Source: Methanocalculus taiwanensis
Lineage (GTDB): Archaea; Halobacteriota; Methanomicrobia; Methanomicrobiales; Methanocorpusculaceae
DNA: 64,000 bases
NCBI RefSeq assembly: GCF_024372745.1
Contig: NZ_VOTZ01000010.1
Span: 1-64,000 of the forward strand
Reading direction: 5' to 3'
Shown here: positions 1 to 64,000 of the stretch, piece by piece
Numbering within the stretch: the stretch's first letter is position 1
Layout of the letters: every line of letters begins with the position of its first letter
Notes under the pieces: model-generated
The model's database searches: none
What the model was told of the DNA's origin: nothing
What the model saw: only the letters and a program-made list of their open reading frames with translations
Translations under genes and position numbers: made by a program

Positions 1-47
1 GCTGACTGCAGATCAGCTACACCCCAGTTCAAATCTGGGCCTTGGCT
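1..47 (+). tRNA. tRNA-Cys (GCA), 3' part
   Basis: This is the 3' part of a tRNA cut by the window edge. Bases 1-17 form an anticodon arm with 5-bp stem gctga/tcagc and loop ctgcaga, giving anticodon GCA (Cys). A short variable region follows, then a T arm at 23-39 (cccag, loop ttcaaat, ctggg) and the acceptor 3' strand ccttggc with discriminator T at 47. CCA is not encoded. It ends one base before the 5S rRNA, so both are probably cut from one precursor. Confidence 0.93.
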
Positions 48-48
48 T

Positions 49-179
49 GTGGTAATGGCGGCCATAGCGGTGGGGATACACCCGGACTCATTCCGAACCC
101 GGCAGTTAAGTCCACCCGCGTCGAACATGGTACTGAGGTACGAGAGTCCTCGGGAACTGTTCAACGCTGCCAATACCAC
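49..179 (+). rRNA. rrf: 5S ribosomal RNA
   Basis: The segment has the archaeal 5S pattern. A terminal stem pairs the start near 49 (gtggta) with the end near 178 (taccac), and between them lies the conserved core ggggatacacccgg followed by ccgaacccgg and aagtccaccc. Ends are set from the terminal stem and may be off by one to three bases. The order tRNA-Cys then 5S is unusual, because many euryarchaeal rRNA operons have 5S before tRNA-Cys. The 23S gene, if linked, lies outside the window to the left. Confidence 0.93.
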
Positions 180-422
180 CCCCCTATTATGAAAACAACT
201 CTTCTCAGAATGCTTTTCCAAAGACGCCTGCGTCTGTTTCTTCTTTAAATATACTCTCGCTGATTTCAGCATGCATTCCCTTTCCAGAGTACAATGCTCC
301 CGAAAAGAAAAGAAAGAGGGGTCGGATAGTTTTTGGGTTTTGCGGGAAACCCTGACCAGAGAACGGGATCAATGAAGCGGAACTCCCGTAATGCTCCGGC
401 ATATACTACTCAGACTCGAGGG

Positions 423-430
423 TATATAAA
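423..430 (+). promoter_or_regulatory. TATA box of clsA
   Basis: The sequence tatataaa at 423-430 is a near-perfect archaeal TATA box on the + strand. It predicts transcription from about 450, giving a leader of roughly 90 bases before the clsA start at 539. Confidence 0.65.
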
Positions 431-455
431 CAAAAGGAGCGGGGCGCGAAAGTGA

Positions 456-484
456 ATGCCAGGGCACAGGCTGGTAGGTGGCAT
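456..484 (+). promoter_or_regulatory. Hairpin in clsA leader
   Basis: Arms atgcca (456-461) and tggcat (479-484) pair perfectly, and inner ccag/ctgg can extend the structure. It lies in the predicted 5' untranslated region. Nearer the start, ggag (522-525) and ctcc (533-536) can also pair and would hide the ribosome binding site. Any role in control is inferred. Confidence 0.35.
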
Positions 485-538
485 CGTCAGTATTCTATAA
501 GATAAGGATCATTTTACTTCTGGAGACAGATCCTCCTT

Positions 539-2011
539 ATGATACCCGATGTGCTTCAATTTCTCATAGACTTCATCTACCCGCTCATCATCATTGCAAA
601 CATCATTTTTGCATTGACTGTCATCTTTATCGAGAGGAAGAATCCGACGGCAACGATTGCATGGCTCATGGCCCTCATCTTCCTTCCAGTAATCGGTTTT
701 ATTCTCTATCTCTTTATCGGACAGACCTTTCACCGGGATCGGATGTTCCGGGTGAAGAAAGAGTATGATGAAAAGATGACAGATCTAATTGAATCGCAAA
801 AGAAGGAGCTCTTTAACCAACAGATATCAAAATTACCTACTGTTTCTGATGCATATAAGCGGATGATGCTGATGCTGATGGATGGCAACAGGGCACTTGT
901 AACGACAGATAATGAAGTCAGAGTTTTTACTGAGGGAAATTCCAAGTTTAACGCTCTGCTTGAGGCTATCCGGAACGCAGAGGATCACATCCATCTCGAA
1001 TATTATATCTTAAAAGATGATGATATTGGACGAGAAGTCTTTGCAGCATTGACCGAGCGGGCGAAAGCGGGGCTCACGGTCAGATTCCTTGGTGACGGGC
1101 TTGGTGCGGCCGGTCCGAAGAGCTCTTTCTTCTCATCCTATCTTGAGGCGGGAGGAAAGCTCGCCTTCTTCTTCCCCTCCCTCCTGCATATACGGCATCC
1201 GAGGATTAATTACCGGAACCACCGCAAGATCGCAGTGATTGATGGAAAGCTCGGGTTCATCGGTGGTTTTAACATAGGTGATGATTACCTGGGCCGTGTC
1301 CCGGAGTGGGCGCCATGGCGCGATACCGCTGTGATGGTAGAGGGCCATGCGGTCTTTTCGATGCAGATTCGATTTATCCTGGACTGGAACTATGCATCAA
1401 AAGAAGGTACGATCGAATTCTCCTCCCGTTACTTCCCCGAGTTTAATGGTTCAGCGGAGGCATCACTTCCGATGCAGGTGGTATCGGGTGGGCCGGATAC
1501 CTACTGGAATCCGATCAAAGAGTCATACCTCAAGCTGATTAGCCTTGCAACAGAGTCGGTTTATATCCAGACACCATACTTCATCCCTGATGAGAGTATT
1601 ATGGATGCTCTTCGTATGGCTGCCCTCTCCGGAGTTGATGTCCGGATCATGATGCCCTCAAAACCCGACCACTTTTTTGTCTATTGGGCAGGATATTCGT
1701 ATATTGAACAACTCCTTGATGCAGGTGTCAGGGCATATACCTATGACAACGGGTTTATCCATGCCAAGACGATTGTCGTTGACGAGACTGCCGCATCGGT
1801 TGGGAGTGCTAACTGGGATGTACGTAGCTTCCGGCTCAACTTTGAGACAAATGCCATCATGTACGATCATCAGATTGCAAAGGAACTCAAAGAGAAGTAT
1901 CTTCTGGATCTCCATGTCTGTAGTGAGCTGACTCCCGATCGGTTTGCAGCCCTTTCTCTCAAGATCAAGATAAAAAAATCTGTATCACGCCTCTTCTCTC
2001 CGCTCCTCTGA
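539..2011 (+). CDS. clsA: Cardiolipin synthase, phospholipase D family
   Basis: This protein (490 aa) joins two phospholipid-like molecules to make cardiolipin-type archaeal lipids at the membrane. Two hydrophobic segments lie in residues 5-65, ending in LFIGQTF, as in bacterial ClsA. Two HKD motifs follow: HRKIAVID with a trailing GGFN at about 226, and HAKTIVVD with GSANWD at about 408. Length matches the family. ATG 539 is preceded by ggag at 522. The 3' end overlaps the convergent PHP gene by 27 bases. The exact lipid substrate cannot be read from sequence. Confidence 0.9.
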   Translation: MIPDVLQFLIDFIYPLIIIANIIFALTVIFIERKNPTATIAWLMALIFLPVIGFILYLFIGQTFHRDRMFRVKKEYDEKMTDLIESQKKELFNQQISKLPTVSDAYKRMMLMLMDGNRALVTTDNEVRVFTEGNSKFNALLEAIRNAEDHIHLEYYILKDDDIGREVFAALTERAKAGLTVRFLGDGLGAAGPKSSFFSSYLEAGGKLAFFFPSLLHIRHPRINYRNHRKIAVIDGKLGFIGGFNIGDDYLGRVPEWAPWRDTAVMVEGHAVFSMQIRFILDWNYASKEGTIEFSSRYFPEFNGSAEASLPMQVVSGGPDTYWNPIKESYLKLISLATESVYIQTPYFIPDESIMDALRMAALSGVDVRIMMPSKPDHFFVYWAGYSYIEQLLDAGVRAYTYDNGFIHAKTIVVDETAASVGSANWDVRSFRLNFETNAIMYDHQIAKELKEKYLLDLHVCSELTPDRFAALSLKIKIKKSVSRLFSPLL

Positions 2012-2929
2012 ATCCCCCTCCCCTTCCTTTTGTCTGGAATGGTCCGATGAAATTTTCGTGCGGTAGGATGATACCAGATTTGTCGTCCGGTGTTTCTGGT
2101 ACCTGTAATGAACGCCTGCCTGTTCAAAGGTATATGGTACAAAACTCCATGCTATGACTCCTGCAGTTGCACATCGTGCGATATATCCGCCGGATGAACC
2201 GATAACGAGGTTTTCTCTCCTTATGATCCCATCCAGAAACTCTTCGACGGTCTCTGCTGCAACAGCAGAGACAACATTCCCGACATCGGAGAGGATATGG
2301 GCATCGGATCCACCGGTATAGGCGATATTATGTGTTTCCGCATACACAATCGCCTTTTTATTGAGACCATACATCATTCCCCCGCATATGACTTCAATCC
2401 CATCAATATGATCGAGAACGCCGGGGAGCATCTCTTTCTCGATACATTTGAGAATGCCCCGGTTAATGCCATAGTATCCATACGGGTGGGCGGCTATCCT
2501 GAGACAGTCATAGTCTTTGGCAAGCAGAAGGCACTCAAGAACCGGCAGATTCTCCGGCAGGCCGGGCCGCCTACGGTTTCTTTCACGGGTAAATTCATTG
2601 AAGAAATCCTCCATGTCGGCGGATGTATAAAAATAGAAGAGGAGGTGCGGCCCTTCCTTTGTCTCAAGTTCAATACCCGGGATAAGAAGATGTTTCGGCT
2701 TCTGTGCGAGCGCATCAAGAGATCCGCTGATCGTATTATGATCGGTGATTGCAACCCCAATCTTCTCCCGCTCTGCATACCGGATCAGATCGGGGATCTT
2801 TGTTTTGCCATCTGAATGGCTTGTATGCAGGTGCATATCAACCGGGTAGTACCCATCAGCCTGGAGTGCTGCAATATCTGGCGGGCAATAGCAGATACCT
2901 CCTTTATTGTCTTGCATAAACCTTTTCAT
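1985..2929 (-). CDS. PHP-domain metal-dependent phosphoesterase
   Basis: A PHP-fold protein of 314 aa. Metal-binding motifs are visible: MHLHTSHSDG near residues 31-40, AITDHNT about 30 residues later, GIELET, AAHPYG and GGSDAH. This set is typical of stand-alone PHP hydrolases related to the PHP domains of polymerases and histidinol phosphatase. The substrate is unknown. The last 25 residues are very charged and overlap the end of clsA. A second Met at residue 5 is an alternative start. The next gene upstream, a B3/B4 protein, lies 33 bases away on the same strand. Confidence 0.82.
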   Translation of the reverse strand: MKRFMQDNKGGICYCPPDIAALQADGYYPVDMHLHTSHSDGKTKIPDLIRYAEREKIGVAITDHNTISGSLDALAQKPKHLLIPGIELETKEGPHLLFYFYTSADMEDFFNEFTRERNRRRPGLPENLPVLECLLLAKDYDCLRIAAHPYGYYGINRGILKCIEKEMLPGVLDHIDGIEVICGGMMYGLNKKAIVYAETHNIAYTGGSDAHILSDVGNVVSAVAAETVEEFLDGIIRRENLVIGSSGGYIARCATAGVIAWSFVPYTFEQAGVHYRYQKHRTTNLVSSYRTKISSDHSRQKEGEGDSEERREEA

Positions 2930-2962
2930 CGGGATGTGCTCTCTGTTGTAGAAATAATCTCG

Positions 2963-3604
2963 TTATCCTGCATACTCCTCGAGGAATTTGGCAGCCATCT
3001 TATATGCCAGCGTCACCTGCTCCTTCTCCACCTTCGGCACTCCGCATGCAACCAGATGAATTGTTTTTGTGGCATGTGTAATCTTTGTTGCATCCGAATC
3101 ACGGTATGGATAGATGGCAACGATAGCATCTGTATCTGTCAGGATAACCTGGTTCTTCTGTAAGATAACCGGTTTTTTCATTCCGATCCCAAGAAACTCC
3201 TCCCCTTCCCCGGCAAACCGCATGATCAGATCGCCGGTGAGGCAATCGGCATCGAATGCAGCGATTGGGATGCCTGTTCGAATCGATGCCAGATTATAGG
3301 CATCAACAGCTGAATTGATCTGAGGAAGGGGCTTTCTGGCAAGTACCCTCCGTACGAGGGCTTCAGATGCGGGACGGGTCTTAGTCGGATCAATGCCGAC
3401 CCTCCAGAAGAAATCACGGTAGGCACGGAAGAGGGGCTCATTTTTTACACCATCGAGTGTATATCGTTCCTCTACCCAGCCAATGACTTCATCTGTCAGG
3501 GCTTTGAGCCGGGAGGTATCCGCTTTTGGAGTAAGCGGTCCGATATCGCCTTCTGCTACTGAGAGTCCGGGGAAGGCGGCCAGAATATCCGCATGCATCT
3601 TCAT
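2963..3604 (-). CDS. B3/B4 (tRNA-binding) domain protein
   Basis: This 213-aa protein resembles the stand-alone B3/B4 domain found inside the phenylalanyl-tRNA synthetase beta subunit. Recognisable features are the central FRAYRDFFWRVGIDPTKTRPA stretch near residues 63-83, the INSAVDAYNLASI helix, and the GIPIAAFD strand. In PheRS this domain contributes the editing site, so a role in trans-editing of mischarged tRNA or free amino acid binding is possible but not shown here. It probably shares a transcript with the PHP gene. Confidence 0.72.
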   Translation of the reverse strand: MKMHADILAAFPGLSVAEGDIGPLTPKADTSRLKALTDEVIGWVEERYTLDGVKNEPLFRAYRDFFWRVGIDPTKTRPASEALVRRVLARKPLPQINSAVDAYNLASIRTGIPIAAFDADCLTGDLIMRFAGEGEEFLGIGMKKPVILQKNQVILTDTDAIVAIYPYRDSDATKITHATKTIHLVACGVPKVEKEQVTLAYKMAAKFLEEYAG

Positions 3605-3712
3605 GACGGGTACTTTTCCGATTAGTATAATAAAGTGTTTCCTCAGGTATAATTCGATTTTAGCCTAGTTATCCTGCATATTTTCCACAACTGTGGTACT
3701 CCCTCTTTTGGA

Positions 3713-5080
3713 TCACGGGGAAATTAATACTTTCATTGTATGGAAGAACGGACGCCCTTCTTTTGCCAGTGTTCGGAGGATATAGATCGGCCTGAGGTAA
3801 AACTCTCGGTACGCCCTTCTCTGGAGGTTCCGTATCTCATCAAGCGTCAGGCTCATAGTCTCCACAATCGGTGAGAAGAGATCGAATCTTGACCAGTCCT
3901 CCAAAAATTCCCCGGATTCCAGTACGTCTCTATAGTATTCCGTTCCGGGATAAGGTGTTGCTACTGAGAACAGGGCATAGCTTGCCCGTATGCTCTTTAC
4001 AAATGAAACACTCTTTTTTGCGGTCTCTTTCGTTTCTCCAGGCAGCCCGATCGCAATTGATGCTATTGTTCTCATCCCGATATCATATGCTGTATCAAAT
4101 ACTGTCCTGATCTGTTCAATACGGGTTCCTTTTCGGACAATATCCAGAATATCCTGTTCTCCAGACTCCACCCCGATGAAGAGGGTCTCACATCCAGCCT
4201 TCTTCATCAGCCTGATCAGATCAGAATCAATACGGTCAACACGGGCCGTACAGCCCCACTCGATATCAAGACTCTCCTCAATGAGCAATTTGCAGAACTC
4301 TTGCACCCAACCGGGCATCAGAGTAAAGGTGTCGTCCATGAATGCGATCATCGAGATCCCAAGCGTCTCCTGAATATGACGGATTTCATCCACGACATTT
4401 CGGGGAGAGCGTTTGCGTATTTTTTTTCCATGAAGTGCGGATGATGCGCAGAACGAGCATTGCATTGGGCAACCCCTGCTGCAGATCATCGTTGCAATCG
4501 GCATATTGACATCGAAGATCCGGTAGTTCTCTTTGGGAAGGAGATGGCGGGCGGGATAGGGCAATGCATTCAGATCCTGGATACGGGGTCTGTCTCCATT
4601 TTCGATAATCTCCCCACCTGATCGGAAGACGAGTCCCTGTACCATACTCAGATCAGTTCCGTTTTTAAGAGCCTGATAGAGTTCGAGAAATGTATACTCC
4701 CCCTCTCCTTTAATGATCAGATCAATCGCACTATTCTCCCGGAGAATGTCATTGTACATAAAAGTGGCATGAGGTCCGCCAAGAACGATTGAACTTTTTG
4801 ATACACGTCTGACCGCCTCAGCTGACAGGAGTGCCTCGTCAATGAGAGGCGTGGTTGCTGTAATCCCGATGAGAAACGGTTCTCTCTCTGCTATCTTCTC
4901 TTCAATATCCCGATAAACGCTATCGTCTGCTGCACAGTCCATCACCTCGACGGATATCCCGTTCTGCTCCAGGACTGCGGCAATATAGAGAATGCCAAGA
5001 GGTGGAATTCTGATATTCAAATACTTCTTGTACTTGGATTTCTGATCAGGGGGATTGATCAGGAGGACATCAACAGCCAT
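3713..5080 (-). CDS. Radical SAM protein with B12-binding domain
   Basis: This is a B12-binding radical SAM enzyme of 455 aa. The N-terminal Rossmann-like cobalamin-binding region starts at VDVLLINPP and includes GGPHATF. The [4Fe-4S]/SAM motif CxxxCxxC is seen in SRGCPMQCSFC near residues 198-207, followed by the TIM-barrel motifs FMDDTFT and GVESGEQ. The family includes methyltransferases and cyclases; substrate unknown. An open frame extends to 5164, but I chose ATG 5080 because a TATA box sits at 5107-5114, which makes the message nearly leaderless at this ATG. Confidence 0.85.
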   Translation of the reverse strand: MAVDVLLINPPDQKSKYKKYLNIRIPPLGILYIAAVLEQNGISVEVMDCAADDSVYRDIEEKIAEREPFLIGITATTPLIDEALLSAEAVRRVSKSSIVLGGPHATFMYNDILRENSAIDLIIKGEGEYTFLELYQALKNGTDLSMVQGLVFRSGGEIIENGDRPRIQDLNALPYPARHLLPKENYRIFDVNMPIATMICSRGCPMQCSFCASSALHGKKIRKRSPRNVVDEIRHIQETLGISMIAFMDDTFTLMPGWVQEFCKLLIEESLDIEWGCTARVDRIDSDLIRLMKKAGCETLFIGVESGEQDILDIVRKGTRIEQIRTVFDTAYDIGMRTIASIAIGLPGETKETAKKSVSFVKSIRASYALFSVATPYPGTEYYRDVLESGEFLEDWSRFDLFSPIVETMSLTLDEIRNLQRRAYREFYLRPIYILRTLAKEGRPFFHTMKVLISP

Positions 5081-5106
5081 TAGTGGGAGTATAGTTTCTA
5101 TGTTTG

Positions 5107-5114
5107 TATTTAAA
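5107..5114 (-). promoter_or_regulatory. TATA box of the B12/radical SAM gene
   Basis: Read on the minus strand the sequence is tttaaata, 27-34 bases before ATG 5080. It supports the shorter start for the gene. Confidence 0.6.
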
Positions 5115-5451
5115 TGCAGTGATTGCAACAGTATCTCCGAATAAACCCATTCCCGGCGCCTCATTGCCTGGGTGGGGAGTGCCCAAAAGGTCCCCCGGCG
5201 TGATTGGCATTCGAGACCCTCTCCTCCCCAGGCTCCGTTCCGGAAGAGACAGGCAGATTCACCTATACGCGTGAATAAACTATTGTCAGCTTTATGACGA
5301 TATAGGAAGAGATGATGGGATCGATTGGAGAATCCCCCGGCTATATTCCTCCCGCCAGAACCGGGTATTCAATCTGGATCGCGAGTTTGCCTTTGTGAGG
5401 GGCAAGCGGGAGGCTTATGCCCATCCATCCTCTCTTTTATACATGCGAAGA
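5115..5451. other. Intergenic region with no clear gene
   Basis: I see no protein gene here. A strong inverted repeat at 5166-5233 is listed separately. The stretch 5300-5435 has GC-rich runs such as atcccccggc and ggggcaagcggg that could fold, but no known RNA family is recognised. Confidence 0.5.
5166..5233. other. Strong stem-loop, possible small structured RNA
   Basis: Arms gcctgggtggggag (5166-5179) and ctcctccccaggc (5221-5233) pair over 13 bp with one bulged T and one G-T pair. The loop of about 41 bases can make a further tgcc/ggca pairing. It is tRNA-sized (68 bases) and has a 7-bp acceptor-like outer stem, but no anticodon arm or proper T arm, so it is not a normal tRNA. Strand and function are unknown. 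Confidence 0.35.
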
Positions 5452-5460
5452 CTTATATTT
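5452..5460 (+). promoter_or_regulatory. TATA box of the STAS-ilvB-like pair
   Basis: cttatattt lies 42-50 bases before ATG 5502. The predicted transcript starts near 5484 and carries the ribosome binding site aaggagat at 5491-5498. Confidence 0.5.
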
Positions 5461-5501
5461 GATAATGAATATATTCCCGTCGTTCATTCAAAGGAGATAG
5501 T

Positions 5502-5879
5502 ATGCCCCCATATCCGCAACACACCATTGGGTCGATCACCATCATCGAGCTGCCAGCACGGGTCGACTCTGTAACGTCCCTGGATCTTGAAAAACAACTT
5601 CAAAGGCTGATTGGAGTGAATAAAGGGATTATCTGTGATTTTTCCCAGACAACATTCATATCCAGCCTCGGCCTCCGTGTTCTCCTTCAGGCATATAAGG
5701 ATGTAAAGCGCCTTGGCAGTGAAATGGTACTCTGCTCGGTATCAGATTATGTGATGGAAGTCTTTGACATATCCGGGTTTTCAAGAATTTTTACCATGTA
5801 CCCTTCACGCACAGAAGCGCTTCCTGCACTTGAAATATCCATCAAATCAGGTGGTATGAACAAGGTGCAGGGGGAATGA
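5502..5879 (+). CDS. STAS-domain protein (anti-sigma factor antagonist type)
   Basis: A single STAS domain of 125 aa, like SpoIIAA. The phosphorylatable serine region is FISSLGLRVLL at about residues 51-61, preceded by the strand GIICDFSQ. Archaea lack sigma factors, so its partner must be something else; members of this fold bind kinases or other enzymes. It ends three bases before the thiamine-diphosphate enzyme gene, so the two are very likely co-translated. A link between them is inferred from position only. Confidence 0.82.
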   Translation: MPPYPQHTIGSITIIELPARVDSVTSLDLEKQLQRLIGVNKGIICDFSQTTFISSLGLRVLLQAYKDVKRLGSEMVLCSVSDYVMEVFDISGFSRIFTMYPSRTEALPALEISIKSGGMNKVQGE

Positions 5880-5882
5880 CTG

Positions 5883-7607
5883 ATGAAATGCACAGTTGCA
5901 GAACTGATATTTGATTATCTTGAGCAGCAGGGAATCGATCACATCTTTGGCGTTCCCGGCCTTGTCCTTGAGCCATTCCTTGCTGCATGCAGGAAGAAAG
6001 GTACAATCACTCCTATTCTGGCAAAACACGAAGAGGGAGCTGCCTTTATGGCAGATGGCTATGCCCGCGTCAAGGGTCTTCCCGGTGTCTGTTTTGCAAC
6101 ATCCGGTCCAGGTGTTACAAATCTTATCTCAGGTGTTGCAGGTGCAAGTCTTGATGGAATTCCGCTTCTTGTCTTCTCAGGCCAGATTCCGACATTCACG
6201 AACCGCAAGGGGACGCTTCAGGATTCAACGGGTGTCGGGATCGATTCTGTGAAGATATTCGAGACGATCTGTAAAAGCAGCATGGTGCTTTCTTCCCCTC
6301 ATGCCGCAGAATATGATCTTCGATCTTCATACATTCATGCTATGACCGGGAGAAAAGGACCTGTTCACCTGAGTCTCCCGAAAGATATCCTTATGGAGAC
6401 CATTGAGATCTCCATTATCGAGGAGCCTTTTACTCCTCCGGTTGCGGAATACTTTGATAGAAAACGGGTTATTGAAGCAACACGTGAGCTCTGCATTGCT
6501 GAGAAGCCTGCCATGCTTGTCGGAAGCGGTGCTGTTGCCTCGGGCGCATCTCAGGAGATCGTTGAGCTTGCTGAGATGTTCCGTATACCTGTTGCGACAA
6601 CCCCAAAAGCAAAAGGTGCCTTTCCTGAAGATCATCCACTTGCACTGGGGGTTTTGGGGCTTGGCGGCTCGCCTCTTGCAGAATGTTACATAAAATCCTC
6701 TGAAATCGACGTTCTTCTGGTCGTCGGATCAAGCCTGAACCAGATTTCCACCTTCTCATGGGACCCGGCTATCCTCCCGTCTAAAACCCTTATCAATATC
6801 AATATCGATCCAACCATCATCAACATCAACTATACAGCGGATATACCGCTCATCGGTGATGCCCAAACTGTAATATCCGAGATCTCGTTCCGAGCGCTCA
6901 GATATCTTGATGAGCAGGAAGAAATGATCGAAAAACGCTATGCTGACTTTCAGCGGGAGAAGCAGCACCAGAATATGGTGGTTGATCCTGAGAAGATGAT
7001 GAGCGATCAGGTGCCGATCAAACCCCAGCGACTTATTTTCGATCTCCAGAATGGGCTGCCGAAAGACGCCATTCTCTTTAGCGATGTCGGGAGCCATCTC
7101 CTCTGGGCACTCCACTACCTGAAGATGACCCGGCCGGGGCAGTTCATCGCACCGTTTGGCCTGTTAACCATGGGCTTTGGGACTGCCGCTCCAATCGGGG
7201 GGAAACTTGCTGCACCTGACCGGCCGGTTGTCGCCATCGTCGGTGATGGGTGCTTTGGCATGAACGGGATGGAGATTGCAACTGCAGTTAATTACAATCT
7301 CCCAATCGTCTGGATCGTTATGAACAACAGCATGCTCGGACTGATACATGCATTCCAGTCTCTTTCCCTCGGTGAAGATACGATCCTCACCCGTTTCAGG
7401 CGGATCGATTTCGCAAAACTTGCCGGGTCGCTTGGTGCTGTTGGAATCACCATCACCGAGCCTGGTGAACTTGCCCGACTTCTTCCGGAGGCGATTGCTT
7501 CGGGAAAACCGACTGTCTTTGATTGCCTCATCGATCCGGATGAGAAGCCTCCGATTACCTCTTTTGCTACCGGTGCACGGGATTATGCTGCCAGAACGCT
7601 GCATTAA
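5883..7607 (+). CDS. Acetolactate synthase-like thiamine diphosphate enzyme
   Basis: A full-length ThDP-dependent enzyme of 574 aa resembling the acetolactate synthase large subunit. The cofactor-activating glutamate lies in AKHEEGAAFMADGYAR (E50/E51), and the ThDP/Mg motif starts with GDGCFGMNG near residue 452 and ends NNSMLG. The central domain around 190-330 has the FAD/structural fold seen in the family. No regulatory-subunit gene lies beside it; instead a STAS gene is directly upstream. It may act in branched-chain amino acid synthesis or be another decarboxylase or carboligase such as sulfopyruvate or oxalyl-CoA types. Confidence 0.82.
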   Translation: MKCTVAELIFDYLEQQGIDHIFGVPGLVLEPFLAACRKKGTITPILAKHEEGAAFMADGYARVKGLPGVCFATSGPGVTNLISGVAGASLDGIPLLVFSGQIPTFTNRKGTLQDSTGVGIDSVKIFETICKSSMVLSSPHAAEYDLRSSYIHAMTGRKGPVHLSLPKDILMETIEISIIEEPFTPPVAEYFDRKRVIEATRELCIAEKPAMLVGSGAVASGASQEIVELAEMFRIPVATTPKAKGAFPEDHPLALGVLGLGGSPLAECYIKSSEIDVLLVVGSSLNQISTFSWDPAILPSKTLININIDPTIININYTADIPLIGDAQTVISEISFRALRYLDEQEEMIEKRYADFQREKQHQNMVVDPEKMMSDQVPIKPQRLIFDLQNGLPKDAILFSDVGSHLLWALHYLKMTRPGQFIAPFGLLTMGFGTAAPIGGKLAAPDRPVVAIVGDGCFGMNGMEIATAVNYNLPIVWIVMNNSMLGLIHAFQSLSLGEDTILTRFRRIDFAKLAGSLGAVGITITEPGELARLLPEAIASGKPTVFDCLIDPDEKPPITSFATGARDYAARTLH

Positions 7608-7720
7608 GGGTCTTGTTCTCTTTTTTTAGTAGCAGCGATATCATTCACCATAAGGATTATTCCCCACTGCTATGACCTCAGATCCATAACCAATATCTCT
7701 CTCCGGATCAATTCAATCGT

Positions 7721-9004
7721 ATGGAGGTATGGTCATCGCGCCTTGGCTTCATCCTTGCAGCAATAGGATCAGCTGTTGGCATCGGTAATATCTGGCGTTT
7801 CTCAACCGTTGTTGGTCAGAACGGTGGCGGTGCCTATCTTATACCATATCTCACCGCCGTCCTCCTCGTCGGCCTGCCACTGATGATCCTTGAGATGCAG
7901 GTCGGGCAGCATACAAGAAGTGCCGTCATCGCCGCCTTTGGGAAAGCCTCCCTCAGGTGGGCGGGCTGGATCGTCTTATTCGTGGTGATTGCGGTCATCT
8001 CGTATTATCTTGTCATCACGGGATGGACATTTGGGTACCTTGCTTTCTCCCTCACCGGAACCCTTGAGCCCTTCTCAGACTTTACTGGATCGTACTTTCC
8101 AATACTCTTCTTCATTCTTGCAGCTATTCTGTGTGGGGCGATCGTCTCATCCGGCATCACAAAGGGGATTGAGCGGACGACGACTATCCTCGTCCCACTG
8201 ATCTTCATTCTTCTCATCATCATGCTCCTCTTCACAATCCGGCTCCCCGGTGCTCCATCCGGCCTTGCTTACCTCTTCACTCCTGACTTCTCCGTTTTAA
8301 ACGACCCCCTCATCTGGGGGGCAGCCCTTGGCCAGGCATTCTTCTCACTTTCAGTCGGGTATGGAACACTCCTCACCTACGGGGCATACCTTGGATCGGC
8401 TGAGAAGATCCCGGCATCGGCGGCAATCGTCACCATCGCAGATATCTGTGTCTCCCTGTTAGCCGGGATCATCATCTTCTCGATCGTCTTCACCTATGGA
8501 CTCGAACCAGCAGCCGGACCTGAGCTCGTCTTCACCACCCTCCCCTATGCCTTCGAACTGATGCCGTTTGGTGCCGTCTTTGCTGTATTCTTCTTTCTCC
8601 TTGTCTTTTTTGCTGCAACAAGCTCTGCGATATCATTCATTGAGGTTCCAACAGCCGCCCTGACAGGAGTCTTTGGGAGATCCAGACGATCAATGGCTGC
8701 TCTTGTCACTTTGATTCTGATTATCATAGGTCTGCCTGCTGCTGCAAGCTATAGTGCTTTATCCCTCTCATTCCAGGGTATTCCCATCCTTGATGCAATG
8801 GATGAGGTCTTCGGGACGATCGGCCTCTCAGCCTCTGCCTTTCTCCTATCAATCGCCTTCGCCTGGCTCTTTGACCAGAAGATCCTCTGGGGGGATCTAT
8901 CAGAAAGCTCTCCTCTCATCTGGGCAGTACCCGTCCTCTGCAAGTACCTGATCCCGGTAGCCCTCCTGATCACCATCACCTACCGGATCGCCGCCCTATT
9001 CTGA
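7721..9004 (+). CDS. Sodium-dependent transporter, NSS (SNF) family
   Basis: A polytopic membrane protein of 427 aa. TM1 contains the hallmark RLGFILAAIGSAVGIGNIWR, with the unwound GxGN segment that binds substrate and sodium, followed by GGGAYLIPY in TM2. About eleven membrane segments can be counted, the usual number for prokaryotic NSS proteins with one helix fewer than LeuT. It should import an amino acid or related solute with Na+. Start ATG 7721 begins the expected short cytoplasmic MEVWSS lead. It stands alone in its strand context. Confidence 0.9.
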   Translation: MEVWSSRLGFILAAIGSAVGIGNIWRFSTVVGQNGGGAYLIPYLTAVLLVGLPLMILEMQVGQHTRSAVIAAFGKASLRWAGWIVLFVVIAVISYYLVITGWTFGYLAFSLTGTLEPFSDFTGSYFPILFFILAAILCGAIVSSGITKGIERTTTILVPLIFILLIIMLLFTIRLPGAPSGLAYLFTPDFSVLNDPLIWGAALGQAFFSLSVGYGTLLTYGAYLGSAEKIPASAAIVTIADICVSLLAGIIIFSIVFTYGLEPAAGPELVFTTLPYAFELMPFGAVFAVFFFLLVFFAATSSAISFIEVPTAALTGVFGRSRRSMAALVTLILIIIGLPAAASYSALSLSFQGIPILDAMDEVFGTIGLSASAFLLSIAFAWLFDQKILWGDLSESSPLIWAVPVLCKYLIPVALLITITYRIAALF

Positions 9005-9040
9005 AATGCAAAAAATGTTATGAGATGTTCCAGACTACCA

Positions 9041-10291
9041 CTATTTCTCTCCACTCACGACAAGCCCATAGGGATGGGCAATAACCTGCAACCGGGAAAA
9101 CCCGATCCCGTCAAGGAGTGTCTCCAGCTCTTCCTGTGTATACGATGCCCGGACAGATGTTTCAAAACCCTTCCGGATTTCTGGTTCGAGGCAGGAGTCC
9201 CGCATATACCCAAATATCTCCGGTGAGAGATCACGGCGGAGATCGCTGACAAATACCACTCCTCCCGGCCTGATTACCCGCAATATTTCGGAAAAGACCT
9301 GCCCTGCATTCTCCCATTCATGCATGGATCCATTGGAGAAGGCGCAGTCGAAGGTATTATCGGGAAATGGCATCGAAAGGGCATTCCCCTCTTTATAGGC
9401 CGCACGATCCGAATGCTGGTATTCACGGGCATTTCTCTCTGCAATTGCAATCATTGCAGGGCTGATCTCAAGCCCCGTCAGATGGGTTCCCTCTGTATGG
9501 GTGAGCCATTCAAGCCCGAGATACCCCGGTCCCGGCCCGATCTCAAGTGCATGGTCGCCTTCCCGTGTGCACCCTGCCAGCTCATGTACCGGCAGGTGCC
9601 CCTCATCACGGAGACCTCTTTGCATACGATCATATTCTTCTGTTGTTACCTCGTCCTGAATTCCGTCACAGGTTTCAGGAATCCTTGATTCAATCTTCGG
9701 TGTGGTGTTCATCTCATCTCCCTCCCATCCTGCCGATACATACCTTGCATCCACCGCCTCTTCAAGCCGTACCAGCCGCCCCTCTCTTCGGAATATCAGC
9801 GGAACCCGTTCAAATCCGCTTTCTCTCCTGAGCGACCGGACAGAGGAGGATAGCGAATCGCTGTCATATACTCCTGTAAAGCGAGCACAGAGATCCGCAA
9901 AAAGCAGTTGTTCGTCTAAACTCAGGTGTGCCATACGTACCTCAAGGAAACCAAACAGCTTCTCTTCGGTATCAAGAATCCATTCCTCACCTTTTTCGGT
10001 CGGCACAACTAAAATGCTCCTCCTGTTCTCTGTATCCTGAACCCGCCTGACAAATCCTTCCCGCTCGAGATAATTCACAAGATCCGTTGCGGAACTTGGG
10101 GAAATATCCAGCATCCCGGCAATGTCTCCCATACATATCTTTGAGAAATACGCAGAATACAGCACTTCAATCCCACCTGGGCTGAGCAGGTTCTTTCTTC
10201 CCCTGTCTTTCCCAAAGATCATGTTGATTGCGATTGATACAAATCCGAGGGAGAGCCTTATTCGTGCAGTTGGATCCATGATCCCTCTCAT
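9041..10291 (-). CDS. MarR-type regulator fused to SAM-dependent methyltransferase
   Basis: This 416-aa protein has two parts. Residues 1-130 form a MarR-like winged helix, with recognition-helix region DISPSSATDLVNYLEREG and wing RRVQDTENRRS. Residues 225-416 form a class I methyltransferase, with motif I ALEIGPGPGYLG near 252 and FDCAFSNGSMHEW. An internal ATG at 9712 (residue 194) has a strong ribosome binding site just before it, so the enzyme half may also be made alone. A palindrome at 10315-10332 suggests self-control. The gene is divergent from the lipoprotein gene at 10415. The methylated substrate is unknown. Confidence 0.85.
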   Translation of the reverse strand: MRGIMDPTARIRLSLGFVSIAINMIFGKDRGRKNLLSPGGIEVLYSAYFSKICMGDIAGMLDISPSSATDLVNYLEREGFVRRVQDTENRRSILVVPTEKGEEWILDTEEKLFGFLEVRMAHLSLDEQLLFADLCARFTGVYDSDSLSSSVRSLRRESGFERVPLIFRREGRLVRLEEAVDARYVSAGWEGDEMNTTPKIESRIPETCDGIQDEVTTEEYDRMQRGLRDEGHLPVHELAGCTREGDHALEIGPGPGYLGLEWLTHTEGTHLTGLEISPAMIAIAERNAREYQHSDRAAYKEGNALSMPFPDNTFDCAFSNGSMHEWENAGQVFSEILRVIRPGGVVFVSDLRRDLSPEIFGYMRDSCLEPEIRKGFETSVRASYTQEELETLLDGIGFSRLQVIAHPYGLVVSGEK

Positions 10292-10314
10292 ATTGGTCCT
10301 CCTGCTATCTGAAT

Positions 10315-10332
10315 ATTACGGTTATCCGTAAT
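10315..10332. promoter_or_regulatory. Palindromic operator, likely for the MarR-type protein
   Basis: attacgg and ccgtaat are perfect 7-base inverted arms around ttat. The site covers the predicted transcription start of the MarR-methyltransferase gene, between its TATA box and ribosome binding site. This is where a self-repressing MarR dimer would bind. Binding is inferred. Confidence 0.6.
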
Positions 10333-10344
10333 GTTTTGGATACT

Positions 10345-10352
10345 CTTTAAAA
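10345..10352 (-). promoter_or_regulatory. TATA box of the MarR-methyltransferase gene
   Basis: ttttaaag on the minus strand, about 55 bases before ATG 10291. It predicts transcription starting near 10322, inside the palindrome. Confidence 0.55.
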
Positions 10353-10384
10353 CCACATACTCTTCGCCGCAGTTCACAAAAACC

Positions 10385-10392
10385 CTTAATAT
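10385..10392 (+). promoter_or_regulatory. TATA-like element of the metallophosphoesterase gene
   Basis: cttaatat on the + strand, 23-30 bases before ATG 10415. This spacing predicts a leaderless message. Confidence 0.45.
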
Positions 10393-10414
10393 CGCACATA
10401 TTCAATAATTACTG

Positions 10415-12136
10415 ATGTATCATTTCAAAACAGGTATTCTCCTCGCTTTTCTGTTTGTGATCATCATCACCGCAGCAGGATGTTCTGCTCCCACCTCCCA
10501 ACTTTCTGAGGATGGTGAACCGGATTATCCAATAGATTCAGTGGTTCTGACAACAGTTGACAGAACCGTTCTTCCCGTCCCTGTTCCATCAACATCGCCT
10601 GCCCTGAGTCCAGATCAGATCGAAAGCTTTTCAGAATATGGATACGGGGTCTGGGAGTTTGGCGAAGGGCTCGCGTATGAGAAGAGACTGGACCTCATGC
10701 CCGATGGATACACTCCTGCATCAGATACCAATACAGAGAAACTTCTGACCTTCTTTGCCATGACCGATATCCATCTCACCGACAAGGAGTCTCCTGCCCA
10801 GGCGATCTATTACGGCTATAAATGGGGTGTCATCTCAGGATACTCTCCCGCCATACTGTATAACATCCATCTATTTGATGCAGCAATCCAGACAGCAAAT
10901 GCCCTTCATAAAGAGAGTCCATTTGACTTTGGTATATTTGTTGGTGATGCAATTAACAGCGGTCAGTACAATGAACTGCGATGGTATATCGATATACTTG
11001 ACGGCAGGAGAATCACCCCCTCCTCCGGTGACAGGAACGATCCAATCCCCGGCCCTCTCAATGATTACCAGGACGAATTCAAAGCAGCAGGGCTTGATGA
11101 ATCGATCAGCTGGTATCAGGTTCTCGGCAATCATGATCACTTCTGGATGGGTCTCTTCCCTCCGGATGAGTATGTGAAAAGTGCCATTACAGGCTCTGAA
11201 GTGCTCGAATTAGGTAATATTTTCACCGACCCTCTCCGCCTTAAAAGCCGTGGTTTCTATATGGGAGCAATCGATGGCCGGACACCATATGGTGATATTA
11301 TTGGTGCAGGGCCTGTTGCCAGCTTCCCTGATGGTCCTCCGACAGTCCCTGCCGATAACGATCGCCGTTTCCTCTCAAAAACAGAGTGGATCAGTGAATT
11401 TTTCAACTCCTCTTCAAACCCACAAGGGCATGGATTCAGCCAGTCCGCCAGAACAACGGGATTTGCCTGTTATTCATTCGAACCCGGATCAGATATCCCC
11501 ATAAAGGTCATTGTGCTTGATAATACCCAAAGGGACGATGACCCCAGTGAAAACAGCTCCGGATTTGGTTCTATCGATTCTGAGCGGTATGACTGGCTGG
11601 TACAGGAACTTGAAGATGGTCAGACAGAAGGAAAGCTCATGATCATCGCAGCCCACATCCCGATAGTCATCAAAGAGACTGAAGGTAGTCTCAGTTCGGT
11701 CATGAAATGGAGTCAGTACGCTGCGGTATCTGATGTTGATCTGATAGCCAAACTCCATACCTATCCAAATCTTTTAGTATGGATTGCGGGGCATCGTCAT
11801 CAGAATGCGGTGATACCGATTAAATCTCCGGATTCTGACCGCCCGGAACTCGGTTTCTGGCAGGTTGAAAGTGCATCACTGCGGGAGTTCCCCCAGCAGT
11901 TCCGGATCTTCGAGTTTGTTTATAACAGCGACAATACACTCTCAATCTTCACGGCCAATGTTGATCCGGCGGTCAGAAACGGATCACCCGCTGCGAAGTC
12001 ACGTTCGTATGCTATTGCAGCCCAACAGATATTCCAGGCTCCGGTAGAGATGACGCCAAGCGGTGCCTATAATGCAGAACTTCTTGTTCAACTGACCCCG
12101 GAGATGCAGGAGATCCTTCAGAAGACAGAAGAGTAG
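10415..12136 (+). CDS. Secreted metallophosphoesterase lipoprotein
   Basis: A 573-aa calcineurin-like phosphoesterase. The N-terminus is a signal sequence ending in the lipobox ITAAGC at about residue 24, so it should be anchored outside the cell membrane. Metal-ligand motifs appear in order: MTDIHLT (DxH), FVGDAI (GD), LGNHDH (GNHD), IIAAHIP and GHRHQN (GHxH). Length and motif spacing suit an extracellular phosphodiesterase or phosphatase. It is divergent from the MarR-methyltransferase gene, which could regulate it. The substrate is unknown. Confidence 0.87.
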   Translation: MYHFKTGILLAFLFVIIITAAGCSAPTSQLSEDGEPDYPIDSVVLTTVDRTVLPVPVPSTSPALSPDQIESFSEYGYGVWEFGEGLAYEKRLDLMPDGYTPASDTNTEKLLTFFAMTDIHLTDKESPAQAIYYGYKWGVISGYSPAILYNIHLFDAAIQTANALHKESPFDFGIFVGDAINSGQYNELRWYIDILDGRRITPSSGDRNDPIPGPLNDYQDEFKAAGLDESISWYQVLGNHDHFWMGLFPPDEYVKSAITGSEVLELGNIFTDPLRLKSRGFYMGAIDGRTPYGDIIGAGPVASFPDGPPTVPADNDRRFLSKTEWISEFFNSSSNPQGHGFSQSARTTGFACYSFEPGSDIPIKVIVLDNTQRDDDPSENSSGFGSIDSERYDWLVQELEDGQTEGKLMIIAAHIPIVIKETEGSLSSVMKWSQYAAVSDVDLIAKLHTYPNLLVWIAGHRHQNAVIPIKSPDSDRPELGFWQVESASLREFPQQFRIFEFVYNSDNTLSIFTANVDPAVRNGSPAAKSRSYAIAAQQIFQAPVEMTPSGAYNAELLVQLTPEMQEILQKTEE

Positions 12137-12260
12137 ATGTGGATTCGGTTATTACATTGATACTCAGTAGCGGCCGTGTCAACTGGCCGGTACGAATAAG
12201 GCTCAACTACAAGCAACCTTCGTGCAGATTAAATTGCAATATCCGTGCTAACACCGCTAT

Positions 12261-12294
12261 TGCAAGCCCCGCTCTTTAGGGCGGGGTAGTTGAT
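12261..12294 (+). mobile_element. Remnant right end of an IS200/IS605-type element
   Basis: The hairpin at 12267-12286 (ccccgctc, loop ttta, gggcgggg) followed by tagttgat closely resembles the subterminal hairpin at the right end of IS605/TnpB-type elements. No tnpA or tnpB reading frame lies upstream, so this is a solo end, a decayed copy, or a short non-autonomous element. The left border cannot be placed. Confidence 0.6.
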
Positions 12295-12354
12295 CGATCT
12301 TCTGTCTTAGGGTGTAATCAACTCCTATAGCACCCTTAACCGATTACAGTGCTC

Positions 12355-12597
12355 TCAACAGGTTACAGAACCGGGAACATACCTGCGGACATCAATAAGC
12401 GTACCATTCTTTGCACTCCGCTCAGCCAACACCATGATCTCATGGGTGATCGCCTCATCCACATAATCTTCCTCGCAGTTCATGCAGACCTCTGCCAAAA
12501 CCTCCTTCACCACCAGGGTGAAACCTTCCCGTTCGAAGGTGATCGTGGTCTTACCGGACCGTATCTCTCCACTCTTACAAATAACACACTTCATCAT
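12355..12597 (-). CDS. YgiT/MqsA-type zinc-finger protein
   Basis: A small protein of about 80 aa. It has two CxxC pairs (CVIC at the N-terminus and CMNC about 40 residues later) around a basic beta-rich segment, as in the N-terminal zinc domain of MqsA-type antitoxins. I chose the ATG at 12597 because gaggag lies immediately upstream; a longer frame begins at 12624. The usual helix-turn-helix half is missing and no toxin gene is adjacent. It may be an orphan antitoxin or a stand-alone zinc protein. The transposon-like end nearby marks a gene-exchange spot. Confidence 0.7.
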   Translation of the reverse strand: MMKCVICKSGEIRSGKTTITFEREGFTLVVKEVLAEVCMNCEEDYVDEAITHEIMVLAERSAKNGTLIDVRRYVPGSVTC

Positions 12598-12669
12598 CTT
12601 CTCCTCATCTTGTTCTCTCTCCATTGATCTGGATCCGGTTCATATGCAGTGATGATAATGATCTCCCCC

Positions 12670-14625
12670 TCATCTTGTCTGCCAACCTCTCTTCTCCCAA
12701 GAGAATACCGGCATCACCTCCTCATATGCCCGTTCCAGCAGCACCCTGTAGTATGCAGGATCCGCAGTCGCCGCCTCCCATGGGGGATCGGCGACCAGCC
12801 GCTTCCCGTCACGGACAACATACCCGATCTCCATCCCGGCTTCAACAGCAACACCTGCCATCCCGTAGGCACGGATTGCTGAACCTTCGATGCACCGGTT
12901 TTTGTACTCAGTCCTGCTCACCCGCCGGGTGATGACGAGATCCGCAATTGCCGCAGATGAAAGGCCGGAGACCGCCTCATGGAACAATTCCTCCACGTCC
13001 CCGGCAAGATACGGAAGTTCGGCTGCACACTCCGCCCTTTCAAACACCGAGAAGATTTCCTCCTGAAATCTGCGTATATATGGCGGGGTATCGCCCCTGC
13101 GGGCGGCAACCCCCCGGATCTTCATAGTGCCGTCTTCAAGCCTCCCGAAATACCGGTTATAGGCTCCCGTTCCGTCAGACATCGGGAGGAATGCAATCCA
13201 GCGGTATGCTTCAGATTCGGTTGGAATATTTGTAGCAGCCTCCGTCTCCCGTACAAACCGTTCGATATCGCCCCCGGCAACCCAGAGCGAGTCGACAATC
13301 CCGTGAAGAACATGGCACCCGCACTCCTCAGCGCACTCTTTTGCGGCAATCAGAATCTCCCGGGCATGCCGGGTGATCGCCTCGTGTACCGCAATACATC
13401 CGAACTTCGCGTTCCGATATCCGGTATAGCCAAAACTGGTGACCAGCATCCATTTCAGGAGGCTGTCCATCCCGGCATATTGTTTATCCACCTTCTTCAG
13501 CGCTTTTGTCTTCAGCCTGAGCCCGACCACCGGCGCAAGTACCGATGCCAGAAATCCCTCATCTCCGCCACTGGCAACCGTCTCGGGGGAGAGATTTTTG
13601 CCGACGATGATCGAGGGGTACATGGAGGTAAAATCGACCTGCACAACATTGTCATAGACGCCCGGGATGGGCTGGAAGATCATACCTCCCTTATCTGCCT
13701 CACGGAGGGTGGCAATCGGGCGGGTAGCCTCTGCATGCCATTTCCGGAATGGCACTGCAATTCCCCGCCTGATCGCCTCATAGTTCTCGTAACCTGAGAT
13801 GAGGGTTCCGGGCGTGAGCCTGGCGGTCAGGTTTGGGGCAAGCCCGGTCATCCGGGACGCAAGCAGCACTCCGGCGATCCCGCTCTCGCGGTATGTGAAA
13901 CTCCGGGCAGCATCAATCAGGCACCTCCCCTCCGGGATAAGCGCTCCTTCCCGGTGGACCACCCGCCCGTAACTCCAGTATGATCGTGCCGAGAGGCGGC
14001 TGTATCTCCCGTTTCTGCTGATAAAAAGCAGTATTCCATGCTCTTCTGCGGAAGAGACGAGCGCCGGCATCCAGTAGTCGGCATGGGGAAAGAGGATCAG
14101 ATCCGGGTTTCGGTCATCAAGGGCTGCCGCAAGCTCACCAAGCATATCGGGAAGAGATCCGGTGATTTTCTTCCCATCCACTGACATACTGTTCACTTTC
14201 CGGCTCCGGTACGGAGGATCAGCCACCCCGATCTCCATCATCGCCAGGCTCCTGTCAAAGGAGGGGGAGAACCTGTCCTCTCCCGGGAGTGCGCAGGCGG
14301 TGAGTCCGCGCTCTGCCAGGAACCGTTGTTCGGGACGGAGGTCGAGATTGTAGATTTTTGCGCTGTACCTGCTCTGCTCCTCGATCAGTCCTGCAACCTT
14401 CCGGGACGCGGCGATTGCATACCCCTCCTCTTCCGAGAAGATCGTCTTCACCCGGCAGGGGGAAAGCCCGAACCGCTCATCCAGCCCATCCAGCATATCA
14501 CGGTGAAGGTGGGGATCATCCAGGGTGAAGAGGAAAGCAGGGGTATAGGCGACTCTTTTTGATTCCCCGTCTCTTCCCCAGAACCGGATCCCTCCTATAT
14601 CTGCAGATGTGTCAAGGATCCACAT
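12670..14625 (-). CDS. polB2: Divergent family-B DNA polymerase, PolB2-like
   Basis: A shortened family-B polymerase of 651 aa. Motif A is DFTSMYPSII near residue 335, motif B is KWMLVTSFGYTG, and motif C is degenerate: HGIVDSLW replaces YGDTDS but keeps the second, catalytic aspartate. The expected exonuclease motif DIE appears as MMEIG, so proofreading is probably lost. These traits fit the archaeal PolB2 group, long thought inactive and later linked in Sulfolobus to error-prone damage tolerance. It overlaps the small gene at 14612 by 14 bases. It is unlikely to be the main replicase. Confidence 0.78.
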   Translation of the reverse strand: MWILDTSADIGGIRFWGRDGESKRVAYTPAFLFTLDDPHLHRDMLDGLDERFGLSPCRVKTIFSEEEGYAIAASRKVAGLIEEQSRYSAKIYNLDLRPEQRFLAERGLTACALPGEDRFSPSFDRSLAMMEIGVADPPYRSRKVNSMSVDGKKITGSLPDMLGELAAALDDRNPDLILFPHADYWMPALVSSAEEHGILLFISRNGRYSRLSARSYWSYGRVVHREGALIPEGRCLIDAARSFTYRESGIAGVLLASRMTGLAPNLTARLTPGTLISGYENYEAIRRGIAVPFRKWHAEATRPIATLREADKGGMIFQPIPGVYDNVVQVDFTSMYPSIIVGKNLSPETVASGGDEGFLASVLAPVVGLRLKTKALKKVDKQYAGMDSLLKWMLVTSFGYTGYRNAKFGCIAVHEAITRHAREILIAAKECAEECGCHVLHGIVDSLWVAGGDIERFVRETEAATNIPTESEAYRWIAFLPMSDGTGAYNRYFGRLEDGTMKIRGVAARRGDTPPYIRRFQEEIFSVFERAECAAELPYLAGDVEELFHEAVSGLSSAAIADLVITRRVSRTEYKNRCIEGSAIRAYGMAGVAVEAGMEIGYVVRDGKRLVADPPWEAATADPAYYRVLLERAYEEVMPVFSWEKRGWQTR

Positions 14626-14839
14626 CTCGTTCCTTCACAAGCTCAATAAAGACCGAAAAGACTGCAGCTTCAAGAGGATCATCGAAGGCATAGAACCCCT
14701 CTCCGGTATGGGCGCGGGCCATTTCGGCGAGGCGGATGGCATAGGGCTGTTCCTCCCTCCTCAGTGCCCGGCCTGCCCGTTCCCACCTCCGGGCAATCTC
14801 GTTTACTCCCTGCCTGACACTTCCGATACTCCGCCCCAT
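14612..14839 (-). CDS. Small helical protein of the PolB2 cassette
   Basis: A 75-aa charged, mostly helical protein with no motif I recognise (central region NEIARRWERAGRALRREEQP). It overlaps the RecA-like gene upstream by one base at 14839 and the polymerase gene downstream by 14 bases, so all three are translationally coupled. As I recall, the Sulfolobus dpo2 operon also holds a small protein between the RecA-like gene and the polymerase. Function is unknown; it may be an accessory subunit. Confidence 0.68.
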   Translation of the reverse strand: MGRSIGSVRQGVNEIARRWERAGRALRREEQPYAIRLAEMARAHTGEGFYAFDDPLEAAVFSVFIELVKERDVDP

Positions 14840-15342
14840 CAGAATGCCCCCAGTGTCGCCTGCCCAAAACGGCTGGCACGGACATTCTGCTTCCGCACCG
14901 GTGCTTCTTCGGGTGCGAGGGTGATGATCCGGTCCGCATAGGCTGCCATCTCCCCGAAGAACCGATCCGGAACCGGCGTGTACAGGATCACAAGTGATCC
15001 TGAGGCGGCTTCAGAAATCACCTTCCCGATCGCAGCAGCCATACTGCTCCCCCCGGATTCAAACAGGGTTGGATCATGCTCGATGAAGATGATCGTATGG
15101 GTGGCCTCCCTCAGGATCGTAAGGAGCTGGTGGGCGGTGAATGCCCGCCTGACATCGAAGGTGGCGCTTCTGTCCCCTGCCCGTGTCAGCAGGCGGGAAC
15201 CGTTCCCGGAGATATACAGAAACAGGTACCGCTTCAATTCGGGATGCTCTGCAAAGAGGCTGATCATCGCTTCCTCCGGGGCAACAACTGCTGCAAATGT
15301 CCCGGTTCTGAGGGTGATATATGGTGCAAGTCGGATCTCCAT
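14839..15342 (-). CDS. RecA-like protein without a P-loop (PolB2 partner)
   Basis: A 167-aa protein resembling a trimmed RecA/RadA core. The strand ATHTIIFIEHDP near 105 resembles a Walker B region, followed by SLVILYTPVPD as a later core strand. The place for Walker A reads RTGTFAAVVAPEEA, without GxxxxGK[ST], so ATP hydrolysis is unlikely. It is first in the three-gene cassette and probably assists the polymerase. The RecA relationship rests on weak similarity plus gene order. Confidence 0.55.
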   Translation of the reverse strand: MEIRLAPYITLRTGTFAAVVAPEEAMISLFAEHPELKRYLFLYISGNGSRLLTRAGDRSATFDVRRAFTAHQLLTILREATHTIIFIEHDPTLFESGGSSMAAAIGKVISEAASGSLVILYTPVPDRFFGEMAAYADRIITLAPEEAPVRKQNVRASRFGQATLGAF

Positions 15343-15404
15343 ACCAACCTATCTGGCGGACTTGTGTATTGATACTCAGTGCACGGAGTGCGAAAGTGAA
15401 GGGG

Positions 15405-15413
15405 AATTATTTA
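15405..15413 (+). promoter_or_regulatory. TATA box of the STAS gene at 15436
   Basis: aattattta, 23-31 bases before ATG 15436, predicts a leaderless or nearly leaderless message. It lies in the divergent space shared with the PolB2 cassette. Confidence 0.55.
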
Positions 15414-15435
15414 TCTCTTCCTCCCCAAGCTACCA

Positions 15436-16743
15436 ATGATACCGATGAATATTACAGTGTCACGAAATGAGGGAGTTGTCGTCTTTACACCGGATGGCAG
15501 GCTTGACGGGCATGGAGCCGGGATCTTTGATGAGGCGATACAGTCGGCATTCCATGATGACGATTCGGCAGCGGTTGTTGACATGTCGTTGGTTGAGTAC
15601 CTCTCAAGCGCCGGTATCCGTACCCTCCTTGCCCTTGCAAAGGAGGTGAAACGGCGGGGCGGCGTCATGGCACTTGCGGGGGTGCAGGAGTATCCGATGA
15701 AGGTGCTGAAGATGGCGGGCTTTCATTCGGTCTTTACGATTGTACCCACCGTTGGCGAAGGGCTCCTGGCCTGTGGGAAAGACGGCCTGGCCCTTTCGCT
15801 AATTGATGAACTCTCTGCTCCCTCAGAAAAACACGGCGATGTCTCATACCAGGTAGAGCGGGCAGGAACCGGCACTGCACGCCTGAAGGTGCGGGGGAGC
15901 TTATCCACCCTCCTTCATGCACGGATCACGCGGGAGGATCTGGTGGAATCCACTTTTACGTCAATTAAATACTCAATCGGGCTTGGTGCGCTCAGCCCCG
16001 ATGCCGGCTCGGCCCTTCCGCTCCTTGGGGAGATGATCACCCTCCACGGCGCGATGGTCTGGCTCCCGACCGATGGAAACGACACCCCGGACTTCCTCGC
16101 ACCGGCAGGAGAGGACGTTGGGATACCGGTCTATACCGCTTTCAATATCACATTAGAAGGACCCTTCCACGAATACATCTCCTTTGAATCCGAAGATCCT
16201 GATGGCATCTCTCTTGAAGATCTCTATCGGCAGCTCTTCTCGCGTGCAAAGGAGAAACAGAAGAAATGTAATGGCATCATCGCCCTTGCTATAGCCGGTG
16301 TTACTGCAGGGATGACCGGTTCAGGGCTCGCCCGCTCTCCCCTGAAAGAATACTCCGGTGGACTCAAAGGAACCATCATGGATGAGGATGCAATTGGTGA
16401 ATGGTGCTCGGTAAACCCGATCCCCCATCATATCGGTGACACCCTCGTCTCGTTCGGTGTTGGAGTGGATATAACCGCCGAACTCTCTTCCTATGATCCG
16501 GTTGCCCTCCATTCGCTTGCCTATCTTCACCCGGCACACAAAGGTACCGCCGATCAACAGCTCCATAACCACGGTGTCATCTTCCGTGGCGTACCCTGGG
16601 ATAAAAACGCACATCTTGAGAAGATGATCCAGACACTGCTCCAGGAGGCGGATGTTGCGGATATGCGCCATCTCTTAAACACCACGAGGTTCCGCCGCGG
16701 AAAGATTGGAGTGGCATACATTAGTGAGGTCACAGAAGAGTAA
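15436..16743 (+). CDS. STAS-domain protein with an unassigned C-terminal region
   Basis: A 435-aa protein. Residues 1-110 are a STAS domain with the serine site YLSSAGIRTLLALAKE. A linker near 130-150 is followed by about 285 residues that I do not recognise. That part contains repeated G-rich turns (SIGLGALSP, GITAGM-like stretch) and a conserved-looking NHGVIFRG and WDKNAH. It may be an output or sensor domain of a switch protein. Divergent from the PolB2 cassette. The ATG at 15436 fits the TATA box; an ATG at 15445 is possible. Confidence 0.75.
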   Translation: MIPMNITVSRNEGVVVFTPDGRLDGHGAGIFDEAIQSAFHDDDSAAVVDMSLVEYLSSAGIRTLLALAKEVKRRGGVMALAGVQEYPMKVLKMAGFHSVFTIVPTVGEGLLACGKDGLALSLIDELSAPSEKHGDVSYQVERAGTGTARLKVRGSLSTLLHARITREDLVESTFTSIKYSIGLGALSPDAGSALPLLGEMITLHGAMVWLPTDGNDTPDFLAPAGEDVGIPVYTAFNITLEGPFHEYISFESEDPDGISLEDLYRQLFSRAKEKQKKCNGIIALAIAGVTAGMTGSGLARSPLKEYSGGLKGTIMDEDAIGEWCSVNPIPHHIGDTLVSFGVGVDITAELSSYDPVALHSLAYLHPAHKGTADQQLHNHGVIFRGVPWDKNAHLEKMIQTLLQEADVADMRHLLNTTRFRRGKIGVAYISEVTEE

Positions 16744-16769
16744 CTTCTGTACCATCTACAACAACGGAT

Positions 16770-17831
16770 ATGATCATGCCTCTCTTCCCAAAGATCTCAA
16801 AGAAGGCTGGCATGCCTCCCGGCTCACTCATACATATCGGGGAGAAAACCGGTGATCCAATCACTATAACGGTGATGGATTACGATGCGGATGGCAACGT
16901 CACTGAACTCTGCACCCGCGATCCCGCAATCATCAGCAGGTACCAAAACAGCCCGTCGGTCACCTGGATCAATATCGATGGCATCTATGACACAAACGTC
17001 ATCAGGATGATAGGTGAGATCTTCTCGATCCATCCACTGACGCTTGAGGATCTGATGAATACCACTCAAAGGCCAAAGTACGAAGAGTACCTCGACTACC
17101 TCTTCCTGGTTCAGAGGATGCTCACACGTTCAGATGGCGAGATCCGATCCGAACAGGTGAGCCTGATCATCACCCCGACCTGTGTCCTCTCATTCCAGGA
17201 GCGGATCGGTGATGTCTTCGATCCCATCCGCCTGCGGATCAGGAACAAAGGGAAGATGATAAAATATGGGCCGGACTTCCTCTGCTACTCCCTCATCGAT
17301 ACGATAGTCGATGCATACTTCGAGGTCCTTGAGTCTTTTGGAGAAGATATCGAGGTGCTTGAGGATACCCTTATCCAGAACCCTGATCCGGATACCATCG
17401 TCTCTATCCGCCGCCTCAAACGTGATCTGATCGCTCTTAGAAAAGCGGTATGGCCCCTTCGGGAAGCCTTATCCTCACTTGAAAGATCCGATACTCCGCT
17501 CATCTCTGATAGGACCGGGATCTACTTCCGCGATGTCTATGATCATACGATCCAGGTGATCGATGCTGTTGAGACCCAGCGTGATCTCACAGGGGGCATG
17601 CTCGATCTCTATCTATCCACCATCTCGTTCAGGATGAACGAAGTGATGAAGGTACTCACCATCATCGCAACGATCTTCATCCCGCTCACTTTCATTGCAG
17701 GAATTTACGGGATGAATTTTGTGTATATGCCCGAACTTGACTGGGAGATCGGGTACCCCGCAACACTTATCCTGATGTTTGGGATCTCCCTTCTGATGCT
17801 GGCCTACTTCAGGAAGAAACGCTGGATATAG
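16770..17831 (+). CDS. corA: CorA-type magnesium/cobalt transporter
   Basis: A 353-aa CorA channel. The long alpha/beta cytoplasmic domain with a helical stalk ends in two membrane helices. The signature GMNF is present in FIAGIYGMNFVYMPE, with the last helix and basic tail FRKKRWI at the C-terminus. It should form a homopentamer that takes up Mg2+ or Co2+. ATG codons at 16770 and 16776 are both possible. The last 28 bases overlap the convergent gene at 17804. Confidence 0.93.
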   Translation: MIMPLFPKISKKAGMPPGSLIHIGEKTGDPITITVMDYDADGNVTELCTRDPAIISRYQNSPSVTWINIDGIYDTNVIRMIGEIFSIHPLTLEDLMNTTQRPKYEEYLDYLFLVQRMLTRSDGEIRSEQVSLIITPTCVLSFQERIGDVFDPIRLRIRNKGKMIKYGPDFLCYSLIDTIVDAYFEVLESFGEDIEVLEDTLIQNPDPDTIVSIRRLKRDLIALRKAVWPLREALSSLERSDTPLISDRTGIYFRDVYDHTIQVIDAVETQRDLTGGMLDLYLSTISFRMNEVMKVLTIIATIFIPLTFIAGIYGMNFVYMPELDWEIGYPATLILMFGISLLMLAYFRKKRWI

Positions 17832-18520
17832 GGGAATAAAACCCTCTTCTCTCTCTTCTCCAGTTTTACTTCCTGCTGGAAGAGCGCAGCTCCGTGTATC
17901 ATCTTTGGATGGGGAACCGATCGCTTCTTCCTTGGTGATCCAAGCACCTCTTCAACCTCACCAATAAGATCAAGGATGTCAGGCCGGATGAGAATTGAAC
18001 CACCTGCTTCAAAGAGGGGGGAGAGGCCCTGCGGAGGATGGGTGGGTGCAATGTAGAGGAACTGCACCTCACGCCCCCCGGCAAGATCAGAGAGGAGCCC
18101 CCTCTTCCTCTCCACCTCTTCTGTAAAAGCGAATGCAGGAGAGTGGGAGATCGTTGCTTCAGCAAAGAATATCACCCCGTTATTATCTTCAAAGAGGAGA
18201 TCGACTTCAGCAGCAATCGCACCATCTGCGCAGATCCGGATCCCGCCGTCCCGTGAGTACCAGATTCCTTTTTTTGATCCGCCATATTCACAAACGTCAG
18301 CACCCCATGCAGCGATTCTGCTGATGCATGAGCGTTCATCACCTGCTTTTTTTAGAAGCTCGTAGGCAGCCGCCTCAAAGAACCTCCCCTGAGCCCGCCG
18401 TCGTGGTTCATGATCGGTTGAGATGAGCGCTTTTCTGGTTGAAGGATGCAGGTGCCGGAGTGCAAGGAGCGCTTCTTCCCTGCCAACCCCTGTCTCTCTC
18501 AGCAGGTAGATTGCATCCAT
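17804..18520 (-). CDS. Hypothetical protein, possible restriction-nuclease-like fold
   Basis: A 238-aa protein with no firm family. The core AEVDLLFEDNNGVIFFAEATIS around residues 107-128 has the spacing D-x(n)-E-x-T seen in PD-(D/E)xK nuclease-like folds, with a hydrophobic strand between. An N-terminal helical region (residues 1-70) could bind nucleic acid. It starts 9 bases after gltX on the same strand, at the end of the large translation operon. A role in DNA or RNA processing is only a guess. Confidence 0.6.
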   Translation of the reverse strand: MDAIYLLRETGVGREEALLALRHLHPSTRKALISTDHEPRRRAQGRFFEAAAYELLKKAGDERSCISRIAAWGADVCEYGGSKKGIWYSRDGGIRICADGAIAAEVDLLFEDNNGVIFFAEATISHSPAFAFTEEVERKRGLLSDLAGGREVQFLYIAPTHPPQGLSPLFEAGGSILIRPDILDLIGEVEEVLGSPRKKRSVPHPKMIHGAALFQQEVKLEKREKRVLFPYIQRFFLK

Positions 18521-18529
18521 AAAAAGGGT

Positions 18530-20206
18530 TCACCGATGGGTGAAATAGGCGGTGATCGATCCCTTTTCGAACGAATCGATCCGAACAAAACCGAACCGCT
18601 CGAACTGGACGGTTCTGCCTACGAATTCTCCTGCCTCCGCCTCAGCATACCCTTCGATAACTCCTTCCGGGGTGAGGATGCGGCATGGAACCGCCGCCTC
18701 CGGCGGGAGCCACTGGATAATCGGTGCTTTTGCTGCCCTCGCATCGGCAAGGGATTCCCCTGCAAATTCTGCTGTTCGCTCGCCTGTGATCCTGATATTA
18801 AAGAGGTCTTTTAACCGGATCATCCCGGCATCTTTCATTTCAGATGCAGGAATGAGCAGATCTCCCGTGAAGTGGAGCTTCCGCAATCCACGCTCTTCAT
18901 CTCCCGGATAGCGGGGTGCCTCTGCGATCTGGTCGGGCGCCCCCTCCACCCGGAGAGATCTCGGCTCAGGAACGAAGAAGTAGCGGTTCGATTCCTTATC
19001 GATGATATCGCGGTTCTTCGCAAAGAGGTTGTCCCATGAGAACGAGATATCGGTCTCTCCAATGCCGATCTCAGTGATCGCAGCACGTACTGCCTCGGGA
19101 CGGATTCCGCGCCGTGCGAGTGCACGGAGTGTTCCAAGCCTGATATCATCCCATCCCGAGTAGATCCCCTCGCTGATACCCTGGTGCATCGAAGAGGTCG
19201 AGAGTACAAGCCCCTCTATGGACATCCTACCGTAATGGAGATAGTGTGGTGGTTTCCACCCGAAGTAATCAAAGATATATCGCTGGCGACGGGTATTGGC
19301 AATATGGTCTTTTCCCCGGATCACATGTGTCATCCCGAGAAGATGATCGTCTATTGCTACTGAGAAGTTCATCAGGGGATAGACTGTTGCATCGACGCGG
19401 GGATGGAGGGTACTGTTTACGATCCGCATTGCAGAAAAGTCCCGGATCGCGGGATCAGGATGATCGATCTCGGTCTTGATCCGGATTGTTGCCTGCCCCT
19501 CAATGAATGTGCCATTAAACATCTGCTCATAGCGAAGGAGATTCTCCTCTGGTGTAAGGGTGCGGCATGGACATGCCTTTTTGGCAATCTTGAGCTCGCG
19601 GAACCGCTCAGCTTCGCAGGTGCAGACATAGGCCCCTCCGAGTTCTATTAGCTGCCGGGCATAGGTATAGTAGATATCGAGCCGGTCGCTCTGGTATACG
19701 ATATCAGAGATCCCGATCCCCAGCCATTCGAGATCATCTCTCACCATCTCGTAAGCTTCGGGATCAACCCTCTTTGGATCAGTATCTTCGATCCGGTAGA
19801 TATATTTCCCGCCATATCGCCGGATATAGGCATCATTGAGGATGGATGCACGGGCATGGCCAAGATGGAGCGGACCGGAAGGATTTGGTGCAAATCGCAT
19901 CACTACTCCGCAATCGGCATCGGGAAGCGAGGGGAGTTCGGTTGAACGTTCCTTCTTCTGATGCATTGAAGCAGCAAGATCGGGCGCTATTGCAAGAAGC
20001 CGCGTCTCCCGTTCCTTTGGGGTGAGTGCTTCGACATCGGCAAGAACGGATTGGATTATTTCATTCAGTTCTTTTGCCCTGCTCCTGAGTTCAGGATGCG
20101 ACCCGAGCACCGCTCCGATCACGGCACCTGCACGCGGGACATTTGCATGCTTCACCGCATTCTGGAGTGCATACTCCTCGAGGATCCGGCGGATATCCCC
20201 GTCCAT
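18530..20206 (-). CDS. gltX: Glutamyl-tRNA synthetase
   Basis: An archaeal-type class I synthetase of 558 aa that charges tRNA with glutamate. The HIGH-type motif is seen in FAPNPSGPLHLGHARAS near residue 107 and the KMSKS-type loop is the archaeal variant LSTSSMHQG. A C-terminal beta-barrel anticodon-binding region follows, similar to eukaryotic GluRS/GlnRS. A 100-residue N-terminal helical extension is normal for archaea. In methanogens this enzyme also supplies Glu-tRNAGln for amidation. It starts one base after the prenyl synthase gene ends. Confidence 0.96.
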   Translation of the reverse strand: MDGDIRRILEEYALQNAVKHANVPRAGAVIGAVLGSHPELRSRAKELNEIIQSVLADVEALTPKERETRLLAIAPDLAASMHQKKERSTELPSLPDADCGVVMRFAPNPSGPLHLGHARASILNDAYIRRYGGKYIYRIEDTDPKRVDPEAYEMVRDDLEWLGIGISDIVYQSDRLDIYYTYARQLIELGGAYVCTCEAERFRELKIAKKACPCRTLTPEENLLRYEQMFNGTFIEGQATIRIKTEIDHPDPAIRDFSAMRIVNSTLHPRVDATVYPLMNFSVAIDDHLLGMTHVIRGKDHIANTRRQRYIFDYFGWKPPHYLHYGRMSIEGLVLSTSSMHQGISEGIYSGWDDIRLGTLRALARRGIRPEAVRAAITEIGIGETDISFSWDNLFAKNRDIIDKESNRYFFVPEPRSLRVEGAPDQIAEAPRYPGDEERGLRKLHFTGDLLIPASEMKDAGMIRLKDLFNIRITGERTAEFAGESLADARAAKAPIIQWLPPEAAVPCRILTPEGVIEGYAEAEAGEFVGRTVQFERFGFVRIDSFEKGSITAYFTHR

Positions 20207-20207
20207 C

Positions 20208-21170
20208 TCAGAACCTCCGGGTCACGAAGAAATCGACCATCTCGATGATCAGCTGTTTCTCTTCGGACTCGGAAATAACAGATAATCCTGCTTTTGCATT
20301 GTAAACAAGATCGAGTGCGATCTGCCTGACCTCATTGATAACCCCTGCATTTTCCAGGTCATTTATGATGGAATCAATCTCATCATCAGTGAGATTCCTC
20401 TTGTATGGGGCAAGATCGATCCCTTTCTCCTCTGCAACAATGGCGATCAGGGTCTTCTTCCCTGCTCTGAGATCAGATGCCCGATCTTTTCCGCTTGAAC
20501 CCCTTGGAGTCAGGAGATCGATTAGATCATCCTGAATCTGGAATGCGATCCCGGTTGTCATGCCGAGATTGTGGAGCGCTTCTGCCTGTTGTGGTGTTCC
20601 CCCGCCGAGGATGGCTCCGATCCCGGCAGCAGCTGCGTAGAGTGCTCCGGTCTTCTTCCTGACCATATCCAGGTACTCGCCGCGTGTGACCTCGTCCTGA
20701 TTTTCAAATGCCATGTCCTCCGACTGGCCCTGACATATCTCCTCGCAAGCCCTGGCGAGCATCGATATCGCACGTACCATTGCAGCCGGTTCAGCCTCTG
20801 CCTTGCAGATTAATTCAAATGCCCGTGCATAGAGGACATCGCCGGCAAGGATGGCTGTTGCCTCATCCCATACGGTATGTACTGTTGGTACTCCCCGGCG
20901 GAATGAGTCATTATCCATAATATCGTCGTGGACGAGAGTGAAGGTATGGGTCAGTTCAAGTGCAAGTGCGGCAGGAAAGATCCGATCGGATGATCGTTTT
21001 TTCACCGCTTCGGCTGCGAGCATCACCATTGCAGGCCTGAGCCGTTTTCCACCTGCAAGAAGGAGATGTGCGCTTGCTTTATCCAGCTGTCCGGGTGCAT
21101 CACCAAAGTACCTGAATAAGGATTTGTCTACGAGATTTTCAACAGATTTAAGGTATTCCTGTAGATCCAT
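20208..21170 (-). CDS. idsA: Geranylgeranyl/farnesyl diphosphate synthase
   Basis: A trans-prenyl diphosphate synthase of 320 aa. The two aspartate-rich motifs are LVHDDIMDND near residue 79 and FQIQDDLIDLL near 205, with GGKRLRP near 40. It condenses IPP with allylic diphosphates to build the C20 chains of archaeal membrane lipids. Its position after the IPP isomerase and kinase genes fits that pathway. It is placed between RNase J (14 bases upstream) and GluRS. Confidence 0.95.
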   Translation of the reverse strand: MDLQEYLKSVENLVDKSLFRYFGDAPGQLDKASAHLLLAGGKRLRPAMVMLAAEAVKKRSSDRIFPAALALELTHTFTLVHDDIMDNDSFRRGVPTVHTVWDEATAILAGDVLYARAFELICKAEAEPAAMVRAISMLARACEEICQGQSEDMAFENQDEVTRGEYLDMVRKKTGALYAAAAGIGAILGGGTPQQAEALHNLGMTTGIAFQIQDDLIDLLTPRGSSGKDRASDLRAGKKTLIAIVAEEKGIDLAPYKRNLTDDEIDSIINDLENAGVINEVRQIALDLVYNAKAGLSVISESEEKQLIIEMVDFFVTRRF

Positions 21171-21184
21171 ATTTCTTCCCTCAC

Positions 21185-22525
21185 TTATTTGTGGACAGTG
21201 AGCCGCTGTCCGTTTGTCATCAGGTGGACATCTTTCTGGAGCGTGTACCCAAGCTCGGATGCAAATTCTGCATATGCGGCAGTCATCTTGAGGTCACCGT
21301 GCGAGGGGACGATATGCTGCGGGTTGAGCATGTGGATAAAATCATAATGATCCTCCCGGTATGCATGTCCGGTTACATGCAGTTCGTCAAAAATTCGTGC
21401 CCCGGTCATCCTGAGCCGTGTCTCGGTGAGGTACCGCTGCCCGAAGTTCATCGGATTTGGAATCACTTTCGCGGAGAAGAGGACTTTATCGCCTTTCTCA
21501 AGGCGGTAGGGGGTGTCACCGGCGCCGATGCGGGTCAGGACCGATCCCGGTTCGCCCTGATGTCCGGTGATGATCGGCATGAATTTTTCTTTCCCTTCCT
21601 TCATCATCCTTCGGAATATCCGATCGACAGTTCTCCTGTTCCCAAAGACTGAGGTTGATTTTGGGAAGGCGACCAGCTTCATCTGTTCTGCTGTCGTTGA
21701 GTATCGCTCCATCGAACGGCCGAGCAGAACAGGTTTTCTCCCAATCTCGTGGGCGCACTCGGTTAGCGTCTTCAGACGTGCGACGTGGGAGGAGAAGGTG
21801 GTTACCAGGATCGCGTTCTTGTCATCCTCAAAGCTGGTGATCACATCACGTACGAGATCGCGGGCGATTCGTTCGCTTGGGGCCCGTCCTTTTGAGGTGA
21901 TGTTGACGCATTCAGTGATGAGAAGGAGCACTCCCTCTTTCCCGATCTGGATGAGCCTGGCAAAGTCCGGCGGCTCTCCAATCACCGGTGTTCTGTCAAA
22001 CTTGAAGTCGTTTGCATAGATAATCGCACCATGTGGGGTGTGGAGCACCGCCATCACGGAATCAATTATTGAATGCTGTGTGCGGACAAACTCGAGCGTC
22101 AGGTTCTGTGATATGGTATATTTTCCACCTGCCTTTAGGGCAAAGAGTTTGTTGTTGACACCAAACTTCTGTTCTCCGGCGATCTGCTGCCGTATCAGCT
22201 CGGTTGTATAGGGTGTTGATATAATCGGGGCATTGTACCGGTGGGCAAGTTTTGGCAGTGCCCCGATATGGTCGAGATGCCCGTGTGTGCAGACGATTGC
22301 CCTGACTGTTCCTTCGATTCCGTTCATCACGGTATCGTCGGGAATTGCTTTCATCTGTATCAGGTCGAGAGAATGCATATTCTCAACTTCTGCATCCTCG
22401 TGGATCATGATCCGGTCGAGGCGCAGCCCCATATCGAATATAACAATATCCTTACCGCAGCGAACAGCGGTCATATTCCGCCCGACTTCTTCATATCCGC
22501 CGACGGTAATTACTTCTATCTCCAT
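21185..22525 (-). CDS. rnj: Ribonuclease J, metallo-beta-lactamase type
   Basis: A 446-aa beta-lactamase/beta-CASP nuclease. Zinc motifs include CTHGHLDHIGALPK near residue 79, HTPHGAIIYANDFK, and the C-terminal HIVPSHGDLKM. Archaeal RNase J is a 5' exonuclease that degrades and trims RNA in the cytoplasm. The protein lacks the KH domains of archaeal CPSF1/2, which separates it from those paralogs. It sits inside the isoprenoid genes, an arrangement common in euryarchaea. Confidence 0.93.
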   Translation of the reverse strand: MEIEVITVGGYEEVGRNMTAVRCGKDIVIFDMGLRLDRIMIHEDAEVENMHSLDLIQMKAIPDDTVMNGIEGTVRAIVCTHGHLDHIGALPKLAHRYNAPIISTPYTTELIRQQIAGEQKFGVNNKLFALKAGGKYTISQNLTLEFVRTQHSIIDSVMAVLHTPHGAIIYANDFKFDRTPVIGEPPDFARLIQIGKEGVLLLITECVNITSKGRAPSERIARDLVRDVITSFEDDKNAILVTTFSSHVARLKTLTECAHEIGRKPVLLGRSMERYSTTAEQMKLVAFPKSTSVFGNRRTVDRIFRRMMKEGKEKFMPIITGHQGEPGSVLTRIGAGDTPYRLEKGDKVLFSAKVIPNPMNFGQRYLTETRLRMTGARIFDELHVTGHAYREDHYDFIHMLNPQHIVPSHGDLKMTAAYAEFASELGYTLQKDVHLMTNGQRLTVHK

Positions 22526-22536
22526 AAATTGTACCT

Positions 22537-23598
22537 CTAATCATATTTTTGTATCATCATGCGAGTATCTCCGGTGATATACGTCCGAACTCTCCGCATA
22601 TCGCGTAATGTTGCGGCACCCGAGAGGAACATCGCTGCTTTCAGTTGTCTGTGGATATGGTCGATGGCACATGCCAGTGCAGAATCGCCCTTCATCGCAG
22701 GTGCGAGGAGTGGGAGAGCCATCCCTGCCATATCGGCTCCGAGTGCAAGGGCCTTTGCGATATCGACGCCGCTTCTGACGCCTCCCGTCGCAATAACCGG
22801 TCCTCCGGTCTCTCTGACTTCGATCAGGCTTACCACCGTTGGTATGCCCCAATCAATGAAATCATCACCGAGACGTGTGAGAGGGGGCTCGTTCTTCTCC
22901 CCTTCCCGTATACCTTCTATCTTTGCCCAGGAGGTTCCCCCATGGCCACCTATATCGATCGCCTTCACTCCTGCGTTCCAGAGGAGGCGTGCGGTTTCAC
23001 GTGAGATACCCGATCCTGTTTCTTTGACGATCACCGGAACTGATGCATCGGAACAGAGTTCTTCTATGGCACCAAGGCATCCGGCTGCATCGCGATCGCC
23101 TTCCGGCTGAATCGCTTCCTGGAGAAAGTTCAGATGAACTGCAACGCAATCGGCATCGATCATGGAGACCGCTTTTTCTGCCCACCCGGTTCCATATTCG
23201 CGGAGCTGTACTGCCCCGATATTGGCTGCAATGAATGCGGTTGGAGCCTCTTTGCGGACAACCTTAAATGATCCTGCAAGATCCGGCCGTTCAAGTGCCG
23301 CACGCTGTGACCCGACCCCGATGGCGCAACCGGCCTTCTCTGCTGCCCGTGCAAGCCTGCGGTTCACATCTGTTGTGTCAGGATGGCCGCCTGTCATTGC
23401 TGCAATAAAGAGCGGTGTTGCAAGGGAATGTCCAAGAAAATGGCAGGAGAGATCGACTCCATCCATATCGCATTCGGGGAGGGCGGCATGCACGATACGG
23501 ATATCCGAGAAACCGCTTGATCCAGCTTCGATATCCTCTTCGCTGCATATCCTGAGGTGATCAAGCTTCCGGGACGTGGTAGCTTCATGCCAGTTCAT
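22537..23598 (-). CDS. fni: Isopentenyl-diphosphate delta-isomerase, type 2
   Basis: A 353-aa FMN-dependent isomerase that interconverts IPP and DMAPP. Seen are TSRKLDHLRIC at the start, AAMTGGHPDTTDVN with the FMN-binding MTGG, the GVGSQRAALE loop, the VKETGSGIS lysine, and DIGGHGGTSW. Its start overlaps the end of the isopentenyl phosphate kinase gene by four bases (ATGA). Together with mevalonate kinase and IPK it makes up the archaeal mevalonate route. Confidence 0.95.
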   Translation of the reverse strand: MNWHEATTSRKLDHLRICSEEDIEAGSSGFSDIRIVHAALPECDMDGVDLSCHFLGHSLATPLFIAAMTGGHPDTTDVNRRLARAAEKAGCAIGVGSQRAALERPDLAGSFKVVRKEAPTAFIAANIGAVQLREYGTGWAEKAVSMIDADCVAVHLNFLQEAIQPEGDRDAAGCLGAIEELCSDASVPVIVKETGSGISRETARLLWNAGVKAIDIGGHGGTSWAKIEGIREGEKNEPPLTRLGDDFIDWGIPTVVSLIEVRETGGPVIATGGVRSGVDIAKALALGADMAGMALPLLAPAMKGDSALACAIDHIHRQLKAAMFLSGAATLRDMRRVRTYITGDTRMMIQKYD

Positions 23599-24356
23599 GT
23601 ATCTGCCCCCATGATCGTGGTGCCTCCATGTTCTCCTCCCGTGAGAAATGCCAGGAGTCGGTCGATATGGAATATTGAAGATATTATTCCGGCATCTGCC
23701 AGAGTGAGAAGCTCTTCCACCTTCCCCTTCATACCACCGGTGACATCGGTCTTTTGTGAATTCCCAAGGTCAATTCCATTCAATGAAGCCCGGCTTATCA
23801 TCCCGACAACTCTCCCGTCTGAGAGGACGCCGGGAACATCCGTTGCAAGCCCGACACGACAGGGTGCCACACCTTCTGCTATCCTGAGTACAAGCTGGTC
23901 ACCTGAGACGATACATGCCCCTTTTGTCCGATCCATCACCACATCCCCATGCAGTACGGGAATGATGCCAAGTCTGGCCATACCTGCCAGGTGCCCTGTT
24001 TCAAAAGAAATGAGCCTGCCATTCTCGGCAAGGGATCCGGAAAGAGGATGTATCCCGATCGCATCAAGTCCCGCATCCCTGAGGATTGAGACTACGGTGG
24101 CATTTAATCCTGCCACGGCACGATGTGTCTCCCCTATACCCATTGCATTTGTCTGTCCGACTCCACCCTGAATCCCAAATCTCTCAGCTTCAGGATGGCC
24201 GCATGACCCGGCACCATGAATGAGGATGAGCGGGCTGTTGTTGTGAGAAGCTATCGTCTCCGCTATTGCCATGAGCCGGGTGTGGTCGATCACGCCGGCA
24301 TTCTCTTTCTCGGTAATCACAGATCCGCCGAGTTTGAGTACAACCGTATTATTCAT
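23595..24356 (-). CDS. ipk: Isopentenyl phosphate kinase
   Basis: An amino-acid-kinase-fold protein of about 253 aa that turns isopentenyl phosphate into IPP, the last step of the archaeal mevalonate pathway. The N-terminal VVLKLGGSVIT lysine/glycine motif, LILIHGAGSCGHPEAERFG with the catalytic histidine region, and TDVPGVL are visible. I chose ATG 24356, inside the end of the mevalonate kinase gene; a GTG at 24374 would add six residues. ggaaagag lies just upstream. Confidence 0.94.
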   Translation of the reverse strand: MNNTVVLKLGGSVITEKENAGVIDHTRLMAIAETIASHNNSPLILIHGAGSCGHPEAERFGIQGGVGQTNAMGIGETHRAVAGLNATVVSILRDAGLDAIGIHPLSGSLAENGRLISFETGHLAGMARLGIIPVLHGDVVMDRTKGACIVSGDQLVLRIAEGVAPCRVGLATDVPGVLSDGRVVGMISRASLNGIDLGNSQKTDVTGGMKGKVEELLTLADAGIISSIFHIDRLLAFLTGGEHGGTTIMGADT

Positions 24357-25218
24357 CTTTCTCTTTCCGTACACCCTGGGTATCGATGCCGGTTATGATT
24401 GCACGGGCGTCACACGCCTCGATAGCTCCGGCAACCCTGGTCTTCGCACCCTTTGAACAGAGTGCAAACATACACCCGCCGCCTCCGGCACCAGTCATCT
24501 TTGCACCGAGTGCGCCGGCTGCCCGTGCAGCGAGGACAAGGCGGGAGAGTTGTGGGTGGCCGACTCCGAGCGCCTCAAGGAGTGCATGGTTCATGTTCAT
24601 CAGGTTTCCAAGTTCACGCGGATTATTGAAATGGTGCATCGAACATTTCGTCACAGCGGCAATTGCTTCAATGATCGGATCCGCAATCTGTGGGCGTGTC
24701 TTCTTCAGGTCAGCAACACGTGCCACCATTCCGGACGTGCTATGGTGGGTGAGGCTGTTTCCGATAACGAGCTGGATCTGCGGCGGCGGAAGCCTTCGCT
24801 TTGTGTTTCCGGTGATGAGCACCATTCCCCCGACAGTGGAGACATAGGTGTCGGTTGCACTTGCCCGTCCGTTCTGGACATTCTTCTCGACAGTATGGGC
24901 AATCAGGGCAAGTTCATCAGCACTCTTCCCAATTTCAAACTCATCGTTGATGGCAAAAAGGGTGGCGACCGTCACTGCGGCAGATGATCCGAGACCAGAA
25001 GAGCTTGGGAGCTGGGATCTAACGTAGACCGAACCCGATACCCCCATCTGTCGAAAACATTCGGCAATATAGGTGGAGTTTGGTTTCTTCTGCCGTTTTG
25101 CCTTCCTTACAGTGACCATGACCCGGGGCTTGATCGCCATAGCGATTCCGGGTTTTCCATAGACGACCGCGTGTTCACCAAAGAGGAAGACTTTGCCTGG
25201 TGCGCTCCATGTTGCCAA
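24349..25218 (-). CDS. mvk: Mevalonate kinase
   Basis: A GHMP kinase of 289 aa that phosphorylates mevalonate. The start SAPGKVFLFGEHAVVYG, the ATP loop LPSSSGLGSSAAVTVA near residue 88, and the C-terminal KMTGAGGGGCMFAL are all present. It is placed one base after the MEMO gene ends and overlaps ipk by eight bases, so the mevalonate genes are translated as a unit. Confidence 0.96.
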   Translation of the reverse strand: MATWSAPGKVFLFGEHAVVYGKPGIAMAIKPRVMVTVRKAKRQKKPNSTYIAECFRQMGVSGSVYVRSQLPSSSGLGSSAAVTVATLFAINDEFEIGKSADELALIAHTVEKNVQNGRASATDTYVSTVGGMVLITGNTKRRLPPPQIQLVIGNSLTHHSTSGMVARVADLKKTRPQIADPIIEAIAAVTKCSMHHFNNPRELGNLMNMNHALLEALGVGHPQLSRLVLAARAAGALGAKMTGAGGGGCMFALCSKGAKTRVAGAIEACDARAIITGIDTQGVRKEKDE

Positions 25219-25219
25219 C

Positions 25220-26008
25220 CTATATCACCGCAATGGCTGCGTAACCAACGACTTCAGGATCCCCGGTCACATCGCCGCTTGTCATATATGAGAGGAGAAT
25301 ACCTTTCTCGGCACCGAGATCTGAAGTGGAACGGATCATCGTGGCAATTGGCCCATAGCCGCATGCTGATATCCTGTGTTTTGCGATCCGTTGGTATAAT
25401 TCGTCGGTGTCGAGTGAGAGGATCGCATCAATCGCCAGGGAATCAAGTTTCTCAGCCTCATTCTGAGGGACATAATGAGAAAAGTCGCTTGAGGCGACGA
25501 TGATCGCATCCTTATTTGTCTTATGAAGTGCCGAGATGATCCGGCCCGATAGCTGTTCTGCCTCTGCAGGTGTCTGATCGCCCATCAGTATCGGGGTGAT
25601 CCTGGCACGCGGAAACCGGTACTTGATGAATGGCATCTGCGTCTCAAGTGAGTTCTCGTTCTCCTGGTGTGCTTCCTCATCAACAGGAAGTTCAAGTGCC
25701 AGAGAGAGCCTCTCATCATTGGTGATGATTCCAAGCGGTGTCTCCCATGGTCGGGTGGAAACACAGCTCCGATAACCGCGATGACTTGGCCCGATAACGA
25801 TGAAAGTGCCGGAAAAACCTGGATCTATACAGCCGTATCCACGGGCAGCGACAGCACCGGAATATGGATACCCTGCATGGGGTACGACAATTCCCAGGGG
25901 GTGCAGCCTGTCGGTTTTTGTCCTGAAGAACATCTCGAGCACCTGTTCAAGGTGCCCGGGCTCCTTCGGATAAAACATACCTGCCATTGTACACTTACGG
26001 ATCTCCAT
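25220..26008 (-). CDS. MEMO family protein (AmmeMemoRadiSam protein B)
   Basis: A 262-aa MEMO-like protein. Conserved metal-site residues are visible in VVPHAGYPYSG, VIGPSHRGY and SSDFSHYVP, and a cysteine in SACGYGP. The fold is related to class III extradiol dioxygenases. Its biochemical role in archaea is not settled; the conserved position between ribosomal S2 and mevalonate kinase is common in euryarchaea. The other AmmeMemoRadiSam partners are not next to it. Confidence 0.92.
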   Translation of the reverse strand: MEIRKCTMAGMFYPKEPGHLEQVLEMFFRTKTDRLHPLGIVVPHAGYPYSGAVAARGYGCIDPGFSGTFIVIGPSHRGYRSCVSTRPWETPLGIITNDERLSLALELPVDEEAHQENENSLETQMPFIKYRFPRARITPILMGDQTPAEAEQLSGRIISALHKTNKDAIIVASSDFSHYVPQNEAEKLDSLAIDAILSLDTDELYQRIAKHRISACGYGPIATMIRSTSDLGAEKGILLSYMTSGDVTGDPEVVGYAAIAVI

Positions 26009-26047
26009 AGGGCTCCCACTTCATCTGGCAGTTGTTCTTCAGACTAT

Positions 26048-26671
26048 TTAAATATCGGTCTCGAAGTCTTCGGGGGTGAGCGACATTGTAATACCACGGA
26101 TTCTGAGCATCTCTTTTGCAAGGAGATAGTAGACCATGGAAAGCGCTTTCCTACCCTTATTGTTTGTTGGAATGACGAGATCGATATTCCGCAGGCTGTT
26201 GTTTGTATCACAGAGGGCAATTGTTGGTATGCCGCTCTGGACCGCCTCGCGGATCACCTGGGCATCGCCGATTGGGTCGGTGACGATGACAACATCCGGT
26301 TCGATATATTTGTTCAGGGAGGTTTCGTTTAATGCCGGGTTTGTCAGCATACCCGGGATGAACCGGCCTGTTGCCGCCATTGCACCTACGACCTCAGAGA
26401 ATTTACGTGCGGGGTACTGACCGTATTGTCGTGATGTGACCGCCAGAATCTTTGGTGCGTCAAACCCGGAGAGGAATTTTGCTGCCTGTTTGATCCGCTC
26501 ATCTGTTTTTCTGATATCTATAATATACAGGCCGTCTCCACGGACCCGGTAGATGAAGTTCATCATCTCATTGCTCTTCTGCTGTGTCCCGATGTGAACG
26601 CCCGCCGCAAGGTACTCCTCAACCGGCACAAGGGGTTCGTTCAGTTCAATATCAAGTTCATTCTCGCTCAT
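26048..26671 (-). CDS. rps2: Ribosomal protein uS2
   Basis: Small-subunit protein S2 of 207 aa. Seen are [12 protein letters not shown], the helical [22 protein letters not shown] segment (only part quoted elsewhere), [11 protein letters not shown] and [15 protein letters not shown], all hallmarks of archaeal/eukaryotic S2 (SA). The start overlaps the enolase stop by four bases. A 39-base gap separates it from the MEMO gene. Confidence 0.96.
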
Positions 26672-27858
26672 GCGAAATTCTCCGAAATACGAATTAATTC
26701 ATTAAGTTTTGCTATTCTTTCGCCCCCGACAATACCACATTTCAGGTAGATGCACCCGAATGCGATAGCAAGATGGGCGATGGTCGTATCTGTTGTCTCT
26801 CCTGATCGGTGGCTCATCACCGTCTCCAGCCCATACCGCTCTGCAAGGTGTACTGCCTCAAAGGTATCGGTGAGGGTTCCTATCTGGTTTGGCTTGATCA
26901 GAACAGCGCTTGCTGATGCCATCTCTATGCCTTTCTGGATACGTTCGGGGTTTGTGACAAAGAGGTCGTCGCCGCAGATGAGGCAGTTGTCGCTGATCTG
27001 TTCAGTGAGGTTTGAGAAACCTTCGAAATCCTCTTCATGGAGGGGATCCTCGACATAGATCAAACCGAATGTATCGACAAGATCCGCGATATAGGCGATT
27101 TGATCCTCAGTTGACCTCTTCCGCTCACGATAGACATACCGCTCTCCATCCCAGAGTTCGGTGGCTGCGACATCAAGGCCGATTGCAACAGTAACGCCGG
27201 TTTCATCAGTGATGGTGTCGATGGCTGTTCCGATCAGATCAAGTGCGTCCGTATCACTGATTTGTGGCGCCCATGCACCTTCGTCACCTTTTCCACAGGT
27301 GATGCCCTTTGCCTTCAGGAGTTTTTTGACCTCCTTGTGGACGAGTGCATTCGTGAAGACCGCCTCTTCAGTAGAGGATGCCCCGGTTGGAATGATCAGG
27401 AACTCCTGGATCTCGGTTGCCCCGGGTGCATGTGCTCCGCCGCCAATAACATTGCCGAGCGGTAGTGGTGCCTCCTCTGCAAACACTCCCCCCAGGTAGG
27501 TGAAGAGTTCCATGTTGAACGCTGATGCAGCTGCTTTGGCATTTGCAAGAGAGAGAGCAACAGCAACATTTGCTCCGATTGTGGCAAAATTGCCGGTTCC
27601 GTCACATTCGCGAAGGATGCGGTCAAATGTCCGCTGGTCATGGGAGTCCAGTCCCTCAAGGGCAGGGATAACTGTCGTGTATGCATAGGGTATCGCCTCT
27701 TCAGGTGACAGGACGATCGCCTCATGGCTCCCGGTGCTTGCGCCGCTTGGCGCGGCTGCACGCCCAAATCCGCCATCAACCCATATGTCAGCCTCCACGG
27801 TGGGGTTTCCCCGGCTGTCGAGGATGGATCTAAGTGTGATCGCTTCGATCGATGTCAT
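26668..27858 (-). CDS. eno: Enolase
   Basis: Enolase of 396 aa, which interconverts 2-phosphoglycerate and phosphoenolpyruvate. Seen are the start [27 protein letters not shown], the metal ligands in [23 protein letters not shown] and CGDDLFVTN, the catalytic lysine in [13 protein letters not shown], and [14 protein letters not shown]. It overlaps the RpoK gene by four bases. Linkage of eno to rpoN, rpoK and rps2 is typical for archaea. Confidence 0.97.
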
Positions 27859-28049
27859 GCCACCACGACTTCCCGTTCCCCGAAATGGCGCTTGACAGTG
27901 ATAGGGATGAGCCCCTTTTCAAACTCTTCAAGTGCGATCTCCAGGGGATCAATGCGTCCGGTTCTCACAAGAACCGGGGCTCCCATCGATATCTGGAGGG
28001 CCCTGGCTCCTATGATCCTGGCTCGCTCGTATCGAGTGTAGGATATCAT
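27855..28049 (-). CDS. rpoK: RNA polymerase subunit Rpo6 (RpoK)
   Basis: The small RNA polymerase subunit orthologous to bacterial omega and eukaryotic RPB6, 64 aa from the chosen ATG. Motif [23 protein letters not shown] is the conserved core (given in part: [13 protein letters not shown]). Upstream extensions run into the tRNA-Pro gene, so ATG 28049 is preferred over 28058 or 28127. It stabilises polymerase assembly. Confidence 0.92.
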
Positions 28050-28081
28050 GATAATCATCCGTAAAATTTTTTGAACAGAAA

Positions 28082-28156
28082 TGGGGTCGCTGAGATTCGA
28101 ACTCAGGTCACTGCGTCCCGAACGCAATAGGATAGTCCAGGCTACCCCACGACCCC
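28082..28156 (-). tRNA. tRNA-Pro (CGG)
   Basis: On the minus strand a 7-bp acceptor stem pairs ggggtcg (28150-28156) with cgacccc (28083-28089), discriminator A at 28082. The anticodon loop ttcggga carries CGG (Pro), and the T arm is ctgag, loop ttcgaat, ctcag. It is inside the RpoN-RpoK intergenic space and is probably cut out of the operon transcript. CCA is not encoded. No intron is seen. Confidence 0.95.
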
Positions 28157-28159
28157 CCC

Positions 28160-28348
28160 TTACTGATAGGGATACAGCTCATCAATTATCTCCTTATGTG
28201 AGAGGAGCATCCTTCTGCAACAGTACCGCTCCAAACCGAGGGAATCGAGGATCTCTTTTGGATCCTCGCCTGCTGCTTTTCGCTCTTTGAACTCATCCCA
28301 AACTGTGGAAATGACTTTTCCACAGGTGAAACATCGTACAGGTATCAT
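28160..28348 (-). CDS. rpoN: RNA polymerase subunit Rpo10 (RpoN)
   Basis: Zinc-binding RNA polymerase subunit of 62 aa, homologous to eukaryotic RPB10. The CxxC near the start ([10 protein letters not shown]) and the adjacent cysteine pair in [13 protein letters not shown] form the typical zinc site. It helps assemble the RpoD-RpoL platform. Located three bases from tRNA-Pro. Confidence 0.96.
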
Positions 28349-28378
28349 TGTCCCCGATTCCTTATTAGTCTGCTGATA

Positions 28379-28780
28379 TTAACGGTACGATTTCTGGAAT
28401 CTCTTCCGTGCACCGCGTCCATGAGGCTTCTTTGCTTCTTTCTGGCGGGAGTCATTCACAAGGAGGGTCCTGTCATATGCGAGGTATACCTCTTTGATGG
28501 CCGGATCGTTTGTCCAGCCAAGTAAACCCCTGCCGAGTGCAGTTCTGATGGCTTCAGCCTGTCCGATGATCCCTCCGCCGGATACGTCGACATCAATGTC
28601 GATTGTGTCTGCTACCCCTGGTGCAAGGACGAGTGCCTCTGCAATCTTCATCCTGATCAGTTCAGATCCATACACCTCGAGAGGAACCGAGTTGATACGG
28701 ACTCTGCCTTTGCCTTCACGCAGGGTGGCGCGGGCGACTGCAGTCTTTCTCTTTCCACTTGTATTGATAATTTTTGTCAT
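28379..28780 (-). CDS. rps9: Ribosomal protein uS9
   Basis: Small-subunit protein S9, 133 aa from ATG 28780. [20 protein letters not shown] begins the protein and [13 protein letters not shown] ends it; the C-terminal tail reaches the decoding centre. An in-frame extension to 28810 overlaps the L13 gene region and lacks support, while gaggg precedes ATG 28780. Confidence 0.95.
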
Positions 28781-28793
28781 CCAATCCCTCTGC

Positions 28794-29216
28794 TTAGAAC
28801 TTGGCCCCAAGGTTCTGGCTTATGGTCTGAAGTGTAACATACCTTGGCTTGCTCAGCCTGTTCCGGTGCGCTTCCTCGAGCACTTCCATATCCATTCCGG
28901 CAAACTCCTCCGGGATGCCTACATATGTCCGGACTCTCTTGAATGCCTCTGCACCCGGGCCAGTTTTATATCCTATCATCCCGCGGATTGACCGCTTCAT
29001 AATATGATCGGGCCTGCGTGGGAAGAATGGTCCGCCCTCGACAGATCCACGAACGCGTCGCTGCTGGTATCTCTCCAGTATCTCAGCCCTGCTGCCCGAG
29101 AGGATCGCTTTCTCGGCATTGACAATGGCGATCTCTTCGCCATTGAGAGCGCGCTTTGCGACGATGCTCGCGAGCCTCCCGAGGAGAAGATTTTCTGCAT
29201 TGATGATTGTTACCAT
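28794..29216 (-). CDS. rpl13: Ribosomal protein uL13
   Basis: Large-subunit protein L13, 140 aa. Start [20 protein letters not shown] and the motif [17 protein letters not shown] are conserved. It follows L18e by six bases and precedes S9 by 13, the normal L18e-L13-S9 order of archaea. Confidence 0.96.
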
Positions 29217-29222
29217 TGCTAT

Positions 29223-29585
29223 TCACCTCAGTATCCGAACCTGGCTTCCTTTCGGGTTTGCCGTCAGCAGCTCTTCAATCGTCATACAATCTCCGCTTGC
29301 CTGTGTGATCTTCTCACGGGCAGAATCAGAGAAGTTTAATGCCGCTACCTTCACCGAATGCTCAAGCACTCCGCTTCCGAGTACCTTGCCCGGGACAAGG
29401 ATGATCTCGCCTTCCTGTGCATAGCGGTTGATCTTGCCGATGTTGACCTCGGCATAGTTCCTGCCGGATGTGTCGAGCCTTCTGGCAATCTCGCGCCAGA
29501 TGTTTGCCTCATTCTCACCTGATGCTGTCCTGAGCGTCCTGATGAGATCCGTAAGGCGCGGGTTAGTCTTGCCCGTTCTCTTCAT
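29223..29585 (-). CDS. rpl18e: Ribosomal protein eL18
   Basis: Archaeal/eukaryotic large-subunit protein L18e of 120 aa, with KTNPRLTDLIRTLRTAS at the start and IILVPGKVLGSGVLEH in the core. It starts directly after the rpoD stop, showing tight coupling in this operon. Confidence 0.95.
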   Translation of the reverse strand: MKRTGKTNPRLTDLIRTLRTASGENEANIWREIARRLDTSGRNYAEVNIGKINRYAQEGEIILVPGKVLGSGVLEHSVKVAALNFSDSAREKITQASGDCMTIEELLTANPKGSQVRILR

Positions 29586-30413
29586 CTACTGTCCCTCCAT
29601 TGATATTTCCTGTAAAGATTCTATGATTTCGTCAGATCTCTTTCTGATGTATCGCAGTCCCTCTTCGATGATCTGCTGTGCCGGAATCGATCCGTCACTC
29701 TCTACGATGAAGAGGTATTTTGTCCTGTCTGAATCGATGTTAATGGCCGAATCCTCGCCGATACCTGTTCCAATACATGCCTTCTCGCAGAGCTTGCAGA
29801 GCGAGCATGCCTCGATCTTACCTTCGACGACACGCACAGTCTGGCCTTTGACTTCAAGGACGTTGCGAGGACATTCATCGACGCACATTCCGCATCCGTC
29901 ACACTGGTCGGTTACCTCGATAACCGGATATTGTTTATATCCGCATGCAATGGTCGACTGCCATTTTGCATGCTCGGTTCCCGTGTTCAGATATGCGACA
30001 GCTTCAATGACAAGTTTCTGGTCTTCCCAGAGTTTGACGAGGGGAATATTCGTATCGACAGGGACTGTCATCGGATCTTCTGAGACAAGGTCTCCAGAGG
30101 TGACCATTCCGGGTCCTTCAACAGTCAGCGTGAAAGTGACCTGGCAGTGCGGGCACCCGGCCCCTTCGCATTTGCATGCCTCTCTCCGAACAAACCTGCT
30201 CAGATCGGTTTTGATCGGAATCATCCCGATTCTGTGGGCAAGCATCTCATCGAAGAGGACACTGGTATTGTCATAGATCCGGACATCCTCGATTGCAAGT
30301 GTTGGAACCTCGCCGATCATCGATCGCCTGAGTGCATTTGCAAATGCTTCAGAGGCACCGCTAAGGGTGAACCGGGCGATTGAATCATCGAGCCTGCCGA
30401 AAACGATCTCCAT
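29586..30413 (-). CDS. rpoD: RNA polymerase subunit Rpo3 (RpoD) with two 4Fe-4S sites
   Basis: RNA polymerase subunit D of 275 aa, homologous to RPB3/alpha. It assembles the enzyme. The N-terminal part (FANALRRSMIGEVPTLAI) is the alpha-like dimerisation domain. Residues about 178-225 form an inserted ferredoxin-like domain with eight cysteines in CDGCGMCVDECP and CSLCKLCEKAC, enough for two [4Fe-4S] clusters. A further pair CKCEGAGCPHC near 90 probably binds zinc. Methanogens often keep both clusters while other archaea have one or none. Confidence 0.96.
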   Translation of the reverse strand: MEIVFGRLDDSIARFTLSGASEAFANALRRSMIGEVPTLAIEDVRIYDNTSVLFDEMLAHRIGMIPIKTDLSRFVRREACKCEGAGCPHCQVTFTLTVEGPGMVTSGDLVSEDPMTVPVDTNIPLVKLWEDQKLVIEAVAYLNTGTEHAKWQSTIACGYKQYPVIEVTDQCDGCGMCVDECPRNVLEVKGQTVRVVEGKIEACSLCKLCEKACIGTGIGEDSAINIDSDRTKYLFIVESDGSIPAQQIIEEGLRYIRKRSDEIIESLQEISMEGQ

Positions 30414-30808
30414 CAGACTCTCCTTCCGCGCCTGCCACCGCGTGCCCGGATACTGTCATGCGAGACCGGGGTGACATCTTCGATCCTGCCGATGCGGATG
30501 CCGGCACGTGCAAGTGCACGGATTGCTGCCTGTGCTCCGGGTCCCGGGCTCCTCTGCTTTCCGCGTCCGGGTGCTCTGACCTTAACGTGCAGCCCGACGA
30601 AACCCTTGTCTCGGGCTGCCTGTGCGACATTTGTTGCCATCTGCATCGCTGCATAGGGCGAGCTCTCGTTCCTTGCCTGCTTAACGACCATCCCGCCGCT
30701 GCTCTTGCAGATGGTTTCTGCACCGGAGAGATCGGTTACGGTGATGATTGTGTTGTTAAAGGATGCAAAGATATGTGCAATGCCCCATTTATCATTCTCA
30801 GCTGCCAT
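30413..30808 (-). CDS. rps11: Ribosomal protein uS11
   Basis: Small-subunit protein S11, 131 aa. [19 protein letters not shown] and the C-terminal RRGRRV are conserved. Its stop overlaps the rpoD start by one base. Two bases separate it from S4. Confidence 0.96.
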
Positions 30809-30810
30809 GT

Positions 30811-31356
30811 TTACACCCTCACATTGTTAATCCGGCCGCGCTCGGGGTTGCTTTCTTTTGCAAGTGACGACGTCCCATAGTAGCCGATATGATCTTCTTC
30901 TGCCCGTGTAACCATGTATCCCGGGACAGAGACGCGTCTGTCATTGATGGCAATGTGGCCATGGTTGATCAGCTGCCGTGCCTGTTTCGGTGAACGGGCA
31001 AGTCCTTTCCTGTAGACGATGGTCTGGAGGCGCCGTTCAAGGATGTGGCTAACTTTCAGCGACAGCACATCGTCAATGGTTGCTCCTGCATTGACAAGTG
31101 CATATCTCTGGAGATGCTGAAGAAGCTCATCGCGTCGGGCATCTACCCGTGCCTCATCAACACCGCCTGAGCTCATTGCAAGAATGTCACGCGCACCCTG
31201 CCTGTGGCGGCGGAGGATGTGGGTGGCTTTCCAGATCTCTTTTTTGTTCCTGAGCCCGAATGTGATTGCAATGTTCCGCTCATCTTCAATCCGAACTTTT
31301 TCAAAACGGCGTTTTGGAGACTGGTACTGCTTGTGGTTCTTTCCTGGATATCCCAT
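30811..31356 (-). CDS. rps4: Ribosomal protein uS4
   Basis: Small-subunit protein S4, 181 aa, an early 16S rRNA binder. The S4 RNA-binding domain is seen in [20 protein letters not shown] (part) and [11 protein letters not shown] near residues 105-145. The archaeal N-terminus lacks the bacterial zinc finger. Confidence 0.96.
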
Positions 31357-31369
31357 ATGTGCTCACCCC

Positions 31370-31819
31370 TCACTTCTTCTTCTTGGATACGCCGACCGTC
31401 GTTCCGGTTCTTCCGGTCGCCTTGGTCCGCTGTCCACGTACCTTCTGGCCGGTTTCATGCCTGATGCCCCGGTAGCAGCGCATCTTCTTCATGATATTGA
31501 CATCCTCCTCGTGGGTGAGGGAAACATCAATGCCGAGCAGGTGGCGGGATTTTCCGGTATAGAGATCTTTTGGTCTGTTCATCATCCAGGTCGGGACTGT
31601 CTCTACGTACTCGTCCACAACAGCGCGGATCCGGTCAACCTCTTCTTCTGAGAGCTTGCCCATCAGTTCATGGGTGTTGACATCGGCTTTGCGTGCCATG
31701 ACGAGCGCGGTGTGGATACCCACGCCCTTGATGCCCGTCAGTGAGATCGAGACCTGCTTGGTGCCGTCGAGATCAGTATTACTGACGCGTACGAAGTAAT
31801 TCAGTTCGGATTCTTCCAT
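31370..31819 (-). CDS. rps13: Ribosomal protein uS13
   Basis: Small-subunit protein S13, 149 aa. The helix-two-turn-helix region contains [19 protein letters not shown] and the basic tail is [20 protein letters not shown] (start of tail). First protein gene of the superoperon, 27 bases behind tRNA-Ser. Confidence 0.96.
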
Positions 31820-31846
31820 GTGTTATTCCTCTTATCCTCTTGGAGC

Positions 31847-31930
31847 GCTGAGGGAGGGATTTGAACCCTCGAGTCCCAGGGGGACACAGGTTTAGCAAAC
31901 CTGCGCCATACCAGGCTTGGCTACCTCAAC
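31847..31930 (-). tRNA. tRNA-Ser (GCT)
   Basis: On the minus strand, acceptor gttgagg pairs with cctcagc, discriminator G. The anticodon arm is caggt, loop ttgctaa, acctg, giving anticodon GCT (Ser). A long variable arm (about 31872-31886) is typical of class II tRNA. The T arm has loop ttcaaat. It precedes the S13 operon on the same strand and is likely on the same transcript. CCA is not encoded. Confidence 0.95.
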
Positions 31931-32027
31931 AGAGTTATAGCGCATCTTTCGACACTCGCAGTGCACGAATAGACACCGCTCCATAAAGTGAGTGCTCTAT
32001 ACTATTGGAAGAAAAGGGTATTAATGG

Positions 32028-33011
32028 TTATGGATTGCTGGTTCTTTTCCGTCTCAGAATGCCTGATGAAACGAGTGCTGATGTCATGAGGGGGATGGCA
32101 ATGGTTGCATCGCAGAAACATTGTACCCTGGGGCAGGTAACCGCCTCTTTCCCCCAGCTGATCGCCTCTTCGAAAGTGCATCCCGAGAGGCCGCCCCAAT
32201 GGGGGGCATCAGTTGTGAACTGGATGGCATAGGCATGTCCGCCGAGATCGCTGTTATGAATGGATGCGATCACCTGTGTCTGCTGGATGAAGTTTTTCGG
32301 CACCCCGCCGCCAATATAGATGACTCCTGTCTTGTGTGCGTGCTCAACAATCTGCGTTATCTCATCGGTATCTGCAATCTGGTCGATATTCACGCTGGTA
32401 CCTGCCCGGCGAGCCATAACCATGCTGATCCCGATTGACGAGTCGGCGAGTGCTGGCACAAAGATTGGGATCTTCTCCTTTGCGCAGGTGGCGGTGAGCG
32501 ATCTGCCCTCAGGTCTGGTCTCGATGAGCCATTCTCCCAGCCTTCGGATCAGCTCGCGGCTCGAGCCGTGGAACGGAGCAATAGAATCGATAAAATCTGC
32601 AACCTGCTGGTCGACGTTTCTGAACTGTTCTTCATAGGCAAAGACATCGTAGATCCTGTCGATCCCCTTCTCATAGAGTGTCGCATCATCCACGTGATGG
32701 TGACCGCGGTAGTGCCGGACACCCAGATGTTCGCAGATATCATGAAAAATGTTTGCACCTGTCGAAACAATGCCATCGATAAAATGCTGCTCGGCTAGTG
32801 TTATAAGGCATTCCTGCATGCCTGCAGGAACCATTGCTCCAGAGATGCCTAAGAGGATTGTGCAGTTGGGATCACTGATCATCTCTTTCCAGATTGTAAA
32901 TGCCTCACCGAGTTTTCTTCCCTGAAAACCGGTTCTGCTCATTGCATCAAGGAGTGTATCGATCCGATCAGTTGGCCTTACCGGGGTGGTAGGGGTCAGC
33001 TCCATACCCAT
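32028..33011 (-). CDS. dys: Deoxyhypusine synthase
   Basis: A 327-aa enzyme that transfers the aminobutyl group of spermidine to a lysine of aIF5A. Seen are ILLGISGAMVPAGM, DGIVSTGANIFHD with the NAD-binding region, the HHHVDD segment, and the C-terminal GGGVPKNFIQQ that holds the catalytic lysine. Length suits the archaeal family. A Met at residue 3 is an alternative start. The gene stands alone between tRNA-Ser and the CBS cluster. Confidence 0.95.
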   Translation of the reverse strand: MGMELTPTTPVRPTDRIDTLLDAMSRTGFQGRKLGEAFTIWKEMISDPNCTILLGISGAMVPAGMQECLITLAEQHFIDGIVSTGANIFHDICEHLGVRHYRGHHHVDDATLYEKGIDRIYDVFAYEEQFRNVDQQVADFIDSIAPFHGSSRELIRRLGEWLIETRPEGRSLTATCAKEKIPIFVPALADSSIGISMVMARRAGTSVNIDQIADTDEITQIVEHAHKTGVIYIGGGVPKNFIQQTQVIASIHNSDLGGHAYAIQFTTDAPHWGGLSGCTFEEAISWGKEAVTCPRVQCFCDATIAIPLMTSALVSSGILRRKRTSNP

Positions 33012-33093
33012 ACATTGCCTGCCTGGAGTATTAAATGCAGGGATGCGGGATAAAAAAGAGTCTTAAAAAAAAAGGTTTGTATTTCAGGTACGA

Positions 33094-33870
33094 TCAGAGT
33101 GCACCGATGATCGATCTGCGGGTGACAAGACCGACCGGCTTCTCGTCCTGGGTCACAAGGACGGTGCTGATATTCTTCTCGGACATCAGGTCGACGACAG
33201 TTGAAACCGGTGTTCCCATCACAACAGATGTCACAGGGGTGCTCATGATATCCTGTGTGATTAAGTTTCTGATCCGGTTGTCATGGTGCTTCACCTCAAC
33301 CATCTCCTTGAGTTTCACAAGGGCGCGTGCAAGATCGGTTTCGGTGACGATACCAAGGACACGTCCGTTGTCGTTGACAATGAATCTGGTTGCGGAGTCA
33401 TCGATCATCCTCCGGTGGAGGTGGACGATCCGGTCTTCCGGTGTTATCCTCGGGGCAATCTCGATGACATCCTCAATGTGGCAGTCGGGTCTCATGACTT
33501 TAAGGAGGTCGCCCATTGTCACCATTCCGATGAGCTTATGTTCGGTATCCAGGACAACAACGATCTTGTAGTTCTGGAGAAGCGGAATCAGGATATCAAT
33601 CTCCTGATCGGGGTATGCGAAGGTGAAGTCTTCTTTTACCACATTAGCAACATGGATCTGGGTCGGCGGGATAGTGCCGGTTTTTTTGCTGCCAATCTTC
33701 TCGGCTATAGTCCGGCGTGAAGCTGTCCCAACAACCTTCCCCTGATGAGTAACGATGATCGGATCGATCCCCTCACTGAGCATCCTGTCAAGCGCCTCGG
33801 TGATGAGGGCTGATTTCGCAATACTGACAGGTTTTGACATGATGTCTTTGATAGTAAGTTCGGTTGTCAT
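33094..33870 (-). CDS. Four-CBS-domain protein (cluster gene 5)
   Basis: A 258-aa protein made only of CBS motifs, at about residues 8-60, 70-128, 135-190 and 200-258. Repeated signatures are DIMSKPV, GMVTMGDLL, GIVTETDLA and DIMSTPV. CBS pairs (Bateman modules) usually bind adenosine nucleotides or SAM and act as sensors. No output domain is present. It is the last gene of the five-gene cluster and overlaps the previous one by four bases. Its partner is unknown. Confidence 0.9.
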   Translation of the reverse strand: MTTELTIKDIMSKPVSIAKSALITEALDRMLSEGIDPIIVTHQGKVVGTASRRTIAEKIGSKKTGTIPPTQIHVANVVKEDFTFAYPDQEIDILIPLLQNYKIVVVLDTEHKLIGMVTMGDLLKVMRPDCHIEDVIEIAPRITPEDRIVHLHRRMIDDSATRFIVNDNGRVLGIVTETDLARALVKLKEMVEVKHHDNRIRNLITQDIMSTPVTSVVMGTPVSTVVDLMSEKNISTVLVTQDEKPVGLVTRRSIIGAL

Positions 33871-34703
33871 TGTGCTACCTCTTTCAGTATGTCATCCCGT
33901 TTTAATATTCCTTTGATCTCACCGGCATCAACGGCGATAATACTGTTAATCTGGTGCTCCCTCATCAACGCAATCGCACTTGTTATCGATTCAGCGGGGT
34001 TGATTGTGATCACCGGCCGAGACATCACATCCTCTGCGATCCCGGATAACTGCCGGACATGCCTCCGGCTTTTTCTTCCTCCGGTCTCCTCTCTTCTCAG
34101 GTGCATGATATCCTTTTCAGGCACTCCGTTCTGGTCGAGATATTCATAGAATGCGATATTGGATTCGGTGATCACTCCTGCAAGTGTCCCGTCATTGTTG
34201 ATTACAAGGATCTTGTCGTTTCTCTCCCTGATTATGTCAATAACGTGGTTTAGTGAGTGATAACGGGAAACTGCCAGCACATCCTCCATAATATCGGAAA
34301 CTGTAGCGTTTATCTGATCGACTTCTTCCGATGCCATAATGTCGCTTTTTGTAACGATCCCCTCGACGTTGCCACTCTCTATGACAGGAAGCCCGCTTAC
34401 ATCGTTTTTTAGCATCAGTCCTACGGCTGTGCCTGCGGAAACATCCGGCGATACTGTGATCGGGTCAGTTCTCATCATCACCTCCACAGGAATCCTGTCG
34501 ATCGGCCTTCTCCTCCAGATGGGATCGTTCTGCCGGAACCCATAAGCAATATCCTTCTTGGTGATGATACCGACAAGCGCCTCGTCCTCCATGACAAGGA
34601 GCCTGGATATCTTATGCTTCAACATCAGATTGCGTGCATATGCGATATTCTCGGCTTTTTGAACGACATATACCGGGGCTGACATCATCTCTCTTACAAT
34701 CAT
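33867..34703 (-). CDS. Four-CBS-domain protein (cluster gene 4)
   Basis: A 278-aa protein with CBS motifs near 3-57, 70-122, 133-190 and 222-277. The linker before the last motif is strongly basic and contains RREETGGRKSRRHVRQ (about 200-215), which could touch nucleic acid or an acidic partner. The start has a good ribosome binding site (gaggtga) six bases upstream. The fold predicts two Bateman modules. Nothing shows a catalytic activity. Confidence 0.9.
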   Translation of the reverse strand: MIVREMMSAPVYVVQKAENIAYARNLMLKHKISRLLVMEDEALVGIITKKDIAYGFRQNDPIWRRRPIDRIPVEVMMRTDPITVSPDVSAGTAVGLMLKNDVSGLPVIESGNVEGIVTKSDIMASEEVDQINATVSDIMEDVLAVSRYHSLNHVIDIIRERNDKILVINNDGTLAGVITESNIAFYEYLDQNGVPEKDIMHLRREETGGRKSRRHVRQLSGIAEDVMSRPVITINPAESITSAIALMREHQINSIIAVDAGEIKGILKRDDILKEVAQ

Positions 34704-34709
34704 GGTGAA

Positions 34710-35651
34710 TCACCTCGATGCAAGTGTTCTTACCAGGTCAAATTCTGTGATCATTCCGATGAGACGTGCATCTTCTGTCACAGGGAATGCCCCGATCCGC
34801 TTCTGCACCATCTCACGGGCAATATCATTGATACTCTTTTCAGGTGTTGTTGTCTGGAGAGATCCGGTCATGATTGATCGGATCGGCAGTGCCGTCACTT
34901 CGCTTACATCCCCGGACTGAATCTTCCGGAAGACTTCGCCTGAGCCGATATACTTCATAATGTCCGTCGCCGTCACGATACCAAAGAGGACATCGTCTGA
35001 GACGACCGGAAGCCTTCTGAAATGATATTTGTTCATCTGCTGTGCAACAGCGGCAATTGAGCAGTCCGGGTTTGTTACGCGGGGAGAGCCCGACATCACA
35101 TCCTCAACCGAAAGGAGGCTCTGGCCCTGGAAGAGTGCCTTTAAGAGGTCATGTTCGGTCACCATCCCGACAACCCCCGACTCATCATCGATGATAGGGG
35201 CTCCTCCATGCCGTTTGTTCACGATCAGGTCAATCGCATCTTCGATATCGTCATTCTCTCTGAGTGTCATCACCTGCTCGGTCATGATCGATCGCAGGCT
35301 TTCGTTGATTGCAGAGAGGAAATTGCCCTGATGCTTGTTCTTTACCAGATTGTACCGGTCGCCTCCACCCATAAAGTCCACGATATCCGATACAGTGATA
35401 ATTCCCCTGAGCTGACCGCTCCCGGCATCGGTGATCGGAAGCCTGCGGAATCCTTCTCTGGTCATCGTTGAGACACCGTCGCATATGCTCATAGTCGGAG
35501 GTACGCAGACGACATTTGTGGTAGAGATGGCCATGATCGCTCCTGTCCGCTCTGCGGGACGGGATTTAAATTCTATCGGCCCACGATTCAACTTTCCCTG
35601 CATCATAAGGTGACGTTCACCTTTGTTCTGGCCTGCATTTTTCTCGTGCAT
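34710..35651 (-). CDS. Four-CBS-domain protein (cluster gene 3)
   Basis: A 313-aa protein. A basic N-terminal stretch of about 37 residues precedes CBS motifs near 42-97, 118-170, 180-235 and 255-311. Signatures include GIITVSDIVDFMGGG, GMVTEHDLL and GIVTATDIM. An alternative start at residue 16 or 17 has aaaggtga ahead of it, so the N-terminal tail may be shorter. Ligand and partner are not known. Confidence 0.88.
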   Translation of the reverse strand: MHEKNAGQNKGERHLMMQGKLNRGPIEFKSRPAERTGAIMAISTTNVVCVPPTMSICDGVSTMTREGFRRLPITDAGSGQLRGIITVSDIVDFMGGGDRYNLVKNKHQGNFLSAINESLRSIMTEQVMTLRENDDIEDAIDLIVNKRHGGAPIIDDESGVVGMVTEHDLLKALFQGQSLLSVEDVMSGSPRVTNPDCSIAAVAQQMNKYHFRRLPVVSDDVLFGIVTATDIMKYIGSGEVFRKIQSGDVSEVTALPIRSIMTGSLQTTTPEKSINDIAREMVQKRIGAFPVTEDARLIGMITEFDLVRTLASR

Positions 35652-35665
35652 GCTGATCCCTTTGG

Positions 35666-36418
35666 TTATTTTACAAGGTTCTTCAGGACGTCATGGCGAT
35701 CCAGAATGCCGATGACATCTCCGTCATCAACAACCGGGATACGGCTGACATCATGAGCAACAAGGATTCCTGCTGCATCCGATACTCTGGCATCAGGTGT
35801 CGTCGAAATGACTGGAGTTGTCATTACGCGGGAGATGCTGGTTCTGGTACTGTTACCAAGTGATTGCCTGATTGAGCCATTCTCAATGAGGTCACGCCGG
35901 GATACGATCCCGATCAGTTTCCTCCTGGATATAACAGGGAGGGATGTATACCCGCTCTCGACGATCCTCGAGTATACTTTCTGGATGCTCTCATCTGATT
36001 CGGAACAGATTACGTTTCTTGTCATTACATCAGCAACTATCCCGGTGATCTCATGGCGTGAAACCAGGACAGGAAAGAGATCACGAAATAGTATGACTCC
36101 GATAAACGTTCCATTCTCTCTCAGAACAGCGGAACTATCCGTTCCTGCCCTGAAAATAATTGAACCAACTTCCTCAAGGGTTGTTTCGAGACATACCGAT
36201 GGTGCGTCACGGATAAACCCGGAGATGGTCACGTTCGATCGGGTGTCGGTCACCTTCAGGACATCGGTAATATCGATCATCCCGGTGAGGTTTCCCTTCT
36301 CATCGGTGATATATATCTCGCGATATATGTCATCGCGGAGAATCTGACGGGCACGGGTGACGTACTCGTCTTTTTGAAGGGTGGTGACCTCGATCAAGAG
36401 ATCGCGGGAGACTTTCAT
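35666..36418 (-). CDS. Four-CBS-domain protein (cluster gene 2)
   Basis: A 250-aa protein with CBS motifs near 12-57, 64-118, 128-180 and 195-250. Signatures include GMIDITDVLKVTD, DVMTRNVIC, GIVSRRDLIENG and GILDRHDVL. It overlaps cluster gene 1 by four bases. The second motif is less regular, with EEVGSIIFRAG. It contains only sensor-type domains. Confidence 0.9.
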   Translation of the reverse strand: MKVSRDLLIEVTTLQKDEYVTRARQILRDDIYREIYITDEKGNLTGMIDITDVLKVTDTRSNVTISGFIRDAPSVCLETTLEEVGSIIFRAGTDSSAVLRENGTFIGVILFRDLFPVLVSRHEITGIVADVMTRNVICSESDESIQKVYSRIVESGYTSLPVISRRKLIGIVSRRDLIENGSIRQSLGNSTRTSISRVMTTPVISTTPDARVSDAAGILVAHDVSRIPVVDDGDVIGILDRHDVLKNLVK

Positions 36419-36978
36419 TGAATTGACTCCTCATCACGGCATACAGGGCAGATATTCTGGTTGTCGAGATACATGAGATCGTCTGACATACTCCCGCACC
36501 TGTCGCATATGCCGGCGTGGTAGTCGTTCATGCGGTTAATGACGATTAAATCGTTCATAATCTCATTGATCTCATTTGCAACACTGAGAATGTCCCGAAC
36601 GGTAATGATCCCGATGACTTTGGTCTCTGCATTTACTACCGGAAGCCTCCGGACCCGGTGCTTCACCATCATCCGTGCAGCATCAGCAATCGCGGCATCT
36701 GAATCAATCGTGATCAGCGGTGTGCTCATCACTTCCTTGACGTATACCTCTCCTGGCTTTCTGTCCTTGGCCATAACCTTGCAGTTGAAGTCCTCTTCAG
36801 TAACAATGCCAATCGGCAGATTGTTCTGCAGCACGATACAACTCCCGACCTCATCACGGCACATTGAACGTGCCGCTTCGGCTGTAGTTTCATTTGCATC
36901 GATTGTGGTCGGATTGAGTTTCATCACCTCCCGTACCGGGACGCGTGTTTCGAAGTCCATGTTGTCATTCTTTCTCAT
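36415..36978 (-). CDS. Two-CBS-domain protein with C-terminal zinc ribbon (cluster gene 1)
   Basis: A 187-aa protein and the first gene of the CBS cluster. Two CBS motifs (about 15-70 and 80-135) are followed by a zinc ribbon near 158-187 with CDRCGS and CPVCRD. ATG 36978 is chosen because gggaggtga precedes it; a longer frame to 37020 is less likely. The zinc ribbon may link the sensor to RNA polymerase or nucleic acid. The TATA box is at 37039-37048. Confidence 0.88.
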   Translation of the reverse strand: MRKNDNMDFETRVPVREVMKLNPTTIDANETTAEAARSMCRDEVGSCIVLQNNLPIGIVTEEDFNCKVMAKDRKPGEVYVKEVMSTPLITIDSDAAIADAARMMVKHRVRRLPVVNAETKVIGIITVRDILSVANEINEIMNDLIVINRMNDYHAGICDRCGSMSDDLMYLDNQNICPVCRDEESIQ

Positions 36979-37038
36979 CTGTGTTTCACCTCCCTCTTCT
37001 GCTCTCTTAACTGATGACACATCTACTATGCCATGCCC

Positions 37039-37048
37039 ATATTAAAAG
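37039..37048 (-). promoter_or_regulatory. TATA box of the CBS cluster
   Basis: cttttaatat on the minus strand, about 65 bases before ATG 36978. It predicts a leader of about 40 bases carrying the strong ribosome binding site. This is the only convincing promoter seen for all five genes. Confidence 0.5.
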
Positions 37049-37201
37049 ATTCGTAATCCAGACCTGACGTTATATTCGCAATAAAAAGGCTCTCTTAAAA
37101 GGAACCGGTTTTACATTAGGTGGGTAGTATTATTAGGAATCGGGAGAAGAGTACAGGTACCATGGCAGATAGAGAAACTGCCTGTGTTCAGGGGATGACA
37201 G

Positions 37202-37843
37202 ATGAGTATGTTTACTCGTGCAAAAAGAAGACTAAGTAAGTTTTTTCAGACAATATTCCGGAGAAAGCGCTCCAGGATAGGTATCTATGGTCCGCCGAAT
37301 GCGGGGAAGACCACACTGGCAAACCGAATCGTTCGTGACTGTTCTGGTGATGCAATAGGTCCTGTTTCTGAGATTCCGCATGAAACACGCCGGGCACGAA
37401 GAAGAGAAGGTGTTACGATCACCGGGGCAAATGGCAATACCCTCCTGCTGGATATCGTCGATACTCCCGGGGTAACAACCAAGATAGATTACCATGAGTT
37501 CCTTGAGTATGGTCTTGAGCAGGATGAGGCGATCTCCCGTGCCCGTGAGGCGACTGAGGGTGTTGCCGAGGCGATGCACTGGCTCAGGGAGGATATCCAT
37601 GGTGTTATTTATGTGATGGACAGTACGCTTGATCCCTTTATGCAGGTGAATATCATGATGGTCGGTATCATCGAGAGCAGAAATCTCCCGGTGGTTATTG
37701 TGGCAAATAAGACTGATCTGCCCGATGCCGCACCCTCTCGTATCAAGAGTGCATTCCCCCAGCACCCGGTTATCTCCGTTTCCGGGCTTGAAGGGACAAA
37801 TATGGAAGAGCTCTATGATATGATGACCGAACATTTCGGGTGA
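37202..37843 (+). CDS. Era-like GTPase
   Basis: A 213-aa P-loop GTPase. G1 is GIYGPPNAGKTT near residues 27-38, G3 is DTPGV, G4 is VANKTD and G5 is VSGLEG. A basic N-terminus (FTRAKRRLSKFFQTIFRRKR) of 25 residues precedes the domain and may bind RNA or membrane. Archaea commonly group this GTPase with DUF2073 and a zinc-ribbon protein, as here. A role in ribosome or RNA work is plausible from Era relatives, but no KH domain is present. Confidence 0.88.
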   Translation: MSMFTRAKRRLSKFFQTIFRRKRSRIGIYGPPNAGKTTLANRIVRDCSGDAIGPVSEIPHETRRARRREGVTITGANGNTLLLDIVDTPGVTTKIDYHEFLEYGLEQDEAISRAREATEGVAEAMHWLREDIHGVIYVMDSTLDPFMQVNIMMVGIIESRNLPVVIVANKTDLPDAAPSRIKSAFPQHPVISVSGLEGTNMEELYDMMTEHFG

Positions 37844-37848
37844 TCTCA

Positions 37849-38229
37849 ATGATACAGGGAGTACAGATAGAACTCATCTCTGCTGACCGTCTTTCAAACC
37901 TGACAACGATGGAGAAGATCCGGACGATCCTCGATTCGGTGATGCTTGGAAATATTGTTGTCCTTGAGCATGGCCTGACGCCGGATGAACAGAGCCGGCT
38001 CATTGAGGTGACCATGATGGAGATCCGGCCTGGTGGCTTTTCAGGGATCGAGATGGAGACATATCCGGGAAAAGAGGCCGAATCAGGTGGTATATTCGGC
38101 CGGCTATTTATGGGTAAGAAACCCCGGCAGGGGAGAATGACTGTGATTGGCCCTGCTGGGCAGTTGAAGATGCTAAAGATAGAGCGTGACCGGCTGGTTG
38201 CCTGGGCGTCGCTTTCGTCGGGAGGATAA
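37849..38229 (+). CDS. DUF2073 family protein
   Basis: A 126-aa protein of the archaeal DUF2073 type, with LISADRLSNLTTMEKIRTIL (N-terminal) and TVIGPAGQLKMLKIERDRLV near the end. I use ATG 37849, with gggtgat before it; a GTG at 37840 overlaps the GTPase stop. No catalytic motif is seen. The fixed neighbourhood with the GTPase suggests a complex or shared pathway. Confidence 0.82.
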   Translation: MIQGVQIELISADRLSNLTTMEKIRTILDSVMLGNIVVLEHGLTPDEQSRLIEVTMMEIRPGGFSGIEMETYPGKEAESGGIFGRLFMGKKPRQGRMTVIGPAGQLKMLKIERDRLVAWASLSSGG

Positions 38230-38237
38230 GCGGTACC

Positions 38238-38630
38238 ATGCCTCACAAATGTACTCAGTGTGGCCGTGAGTTTCGGGATGGATCGACCGAGATCCTGAGG
38301 GGATGTCCAAGCTGTAGCGGAAAGAAGTTCTTTTACGTCAGCGAGAGGGTGAGGCATAAGGATGTCCTTGAGGAGAAGAGTACTCAGGAGATCGCAGAAG
38401 AGACAAATGAACCGATCCTTGAGGTTAAAACTCCCGGGAAACCACATGCGGATATGTATGATCGGGTGGAGAGCGTCAGGATTGTCGGTCCCGGGAGCTA
38501 CGAGCTTAATATTGAGAAACTTGCCAGAAGCGATGAGCGGGTCATTGGTGTCGGGAAGGATGGGAGCTATGTTGTTGATCTCATCTCGATGTCAAAAACT
38601 CGGGCTAAAAAAGGGAAAATTAAAAAATAA
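38238..38630 (+). CDS. Zinc-ribbon protein (DUF2072-type)
   Basis: A 130-aa protein with an N-terminal zinc ribbon made of CTQCGREF and CPSCSGKKF, a charged middle, and a C-terminal domain around RIVGPGSYELNIEKLA. The last residues are very basic (TRAKKGKIKK). It follows DUF2073 by eight bases and completes the GTPase cluster. It probably binds RNA or protein; function is not established. Confidence 0.85.
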   Translation: MPHKCTQCGREFRDGSTEILRGCPSCSGKKFFYVSERVRHKDVLEEKSTQEIAEETNEPILEVKTPGKPHADMYDRVESVRIVGPGSYELNIEKLARSDERVIGVGKDGSYVVDLISMSKTRAKKGKIKK

Positions 38631-38700
38631 ATATCCTCAATAATTGCTCTATATCTCATTTTAGCTTTTATTTAAGGTTATTTTCCCTATCTTCACGAAA

Positions 38701-38709
38701 CTATAAATA
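38701..38709 (+). promoter_or_regulatory. TATA box of the KamA-type gene
   Basis: ctataaata is a strong archaeal TATA box. It predicts a start near 38735, giving a leader of about 125 bases ahead of ATG 38861. Confidence 0.6.
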
Positions 38710-38734
38710 CTATAGCCTACTACTGGTAATTGGA

Positions 38735-38860
38735 TTTCTCATAGGTTGGCTGGCCACCTGACAGCAGGTGCATTCTCTTTGTATGCCCTTACCGGGGTGA
38801 GTCATTTCTGCCTGTACCGTCTTCTGGTACAGAAGGATACCCTTCACGGAGGTGATTTGT
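38735..38860 (+). promoter_or_regulatory. Structured leader of the KamA-type gene, possible riboswitch
   Basis: Two perfect hairpins are seen: cacctg/caggtg with loop acag (38755-38770) and tgtacc/ggtaca with a 7-base loop (38813-38831). The first arm, cacct at 38755-38759, can also pair with aggtg inside the ribosome binding site ggaggtga (38848-38855). Two exclusive pairings of this kind are typical of a translational switch. No known riboswitch class is recognised. Confidence 0.4.
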
Positions 38861-40030
38861 ATGACAACACGCTACATTACATCGGTTTCCCGGATTCCGA
38901 AACTTTCGGCAGAGGAGAAGAACGAAATCGGCCAGGTAGAACACTGGTTCTCGTTCAAGGCGAGCGAATATTACCTGAGCCTCATTGACTGGTCAGATCC
39001 ATTTGATCCGATCAGGAGGCTGATCATCCCTGATCCTGGTGAAATCGAGGAGGAGGATGGAGATATGGATCCCTCGGGCGAGTCTACATACACCGTTGCC
39101 TCCGGACTCCAGCATAAATATGCACGAACAGGGCTTCTGCTCGTCTCGGATCAGTGTGGAGGGCTCTGCCGGTACTGCTTCAGGAAACGCTTATTTGTGG
39201 AAGGTGCAGACGAGGTCTCCCCGGATGTCACTGAAGGGATCAGGTATATCCGGAAACATCCCGAAGTGACAAATGTCCTCCTCACCGGTGGTGACCCCCT
39301 GATGCTCCCGACAACACAACTGAGGGAGATCATCGAGGAGATCCGGAGAATCGATCACGTCCAAATCATACGGATTGGGAGTAAGATGCCTGCATATAAT
39401 CCGATGAGGATCTCAGAGGATAAGGAGCTTCTTGCTCTCCTGAAGCAATATAGCCTTCCAGAGAAGCGGATCTACCTGATGAGTCAGTTCACCCATCCGC
39501 GTGAGATCACCTCTGAAGCGGAAAAGGCGATCAATGCTCTCCTCTCAGCAGGTGTGATGGTACTCAACCAGACCCCGATCCTTCGTGGAATAAATGATTC
39601 GAGTGAAGTGCTTGCAGAACTCTTCCAGAAACTTTCATTTATGGGTGTTTCTCCCTATTATATCTTCCAGTGCCGCCCGACACATGGAAACCACATTTAT
39701 GCAGTTCCTATCGAGGAGAGCTACCGGATATTTGAAGAGGCACGTTCCACAGTGTCGGGTATTGCCAAACGTGCACGGTTTGTGATGTCGCATGCCACCG
39801 GTAAGATCGAAATTACTGCATGCACAAAAGAGTATGTGGTGATGAAATACCACCAGGCAGCAGATCCCGAAGAGATGGGAAAGGTCGTCGTCTGCCGGAG
39901 AAACCCCTCGGCATACTGGTTTGATGATTATGTATCGATTGTCGACGAGTGCCTCCTCTCCTCAGTGGATGACCGCCGCAATGATCTGATGGCCAGCGCA
40001 CCGCCGGAAGCAGACACGCTCTCGGAGTGA
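38861..40030 (+). CDS. KamA family radical SAM protein (lysine 2,3-aminomutase-like)
   Basis: A 389-aa radical SAM enzyme of the lysine aminomutase family. The iron-sulfur motif is in SDQCGGLCRYCFRK near residues 97-109, followed by TNVLLTGGDPLMLP and the barrel strand MSQFTHPREI. Such enzymes move the amino group of lysine to the beta position; methanogens use beta-lysine as an osmolyte precursor. No acetyltransferase partner (ablB) is adjacent, so another substrate is possible. ATG 38861 is chosen over a GTG at 38852, which lies inside the ribosome binding site. Confidence 0.85.
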   Translation: MTTRYITSVSRIPKLSAEEKNEIGQVEHWFSFKASEYYLSLIDWSDPFDPIRRLIIPDPGEIEEEDGDMDPSGESTYTVASGLQHKYARTGLLLVSDQCGGLCRYCFRKRLFVEGADEVSPDVTEGIRYIRKHPEVTNVLLTGGDPLMLPTTQLREIIEEIRRIDHVQIIRIGSKMPAYNPMRISEDKELLALLKQYSLPEKRIYLMSQFTHPREITSEAEKAINALLSAGVMVLNQTPILRGINDSSEVLAELFQKLSFMGVSPYYIFQCRPTHGNHIYAVPIEESYRIFEEARSTVSGIAKRARFVMSHATGKIEITACTKEYVVMKYHQAADPEEMGKVVVCRRNPSAYWFDDYVSIVDECLLSSVDDRRNDLMASAPPEADTLSE

Positions 40031-40051
40031 GATTCCCTCTCCCTCCGATAC

Positions 40052-40060
40052 TCTTAAAGT
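40052..40060 (+). promoter_or_regulatory. TATA-like element upstream of the structured RNA and rps15
   Basis: tcttaaagt lies about 25-30 bases before the first hairpin of the structured segment at 40083, predicting a start near 40082. Confidence 0.4.
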
Positions 40061-40082
40061 CTTACCTGTTCTATTCTATACT

Positions 40083-40235
40083 GCACATTATGTGCTGGCT
40101 GAGGTAAGTCCGACGTGCTCTATGGCACTGCCCGTGAAGGGGGCTTGGGATTACGGCGAGTCAGTTTCGGCTCTTTTCGTGACTTACAGTGAATGGCAGC
40201 TGCCAGACACTTCCTGCAAAAGACTGCGGGCAGCT
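40083..40235 (+). ncRNA. Structured RNA before rps15 (leader or small RNA)
   Basis: The 225-base gap before S15 holds dense pairing. Hairpin gcaca/tgtgc lies at 40083-40095, long stem gtaagtc/gacttac at 40104-40110 with 40181-40187, inner hairpins gtgc/gcac (40115-40128) and ccc/ggg, and stem agctgcc/ggcagct at 40198-40204 with 40229-40235. It may be an S15 autoregulatory leader, as known in bacteria, or an independent small RNA processed from the transcript. No known family is matched. Confidence 0.45.
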
Positions 40236-40255
40236 AAATAACTAACGAGGTACAC

Positions 40256-40714
40256 ATGGCACGAATGCATGCACGACGGAGAGGATCGTCGGGTTCTGTC
40301 CGTCCTTATAGAACGGATGCTCCACAATGGTCCAACACCGATCTCGCAGAGATCGAGAAGCTTATTGTCGGGATGAAGAAGGAGGGCCTCTCTTCCTCTG
40401 TCATCGGGATGACACTCCGGGACAAGTACGGTGTCCCTGATATCAAACTGGTGACTGGAAAGCGGATTGGAACTATCCTGAAGGAGAATGATCTTGTATC
40501 GGAGATTCCAGAAGATCTTCGAAACCTGATGCAGAAGGCGCTTGGGATGAGGAAACATCTCTCCGAGAACAAGAAGGATATCCACAATAAGCGCCAGCTC
40601 CAGCTGACCGAGTCAAAGGTCAGAAGGCTGGTCAAGTACTACGTAAAATCAGGAAAACTTCCGAAGGGATGGACATACAAACCGGAGACCGCAGAGATTC
40701 TCCTTTCACGATAG
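40256..40714 (+). CDS. rps15: Ribosomal protein uS15
   Basis: Archaeal/eukaryotic-type S15, 152 aa. The N-terminal extension MARMHARRRGSSGS and the core LTESKVRRLVKYYVKSGKLP are conserved. It binds the central domain of 16S rRNA. gaggt at 40247 is its ribosome binding site. It is followed three bases later by the RecJ-like gene; the order S15-RecJ-Pcc1-S3Ae is common in euryarchaea. Confidence 0.97.
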   Translation: MARMHARRRGSSGSVRPYRTDAPQWSNTDLAEIEKLIVGMKKEGLSSSVIGMTLRDKYGVPDIKLVTGKRIGTILKENDLVSEIPEDLRNLMQKALGMRKHLSENKKDIHNKRQLQLTESKVRRLVKYYVKSGKLPKGWTYKPETAEILLSR

Positions 40715-40717
40715 ATT

Positions 40718-41932
40718 ATGCCGCTTACGCCGTCAACAGAACTGCTTGCGCAGCACCTTAAGTCCGCGGGTTTCGTGGAGGTCTATGCCCACCACGATGT
40801 CGATGGAATAGCAGCTGCGTCTCTTCTCTGTACGGCGTTATCCAGAATTCAGGTTCCATTTCACCTTCATATCCGTTCAACAATCAGAACAGAGATGATC
40901 CCAACCGACTGCCCGGTCCTGCTCTGTGATTTCGGGTCATCACTCTCCGATCTCCCCTCATCAGTGATGGTCATCGATCATCATATCCCATCATTTACAG
41001 GAGAGTTCCATGTCAATCCGAGGCTTTATGGCATTGATGGAGATCGGGAACTCTCTACATCGGGAGCCGCATACTATGTCGCCCGTGAGCTTGGGGATAA
41101 CCGCGATTGTGCGGGTCTTGCAGTCCTCGGGGCAATCGGGGATCGCCAGGAGTTCAGAGGTGCAAACCGCGAGATTGTGAATGAAGGAATCGGAAACGGA
41201 GTGATATCAACAAAACCAGGCTTTATGCCCACAGGCAGAACCCTCTACGATAGCCTCTTCCTCGCAACAGATCCATATCTCCCCGGTATATCCGGCACAG
41301 AATCCGTCTGCAGGGATCTTGCCGGGAATAAAGATCCGGATATTTCCCAACAGGAAGATTCACTCTTCCTCTCAAGGCTGGTGCTCGGGGTAAATGATGA
41401 GGCATCAGCCGAGGCACTCCAGAGGCTTGTTGCTGACAGCTACCACCTGGAGCGTGAAGTAATTCCCTGGGCTCCGGCGATGGCAGCAGTTATTGATGCC
41501 TGCGGAAAGTCCGGGCATGGTGGTCTTGCCGTATCCCTCTGTATGGGTGATCCTGCAGGAATTGAGGAGGCATGGTCTCTCTTCTCAGCGTTTAGACAGA
41601 GGATTATTTCTGGTATGGATTCGACAGAGCAGATCGAACCGGGCTGGTACCGGGTTGACGATTTAGCTGTTGCTTCTGATATCGCAGATCTCCTCTCAAC
41701 CGATCTCACCCAGTCATCCCCGGTCTTTGTTATCACAGAAGACGATGATTTCTGCTCTGTTTCTGCTAGAACGCCGCCGGGATGTGACCTGAATCTTGAC
41801 AGGATTGTCAGGACCGCTGCGACTGCCGTCGGAGGCAGCGGCGGGGGCCATATCAGGAGGGCTGGAGCAACGATACCGGCAGGGAAAGATGTTCTCTTCA
41901 GGCAGGCAGTTATTGAGGCGATCTCAGCATGA
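40718..41932 (+). CDS. DHH phosphoesterase, archaeal RecJ-like
   Basis: A 404-aa DHH/DHHA1 protein. Metal-binding motifs are AHHDVDGIAAASLL near residue 24, LCDFGSS, VIDHHIPS near 88, and the C-terminal DHHA1 loop GGSGGGHIRRAGA. Archaeal RecJ-like proteins are single-strand nucleases; some join the replicative helicase as the GINS-associated nuclease, a counterpart of Cdc45. The motifs look intact, so nuclease activity is expected. Stop overlaps the pcc1 start by four bases. Confidence 0.88.
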   Translation: MPLTPSTELLAQHLKSAGFVEVYAHHDVDGIAAASLLCTALSRIQVPFHLHIRSTIRTEMIPTDCPVLLCDFGSSLSDLPSSVMVIDHHIPSFTGEFHVNPRLYGIDGDRELSTSGAAYYVARELGDNRDCAGLAVLGAIGDRQEFRGANREIVNEGIGNGVISTKPGFMPTGRTLYDSLFLATDPYLPGISGTESVCRDLAGNKDPDISQQEDSLFLSRLVLGVNDEASAEALQRLVADSYHLEREVIPWAPAMAAVIDACGKSGHGGLAVSLCMGDPAGIEEAWSLFSAFRQRIISGMDSTEQIEPGWYRVDDLAVASDIADLLSTDLTQSSPVFVITEDDDFCSVSARTPPGCDLNLDRIVRTAATAVGGSGGGHIRRAGATIPAGKDVLFRQAVIEAISA

Positions 41933-42189
41933 TTATCGATACAGGCAGGATCAGGTCATACCATGCATCACCAGAATGTGTTGCAGCGAGTCTCTCCCCC
42001 GATAATCTCCAGGATATGGAGATGCATGTCGCTTCAGGGTATGTTGAGATGGTGATCCACGGGAAGCCGGTTGGCTCGGTACTTGCGACTGTGGATGATT
42101 ATCTGATGAACCTCTCGATTGCGGATACACTCTGTTGTGAGAATGGTGAAAGAAAGGAACAAAAAAAAGGCATTGATCTAAACAAATGA
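41929..42189 (+). CDS. pcc1: KEOPS complex subunit Pcc1
   Basis: An 86-aa Pcc1-type subunit, which dimerises the KEOPS complex that makes t6A37 on tRNA. Core helices include SPDNLQDMEMHV and VLATVDDYLMNLSIAD, ending in the typical SIADTL. It overlaps the RecJ-like gene by four bases. The Kae1-Bud32 subunits are not in this window. Confidence 0.85.
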   Translation: MIIDTGRIRSYHASPECVAASLSPDNLQDMEMHVASGYVEMVIHGKPVGSVLATVDDYLMNLSIADTLCCENGERKEQKKGIDLNK

Positions 42190-42204
42190 AAATCAGGTGA
42201 TACG

Positions 42205-42819
42205 ATGGCAAAAAAGAAACAGATTGGACGAAGGGTCGAAGGCTGGAAGGCAAAGAGCTGGTACAAGGTCTATACCCCTGAGGTCTTTGGCAAAGTATAT
42301 ATCGGGGATATTGTTTCAGCAGATCCCGCAAACATGATCGGTCGCGTCATGCAGGTCTCACTCGGTGAGATTGCACAGGACTACTCCAAACAGTACATCA
42401 AGATGCTGTTTCGGATCAATAACGTTGCAGGCGATGCAGCCTACACCGAGTTTATCGGCCATGAGGTAACCCGTGATTATATCCGTTCACATGTGAAGCG
42501 GCGGACATCACGAATAGATGCCACTGTGACGAAGAAGGTCCAGGGGGGCCGTGAGATCCAGGTGACACTCACCTGCTTCACGCTGAACCGGGCAAATCTT
42601 TCGCATATCCATTCGATCCGTGCAAAGATGGTTGAGGTTGTCTCCCGCCTTGCTACCGAGATGGATTATGATACCTTTGCAAAGGCAGCGGTCAATGGCG
42701 ATATCTCACGCGAGATCTTTAAAGAGTCGCGCACAATCTTCCCGATTCGCAGAATCGACGTGATAAAATCCGAAGCGGTCAGGACTGCAGCTGAGAAGGC
42801 TGCAGCAATCGCCGCATAA
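42205..42819 (+). CDS. rps3ae: Ribosomal protein eS1 (S3Ae)
   Basis: A 204-aa archaeal/eukaryotic small-subunit protein. Start RRVEGWKAKSWYKVYTP and the core RVMQVSLGEIAQDYSK and DGFRT-like regions, plus MVEVVSRLATEMDYDTFAK, support it. It is last in the S15-RecJ-Pcc1-S3Ae unit. Confidence 0.96.
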   Translation: MAKKKQIGRRVEGWKAKSWYKVYTPEVFGKVYIGDIVSADPANMIGRVMQVSLGEIAQDYSKQYIKMLFRINNVAGDAAYTEFIGHEVTRDYIRSHVKRRTSRIDATVTKKVQGGREIQVTLTCFTLNRANLSHIHSIRAKMVEVVSRLATEMDYDTFAKAAVNGDISREIFKESRTIFPIRRIDVIKSEAVRTAAEKAAAIAA

Positions 42820-42878
42820 TTTTTTTTGTTCCTCAAAGGGACATACTCATAACATATTGAGGTGTATCTCTATGCAGG

Positions 42879-44114
42879 ATGACTGCTCAGAAGATACTAC
42901 TCCTGGTACTTGACGGTATAGCTGATCGACCGTGCGAGGTACTTGATGGGAAAACGCCTCTTCAGGCAGCGGCGACCCCGGTTCTTGATCGCCTTGCACA
43001 GGAGAGCGTCTGTGGCATCATGGATACCATTGCCCCCGGAATCAGGCCCGGATCTGATACTGCACATCTGAGCCTCCTGGGCTATCCTCCTGAGAGATAC
43101 TATACGGGCAGAGGGCCCCTCGAGGCTGAAGGCTGCGGCATCCGCATGGAAGCAGGGATGATAGGTTTCCGGGGCAATTTTGGAAGCCTTGATTCGAACG
43201 GGACGATCATCGATCGTAGGGCAGGTCGGATCGCATCGACAGCACCCTTCTGCGATGCTATCCGCGAAGGTGTCGATCTCTCGTCTTTTGGGGTTGAACT
43301 CTTTATTGAACCCGGCGCCGGCCACCGTGCTGCCGTTGCATTCCGTGGTGAAGGTCTTGGTGCGAATGTGACCTCCAATGATCCAAAACACGAGCACCTT
43401 CCACCTCTTCCGATCCGCCCTATGACAGATGCGGGATCAGACCTCCATACCGCGGAGGTCGCAAATGAGTTTCTCCGCCAGTCGCAGGAGATTCTTTTTG
43501 ATCATCCTCTGAATAAGCAGAGGATAGCTGATGGACTCCTTCCTGCAAATATCGTTCTGATCCGTGGTGCCGGTATAATGGGAAGATTTGAGCCGTTCCC
43601 CGAGAAATGGAAGATAACCGGGAGTGTCATCTCAGCAGCAGCTCTTATTTCTGGAATTGGATCTGCTGTTGGTCTTGAACCAGTGCAGGTGCCGGGGATC
43701 ACAGGATCGGCCGACTCCGATCTCAATGCAAAAATTGCATATACAGAGAAAGAACTTGACAGAAAGGATTTTGTTCTGCTGAATATCAAGGGCGCGGATG
43801 AGTTCGGTCATGATGGAAAACCCCTGCTGAAAAGGGACTTTATCGAGGTGATTGATTCAGCCCTTGCTCCGCTTCTTGAATGGCATGATATTATCATTGC
43901 AATCTGTGCCGATCACACGACCCCGTGCTCAGTGATGGATCATTCGGGTGATCCGGTGCCGATAATAATCCGTGGTCCGGGTGTCAGGGTTGATTCCGTT
44001 GCTGCCTTTGATGAGCTCTGCACTGCCGGAGGAGGGCTTAGCCGGATTCGTGGGGGAGATCTTATGCCGATACTGGTTGATCTGATAAACAGATCCGAGA
44101 AGTATGGTGCCTGA
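42879..44114 (+). CDS. apgM: Cofactor-independent phosphoglycerate mutase, archaeal type
   Basis: A 411-aa alkaline-phosphatase-superfamily mutase interconverting 3- and 2-phosphoglycerate. Metal and nucleophile motifs include LLVLDGIADRP near residue 8, GIRPGSDTAHLSLLGY with the catalytic serine, KGADEFGHDGKP and CADHTTPCSVMDHSGDPVP (in parts). It works next to enolase in sugar metabolism. It overlaps the possible upstream starts of the next gene by 11 bases. Confidence 0.94.
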   Translation: MTAQKILLLVLDGIADRPCEVLDGKTPLQAAATPVLDRLAQESVCGIMDTIAPGIRPGSDTAHLSLLGYPPERYYTGRGPLEAEGCGIRMEAGMIGFRGNFGSLDSNGTIIDRRAGRIASTAPFCDAIREGVDLSSFGVELFIEPGAGHRAAVAFRGEGLGANVTSNDPKHEHLPPLPIRPMTDAGSDLHTAEVANEFLRQSQEILFDHPLNKQRIADGLLPANIVLIRGAGIMGRFEPFPEKWKITGSVISAAALISGIGSAVGLEPVQVPGITGSADSDLNAKIAYTEKELDRKDFVLLNIKGADEFGHDGKPLLKRDFIEVIDSALAPLLEWHDIIIAICADHTTPCSVMDHSGDPVPIIIRGPGVRVDSVAAFDELCTAGGGLSRIRGGDLMPILVDLINRSEKYGA

Positions 44115-44127
44115 GGTGCAGACTGGT

Positions 44128-45006
44128 ATGCAGGAGAAGGACGTACTGCCTGATGAAAATACAGTTCCGGAACATGCACAACAGGAACGGCTGGTTTTCA
44201 AAGGGTGTATCCTTCCAGACAGGACAGAGCTGCAGGAACGTATCCTCAAGGCACCCGGCGATGTGATAGTGGGTGAACATTCACGGATAGAGTATGGCAT
44301 ATCCGGATATGATGTCTTCATAGCTGAGTCCTGCTACCTGAAGGGGGATGTGATTGCAGAGGGCGATCTCAGGATCGGAAATTTCTGCGATATCGACGGT
44401 AACCTGGTCTGCGATTGCGATGCCTTCATCGGAGAGGGGGTGACGATTCGTGGCAGGCTCTCGGTTACGGGAAACCTTGATATCGGGGATAATGTCATGA
44501 TCGAGAAGGGTTTTGATGCACGCGGTATTATCGAGGTTCGAAACCCTATGCCTGTGATCCTGTACATCCTCCTCTATGTGCTTACGATGCTCAGGATCGA
44601 TCATGAGGAGGAGATCGACCAGTTCATCGAGAATTTGACTGCTGAGGATGCCAACCCGCTCATTCTCCCTTCCCGCTCACATCTCGATGAGTTTCAGCTT
44701 TTGGTACAGACCCCGATTATAATTGGCTCATCCTGCCGTCTTCATGGACTGATACGTGGGGATAAAGCTACAATTGGTGACAATACGACACTCTTTGGAA
44801 GTATACGTGCCAGGGATTCTGTTTCGGTATCTCGGGGTGCCATAATTCACGGGAATGTTGAGGCTGAGAATGACGTAGTCATAGAAGAGAATGTCCGTAT
44901 TCTTGGAAATGTGGAGGGGCACAGGGTGACGATGGATGAGGATGCAACCGTTGAAGGCGTTATTAAATCGTCTGGTGGACTGACGATACAGAGGAAGAAG
45001 ATATGA
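44128..45006 (+). CDS. Polymer-forming (bactofilin-like) beta-helix protein
   Basis: About 292 aa. Two runs of hexapeptide-like, left-handed beta-helix repeats (about residues 40-130 and 190-285) are separated by a hydrophobic helix, VILYILLYVLTML, and an acidic linker. Repeated G-D-x-V/I patterns and SVSRGAIIHGNVEAEND support a bactofilin or polymer-forming fold. It may form filaments on the membrane or scaffold an envelope process. I prefer ATG 44128, with gaggtg before it, over ATG 44104. It overlaps the next gene by four bases. Confidence 0.75.
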   Translation: MQEKDVLPDENTVPEHAQQERLVFKGCILPDRTELQERILKAPGDVIVGEHSRIEYGISGYDVFIAESCYLKGDVIAEGDLRIGNFCDIDGNLVCDCDAFIGEGVTIRGRLSVTGNLDIGDNVMIEKGFDARGIIEVRNPMPVILYILLYVLTMLRIDHEEEIDQFIENLTAEDANPLILPSRSHLDEFQLLVQTPIIIGSSCRLHGLIRGDKATIGDNTTLFGSIRARDSVSVSRGAIIHGNVEAENDVVIEENVRILGNVEGHRVTMDEDATVEGVIKSSGGLTIQRKKI

Positions 45007-45839
45007 ATGTTGAAGAGATATTTGAGGTTCAACATCTTTCATTTGTTGAGCCGGCATTTGGGGATCTTTCCGGAGTTGAATTTGTAACTGATCTCCTTGC
45101 AATTCCTGCCCTTGAAGATTGCGCACGGCTTTTGATTGATACCGAAGATGATCCGCTGGCACTTGCCCTTTCGGCAGATAAATCGGCATGGTGGGCTTCA
45201 ACCTGTCTGTACCGGCAGATGACCGGAGAGGAGATCGATCGGTTTGAGGAGGTGGGCGGTGATCTCTACCAGATCGAACGAAGTATCTGGGAACGGGCAG
45301 TCCGAAGATCCTTTGCCGAAGAGATCAGATCTGCCATTCATCCCGCTTTTGAGGATATCCCTCCTGATCGCACCGGAAAGCTTGAGTCCCTGATCCATGA
45401 GGTATGGGGACATTCCGGTTCAGGCGACTGCATCGACTGCTGTTGCGGCTCAGGGATCGGATCAGCTATCGTCTCCAGGATGGGTATGGAGCCGCTTGCC
45501 TATGATAACGATGAGGCGCTCATCGCCCGCGGACTGATTGCGGGGAGGCTCGTACCGGAAGGGACACTCTGTATCGATGGAAGGGTTGCCGATGTGTTCC
45601 TGCCGCCTGCTGATAAGGGGCTTGGGATCATGCTTGGTGAGATCCATTCTTTTGAGGCTCTCGTCTGGGAGGAGCTTGTGATGGTACTCTTCGATCTCTG
45701 CGACGAGGCGCTGATAACTGTTGGAACCGAACGCGAGTCGGATCTGATCAAAGAGTGGGGTGCGTCGGTTGACCGGAAGATCGAGGTCTTTGAAAATGAG
45801 CGCGACCCGATTTATGACCGGTGGGTCTGTGTCGGGTGA
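45003..45839 (+). CDS. Putative SAM-dependent methyltransferase-like protein
   Basis: A 278-aa protein with a likely Rossmann-type SAM site in DCIDCCCGSGIGSAI near residue 145, followed by PLAYDNDEALIARGL as the second strand with acidic residue. The N-terminal 130 residues are helical and acidic and match nothing I recognise. The cysteine-rich SAM loop is unusual. Gene coupling to the beta-helix protein suggests a shared process. The target is unknown. Confidence 0.65.
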   Translation: MNVEEIFEVQHLSFVEPAFGDLSGVEFVTDLLAIPALEDCARLLIDTEDDPLALALSADKSAWWASTCLYRQMTGEEIDRFEEVGGDLYQIERSIWERAVRRSFAEEIRSAIHPAFEDIPPDRTGKLESLIHEVWGHSGSGDCIDCCCGSGIGSAIVSRMGMEPLAYDNDEALIARGLIAGRLVPEGTLCIDGRVADVFLPPADKGLGIMLGEIHSFEALVWEELVMVLFDLCDEALITVGTERESDLIKEWGASVDRKIEVFENERDPIYDRWVCVG

Positions 45840-45897
45840 GGTCTTTCCCTCTTCATAAATTATAGGAGCACCCCATCCCGAAATTTCAATTTAAGAA

Positions 45898-45907
45898 AAA
45901 TATAAAT
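45898..45907 (+). promoter_or_regulatory. TATA box of the two-SBP/Cache lipoprotein gene
   Basis: aaatataaat lies 22-31 bases before ATG 45929, giving a leaderless message. Confidence 0.6.
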
Positions 45908-45928
45908 GTCTCTCTTCTGATTTCTGGT

Positions 45929-47860
45929 ATGGACTGGAAAGTGATGGGATTACTTCAGTATCCGGTGATTGTGTTTTATGTAACTTTTCTGATTGCCGCA
46001 TGCATCGGCGTGTCAGGATGCGTAACTGAGGAATCAGCCAGAGCATCCGATCTGATCTTTTTGACCGAAGATTTCCCGCCATTTAATTATGAAGAAGAGG
46101 GTCGCCTCAAAGGAATCGGAGTCGAACTTCTTGATGCAGTATACGATGAGGAGGGATTCTCACATCCGGATGAAAGGATGCGTATCGGTCTCTTTACCGA
46201 TGGATACCAGATGGCTCTCACAAATCCCGGATATGCCCTCTTCTCTGTTGCACGAACCCCTGAGCGGGAGGATCTGTTCCTCTGGGCAGGCCCGATTGCC
46301 TCATACGATATTGTCCTCTTTTCCAGGCGTGGCAGCGATATCCTCATAGATTCACAGAGCGATCTCAACCAGTACCGTATCGGTGCGGTTAAAGATGATG
46401 TATCGGTTCTGGAGCTGATGCGGGCAGGAGTTGATGATACCCGGATTATCACCGATCCAGATCCCATCAGCCTGATCCATATGCTTGATGCAGGCGAGAT
46501 CGATCTCTTTGCCTCGGGGGATCTTGCCGGAGAGTACCTGATAGCAAAAGCAACAGGAAAATATGGCTATTTCAAGCAGGTATACCGTCTCAAGACGGTG
46601 GATCTCTATTATGCATTCAACAAGGAGACACCGCAGAAGGAGGTTGAATGGTTCCAGTCTGCACTCAACGCCCTGAAAAAAGCGCCCGCTCGTGATGGGT
46701 TGAGCCGGTATGATCAGATACTCAACCGGTACATTCCATCGAGGGGTCTTTCCACCCTCACCTATATGACTGAAGAGTATTACCCGTACAATTTCAAGGA
46801 GGATGATAGTGTACAGGGGATCTCAGTTGATATTCTGGAGGAGGTCTTCTTGGATCTGAATTGTGATCTCTCACGAAAACAGGTGATCCTTTCCACATGG
46901 GAGAATGGATACCAAAAGACCCTCTCCACCCCCGGGTATGTGCTCTTTTCCACTGCACGGACGCCTGAGCGGGAGGAAAACTTCCTCTGGGCGGGCCCAA
47001 TCGTCAGGAGCAGAAATGTTCTCTTCATGCGATCCGGTGCTATAATGCCTGCTGAATTGAATCTCACCTCCCTTTCGATAGGTGCTATCACCGATGATGT
47101 TGCAGTATATGATCTGGCAGGACTTGGAGTTGAAACGATCACCTATGCAACAGATGCCGGAGAGCTGATCCGGATGCTTGAGGAGGGGGAGATCGATGCA
47201 TGGGCATATGCCGAATACCCTGGCATGAGGCTGATTGATCAGTATGCAAGGAACCCGGCTGTAATCGAGATCGCATACCCGCTTTCAACCCATGAGTATT
47301 ATCTCGCCTTTAACAAAGAGACGCCGCCTCAGCTTGTGCAGGCATGCCAGCAGGCGCTTGATCGGATCAGATCTGAAAAGGATGTATATGGGGTCAGCCG
47401 GTACGAGCGTATCCTCTATCGGTACCTCACACCGGGATATGCAGACGGGATCCTGACAGAAGCGGATGCAATAGATCTCGTTTCACTTACTGCTGATGCT
47501 CTTGCCCGCGATGCCCCTTCAACCATCAGGGCTATCAATGCAGGTATACATCCATACCGGGATGAAGAGAAATCCGGCCTCTATGTCTTTGCCTATGACA
47601 CCGATGTGGTGATGGCCGCCCATGCAACCAATATCCATCTTGTCGGTGTGAGTTTCAAGGGAAAGACCGATGTGACTGGAAAGGCATTCAGGGACGAAAT
47701 GGTGGCAGGAGCACTGAAAAACGGGTCAGGATGGGAGGATTATATTTATATCAACCCGGCCGAGAGCGGCCTCTTCTGGAAGAGCACCTATTATCAGCTT
47801 GTAACCGGGAGTGACGGAAACGAGTATGTGGTTTGTAGTGGGATCTTCAAGACGGGGTGA
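45929..47860 (+). CDS. Lipoprotein with two solute-binding domains and a Cache domain
   Basis: A 643-aa extracellular protein. Signal sequence with lipobox GVSGC near residue 31 anchors it. Residues about 40-270 and 272-500 are tandem SBP_bac_3-type domains; the segments LFSVARTPERED and LFSTARTPEREE are nearly the same and come about 234 residues apart, as do two FNKETP motifs. The end (about 505-643) resembles a single Cache sensor domain (GVSFKGKTDVTGKAF). There is no kinase, transmembrane or permease part. It likely senses or captures a solute for an unknown partner. Confidence 0.82.
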   Translation: MDWKVMGLLQYPVIVFYVTFLIAACIGVSGCVTEESARASDLIFLTEDFPPFNYEEEGRLKGIGVELLDAVYDEEGFSHPDERMRIGLFTDGYQMALTNPGYALFSVARTPEREDLFLWAGPIASYDIVLFSRRGSDILIDSQSDLNQYRIGAVKDDVSVLELMRAGVDDTRIITDPDPISLIHMLDAGEIDLFASGDLAGEYLIAKATGKYGYFKQVYRLKTVDLYYAFNKETPQKEVEWFQSALNALKKAPARDGLSRYDQILNRYIPSRGLSTLTYMTEEYYPYNFKEDDSVQGISVDILEEVFLDLNCDLSRKQVILSTWENGYQKTLSTPGYVLFSTARTPEREENFLWAGPIVRSRNVLFMRSGAIMPAELNLTSLSIGAITDDVAVYDLAGLGVETITYATDAGELIRMLEEGEIDAWAYAEYPGMRLIDQYARNPAVIEIAYPLSTHEYYLAFNKETPPQLVQACQQALDRIRSEKDVYGVSRYERILYRYLTPGYADGILTEADAIDLVSLTADALARDAPSTIRAINAGIHPYRDEEKSGLYVFAYDTDVVMAAHATNIHLVGVSFKGKTDVTGKAFRDEMVAGALKNGSGWEDYIYINPAESGLFWKSTYYQLVTGSDGNEYVVCSGIFKTG

Positions 47861-47890
47861 GATTCTCTTCAGATTTTTCAGATGAAAGCC

Positions 47891-47900
47891 TATTTATATG
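47891..47900 (+). promoter_or_regulatory. TATA box of the PKD protein gene
   Basis: tatttatatg about 33-42 bases before ATG 47933, predicting a short leader. Confidence 0.5.
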
Positions 47901-47932
47901 ATACTCAATATCTACTGCTATAGGTGTTATTC

Positions 47933-49291
47933 ATGCGCTGGGTATATGTCATCATCCTTGCATCTTGTTTAATTTTTATCCCTGGAGTTTCAGCTCTCGG
48001 TTTTGAACCTGTTTCAAGCTTTTCTGCAACTCCTGTCTCTGGCTTTCCCCCTCTTTCTGTCCAATTTAATGATCTATCGGAAGGATCTCCTACCTCATGG
48101 TTATGGTTATTTGGAGATGGTGGTACTTCAACTGAGCAGAATCCTGAACATATATACCAAAATGAAGGTATTTATGATGTTTTCCTGACAACCGCCAATG
48201 CATATGGGCAAAGTACCAGCCAGAGAGTGAAATATATCCGTGTAGGACTCGAGCCAACACCAAATTTTGTTGCTAATCCTCTGATCGGCTCCCCTCCACA
48301 TGAAGTTCAATTTTCTGATAAATCTACTGGAAATCCAAAAACATGGTTATGGAATTTTGGTGACGGAACAACATCAACCGATCAGAATCCGATTCATACA
48401 TATAATCTATCCGGAAGATATGATGTAACGCTTCAGGTCTCAAATGCTGTTGGTACTGGTGACCGCATAAAAGAGCAATATATCGCCATCGGATATCCTC
48501 CTTCGGCAAAAATTGGTGTGTCACCCACAACCGGATATGCTCCGCTTACTGTAACCTTCATGGATCTCTCAGATGAAACTCCGTATTCCTGGTTCTGGAC
48601 ATTTGGAGATGGCGGGACTTCGACAGATCAGAACCCTGTCCATACCTATAGCTCTTCAGGGACGTATCCTGTAACCTTAACTGTGGAAAATCTCTTTGGG
48701 AGTGATAATGCCAGCCTCCAGTCCTCCATTCATGTAAATCCCCCTGTGACTGCATCGCCAACAGAACCTGCTGCCCCCTCCCCCCCCGGTTCGCCTCTTG
48801 TTGCAAACTTTATCGGAGCACCAAGAACCGGTGATGCTCCCCATATTGTCAGGTTTACTGATACATCAACAGGTGGTCCGACATGGTGGCGATGGAGTTT
48901 TGGTGATGGTCTTCTTTCGTCAGAGATGTCTCCAACCCACACATTTACCTCACCTGGCAACTATAGTGTTACGCTCACCATTAAAAATGACTATTCTACC
49001 GATTCACTTACGAGGGAAGAATATATCCGCGTTACGGGTGAAGATACAGCTCCGATAGTGACAGAGATTCCTGTACCGATGACGTCGGTTTTCGGTATCG
49101 AAAAGAACAGTGATCCGGCTGAATCATATGAAGAATATGAAGATTGTAATTCTTTAAGCAGTACGGATTATGAGGGAGGATTAATCGGGTCATGGTGGTG
49201 GATTATCCTTCTCCTGGTTATCATCGTCTGTGGTGTTGCGTTATATTGGTGGAAATTCATAAGAAAAAGTCGTTCTGAGGGCTGGTTCTAA
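47933..49291 (+). CDS. PKD-repeat surface protein
   Basis: About 452 aa. A signal peptide (VIILASCLIFIPGVSA) is followed by four PKD domains, each with the FGDG core preceded by a Trp-x-Trp type stretch, at about residues 26-105, 106-192, 193-272 and 288-368. A Pro/Ser/Thr linker lies before the fourth. One membrane helix near 416-436 and a basic tail anchor it. PKD domains act in cell-surface binding. ATG 47933 is preferred to GTG 47924. Codon use in the first two repeats is AT-richer than in neighbours. Confidence 0.88.
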   Translation: MRWVYVIILASCLIFIPGVSALGFEPVSSFSATPVSGFPPLSVQFNDLSEGSPTSWLWLFGDGGTSTEQNPEHIYQNEGIYDVFLTTANAYGQSTSQRVKYIRVGLEPTPNFVANPLIGSPPHEVQFSDKSTGNPKTWLWNFGDGTTSTDQNPIHTYNLSGRYDVTLQVSNAVGTGDRIKEQYIAIGYPPSAKIGVSPTTGYAPLTVTFMDLSDETPYSWFWTFGDGGTSTDQNPVHTYSSSGTYPVTLTVENLFGSDNASLQSSIHVNPPVTASPTEPAAPSPPGSPLVANFIGAPRTGDAPHIVRFTDTSTGGPTWWRWSFGDGLLSSEMSPTHTFTSPGNYSVTLTIKNDYSTDSLTREEYIRVTGEDTAPIVTEIPVPMTSVFGIEKNSDPAESYEEYEDCNSLSSTDYEGGLIGSWWWIILLLVIIVCGVALYWWKFIRKSRSEGWF

Positions 49292-49342
49292 GTATCATAT
49301 TGTGGGTTATGTGTTTTCATGAGGAGCGGGTGAGAGATGCTC

Positions 49343-51367
49343 TCATCTCCCCTTCTGCTCATCCTCATCGGTCCTGCACTCGAGATCCGCGAGTATCATC
49401 AGGGGATCGTCCTCTTCCCGGACAAGGCTGCGTATCCGCTTCAGCCGCTCGACTCCGATGAAATGCTCTGCCATAACCCTGCCAAATGGGGAGAGCTCGA
49501 TAATCCCTCCTTTTCGATGTATCAGTTTGTACTTCTCCATCTCGGGGATGGCGTCCTCGAGGGTTCCTACCATCCGCTCATTCATTGATGTTAGATCCTG
49601 CTCGATTCCGCGGGCAACAACGGCATTTGCCGCATACTCTTCACTGCTCTCCTCCATCCCGTATACGGGTGCGACCTCCTCCATCACACCCCTGAGAAGA
49701 TTGATCGCCACCTCTTCTTCGGTCGCCTTTGACTCCCGTGAATATGAGCCGCCGGGCTCTGCCAGGATCACAACACGACCCGCATCATGGAAATCGGGCC
49801 GCCCTGCTCTTCCGATCATCTGGTGGAACTCCTGTACCGTCAGCCACTCGATACCCATAGCAAGGGCATCAAAGATCACCTGTGATGCGGGAAAGTCAAC
49901 CCCTGCTGCAAGGGCTGCGGTTGTGACGACTGTGGCAAGTTTTCCTTTTGCAAACCTGGATTCGATCTCTCTCCGCTCCTGTGCCGTGAGCCCCGCATGG
50001 TAGGGGGCGGCCCGGGGACCGATAGCATCTGCGATCTGGTGGCAGCGGGATCTGGCGTTTGTGAAGACGATCGTCTGTCCTTTGAATCCTTTGGAGGAGG
50101 TCTTTCCAAACTCCTCGAAGACGAGCCGTTTGATCGTTGGGATCTTCGCATCCCGCTCGACGAAGAGGAGATGACGGTCCAGAGAGACCGGCCGCTCTGC
50201 ATACGTGACCAGGTTCGCATTTAGTTTCTTTGCGAGGAGATGGGGCGCTCCAATTGTTGCCGAGAGGTAGATGAACTGTGTCTTTGGGGCGATCTGTTTC
50301 AGTCGGGCGATCATTCCGTCGAGCCGGTGGCCTCGTTCGGGATCTTCGAGCATCTGTACCTCATCGATAACAATTGTCCCGATATTCCGAAGTTGCCGCC
50401 CTCTTCTCAGGATATTGTCGACCCCCTCATAGGTTCCGACGATGATATCCGATCCTGCATCCCGGCGGGCGGGGGATCGTGTTTCAGGGAGGTTGAGCCG
50501 GGATACCCCGGTTGAGATCGAGACACTAGCCAGATTCTTGTAGGTCTCTGAAAAACGCTCATACTTCTGGTTAGCCAGTGCCACAAGCGGAACCAGAAAG
50601 AGGAGGCGTCCCCTGCCTTCAAGCAGGTTCTTGAGCCCTGCCATCTCACCGATAAATGTTTTTCCGCTGGCTGTTGCAGCAACAACCAGCAGGTGCTTTC
50701 CATAGAGGAGCCCGGCTTCAACAGCAAGTTGCTGAGCGGGCATGAGAGTGGTGATGGACACTGCGTCTACAAAGTCACGAGGAATCGGGAGCTCGTCCAG
50801 CCTCTGTGTCTCTGCAACCGGATGGGCTTTGACCCTGTCAAAAAGGGTCTTTTTCATATCGAGGCTCTCAGGCTGGATGATCGCAAGTACCGCCTCGAGA
50901 TCGCGGTGCTCCATCAGGAGATCCTCGATATGGGCACGGGTTTTTTTCCCGAGCTTTTTAAGATGCGATAATTCGCGTATGAGCTCTTTCCGTGCACAAT
51001 CCGGGCATATAAGCTCACGTCCGCATCTGATTTGTGTCTCCTTTGACAGCTGGGTGATTTGATCCTCAAGCAGGCAGATCCGGCAGATATCAACAAAGCT
51101 ATACGATATCTGGAGGCTTGCCAGAAACTCTTCAAAAGAAGCGTCGTGCTGTGTCAGATATACATCGCCCTGTCGGAGTGCAATGATCAGATCTTTTGTT
51201 GGCGTCTTTTTTGGATGGGATGCACCCGGCCTTCTGACCATGAACTCTTCTGGCCGGATACCCCGTGTTGTTCTTGCGAGGGATACGGTACCGACATGGC
51301 GTATCCTCCGGTCATCAAAAAAAATGATCCGGTATGCCTTCTTCCATGGAAGGATGATTGCGCTCAT
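49343..51367 (-). CDS. DEAD/DEAH-type helicase with DUF5814-like N-terminus
   Basis: A 674-aa superfamily 2 helicase. Walker A is ATASGKTF near 230-237 and Walker B is VIDEVQML (DEVQ) near 333. LSATIGAP, FTNARSRC and the C-terminal motif MIGRAGRPD follow. The first 200 residues hold a beta-rich part and a zinc knuckle (CRIC, CGRELICPDC) as in archaeal DUF5814 proteins. It is related to Hel308 but lacks its typical C-terminal domains. Six bases separate it from the upstream winged-helix gene; a role in DNA or RNA remodelling is likely. Confidence 0.88.
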   Translation of the reverse strand: MSAIILPWKKAYRIIFFDDRRIRHVGTVSLARTTRGIRPEEFMVRRPGASHPKKTPTKDLIIALRQGDVYLTQHDASFEEFLASLQISYSFVDICRICLLEDQITQLSKETQIRCGRELICPDCARKELIRELSHLKKLGKKTRAHIEDLLMEHRDLEAVLAIIQPESLDMKKTLFDRVKAHPVAETQRLDELPIPRDFVDAVSITTLMPAQQLAVEAGLLYGKHLLVVAATASGKTFIGEMAGLKNLLEGRGRLLFLVPLVALANQKYERFSETYKNLASVSISTGVSRLNLPETRSPARRDAGSDIIVGTYEGVDNILRRGRQLRNIGTIVIDEVQMLEDPERGHRLDGMIARLKQIAPKTQFIYLSATIGAPHLLAKKLNANLVTYAERPVSLDRHLLFVERDAKIPTIKRLVFEEFGKTSSKGFKGQTIVFTNARSRCHQIADAIGPRAAPYHAGLTAQERREIESRFAKGKLATVVTTAALAAGVDFPASQVIFDALAMGIEWLTVQEFHQMIGRAGRPDFHDAGRVVILAEPGGSYSRESKATEEEVAINLLRGVMEEVAPVYGMEESSEEYAANAVVARGIEQDLTSMNERMVGTLEDAIPEMEKYKLIHRKGGIIELSPFGRVMAEHFIGVERLKRIRSLVREEDDPLMILADLECRTDEDEQKGR

Positions 51368-51373
51368 AGGTGC

Positions 51374-52183
51374 TTACTGCACCGCCAGATCATGGATAGT
51401 GTAGGAGAGGCCTGCGGTTTCAAGCCGTTTGATGAAGTCAGTGAACTCCGAATCGACAACGATGATCGCACAGTTCATTCCATGGAATGCTGCTTCGATC
51501 ACACCCTCGCGTGCGCCATAGAACATATCTGACCTGATACCGGATCGCTTTAGTGCCATATACGCCTCGATCCCTACTGCACCGATGATTTCGGCCTTTT
51601 GCACGATTTTAAAGAGCCGGTCCCGCTCAACAACCCGGGATCCGCCCCTCTCGATCCGGGGTACCTTACAGACATAGATGTTCCCTTCAGTATGTTCGAT
51701 AATGCCGCTAAGCCGGGCTACCCCTACATCAGATCCCTTTTCGGCATCATCGATGGCAATACCTGTTGCAGACTGGGGCTCTTTTCCGGCATAGAGCCAG
51801 CCGCCCTTCATAAAGACGCCGACTGAATCGCCCTTCTTCAGATCCTCTCCCGCAATTGCCGCCCATATTGCAACCTGCTGGATTATATCCCGCCTGATAT
51901 GGCGTGCATAGCTCTCAAGCTGCTCTGCACTTGAGAGTACCCATTCGATCCCTTTGCGGGTGACACTGTACCGGCCGCGTCCTTCGGCAGTGATCAGCTC
52001 GTCATCTGCGAGATCACGAATATATTCGGAGATTGCCTGCGGGGTTACGCCGAGCTTCTCTGCGATCTCCTGCTGGCGTATTGATGGCTGGTGCTCGGCC
52101 ACTTCGACGAGAACCTGAAATCTGGTCGTCTCCCTTTTGCTTCTGAGAAGATTACCGAGGGGATCCTTACTTTTCTCCATCAA
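51374..52183 (-). CDS. Winged-helix regulator with C-terminal ligand-binding-like domain
   Basis: A 269-aa protein. Residues 20-85 form a winged helix (IRQQEIAEKLGVTPQAISEY, then SVTRKGIEWV). The rest has alternating strands and glycine loops, for example GDSVGVFMKGGWLY and AIIVVDSEFTDFIKRLE, and is typical of archaeal HTH proteins of unknown ligand. Its start overlaps the gene upstream by 17 bases. It may regulate the helicase operon or work with the enzyme. Confidence 0.82.
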   Translation of the reverse strand: MMEKSKDPLGNLLRSKRETTRFQVLVEVAEHQPSIRQQEIAEKLGVTPQAISEYIRDLADDELITAEGRGRYSVTRKGIEWVLSSAEQLESYARHIRRDIIQQVAIWAAIAGEDLKKGDSVGVFMKGGWLYAGKEPQSATGIAIDDAEKGSDVGVARLSGIIEHTEGNIYVCKVPRIERGGSRVVERDRLFKIVQKAEIIGAVGIEAYMALKRSGIRSDMFYGAREGVIEAAFHGMNCAIIVVDSEFTDFIKRLETAGLSYTIHDLAVQ

Positions 52184-52682
52184 GGAGTATCAACCCCTGT
52201 CCCCGGACATCAAAATGTGGTATGCGCTTTGCTATGCCCTTAACATAGATCGGTTTTACACCAATCTTACGCGCGATCTCGCCGATCGAGGTGTTACCGG
52301 AGTCAACTTCGACCTTTATATTATCGGAGAGTACCCTGAGTTTCTCGTCGTTTGATGTGGATATATAGAGCATTGAGACGAGATCCTCCATCGTGCACTG
52401 GAAATTTGCCCTGAACTTCTGATAATTTACCCGGTACTCTTTTTCAGGTTTCTTTCCTGGAACTGTTCTCCATTGTTCGTCGATAAGGTTTCCTTTCTTC
52501 AGCATCTTCAGGCAATCATTGATGCATTCTGATTCATATTGCTGACAAAGTTCCTTTTCTGTAACCCATGATTTTGAGAGCATTTCATAAACAATTTTAT
52601 ACCCTGAGTTGTTAAACGTAACAAGCAGAGGTACAAGCTCCACCGGGTCGCTTACAATTTTCGTCTTAGGATGATCCGTCAC
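52167..52682 (-). CDS. Winged-helix (ArsR-like) regulatory protein
   Basis: A 171-aa protein, first gene of the helicase operon. The N-terminal half is a winged helix (KIVYEMLSKSWVTEKELCQQ, CLKMLKKGNLIDEQWRT), and the C-terminal half has another short helix-turn-helix, SIGEIARKIGVKPIYVKGI. The start is GTG 52682 because no nearby ATG is available; a TATA-like element at about 52701-52708 makes it almost leaderless. It is divergent from hypF. Confidence 0.78.
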   Translation of the reverse strand: MTDHPKTKIVSDPVELVPLLVTFNNSGYKIVYEMLSKSWVTEKELCQQYESECINDCLKMLKKGNLIDEQWRTVPGKKPEKEYRVNYQKFRANFQCTMEDLVSMLYISTSNDEKLRVLSDNIKVEVDSGNTSIGEIARKIGVKPIYVKGIAKRIPHFDVRGQGLILLDGEK

Positions 52683-52739
52683 TGCAAAAACCCTGTGTAC
52701 TATATTGCTCTGTAATTCTATAACCTTTGTTGATAATCC

Positions 52740-54971
52740 ATGCGGAGATCTGGCACTATCATCGTCCGTGGGATCGTACAGGGTGTAGGGTTCCGCCCCT
52801 TTGTCTATGCAACCGCGGAGTCGCTTTCAATCCGTGGTTCGGTCACCAACCTCGGCAGTGAGGTTCATATTCACGCTGAAGGAGATCGTTTTGACGAGTT
52901 CCTCGAAATGGTCCGGAAAGGGCCGCGCCTTGCAGCCATAGACGAGGTGATCGTCTCACCACTTTCAGGTACAATCCCCGATCATTTCTCGATCCTTGAT
53001 AGCAAAACAGGCAACCTGTCCGGCCTGATCCCCCCGGATGTTGCAATCTGCGATGCATGCATCAATGATATTAAACAGCGAAATAGTCGTTATTTTAACT
53101 ATTGGGCAACGTCATGTGTTGATTGCGGGCCGCGGTACAGTATCATCCGCGCGCTTCCCTATGATCGGGAGAGAACAACGATGGATCATTTCCCTCTCTG
53201 CCCGTCATGCGAGGAGGAGTACTGGAGTCCGCAATCAAGGCGCCATCATGCCCAGACGATCGCCTGTGCCACCTGCGGGCCATCGCTTGCGCTGATGGAT
53301 CCGGACGGACGGAGCATGCCGGTTACAGATCCGATACAAAAGGCAGCCGAACTGCTTGACCTGGGAAAGATCCTGGCGATACGCGGGATAGGGGGTTTTC
53401 ATATTGCATGTATTGAATCGTCAGCAGAACGGCTCAAAGCCCTCCTTGGAAGGACCGAGCAGCCGCTTGCTGTAATGGCTGAAGCAGATACCATTGAGAA
53501 GGTTGCCATGCTGGATGAAGATGATAAAATACAGCTTACGAGTCCGGCACGCCCTATTGTCGTACTTGAAAAACGCGATCACACGTCCCACTCAACGATC
53601 TCAAACCTGCATACCCTCGGGATGATGCTCCCCTATACCGGCCTTCACCATCTTGTCTTCAGCCGCCTCCAGGCCCCGATGCTCGTGATGACGAGTGCAA
53701 ATGTGCCTGGCAACCCGATGATCACCGAGATTGATCTGGTGATGTCGCGCCTTCGCGGTGTGGTGGACTACTTCCTGACCCATGATCGCGAGATCCAGAA
53801 CCGATGTGATGATTCGGTTATCCGTGATGGTCTGATCATCCGGCTCTCCCGTGGCATTGCCCCAAAAAGGACACGTATTGATCTAGGGACGCGGGCTATC
53901 CTCGCTGTCGGGCCGGAACTGAATGCGAATGCAAGTATCTACAATAATGGCTTCTGCATCACCTCCCCTCATATCGGAAATATCAGAAACCCCTCTACCG
54001 TCCGCTACCTCGATGAGACGGTGGAGAGGCTCAGGGGCTTAACCGGCACCACACCTGAGATCATTGCATGTGATCTCCATCCACAGTTTCTGTCCACACG
54101 ATATGCAACAGATCTTGCAGATAAACTTGGTGCAGAACTTGTTTTTGTCCAGCACCATCGTGCGCATATTGCTGCTGCGACACGCGAACGGTGTGTCGGG
54201 ATCGCAATTGATGGTGTCGGGTACGGGGATGACGGCACAGTCTGGGGGGGCGAAATCTTTGTCGGGCAGGCACCGGATTATGTACGTGCCGGGCACCTTG
54301 AGCAGGTGCTGATGCCCGGTGGCGATGCCGCAACCTCACACCCCGAACGGATGCTCTATGGTATCCTGCAAAAGCCTGAAATATTGGATCTCCTTGCCAG
54401 CAGGGGATGGAATGAGATCGCCTGTTCGGCACTTTCACATCAGGTGGAGAGACGGTTTAACACAATCCCCACAACGAGCACAGGCAGGGTGCTTGATGCC
54501 GCATCTGCCCTCCTTGGCATCTGTTCCAAACGGACCTATGATGGCGAGCCGGCGATGAGGCTTGAGGCGGCAGCATCTGCCGGAAGAGCCGGAGAGTGGG
54601 ATATATTCATCTCTGAAGAGAACGGCCAGCAGGTGCTCTCAACATCCCGGCTGATGGAAGAGGCGCTTTTACGGTATCTTCCCCTACAGGAGGAGAGCCA
54701 CGAGATGCAGAGGCGGGCAATAGCAGATATTGCTGCATCGTTCCAGTTTAATCTCGCCCGTGGCATTGCCCTTCTCGCAGTTTCAGTTGCCGAAGTAAAC
54801 GGGATCGGAAAGGCTGCCCTGTCAGGAGGGGTCTGCTATAACCGCATGATCAGAACCACCATCTGTGACGAGCTTCAAAAAGCCGGAATCCAACCGATCA
54901 TTAATACAGACTATCCCCTTGGTGATGGCTGTATCTCATATGGGCAGGCGATTATTGCCGGAATCAGGTGA
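52740..54971 (+). CDS. hypF: Carbamoyltransferase HypF
   Basis: HypF (743 aa) starts making the cyanide ligands of [NiFe]-hydrogenases by moving carbamoyl to HypE. Domains in order are acylphosphatase (1-90, GIVQGVGFRPFVY), two zinc-finger segments (CDACI/CVDCGPRYS and CPSCEEE/CATCGPS), a YrdC-like domain (about 195-375), and a Kae1-like domain (385-743) with HHRAHIAA and SGGVCYNRM. HypE is not adjacent. The ATG at 52740 is about 25 bases after a ctataacc element. It confirms hydrogenase use. Confidence 0.97.
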   Translation: MRRSGTIIVRGIVQGVGFRPFVYATAESLSIRGSVTNLGSEVHIHAEGDRFDEFLEMVRKGPRLAAIDEVIVSPLSGTIPDHFSILDSKTGNLSGLIPPDVAICDACINDIKQRNSRYFNYWATSCVDCGPRYSIIRALPYDRERTTMDHFPLCPSCEEEYWSPQSRRHHAQTIACATCGPSLALMDPDGRSMPVTDPIQKAAELLDLGKILAIRGIGGFHIACIESSAERLKALLGRTEQPLAVMAEADTIEKVAMLDEDDKIQLTSPARPIVVLEKRDHTSHSTISNLHTLGMMLPYTGLHHLVFSRLQAPMLVMTSANVPGNPMITEIDLVMSRLRGVVDYFLTHDREIQNRCDDSVIRDGLIIRLSRGIAPKRTRIDLGTRAILAVGPELNANASIYNNGFCITSPHIGNIRNPSTVRYLDETVERLRGLTGTTPEIIACDLHPQFLSTRYATDLADKLGAELVFVQHHRAHIAAATRERCVGIAIDGVGYGDDGTVWGGEIFVGQAPDYVRAGHLEQVLMPGGDAATSHPERMLYGILQKPEILDLLASRGWNEIACSALSHQVERRFNTIPTTSTGRVLDAASALLGICSKRTYDGEPAMRLEAAASAGRAGEWDIFISEENGQQVLSTSRLMEEALLRYLPLQEESHEMQRRAIADIAASFQFNLARGIALLAVSVAEVNGIGKAALSGGVCYNRMIRTTICDELQKAGIQPIINTDYPLGDGCISYGQAIIAGIR

Positions 54972-54977
54972 TCTGGA

Positions 54978-55574
54978 ATGGAGGCACGGGAGTATGAGTA
55001 TCCCGAACGTGAATTTGGCCCCCCACCTGAGGATCCGGATGAGATTGCGCTTGTGGAGCTGAAACTCTTAAACGTGATCCAGCTCTTCAATACCCTTGAT
55101 CCATCGCCTTTCTATGAAAAAGAACTTGATACTGATGCTGAAGAGTATATATACGATTCTTTTGAGGAGATTCCATTCGATCAGCCGGTCCGGATCATCG
55201 TTTATCTCCCCCTCGCCCTCATCTCCAATGAGGTGAAGGAGAATATCAAAAAAGCAGTCGAAAACCATTTCCTCTATCTCGGATCATTGGCAGAACATGC
55301 CCTCTCTGTGCAATGGAGGCGCGAGCGGCTGAATCTGGCGATCGGGATCGTCTTCCTCTTCTTCTGCCTGACAATCAGCCAGCATGCATCAGATATCTTT
55401 GAACAGGGATCGCTTGCAGAGCTGATCGCAGAATCCCTTATAATCATAGGGTGGGTCGCACTCTGGAAGCCGGTCCAGTTCTTCCTCTACGATCTATGGC
55501 CTATCAGGAAGAGGAGACGGCTCTGTGAAAAGATTGCGGTATCTGATCTTGTGGTAAAACCAGCCTTGGCATAG
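54978..55574 (+). CDS. Small membrane protein of unknown function
   Basis: A 198-aa protein with an acidic N-terminus (about 1-75), a cytoplasmic helical part containing QPVRIIVYLPLALIS, and two membrane helices near 117-137 and 150-168 followed by a basic end (RKRRRLCEK). It begins six bases after hypF and is likely co-transcribed. Similar archaeal hypothetical membrane proteins exist, but I know of no function. A link to hydrogenase maturation is only positional. Confidence 0.65.
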   Translation: MEAREYEYPEREFGPPPEDPDEIALVELKLLNVIQLFNTLDPSPFYEKELDTDAEEYIYDSFEEIPFDQPVRIIVYLPLALISNEVKENIKKAVENHFLYLGSLAEHALSVQWRRERLNLAIGIVFLFFCLTISQHASDIFEQGSLAELIAESLIIIGWVALWKPVQFFLYDLWPIRKRRRLCEKIAVSDLVVKPALA

Positions 55575-55686
55575 TTCTGATGGTCATATTTGTTCTGGCA
55601 AGGAGGACCCTGGGCATGGCTCGCCAGTGAACAATTCTAAACGGATCCTGCATTCTTCAGTAGCAGGACTAATTTGATAAAAAAAT

Positions 55687-55998
55687 TTAGCCGAAGAGGG
55701 CTCCAAGACCGGCCATGCCGGACTCTTCTTCCTCTTCCTTCTTTGACTCTTCTTCCTCTGGTGCCTCTTCAGCAGCAGCTGCTGCCACAGGGGCTGCGGC
55801 GGCTGCAACCGCAACAGGTGCTGCAGCGGCCTTGCTGATGGCATCTTCGATGTCAACACCGTCAAGGGCGGCAATGAGCGCCTTTACACGGGATTCGTCT
55901 GTAGCGATACCAGCGGCAGAGAGAACTGCCTTGACGGATTCTTCTTCTACTGCTTTGCCAGCAGAGTGCAGTAAGAGAGCAGCGTATATGTACTCCAT
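55687..55998 (-). CDS. rpl12: Ribosomal protein P1 (L12-type stalk)
   Basis: Archaeal stalk protein of 103 aa, with the dimerising N-domain [17 protein letters not shown], an Ala-rich hinge and acidic Glu-rich end, then [10 protein letters not shown]. It recruits GTPases to the ribosome. Last gene of the stalk operon. Confidence 0.96.
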
Positions 55999-56010
55999 AG
56001 TTCGGTCACC

Positions 56011-56859
56011 TTATTCAACTAATACTTTGATTGTGTTCATCTGTCTGTATGCCTTTGCGATGATGCCATCAATGACATCTTTCTCGTAGATAGCGGCCTC
56101 TATACCAAGGCTGCGAGCCTCACGGAATGCCTTTGCAAGGATTGTCTCCATCGTGAATGCAGTCGGATAGGCTGCATTGACCGAGAGATTAAATGCCTGC
56201 TGAACGGCAAGAACGAGCTGGTTGTAATACTCAGCCTCGTCAATACCAAGTACATCCGGTAGATACAGCTGATCCTGGTAGAGTGCGACATGAAGGGATA
56301 AACCGACATCCATCGGCTTGATATCAAGCTTTGAGAGGACGCCGGCTTTCTTCCGGTCAATAGCCTCGCCAGCTTTGACAACCGTCTTCGTTTCGCGGAT
56401 CTTCACCTTGCCCCCGTCGATGGTGGCTGGAATGCCTGCCTGCTGGAGTTCGCTGACGATTGGGCCTGGCTTGAAGCTTGTCGGCCCCTTCTGGACAACG
56501 ATATCCTCTGGTGCGATCTCACCTGCTTTGGCAGCCCGCTTTGTCTTCGTCTTTTCAAGGGACTTGAAAAGCTTGAAGGGATTGTCATTTGTGAAGATCA
56601 GTGCCGAGTGTCCGGTGATATGCTCTTTGAGATCTTCGTACACACCACCAAGATCTGAGAATGCATGCTCGATAAGCGTGTTTCTCATCACTTTGATGAT
56701 GGTTGTCTCTTTGAGGTTTCGCCGGATCTGCTGGAACTGTGTTGCAGGGATACCGAATGTATCGATGATGCCGATTAAGGCATAATCCTGCACGTTCTTC
56801 TTAACTTCTTCAACCTCGTCCTGCTTCCACTGAGGCAGGTGGCGTGTGTACACTGCCAT
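56011..56859 (-). CDS. rpl10: Ribosomal protein P0 (L10)
   Basis: Stalk base protein, 282 aa. The N-terminal RNA-binding domain contains IDTFGIPATQFQQIRRNLK and KGPTSFKPGPIVSEL. It lacks the long acidic C-terminal tail seen in many archaeal P0 proteins and ends with TIKVLVE, so GTPase contacts may rely on P1 only. P1 dimers attach to its C-terminal helices. It is 12 bases upstream of P1. Confidence 0.93.
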   Translation of the reverse strand: MAVYTRHLPQWKQDEVEEVKKNVQDYALIGIIDTFGIPATQFQQIRRNLKETTIIKVMRNTLIEHAFSDLGGVYEDLKEHITGHSALIFTNDNPFKLFKSLEKTKTKRAAKAGEIAPEDIVVQKGPTSFKPGPIVSELQQAGIPATIDGGKVKIRETKTVVKAGEAIDRKKAGVLSKLDIKPMDVGLSLHVALYQDQLYLPDVLGIDEAEYYNQLVLAVQQAFNLSVNAAYPTAFTMETILAKAFREARSLGIEAAIYEKDVIDGIIAKAYRQMNTIKVLVE

Positions 56860-57501
56860 TTAGATCACCTTCACTGCCGGCCCCATGGTCGTTTTGACAT
56901 AAACCGAGCGGATGTTCTGTGAACCCTGCTCAAGGTCTGCTTCGACTCTTCTCAGAACCGTGTTGATATTTTCTGCGATCTGTTCGGGAGTCATCTCTGT
57001 GTTCCCGATCTTCGCTGAAAATGTCATCTTATCTTTTGTCCGGATCCTGATGGAACCGCGCAGACGCTCTACAATCGGTCTGATGTCCTGTCCAGGGGGG
57101 ATGGGCATCGGCATCTTGCCGCGTGGGCCAAGCCTTGGGCCTAACCATCGGCCTACGAGTGGCATAACAGCGGTCTCGGCAAGGAAAAAGTCATAATCGC
57201 ATGCAACCTGTCTGGCTTCACGCGGGGCACCACCCAGGCGTTCGATCTCTTCGGGGCCGATGATAATATCAGCACCTGCCTCTTTTGCCTGAGTGGTTAT
57301 GTCTCCTTTGCCCAGAACCGCGATTCTTTTTGTGCCTGCACTCTCTGGCAGAAGAATCGTCGCATCAATACGGTTTTTCGGCTGCGCCATATCGATGTTC
57401 TTCAGGTTGACTGTGATATCCACACTCTCCCGGAACTTCCTCTCAGGCGCCTGCTCGATAGCCGTGGATACGGCCTTCTGTATCTGGGTTAACTCAACCA
57501 T
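56860..57501 (-). CDS. rpl1: Ribosomal protein uL1
   Basis: L1 stalk protein, 213 aa. RGKMPMPIPPGQDIRPIV and VMPLVGRWLGPRLGPRG (in parts) are conserved. In methanogens L1 represses its own mRNA by binding a site mimicking the 23S site. A hairpin overlapping its ribosome binding site is described separately. It stops directly before the P0 start. Confidence 0.96.
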   Translation of the reverse strand: MVELTQIQKAVSTAIEQAPERKFRESVDITVNLKNIDMAQPKNRIDATILLPESAGTKRIAVLGKGDITTQAKEAGADIIIGPEEIERLGGAPREARQVACDYDFFLAETAVMPLVGRWLGPRLGPRGKMPMPIPPGQDIRPIVERLRGSIRIRTKDKMTFSAKIGNTEMTPEQIAENINTVLRRVEADLEQGSQNIRSVYVKTTMGPAVKVI

Positions 57502-57513
57502 TAAATGATGCCT

Positions 57514-57550
57514 CCATAGTTCTCGACCGTGTATCTACGATCTCCTATGG
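57514..57550 (-). promoter_or_regulatory. Hairpin before rpl1, possible L1 autoregulatory site
   Basis: On the minus strand arms ccatag (57545-57550) and ctatgg (57514-57519) pair across a 25-base loop. The second arm runs straight into the ribosome binding site ggagg of rpl1. L1 autoregulation is known in Methanococcus, but the site there lies inside the coding part, so this call is tentative. Confidence 0.35.
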
Positions 57551-57562
57551 TTATCTCTATGT

Positions 57563-58039
57563 CTATGCGTTTAGCTGATCATCGAACTGACCCGCATTGA
57601 CCGCGGCGATAGCATCCTGTGCCTTCATCCCCTCGATCGTCACTCCGACTGAGCGACAGGTGCCGATGACTTCCTTGACCGCATTCCTGAGGTCGTAGGA
57701 GAGCATTGACTCCTTTTTCATGCGGGCGATCCGAATGATCGCTTCAAGCGGCAGATTACCAACCGGCTGGGTATTTGGGCTTGATGACCCCTTCTGAACA
57801 CCAACTTCCTTAATGATCAATGCCGTCGTCGGTGGGATACCCACCGAGATGGTGAAGTTCTTCTTATCGTCGACCTCCACCGTGACTGGCACAGTCATTC
57901 CATTGAATTCCGCTGTCTTTTTATTGATCTCATCGACAACGGCCTTCACGTTGATGCCAAGAGGACCCAGCGCAGGGCCCAATGGCGGGCCTGCGGTCGC
58001 TCTACCGCCGGGTACCAGTACCTCGACAGTTTCTGCCAT
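57563..58039 (-). CDS. rpl11: Ribosomal protein uL11
   Basis: L11, 158 aa. TAGPPLGPALGPLGINVK and the C-terminal SVGVTIEGMKAQDAI are conserved. It forms part of the GTPase-associated centre. A TATA element lies 70-80 bases upstream, so L11-L1-P0-P1 may have their own promoter. Confidence 0.96.
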   Translation of the reverse strand: MAETVEVLVPGGRATAGPPLGPALGPLGINVKAVVDEINKKTAEFNGMTVPVTVEVDDKKNFTISVGIPPTTALIIKEVGVQKGSSSPNTQPVGNLPLEAIIRIARMKKESMLSYDLRNAVKEVIGTCRSVGVTIEGMKAQDAIAAVNAGQFDDQLNA

Positions 58040-58107
58040 AGTATCACCATGCCGGCAACCCCTGATTGGGATTGTCAGCTGTGGTTCATATATGTCAACG
58101 GCTGATC

Positions 58108-58118
58108 TGATAAATATG
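58108..58118 (-). promoter_or_regulatory. Probable internal promoter before rpl11
   Basis: catatttatca on the minus strand lies about 70 bases before the L11 start at 58039, in the only sizeable gap (58040-58165) of the operon. A second TATA-like catatatga lies near 58087-58096. Confidence 0.4.
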
Positions 58119-58165
58119 ATGGGGAGTTCCTGAAAAAATGGAGGTGATTGGAGGGGTGGAGGTAC

Positions 58166-58639
58166 TTATTCTTCGTTCTTCCGTTCGATGACCCTGACAT
58201 GGTCGCCCCGGACGGTGATTGGGATTGGAACGATACTCTCATACAGCTCAACGGTGATCTCCTCCTTCCCGAGATCGATCCGCTTGACAACTGCTTTCTC
58301 TCCTTTGAAGGGGCCTGCGATCAGCTCGACGATGGTCCCTTCCTCAATTCCGGAGACGACAGGTTTTGGCTCCAGGTAATGCTGGATAGCCTCAAGGCTC
58401 GTCTCGCCCGGTACAAGTGCCCGTGCACTCGGTACGCTTTCAAGGAGTTCCTGGATTCGCCCGCGGCTTTCAGGTGATTCCAAAATCACATATCCTTTCA
58501 GCTCTTCAGGCACAATCACCGATGAGACCCTGATATCAACATCCTTCCGTTCAACCGTCCGGAAGATTGTATCTGCGACTGCGCGTTCCTGTTTTGAGGT
58601 CGTCTTGATTGCGTAGTAGTGGTTTTTTGCATCAGTCAT
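58166..58639 (-). CDS. spt5: Transcription elongation factor Spt5 (NusG)
   Basis: Spt5/NusG of about 157 aa from ATG 58639. The NGN domain (YYAIKTTSKQERAVADTIFR) is followed by a KOW domain (VELIAGPFKGEKAVVKRI). It binds the polymerase clamp and supports elongation. Longer in-frame starts run into the secE gene; ATG 58639 follows its stop by five bases. Confidence 0.94.
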   Translation of the reverse strand: MTDAKNHYYAIKTTSKQERAVADTIFRTVERKDVDIRVSSVIVPEELKGYVILESPESRGRIQELLESVPSARALVPGETSLEAIQHYLEPKPVVSGIEEGTIVELIAGPFKGEKAVVKRIDLGKEEITVELYESIVPIPITVRGDHVRVIERKNEE

Positions 58640-58644
58640 GATGA

Positions 58645-58863
58645 TCATTTCGGGACTACGAGCATGATCTCGTAGATGATAAATCCGACAAGGCCTATTA
58701 TACAAATTCCTATACCCGCAACGAGACCTATTTTACTGAACTCTTCACGGGTGGGCGTCCGTGCCAGTTTCAGGACACGGATGTATTTCCGGAAGAGCTC
58801 TTCGTTGAGATTGAGGCCTTTTAGGTCCGGTTTTTTGAATTCTGGCATATCCATAGCGATCAC
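58645..58863 (-). CDS. secE: Preprotein translocase subunit SecE (Sss1)
   Basis: A 72-aa SecE with an amphipathic helix ([19 protein letters not shown]) and one membrane helix ([20 protein letters not shown]). It clamps the SecY channel. A Met at residue 4 or 6 may be the real start. It overlaps ftsZ by four bases. Confidence 0.92.
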
Positions 58864-60026
58864 TTAAGAAAATCTATATCATATTGTTTCTGGACACGCT
58901 GTCCATGGGGTGTCTCCGGTTTTCCATAGATCTGGGGCGACTGGACACCGGTGACGATTAACATTGTTCTCATCCTGTTCTGCATGCCAGGATCAATCTG
59001 GGCCCCCCAGATAATCCGTGCATCAGGATCGATCCGTTCGTATATCTCCTGGACCACCCCTTCGGCTTCGGACATGGTCATGTCAGGGCCGCCAACCACA
59101 TTCACGAGTGCTGCGGTTGCACCTGAGATATCAACGTCAAGAAGGGGAGAGCGGAGTGCTTTCTTCACTGAATCGGTTGCTTTATCTTCGGAGTCGGACT
59201 CTCCCATTCCGATCATCGCGATGCCGCCCTGCTCCATCACGGATCTGACATCTGCAAAGTCCAGGTTCACAAGGCCAGGGAGCGTGATCAGTTCGGTGAT
59301 CCCTTTTACGGCTTTCATCAGCACCTCATCGGCGACTTTAAAGGCAGTGGAGAGGGGAAGGCGTGGCACGACTTCGAGGAGGCGGTCGTTTGGCACGACG
59401 ATGACAGTATCCGCCACCTCACGGAGGTGTTCGAGGCCTGCTTCGGCATTCTCCATCCTGTTTGCGCCTTCTGCTGTGAAGGGGAGCGTGACGACAGCGA
59501 TCGTCAGTGCCCCTTCCTCACGTGCAGCCTTGGCTACAATTGGTGCGGAGCCTGTTCCGGTGCCGCCGCCAAGGCCTGCTGTGACAAAGACCATATGGCT
59601 GCCAGCGATGGCCCTGTGCAGATCCCCCTCACTCTCGAGTGCGGCCTCTTCGCCACGCCGGGGCACTGCTCCGGCGCCAAGACCCTTTGTAGTCTGCCTT
59701 CCGATGAGCATCCTCCGGTCAGCCCGTGTCATTGCGAGATGCTGGGCATCCGTGTTGATGGCAATCATCTTTGCCCCATGGATGTTCTCTTCGAACATCC
59801 TGGTGATGGTGTTTGATCCGCCGCCGCCGCATCCGACGACTGTGATGATGGTTCGGAGACTCCGGAGAACCTCTTCAAAATCTTCATCTTCCATCTTCCC
59901 TTCAAATTTCGGGTTTGCCTGCCCATCTACTATCGGCGTGCGTTCATATGCTGAAGGTGTCTCTCCGGCTGCCTCTGCCTCTTCCGCCTTCTTCCGTGAT
60001 AATGCCTCTTCGACGATTGATCTCAT
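58860..60026 (-). CDS. ftsZ: Cell division GTPase FtsZ
   Basis: FtsZ of 388 aa with a 50-residue variable N-terminus, [12 protein letters not shown], the GTP loop [13 protein letters not shown] near residue 160, and a C-terminal end [10 protein letters not shown] typical of archaeal FtsZ1. It forms the division ring. It overlaps secE and dtdA at both ends. Confidence 0.96.
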
Positions 60027-61342
60027 GTTATTCTCTCCAATCCCGGGATTATGATCTCCTGCAGAACAGAGGTGCTGACCATATCGGCCATAATTACTCT
60101 CCCTTCAACAGTTACAGCCTGCCCGCTGGCAAGCCTGCCGAAGAGTGGTCCTGCTGGTACCCCAAGTTTGCGCGCTTTCTCAGGGTCAAAACGTTCTCTA
60201 CTGATGATAAGGCGATCACCCTCTACAACAGCACGAGAATGTTTCGTAATCTGTTGTACACACAGGGTTATTAAATCACTTGCTAATTGTGCTTCGTCCT
60301 CATGGTACCCGATGAAGGCAGGGAGGGCTGCTGAGCCGTCCTTTGTTATTCTGATGCATGGAGTGATGCCATCAAGGAGTGATATGAACTCTTCTCTATC
60401 CTCCCTGAGCGCTTCGATGAGGAGTTCCCTATCGATCGTAATCACCGAAAGATCGCCATCCCGTTCCATACCATGGTTCTTTGGAAGAGCTCCTGATGAG
60501 ATCTCCGATGCAAGGGCATTTGCCCGGCACCATGTCCTCCAGGGAATCCTGCCCATCTCCCTGAGCATGCCTTCTGTCAGAAGAGGAAGGCCGATTCCGT
60601 TCAGGAGGCGGGCGATTTGATCCGTTTCCTTCCCATGAAGCGCCTTTTTATCAATGTATCCGGCTACGGCTCCGGTCATATCCGCCATCTTCACCACCAT
60701 CTCTGGTGTCAGGGTTGATGCTTCCCGGGAATGGGCGATATGGCCGAATGCCCCCCGTGTATCTGTGGCAATTGCCGTCTGCCTGACGGCATAATGCGTA
60801 CCTCCAAAACCGATCATGGGCAGATAATCTCCCGGTACAGCGGAAAGAACGCTCCGGGCAACTGCCATTGCGGCTTCTTTATCACTCCACTCGTTTTCTG
60901 TACTTCCAATTTCAACAAAAAACGATGGAGTCTTCAGATCGCTCGGTCCATGGTGAGTGATCTCGTAGGCGGCACGATACCCCTTTGGTGCATATCGTAC
61001 CAGGTTGCGGAGAACTGCCTGCATCATCCCAGGATCGGCGACTGCCAGTTCATCCGGCGCCCCGCCATAAGCCGCTTCGCTAAAATTTCCGGTTACATGG
61101 ACCGTTAGCACCGGCTCGGGGTTGACGCTGGTGTGGCGGGAGAGGAAGATGATCCGATCCGCCTGTACCGTCTCATCAATGTGGTCTTCGTAGATGAGCC
61201 TCCCTTCGGTCTCATGGAAGAGATACCCTTCTTTGAGCAGTGGCCAGGCCGCCTCACCCTGCTCCCTGATGAGCTCCTCGATCGCGGATCTGATCGCCAC
61301 GCCCGCCGGGTCAAGGCGTGAGTGAATAAGTGCGCAAACCAT
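60023..61342 (-). CDS. dtdA: D-aminoacyl-tRNA deacylase, archaeal (DTD2/GEK1) type
   Basis: A 439-aa enzyme that removes D-amino acids from tRNA. Seen are [21 protein letters not shown] in part, [26 protein letters not shown] and [11 protein letters not shown], all typical of the archaeal/plant family. Its C-terminal 150 residues extend beyond the core catalytic domain, as in euryarchaeal homologs. First gene of the FtsZ-SecE-Spt5 operon. Confidence 0.93.
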
Positions 61343-61456
61343 CCTCTCTTACCTGTTTGATTCCGGAAGTAATAGGTTGATCCGGGAGGTGATTACAAAA
61401 TGATATCCTGATCCCATTCTGTAAATGCTATATCATTGGAATGCAATGATAGGTGT

Positions 61457-61633
61457 ATGTCATATGACGCAATAGCTGCGGCATTTGCCGCCGAGGGAAT
61501 TGAAAAAGAGATCCGATGCGAACAGGCGTTTGCCATATCGGAGAAGTACAACATAGAAAAATTCGATATCTCCCGGTACTGCAACAAAAACGGAATTAAG
61601 ATCCGTGGTTGCCAGCTGGGTTGTTTCAAATGA
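61457..61633 (+). CDS. Small cysteine-containing protein coupled to moeA
   Basis: A 58-aa protein from ATG 61457. It ends with KIRGCQLGCFK, preceded by RYCNKNGIK, so two or three cysteines may bind a metal or metal-sulfur species. The stop overlaps the moeA start as ATGA. A TATA element gctatatcat (61427-61436) predicts a leaderless message at this ATG; a TTG at 61436 is unlikely. The family is unknown to me, but linkage to molybdopterin genes suggests a role in metal cofactor work. Confidence 0.72.
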   Translation: MSYDAIAAAFAAEGIEKEIRCEQAFAISEKYNIEKFDISRYCNKNGIKIRGCQLGCFK

Positions 61634-62832
61634 GCAGGTTCATCCGGGTAGTCCCTGTCCGGGATGCGGTCTCCTCCCTCCTCTCCATTGCCCCTGATCC
61701 GGGTATGGAAAGTATTGTCCTATCTGAGGCACTCTTCCGCATCCCACATGCCGATATCATCGCATCCCATGATATTCCGGGATTTGCACGGTCGATCGTT
61801 GATGGTTACGCAGTTATCTCTACGGACACAATCGGTGCGGGTGAGTCCCTCCCTGCAATGCTCACCTGCACCGGCAGGATCGAGATGGGATCATCTGATC
61901 CGGGATCGATTGTGGCAGGTGAATGCAGGTATGTCCCGACGGGCGGGATGATGCCTGTTGGTGCGGACGCTGTTGTGATGATCGAGTATACGGAGACGGC
62001 AGGGGATCAGATTCTAGTCAACCGGCCTGCTTCCAGTGGTGAGAATTATGTTGCTCCGGATGAGGATTTTGCAACAGGTGAGGTGATCATTCCATCAGGT
62101 CACCGTATTCTCCCGCAGGAGACCGGCGTACTTGCAGCAGCAGGCATTCTCTCTCTCTCTGTGCGGCGGATTCCCCGGGTTGCGGTCATCGCAACCGGGA
62201 ACGAGATCATCGCTCCACAGTGCGATCCCCTCCCCGGTCAGGTGAGAGATGTCAACTCAATCGTCTGCGAGTCTTTCATCCTGCAATGCGGCTGTATTCC
62301 CGTCCCGTGTGGGATTGTGCCTGATGAGCCGGATGCACTTACCGCTGCCATTCAGCAGGCGGTTCTAACAAGTGATGCGATCTTTATCTCCGGCGGGAGT
62401 TCGAAGGATGAACGGGATGCGACCGCACGGGTGATTGCTGAACTGGGTCGGATTCTTGTGCATGGGATTGCGATATCCCCTGGCAAACCGACGATCATCG
62501 GGCAGATAGGAAATTGTCCGGTGATCGGTCTTCCCGGCCACCCGTCTTCAGCATTTATGGTTATGAGGGCGATCTGTGGACCCCTCCTCTCTGCTATGAG
62601 CGGCATTGCAATTCCGGAGCATGCCTGTTCTGCTACCCTTGATGCGGGGATACCTTCGGCAAAAGGGAGGGAGGATTATGTCAGGGTTCATCTCAGGGAT
62701 GGTGTGGCAAGCCCGCTCTTCTCAAAGAGCGGCCTCCTCCATACCCTGGTGCAGAGCGATGGATATGTCCGGGTGCCTGCTGAATCCGAAGGGTTTGAAA
62801 CAGGGGCTGTTGTGGAGGTGATCCTGTGGTGA
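61630..62832 (+). CDS. moeA: Molybdopterin molybdenumtransferase MoeA (first copy)
   Basis: A 400-aa MoeA that inserts molybdate or tungstate into molybdopterin. Key segments are DIPGFARSIVDGYAV, PTGGMMPVGADAVVM, GNEI, SGGSSKDERDAT and GLPGHPSSAFMVM. ATG 61630 overlaps the small gene's stop; an upstream TTG at 61609 is not favoured. Its stop overlaps the second moeA start. Methanogens need this for formylmethanofuran and formate dehydrogenases. Confidence 0.94.
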   Translation: MSRFIRVVPVRDAVSSLLSIAPDPGMESIVLSEALFRIPHADIIASHDIPGFARSIVDGYAVISTDTIGAGESLPAMLTCTGRIEMGSSDPGSIVAGECRYVPTGGMMPVGADAVVMIEYTETAGDQILVNRPASSGENYVAPDEDFATGEVIIPSGHRILPQETGVLAAAGILSLSVRRIPRVAVIATGNEIIAPQCDPLPGQVRDVNSIVCESFILQCGCIPVPCGIVPDEPDALTAAIQQAVLTSDAIFISGGSSKDERDATARVIAELGRILVHGIAISPGKPTIIGQIGNCPVIGLPGHPSSAFMVMRAICGPLLSAMSGIAIPEHACSATLDAGIPSAKGREDYVRVHLRDGVASPLFSKSGLLHTLVQSDGYVRVPAESEGFETGAVVEVILW

Positions 62833-64000
62833 GCCGGTATCTCTCTCTTGTTCCGCTTGATGAGGCGATCGCAATCATTAACAGGCTCTGCCCGCCAAAA
62901 CCACGCGCAATTTCTCTCCCTCTTATCGAGAGTGTCGGAAGGGTGACGGCGGAACCGATCTATGCGGCATATTCAGTTCCCGAGGCACATCTCTCGGCAA
63001 TGGATGGGATTGCAGTCTCTTCACGGGCAACCCATGGTGCAACAGACAAACACCCGATCATCATCCATGATGCGGTCCGCGTGAACACCGGCAATGTCAT
63101 TCCTGCCGGCAGCGATGCCGTGATCATGATCGAGGATGTCGCATTCGAAGGCGGGGGTTACGCGATCAGGAGAGCAGCAGCCTCATGGCAGCATATCCGT
63201 CCGGTTGGGGAGGATATCGCTGAATCCGAGATGGCAGTGCCACGTGGCCACAGTATCAAATACCACGATATCGGGGCACTTGCCGCATATGGGATCACTG
63301 AAGTTTCTGTCCTCTCTTTTTCTGCCGGGCTCATCCCCACCGGGAGCGAACTGGTGGTTCATGGCACACGGCCAAAACCCGGCCAGGTCGTCGAGAGCAA
63401 CTGCCAGATGGCAGCAGCACATCTCCGCTCCCTTGGTATTCAGGCTGACATCTCTCCATTGGTGCCTGATGATCCCGATCGGATACGGGAGGCGCTTGAT
63501 GCTGCCGCCTCTGCCCACGATATTGTGATCATCTCTGCAGGCTCGTCAAAGGGCACAAAAGATTATACTGCTCAGGTGATTGGTGAGCTTGGCGAGGTGC
63601 TGGTGCACGGGGTCGGTATTAAACCCGGAAAACCGGTGATCATCGGTATGATCCGTGGAAAACCGGTGATCGGGCTGCCGGGCTATCCCCTCTCCGCACT
63701 TACTGTGATCCGGGAGATCATAACGCCGGTGATCAAAGCAGCAGGTATCCCGGTTCACCCACCGGAAATGATAGAGGCTGAACTGACCCGGACACTTGCC
63801 TCTGATATCGGAACCGACGAGTTCGTCCTGATGACCGCCGGCCGTGTTGCCGGGCGTTTGATCGCCACTCCCCTCTCACGTGGGGCTGGTGTCCAGATGA
63901 GTGCGGTCCGCTCAAACGGAGTTCTCAGGATTCCTGCTGATACAGAAGGTGTGGAGGCGGGCGACAGCGTTCCAATCAGCCTGAATGTGCGGAAAGAGGA
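62829..64000 (+). CDS. moeA: Second MoeA-type protein, cut by the window edge
   Basis: Open frame from GTG 62829 without stop to 64000 (at least 390 aa). MoeA segments are seen: AMDGIAVSS, GNVIPAGSDAVIMIE, GSELVVHGTRPKPGQVVE in part, SAGSSKGTKDY and GLPGYPLSALTVI. Many archaea pair a plain MoeA with a longer one carrying a C-terminal PBP/LysR-type domain; this copy is likely the longer type, but the end is not visible. It overlaps the first moeA by four bases. Confidence 0.9.
   Translation, partial: MSRYLSLVPLDEAIAIINRLCPPKPRAISLPLIESVGRVTAEPIYAAYSVPEAHLSAMDGIAVSSRATHGATDKHPIIIHDAVRVNTGNVIPAGSDAVIMIEDVAFEGGGYAIRRAAASWQHIRPVGEDIAESEMAVPRGHSIKYHDIGALAAYGITEVSVLSFSAGLIPTGSELVVHGTRPKPGQVVESNCQMAAAHLRSLGIQADISPLVPDDPDRIREALDAAASAHDIVIISAGSSKGTKDYTAQVIGELGEVLVHGVGIKPGKPVIIGMIRGKPVIGLPGYPLSALTVIREIITPVIKAAGIPVHPPEMIEAELTRTLASDIGTDEFVLMTAGRVAGRLIATPLSRGAGVQMSAVRSNGVLRIPADTEGVEAGDSVPISLNVRKE

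Follow-up and report, generated by a model that had tools for sequence, protein, structure and literature searches.

Organization of the PolB2 locus

The window analysed here is the whole 64,000-nucleotide stretch of Methanocalculus taiwanensis DNA. Its minus strand carries, from position 15342 to 12670, three consecutive open reading frames with small overlaps, in the order iRadA, PPB2 and PolB2:

14839 to 15342, minus strand: iRadA, 167 aa, a RecA/Rad51-fold protein without Walker A (AlphaFold model, Foldseek, conserved position)
14612 to 14839, minus strand: PPB2 (arCOG07300-type), 75 aa, N-terminus MGRS (29-sequence alignment)
12670 to 14625, minus strand: PolB2 family-B polymerase, 651 aa (NF004416, model, Foldseek)

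The iRadA and PPB2 frames share 1 nt, and those of PPB2 and PolB2 share 14 nt. The three overlapping genes of the original prediction, which had been made from the DNA letters, are thus present on one strand and where it had placed them, and the host, then described as a probable methanogen, is a methanogen of the genus Methanocalculus. iRadA precedes PPB2-PolB2 in 41 of the 45 loci, and the complete gene order is kept in most loci, in both Methanomicrobiales and Methanotrichaceae. Since the operon is conserved in dozens of genomes, a chance arrangement can be ruled out.

PolB2 retains a family-B fold and part of the catalytic motifs

The PolB2 protein scores 815.6 bits against the NCBIfam PolB2 equivalog NF004416 (cut-off 516 bits) and is also matched by Pfam DNA_pol_B. 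Modelling of the polymerase, which had been suggested as a check, gave a family-B fold (pLDDT 90.7), and Foldseek matched it to the KOD and 9N polymerases with a TM score of about 0.75 and an E-value of about 1e-33. The motifs were assessed in an alignment that included 22 further PolB2 sequences and the PolB3 of the same organism:

13690 to 13695, minus strand: D(K/R) motif, DK at residues 311-312 (D(K/R) in 22 of 23 aligned PolB2)
13594 to 13644, minus strand: motif A VVQVDFTSMYPSII with flanks, catalytic D331 (alignment with own PolB3 and 22 PolB2)
13288 to 13305, minus strand: motif C HGIVDS, H441 and D445 kept, first Asp replaced by Ile (alignments; HxxxD pattern)

Motif A (DFTSMYPSII) retains its aspartate, D331, and motif B is intact in the alignment. 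Motif C reads HGIVDS or HGIVDC in PolB2 versus YGDTDS in the organism's own PolB3, that is, the tyrosine is replaced by histidine and the first aspartate by isoleucine, while the second aspartate (D445) is kept; this agrees with the published HxxxD pattern of PolB2 motif C (PMC8764526) and with the altered motif C noticed earlier. The accompanying claim that the catalytic aspartates of motifs A and C survive holds for D331 and D445, but not for the other aspartate of motif C, which is now isoleucine. D331, H441 and D445 are invariant across 38 PolB2 sequences, and most of motif B likewise. As judged from the sequence alignment, the exonuclease motif regions are unconserved and without the acidic residues of active family-B enzymes, which supports the degraded exonuclease that had been proposed. 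The D(K/R) motif is predicted to contact the PPB2 arm, according to the structural modelling study (PMC11791011).

PPB2 and iRadA belong to conserved families

Members of the PPB2 family start with MGR[ST], and positions M1, G2, R3 and S4 are at least 90% conserved in the 29-sequence alignment. The small helical protein of 75 aa thus represents a conserved family, and its N-terminus, MGRS, matches the MGRT arm described in PMC11791011.

The 167-aa iRadA has no P-loop. Its AlphaFold model (pLDDT 83.6; residues 147-167 predicted to form a disordered tail, pLDDT < 50) was matched by Foldseek to RecA, Rad51, bacterial RadA and KaiC with E-values of about 1e-4 and TM scores of 0.5-0.6, and in an alignment of homologues G14, R66, T69, E88, D90 and D126 are invariant. 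Fold comparison and the missing P-loop therefore agree with the predicted RecA-like protein lacking Walker A. When the profiles of iRadA and of RadA from 25 genomes were compared with each other, a further check that had been put forward, no signal rose above column-shuffled controls, so it is the fold comparison that connects the two; the absent profile link is consistent with the severe decay of one group of these RadA relatives described in PMC4104785. Sequence searches of the PDB with the iRadA and PPB2 profiles returned chance matches only. Moreover, a scan of viral contigs detected no iRadA relatives, which leaves a viral origin unsupported, and beside the solo iRadA-like genes of PolB2-less genomes no neighbouring partner polymerase was recognised by eye.

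One further feature lies at the very end of the protein:

14842 to 14862, minus strand: putative PCNA-binding peptide QATLGAF, iRadA C-terminus (conservation in 33 homologues)

Within this peptide, which is part of the predicted disordered tail, Q161 and L164 are invariant and T163 is at least 90% conserved among the 33 iRadA homologues. PCNA-binding motifs have been reported in iRadA (PMC11791011), and the QATLGAF pattern matches the reported peptide, so that binding to the sliding clamp is predicted here from sequence.

The cassette corresponds to the published PolB2 mutasome

Operons of PolB2, iRadA and arCOG07300 (PPB2) were reported across archaea and bacteria by Makarova et al. in 2014 (PMC4104785), and a "PolB2 mutasome" was modelled by Timinskas et al. 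in 2025 (PMC11791011) as a heteropentamer with a PPB2 trimer and a Rad51-like contact between PolB2 and iRadA. All three components and the order iRadA-PPB2-PolB2 are the same here, and so are the MGR[TS] arm, the D(K/R) motif, the HxxxD motif C, the decayed exonuclease and the clamp-type peptide of iRadA. The proteins differ in nothing essential, PPB2 starting with MGRS here and MGRT there. The suggestion that such a module is shared across archaeal phyla is thus right as regards the sharing, but this is not new, as archaea and bacteria were already covered in PMC4104785. Neither a promoter box nor a regulon is described in the accessible texts of PMC11791011 and PMC4104785.

Functionally, the best comparison is Dpo2 of Sulfolobus islandicus, which belongs to the same subfamily and, according to published descriptions, has the same motif-C substitution pattern and an operon with iRadA and PPB2. 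S. islandicus Dpo2 is a robust polymerase without proofreading, an efficient translesion extender and necessary for damage-induced mutagenesis (PMC7390963, PMC8764526). By analogy with this enzyme, a role in translesion synthesis or mutagenesis, as originally predicted, is the best-supported function, and motifs, folds and operon structure together support reading the locus as a cassette of the Dpo2 type, in which the polymerase is accompanied by an inactivated RadA homologue and by a small protein of helical make-up.

PolB2 is probably the only dedicated translesion polymerase of Methanocalculus

PolB2 was found in all eight Methanocalculus genomes and in none of the 25 genomes of the family's other genus; order-wide, it occurs in 66 genomes out of 150 and in 27 of the 35 genera. 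The cassette is ordinary for this order and, being a member of the published PolB2 mutasome, it is not new. In none of the eight Methanocalculus genomes was a Y-family polymerase detected, whereas Sulfolobus possesses the Y-family enzyme Dpo4. Because of this absence, PolB2 is probably the sole dedicated translesion polymerase in Methanocalculus, and we predict that it acts as the dedicated mutagenic polymerase of a genus in which no Y-family enzyme was detected.

Mutual exclusion of PolB2 and PolY within the order was rejected: 44 genomes have both, 22 have PolB2 only, 42 PolY only and 42 neither. What remains of the exclusion idea is the genus-wide absence of PolY in Methanocalculus.

A conserved promoter box precedes the iRadA gene

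Upstream of iRadA, two promoter elements were recognised:

15388 to 15398, minus strand: damage-type promoter box CACTTTCGCAC, 55 bp before the iRadA ATG (recurrence in PolB2-operon and radA promoters)
15368 to 15374, minus strand: TATA-like element TATCAAT, at a conserved spacing from the box (TTAT consensus position)

The commonest 6-mer upstream of iRadA is ACTTTC, present in 51 of 60 non-redundant operons; in 100 shuffles, the maximum reached by any 6-mer was 12. The strict pattern ACTTTC[AG]C occurs no more than 80 bp from the iRadA start codon in 50 of the 60 operons (shuffle mean 0.2, maximum 2), as CACTTTC[AG]C at 54-62 bp before the gene, and is missing in the other 10. In most operons a TTAT element starts 26 nt after the box, and the sequence between them is variable. 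In three Archaeoglobus-type relatives (L044, L052 and L053; assignment uncertain) a variant, TCACTTGCAnyCGGGGGTC, stands at a similar place. The box was also found 60-81 bp upstream of divergent iRadA genes, both in families f30 and f36 and at two haloarchaeal-type loci, L346 and L359; most of the haloarchaeal-type loci examined have no box within the stretch looked at.

The box marks a set of DNA-repair and SOS-type genes

Across the order, the box, followed some 24-28 nt later by a TATA-like element, precedes radA in 25 of 25 genomes, those devoid of PolB2 included. Among the orc genes, it was found before the initiator orc1-1 in 1 of 30 promoters, before class-2 orc in 0 of 20, and before the class-3 orc paralogue in 7 of 20 in its strict form plus about 4 weaker ones. 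As related genomes are not independent, formal p-values would exaggerate the strength of the evidence, but radA and orc1-1 are contrasted within one set of genera. The background density of the box is 0.03 per kb and strand. Depletion from the promoters of housekeeping genes is already indicated.

By pattern search of the eight Methanocalculus genomes (about 2 Mb each), CACTTTCRCNC was found at 9-21 sites per genome, versus 2-12 for the reversed pattern. The conserved genes preceded by the box are as follows:

radA, 8 of 8 Methanocalculus genomes
PolB2 operon, 8 of 8
RPA, 7 of 8
orc1/cdc6 paralogue, 386 aa, 6 of 8
RNase_H_2/HhH nuclease (RNase H-like), 6 of 8
GyrI/SbmC-like protein, 4 of 8
radical-SAM protein related to TIGR03916 "putative DNA modification/repair", 4 of 8
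YdjM-like membrane protein, 3 of 8
Transposase_31 (Rpn-type) protein, 3 of 8
small protein of about 55 aa, in Methanocalculus genomes

In E. coli, the SbmC and YdjM families are SOS genes controlled by LexA. The methanogen set would work much like the bacterial LexA/SOS regulon, in which a recombinase, a translesion polymerase, a single-stranded DNA-binding protein and these same two families are joined by one box; however, the bacterial box is unrelated, and a cleavable repressor acts there in place of the Orc1-type activator presumed here. In the euryarchaeon Halobacterium, radA1 is the most UV-induced gene, and an RPA operon (rfa) is UV-induced as well (PMC1224876). From the composition of the boxed set and from these parallels, we infer that the PolB2 mutasome most likely belongs to an SOS-like damage regulon in these euryarchaea. 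In the open-licence literature searched, we found no description of this box or regulon in methanogens, and no cis-element of an archaeal DNA-damage response outside Sulfolobales. We therefore rate the promoter box and its regulon, a variant of the archaeal DDRE-type response that the original prediction had overlooked, as the new part of this work.

Comparison with the Sulfolobales damage response and the candidate regulator

UV-inducible promoters of Sulfolobus strictly require a non-palindromic hexamer, A(N)TTTC, located upstream of the BRE (PMC5817253). This hexamer forms the core of the binding site of Orc1-2, whose targets are its own promoter and other damage genes (PMC9738581); the dpo2 operon of S. 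islandicus is induced about 20-fold by NQO (PMC10470591). The Sulfolobales DDRE has the same hexamer core as the methanogen box, ACTTTC, in the same orientation and upstream of the core promoter, and the Sulfolobales damage network, like the boxed gene set of most Methanocalculus genomes, includes the PolB2 (dpo2) operon and an orc1 paralogue. In contrast, the euryarchaeal box is longer and C-rich (CACTTTC[AG]CMC) and precedes the TATA-like element by about 26 nt, further than in Sulfolobus: the Sulfolobus hexamer spans -44 to -39 relative to the start site, some 6-10 nt closer to it than the methanogen box probably is. The targets differ too, radA being the most constant one in euryarchaea, while the Sulfolobus damage genes named in the sources consulted are orc1-2, tfb3, ups, ced, dpo2 and the herA-nurA operon. 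In archaea, orc1/cdc6 genes are enriched near polB2, according to PMC11791011. By analogy, an Orc1/Cdc6-type activator is the leading candidate, and the most likely regulator, of the box.

Proposed function and alternative explanations

We consider it quite probable that the locus encodes a euryarchaeal PolB2 mutasome whose operon is a member of a box-marked damage regulon, most likely under an Orc1/Cdc6-type activator. PolB2 would be a proofreading-dead family-B polymerase, held in a complex by PPB2, through its MGRS arm, and by iRadA, which is homologous to Rad51 but no longer binds ATP; the C-terminal QATLGAF of iRadA may dock this complex on PCNA. Following damage, cells would produce the mutasome and bring it to stalled forks, and PolB2 could there extend distorted primer ends past lesions at the cost of mutations. 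The CACTTTC[AG]C box, placed some 26 nt ahead of the TATA-like element, would govern the operon together with radA and, in Methanocalculus, also RPA, the orc1/cdc6 paralogue and several genes of the repair or SOS type, with the Orc1/Cdc6-type activator acting on the box as Orc1-2 does in Sulfolobales. It is a more tentative proposal, which we would put somewhat below an even chance, that this SOS-like regulon (radA, RPA, the PolB2 mutasome and a self-controlled Orc1/Cdc6 paralogue) is homologous to the Orc1-2 circuit of Sulfolobales. Homology across the phyla would hang on the six-base core, whose match could be a coincidence, and we do not regard it as established.

The damage regulon may be real while its regulator is something other than the Orc1/Cdc6 paralogue, the likeness to the Sulfolobales ACTTTC being convergence. 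This possibility, which we judge plausible but short of evenly balanced, gains from the greater length and different spacing of the euryarchaeal box and from the orc counts, as the strict box stands before the paralogue in just 7 of 20 genomes (about a third to half with the weaker ones), and orc may itself be one of the regulated genes and not the regulator. The identical hexamer core and its orientation upstream of the core promoter (PMC5817253), the enrichment of orc1/cdc6 near polB2 (PMC11791011) and the boxed orc gene in 6 of 8 Methanocalculus genomes, reminiscent of Sulfolobus Orc1-2 binding its own promoter (PMC9738581), speak against it. The box could also mark a regulon unrelated to DNA damage, in which genes of DNA metabolism follow replication or growth phase, as radA, rpa and orc are linked to replication. 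We find this unlikely, since the initiator orc1-1 and class-2 orc are boxed in just 1 of 30 and 0 of 20 promoters, the Methanocalculus set contains a translesion polymerase, SbmC-like and YdjM-like proteins, a nuclease and a radical-SAM protein of DNA-repair type, and radA1 and rfa of Halobacterium respond to UV (PMC1224876). The same near-absence at orc1-1 and absence at class-2 orc, along with the 9-21 sites per genome against 2-12 in the reversed control and the low background density, make it hardly credible that these archaea use the box as a general part of their core promoters, with no bearing on regulation, even though its fixed distance upstream of the TATA-like element would suit such an element.

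As for the polymerase, PolB2 might be catalytically dead, in which case its complex would serve stalled forks or origins in a structural or regulatory capacity. The lost first aspartate of motif C and the lost exonuclease motifs fit this idea, as does the reading of the family given in 2014 (PMC4104785). However, such invariance of the motif A aspartate, the second motif-C aspartate and most of motif B would not be expected from decay without selection, and Sulfolobus Dpo2 shows the same loss in motif C, yet is an active polymerase (PMC8764526). A dead PolB2 is thus distinctly unlikely.

For the preferred reading, a damage regulon that includes an active PolB2, the prediction is that DNA damage induces the mutasome in methanogens just as it induces Dpo2 in Sulfolobus. 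With the box come a defined sequence, a list of genes and hosts that can be cultivated (Methanocalculus, Methanothrix and haloarchaea), which turns a coordinated SOS-type response in euryarchaea into a directly testable question. If the euryarchaeal and Sulfolobales circuits are homologous, such a damage-response circuit would be older than the divergence of the main archaeal lineages.

The window holds one more promoter-type copy of the box, ahead of a candidate RNA that faces the end of the rRNA operon, whose 5S rRNA lies at 54-175 on the plus strand:

443 to 453, minus strand: second promoter-type box (pattern match)

Genes around the PolB2 operon

The surroundings of the iRadA, PPB2 and PolB2 genes in the window include the following features:

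12355-12624, minus strand: YgiT/MqsA-type zinc-finger protein of 89 aa, adjoining PolB2 on its downstream side
15436-16743, plus strand: protein with a STAS domain, whose long C-terminal portion belongs to no Pfam family
9041-10291, minus strand: MarR-like helix-turn-helix part and SAM-methyltransferase-like part in one protein, as judged by eye

The STAS-domain gene and iRadA are divergent, and a 93-bp promoter region is common to both of them. The zinc-finger protein shows likeness to the N-terminal half of an antitoxin.

Y-family polymerase in Methanocalculus

Y-family polymerase (PF00817) was not found in any of the eight Methanocalculus genomes (G000-G007), whereas it is present in most of their relatives within the order.

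Candidate small RNA beside the rRNA operon

A candidate small RNA (286-453, minus strand), putatively driven by the damage-type box, faces the end of the rRNA operon, where the 5S rRNA is located (54-175, plus strand). Its sequence is kept across several Methanocalculus genomes, with counterparts at the loci L205, L285, L262, L263, L266, L273 and L277, and it contains a hairpin (GCC[AG]GAG...CTCTGG) which in most copies is followed by a T-rich tract. Comparison with Rfam gave no family match.

The box at other loci

In one other family, the PolB2 operons L044, L052 and L053 carry a variant box, TCACTTGCAnyCGGGGGTC, at approximately the position of the usual one. We also observed iRadA-like genes standing alone, with no PolB2 nearby (loci L169-L177); the damage-type box itself lies close to the gene start in L172, L173, L174, L176 and L177, and L176 is a fusion of iRadA and PPB2. 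At L252, L200, L280 and L274, the damage-type box is immediately followed by a short conserved ORF of approximately 55 aa, with the sequence MQSRTFSYLTARA...RIIIA*.
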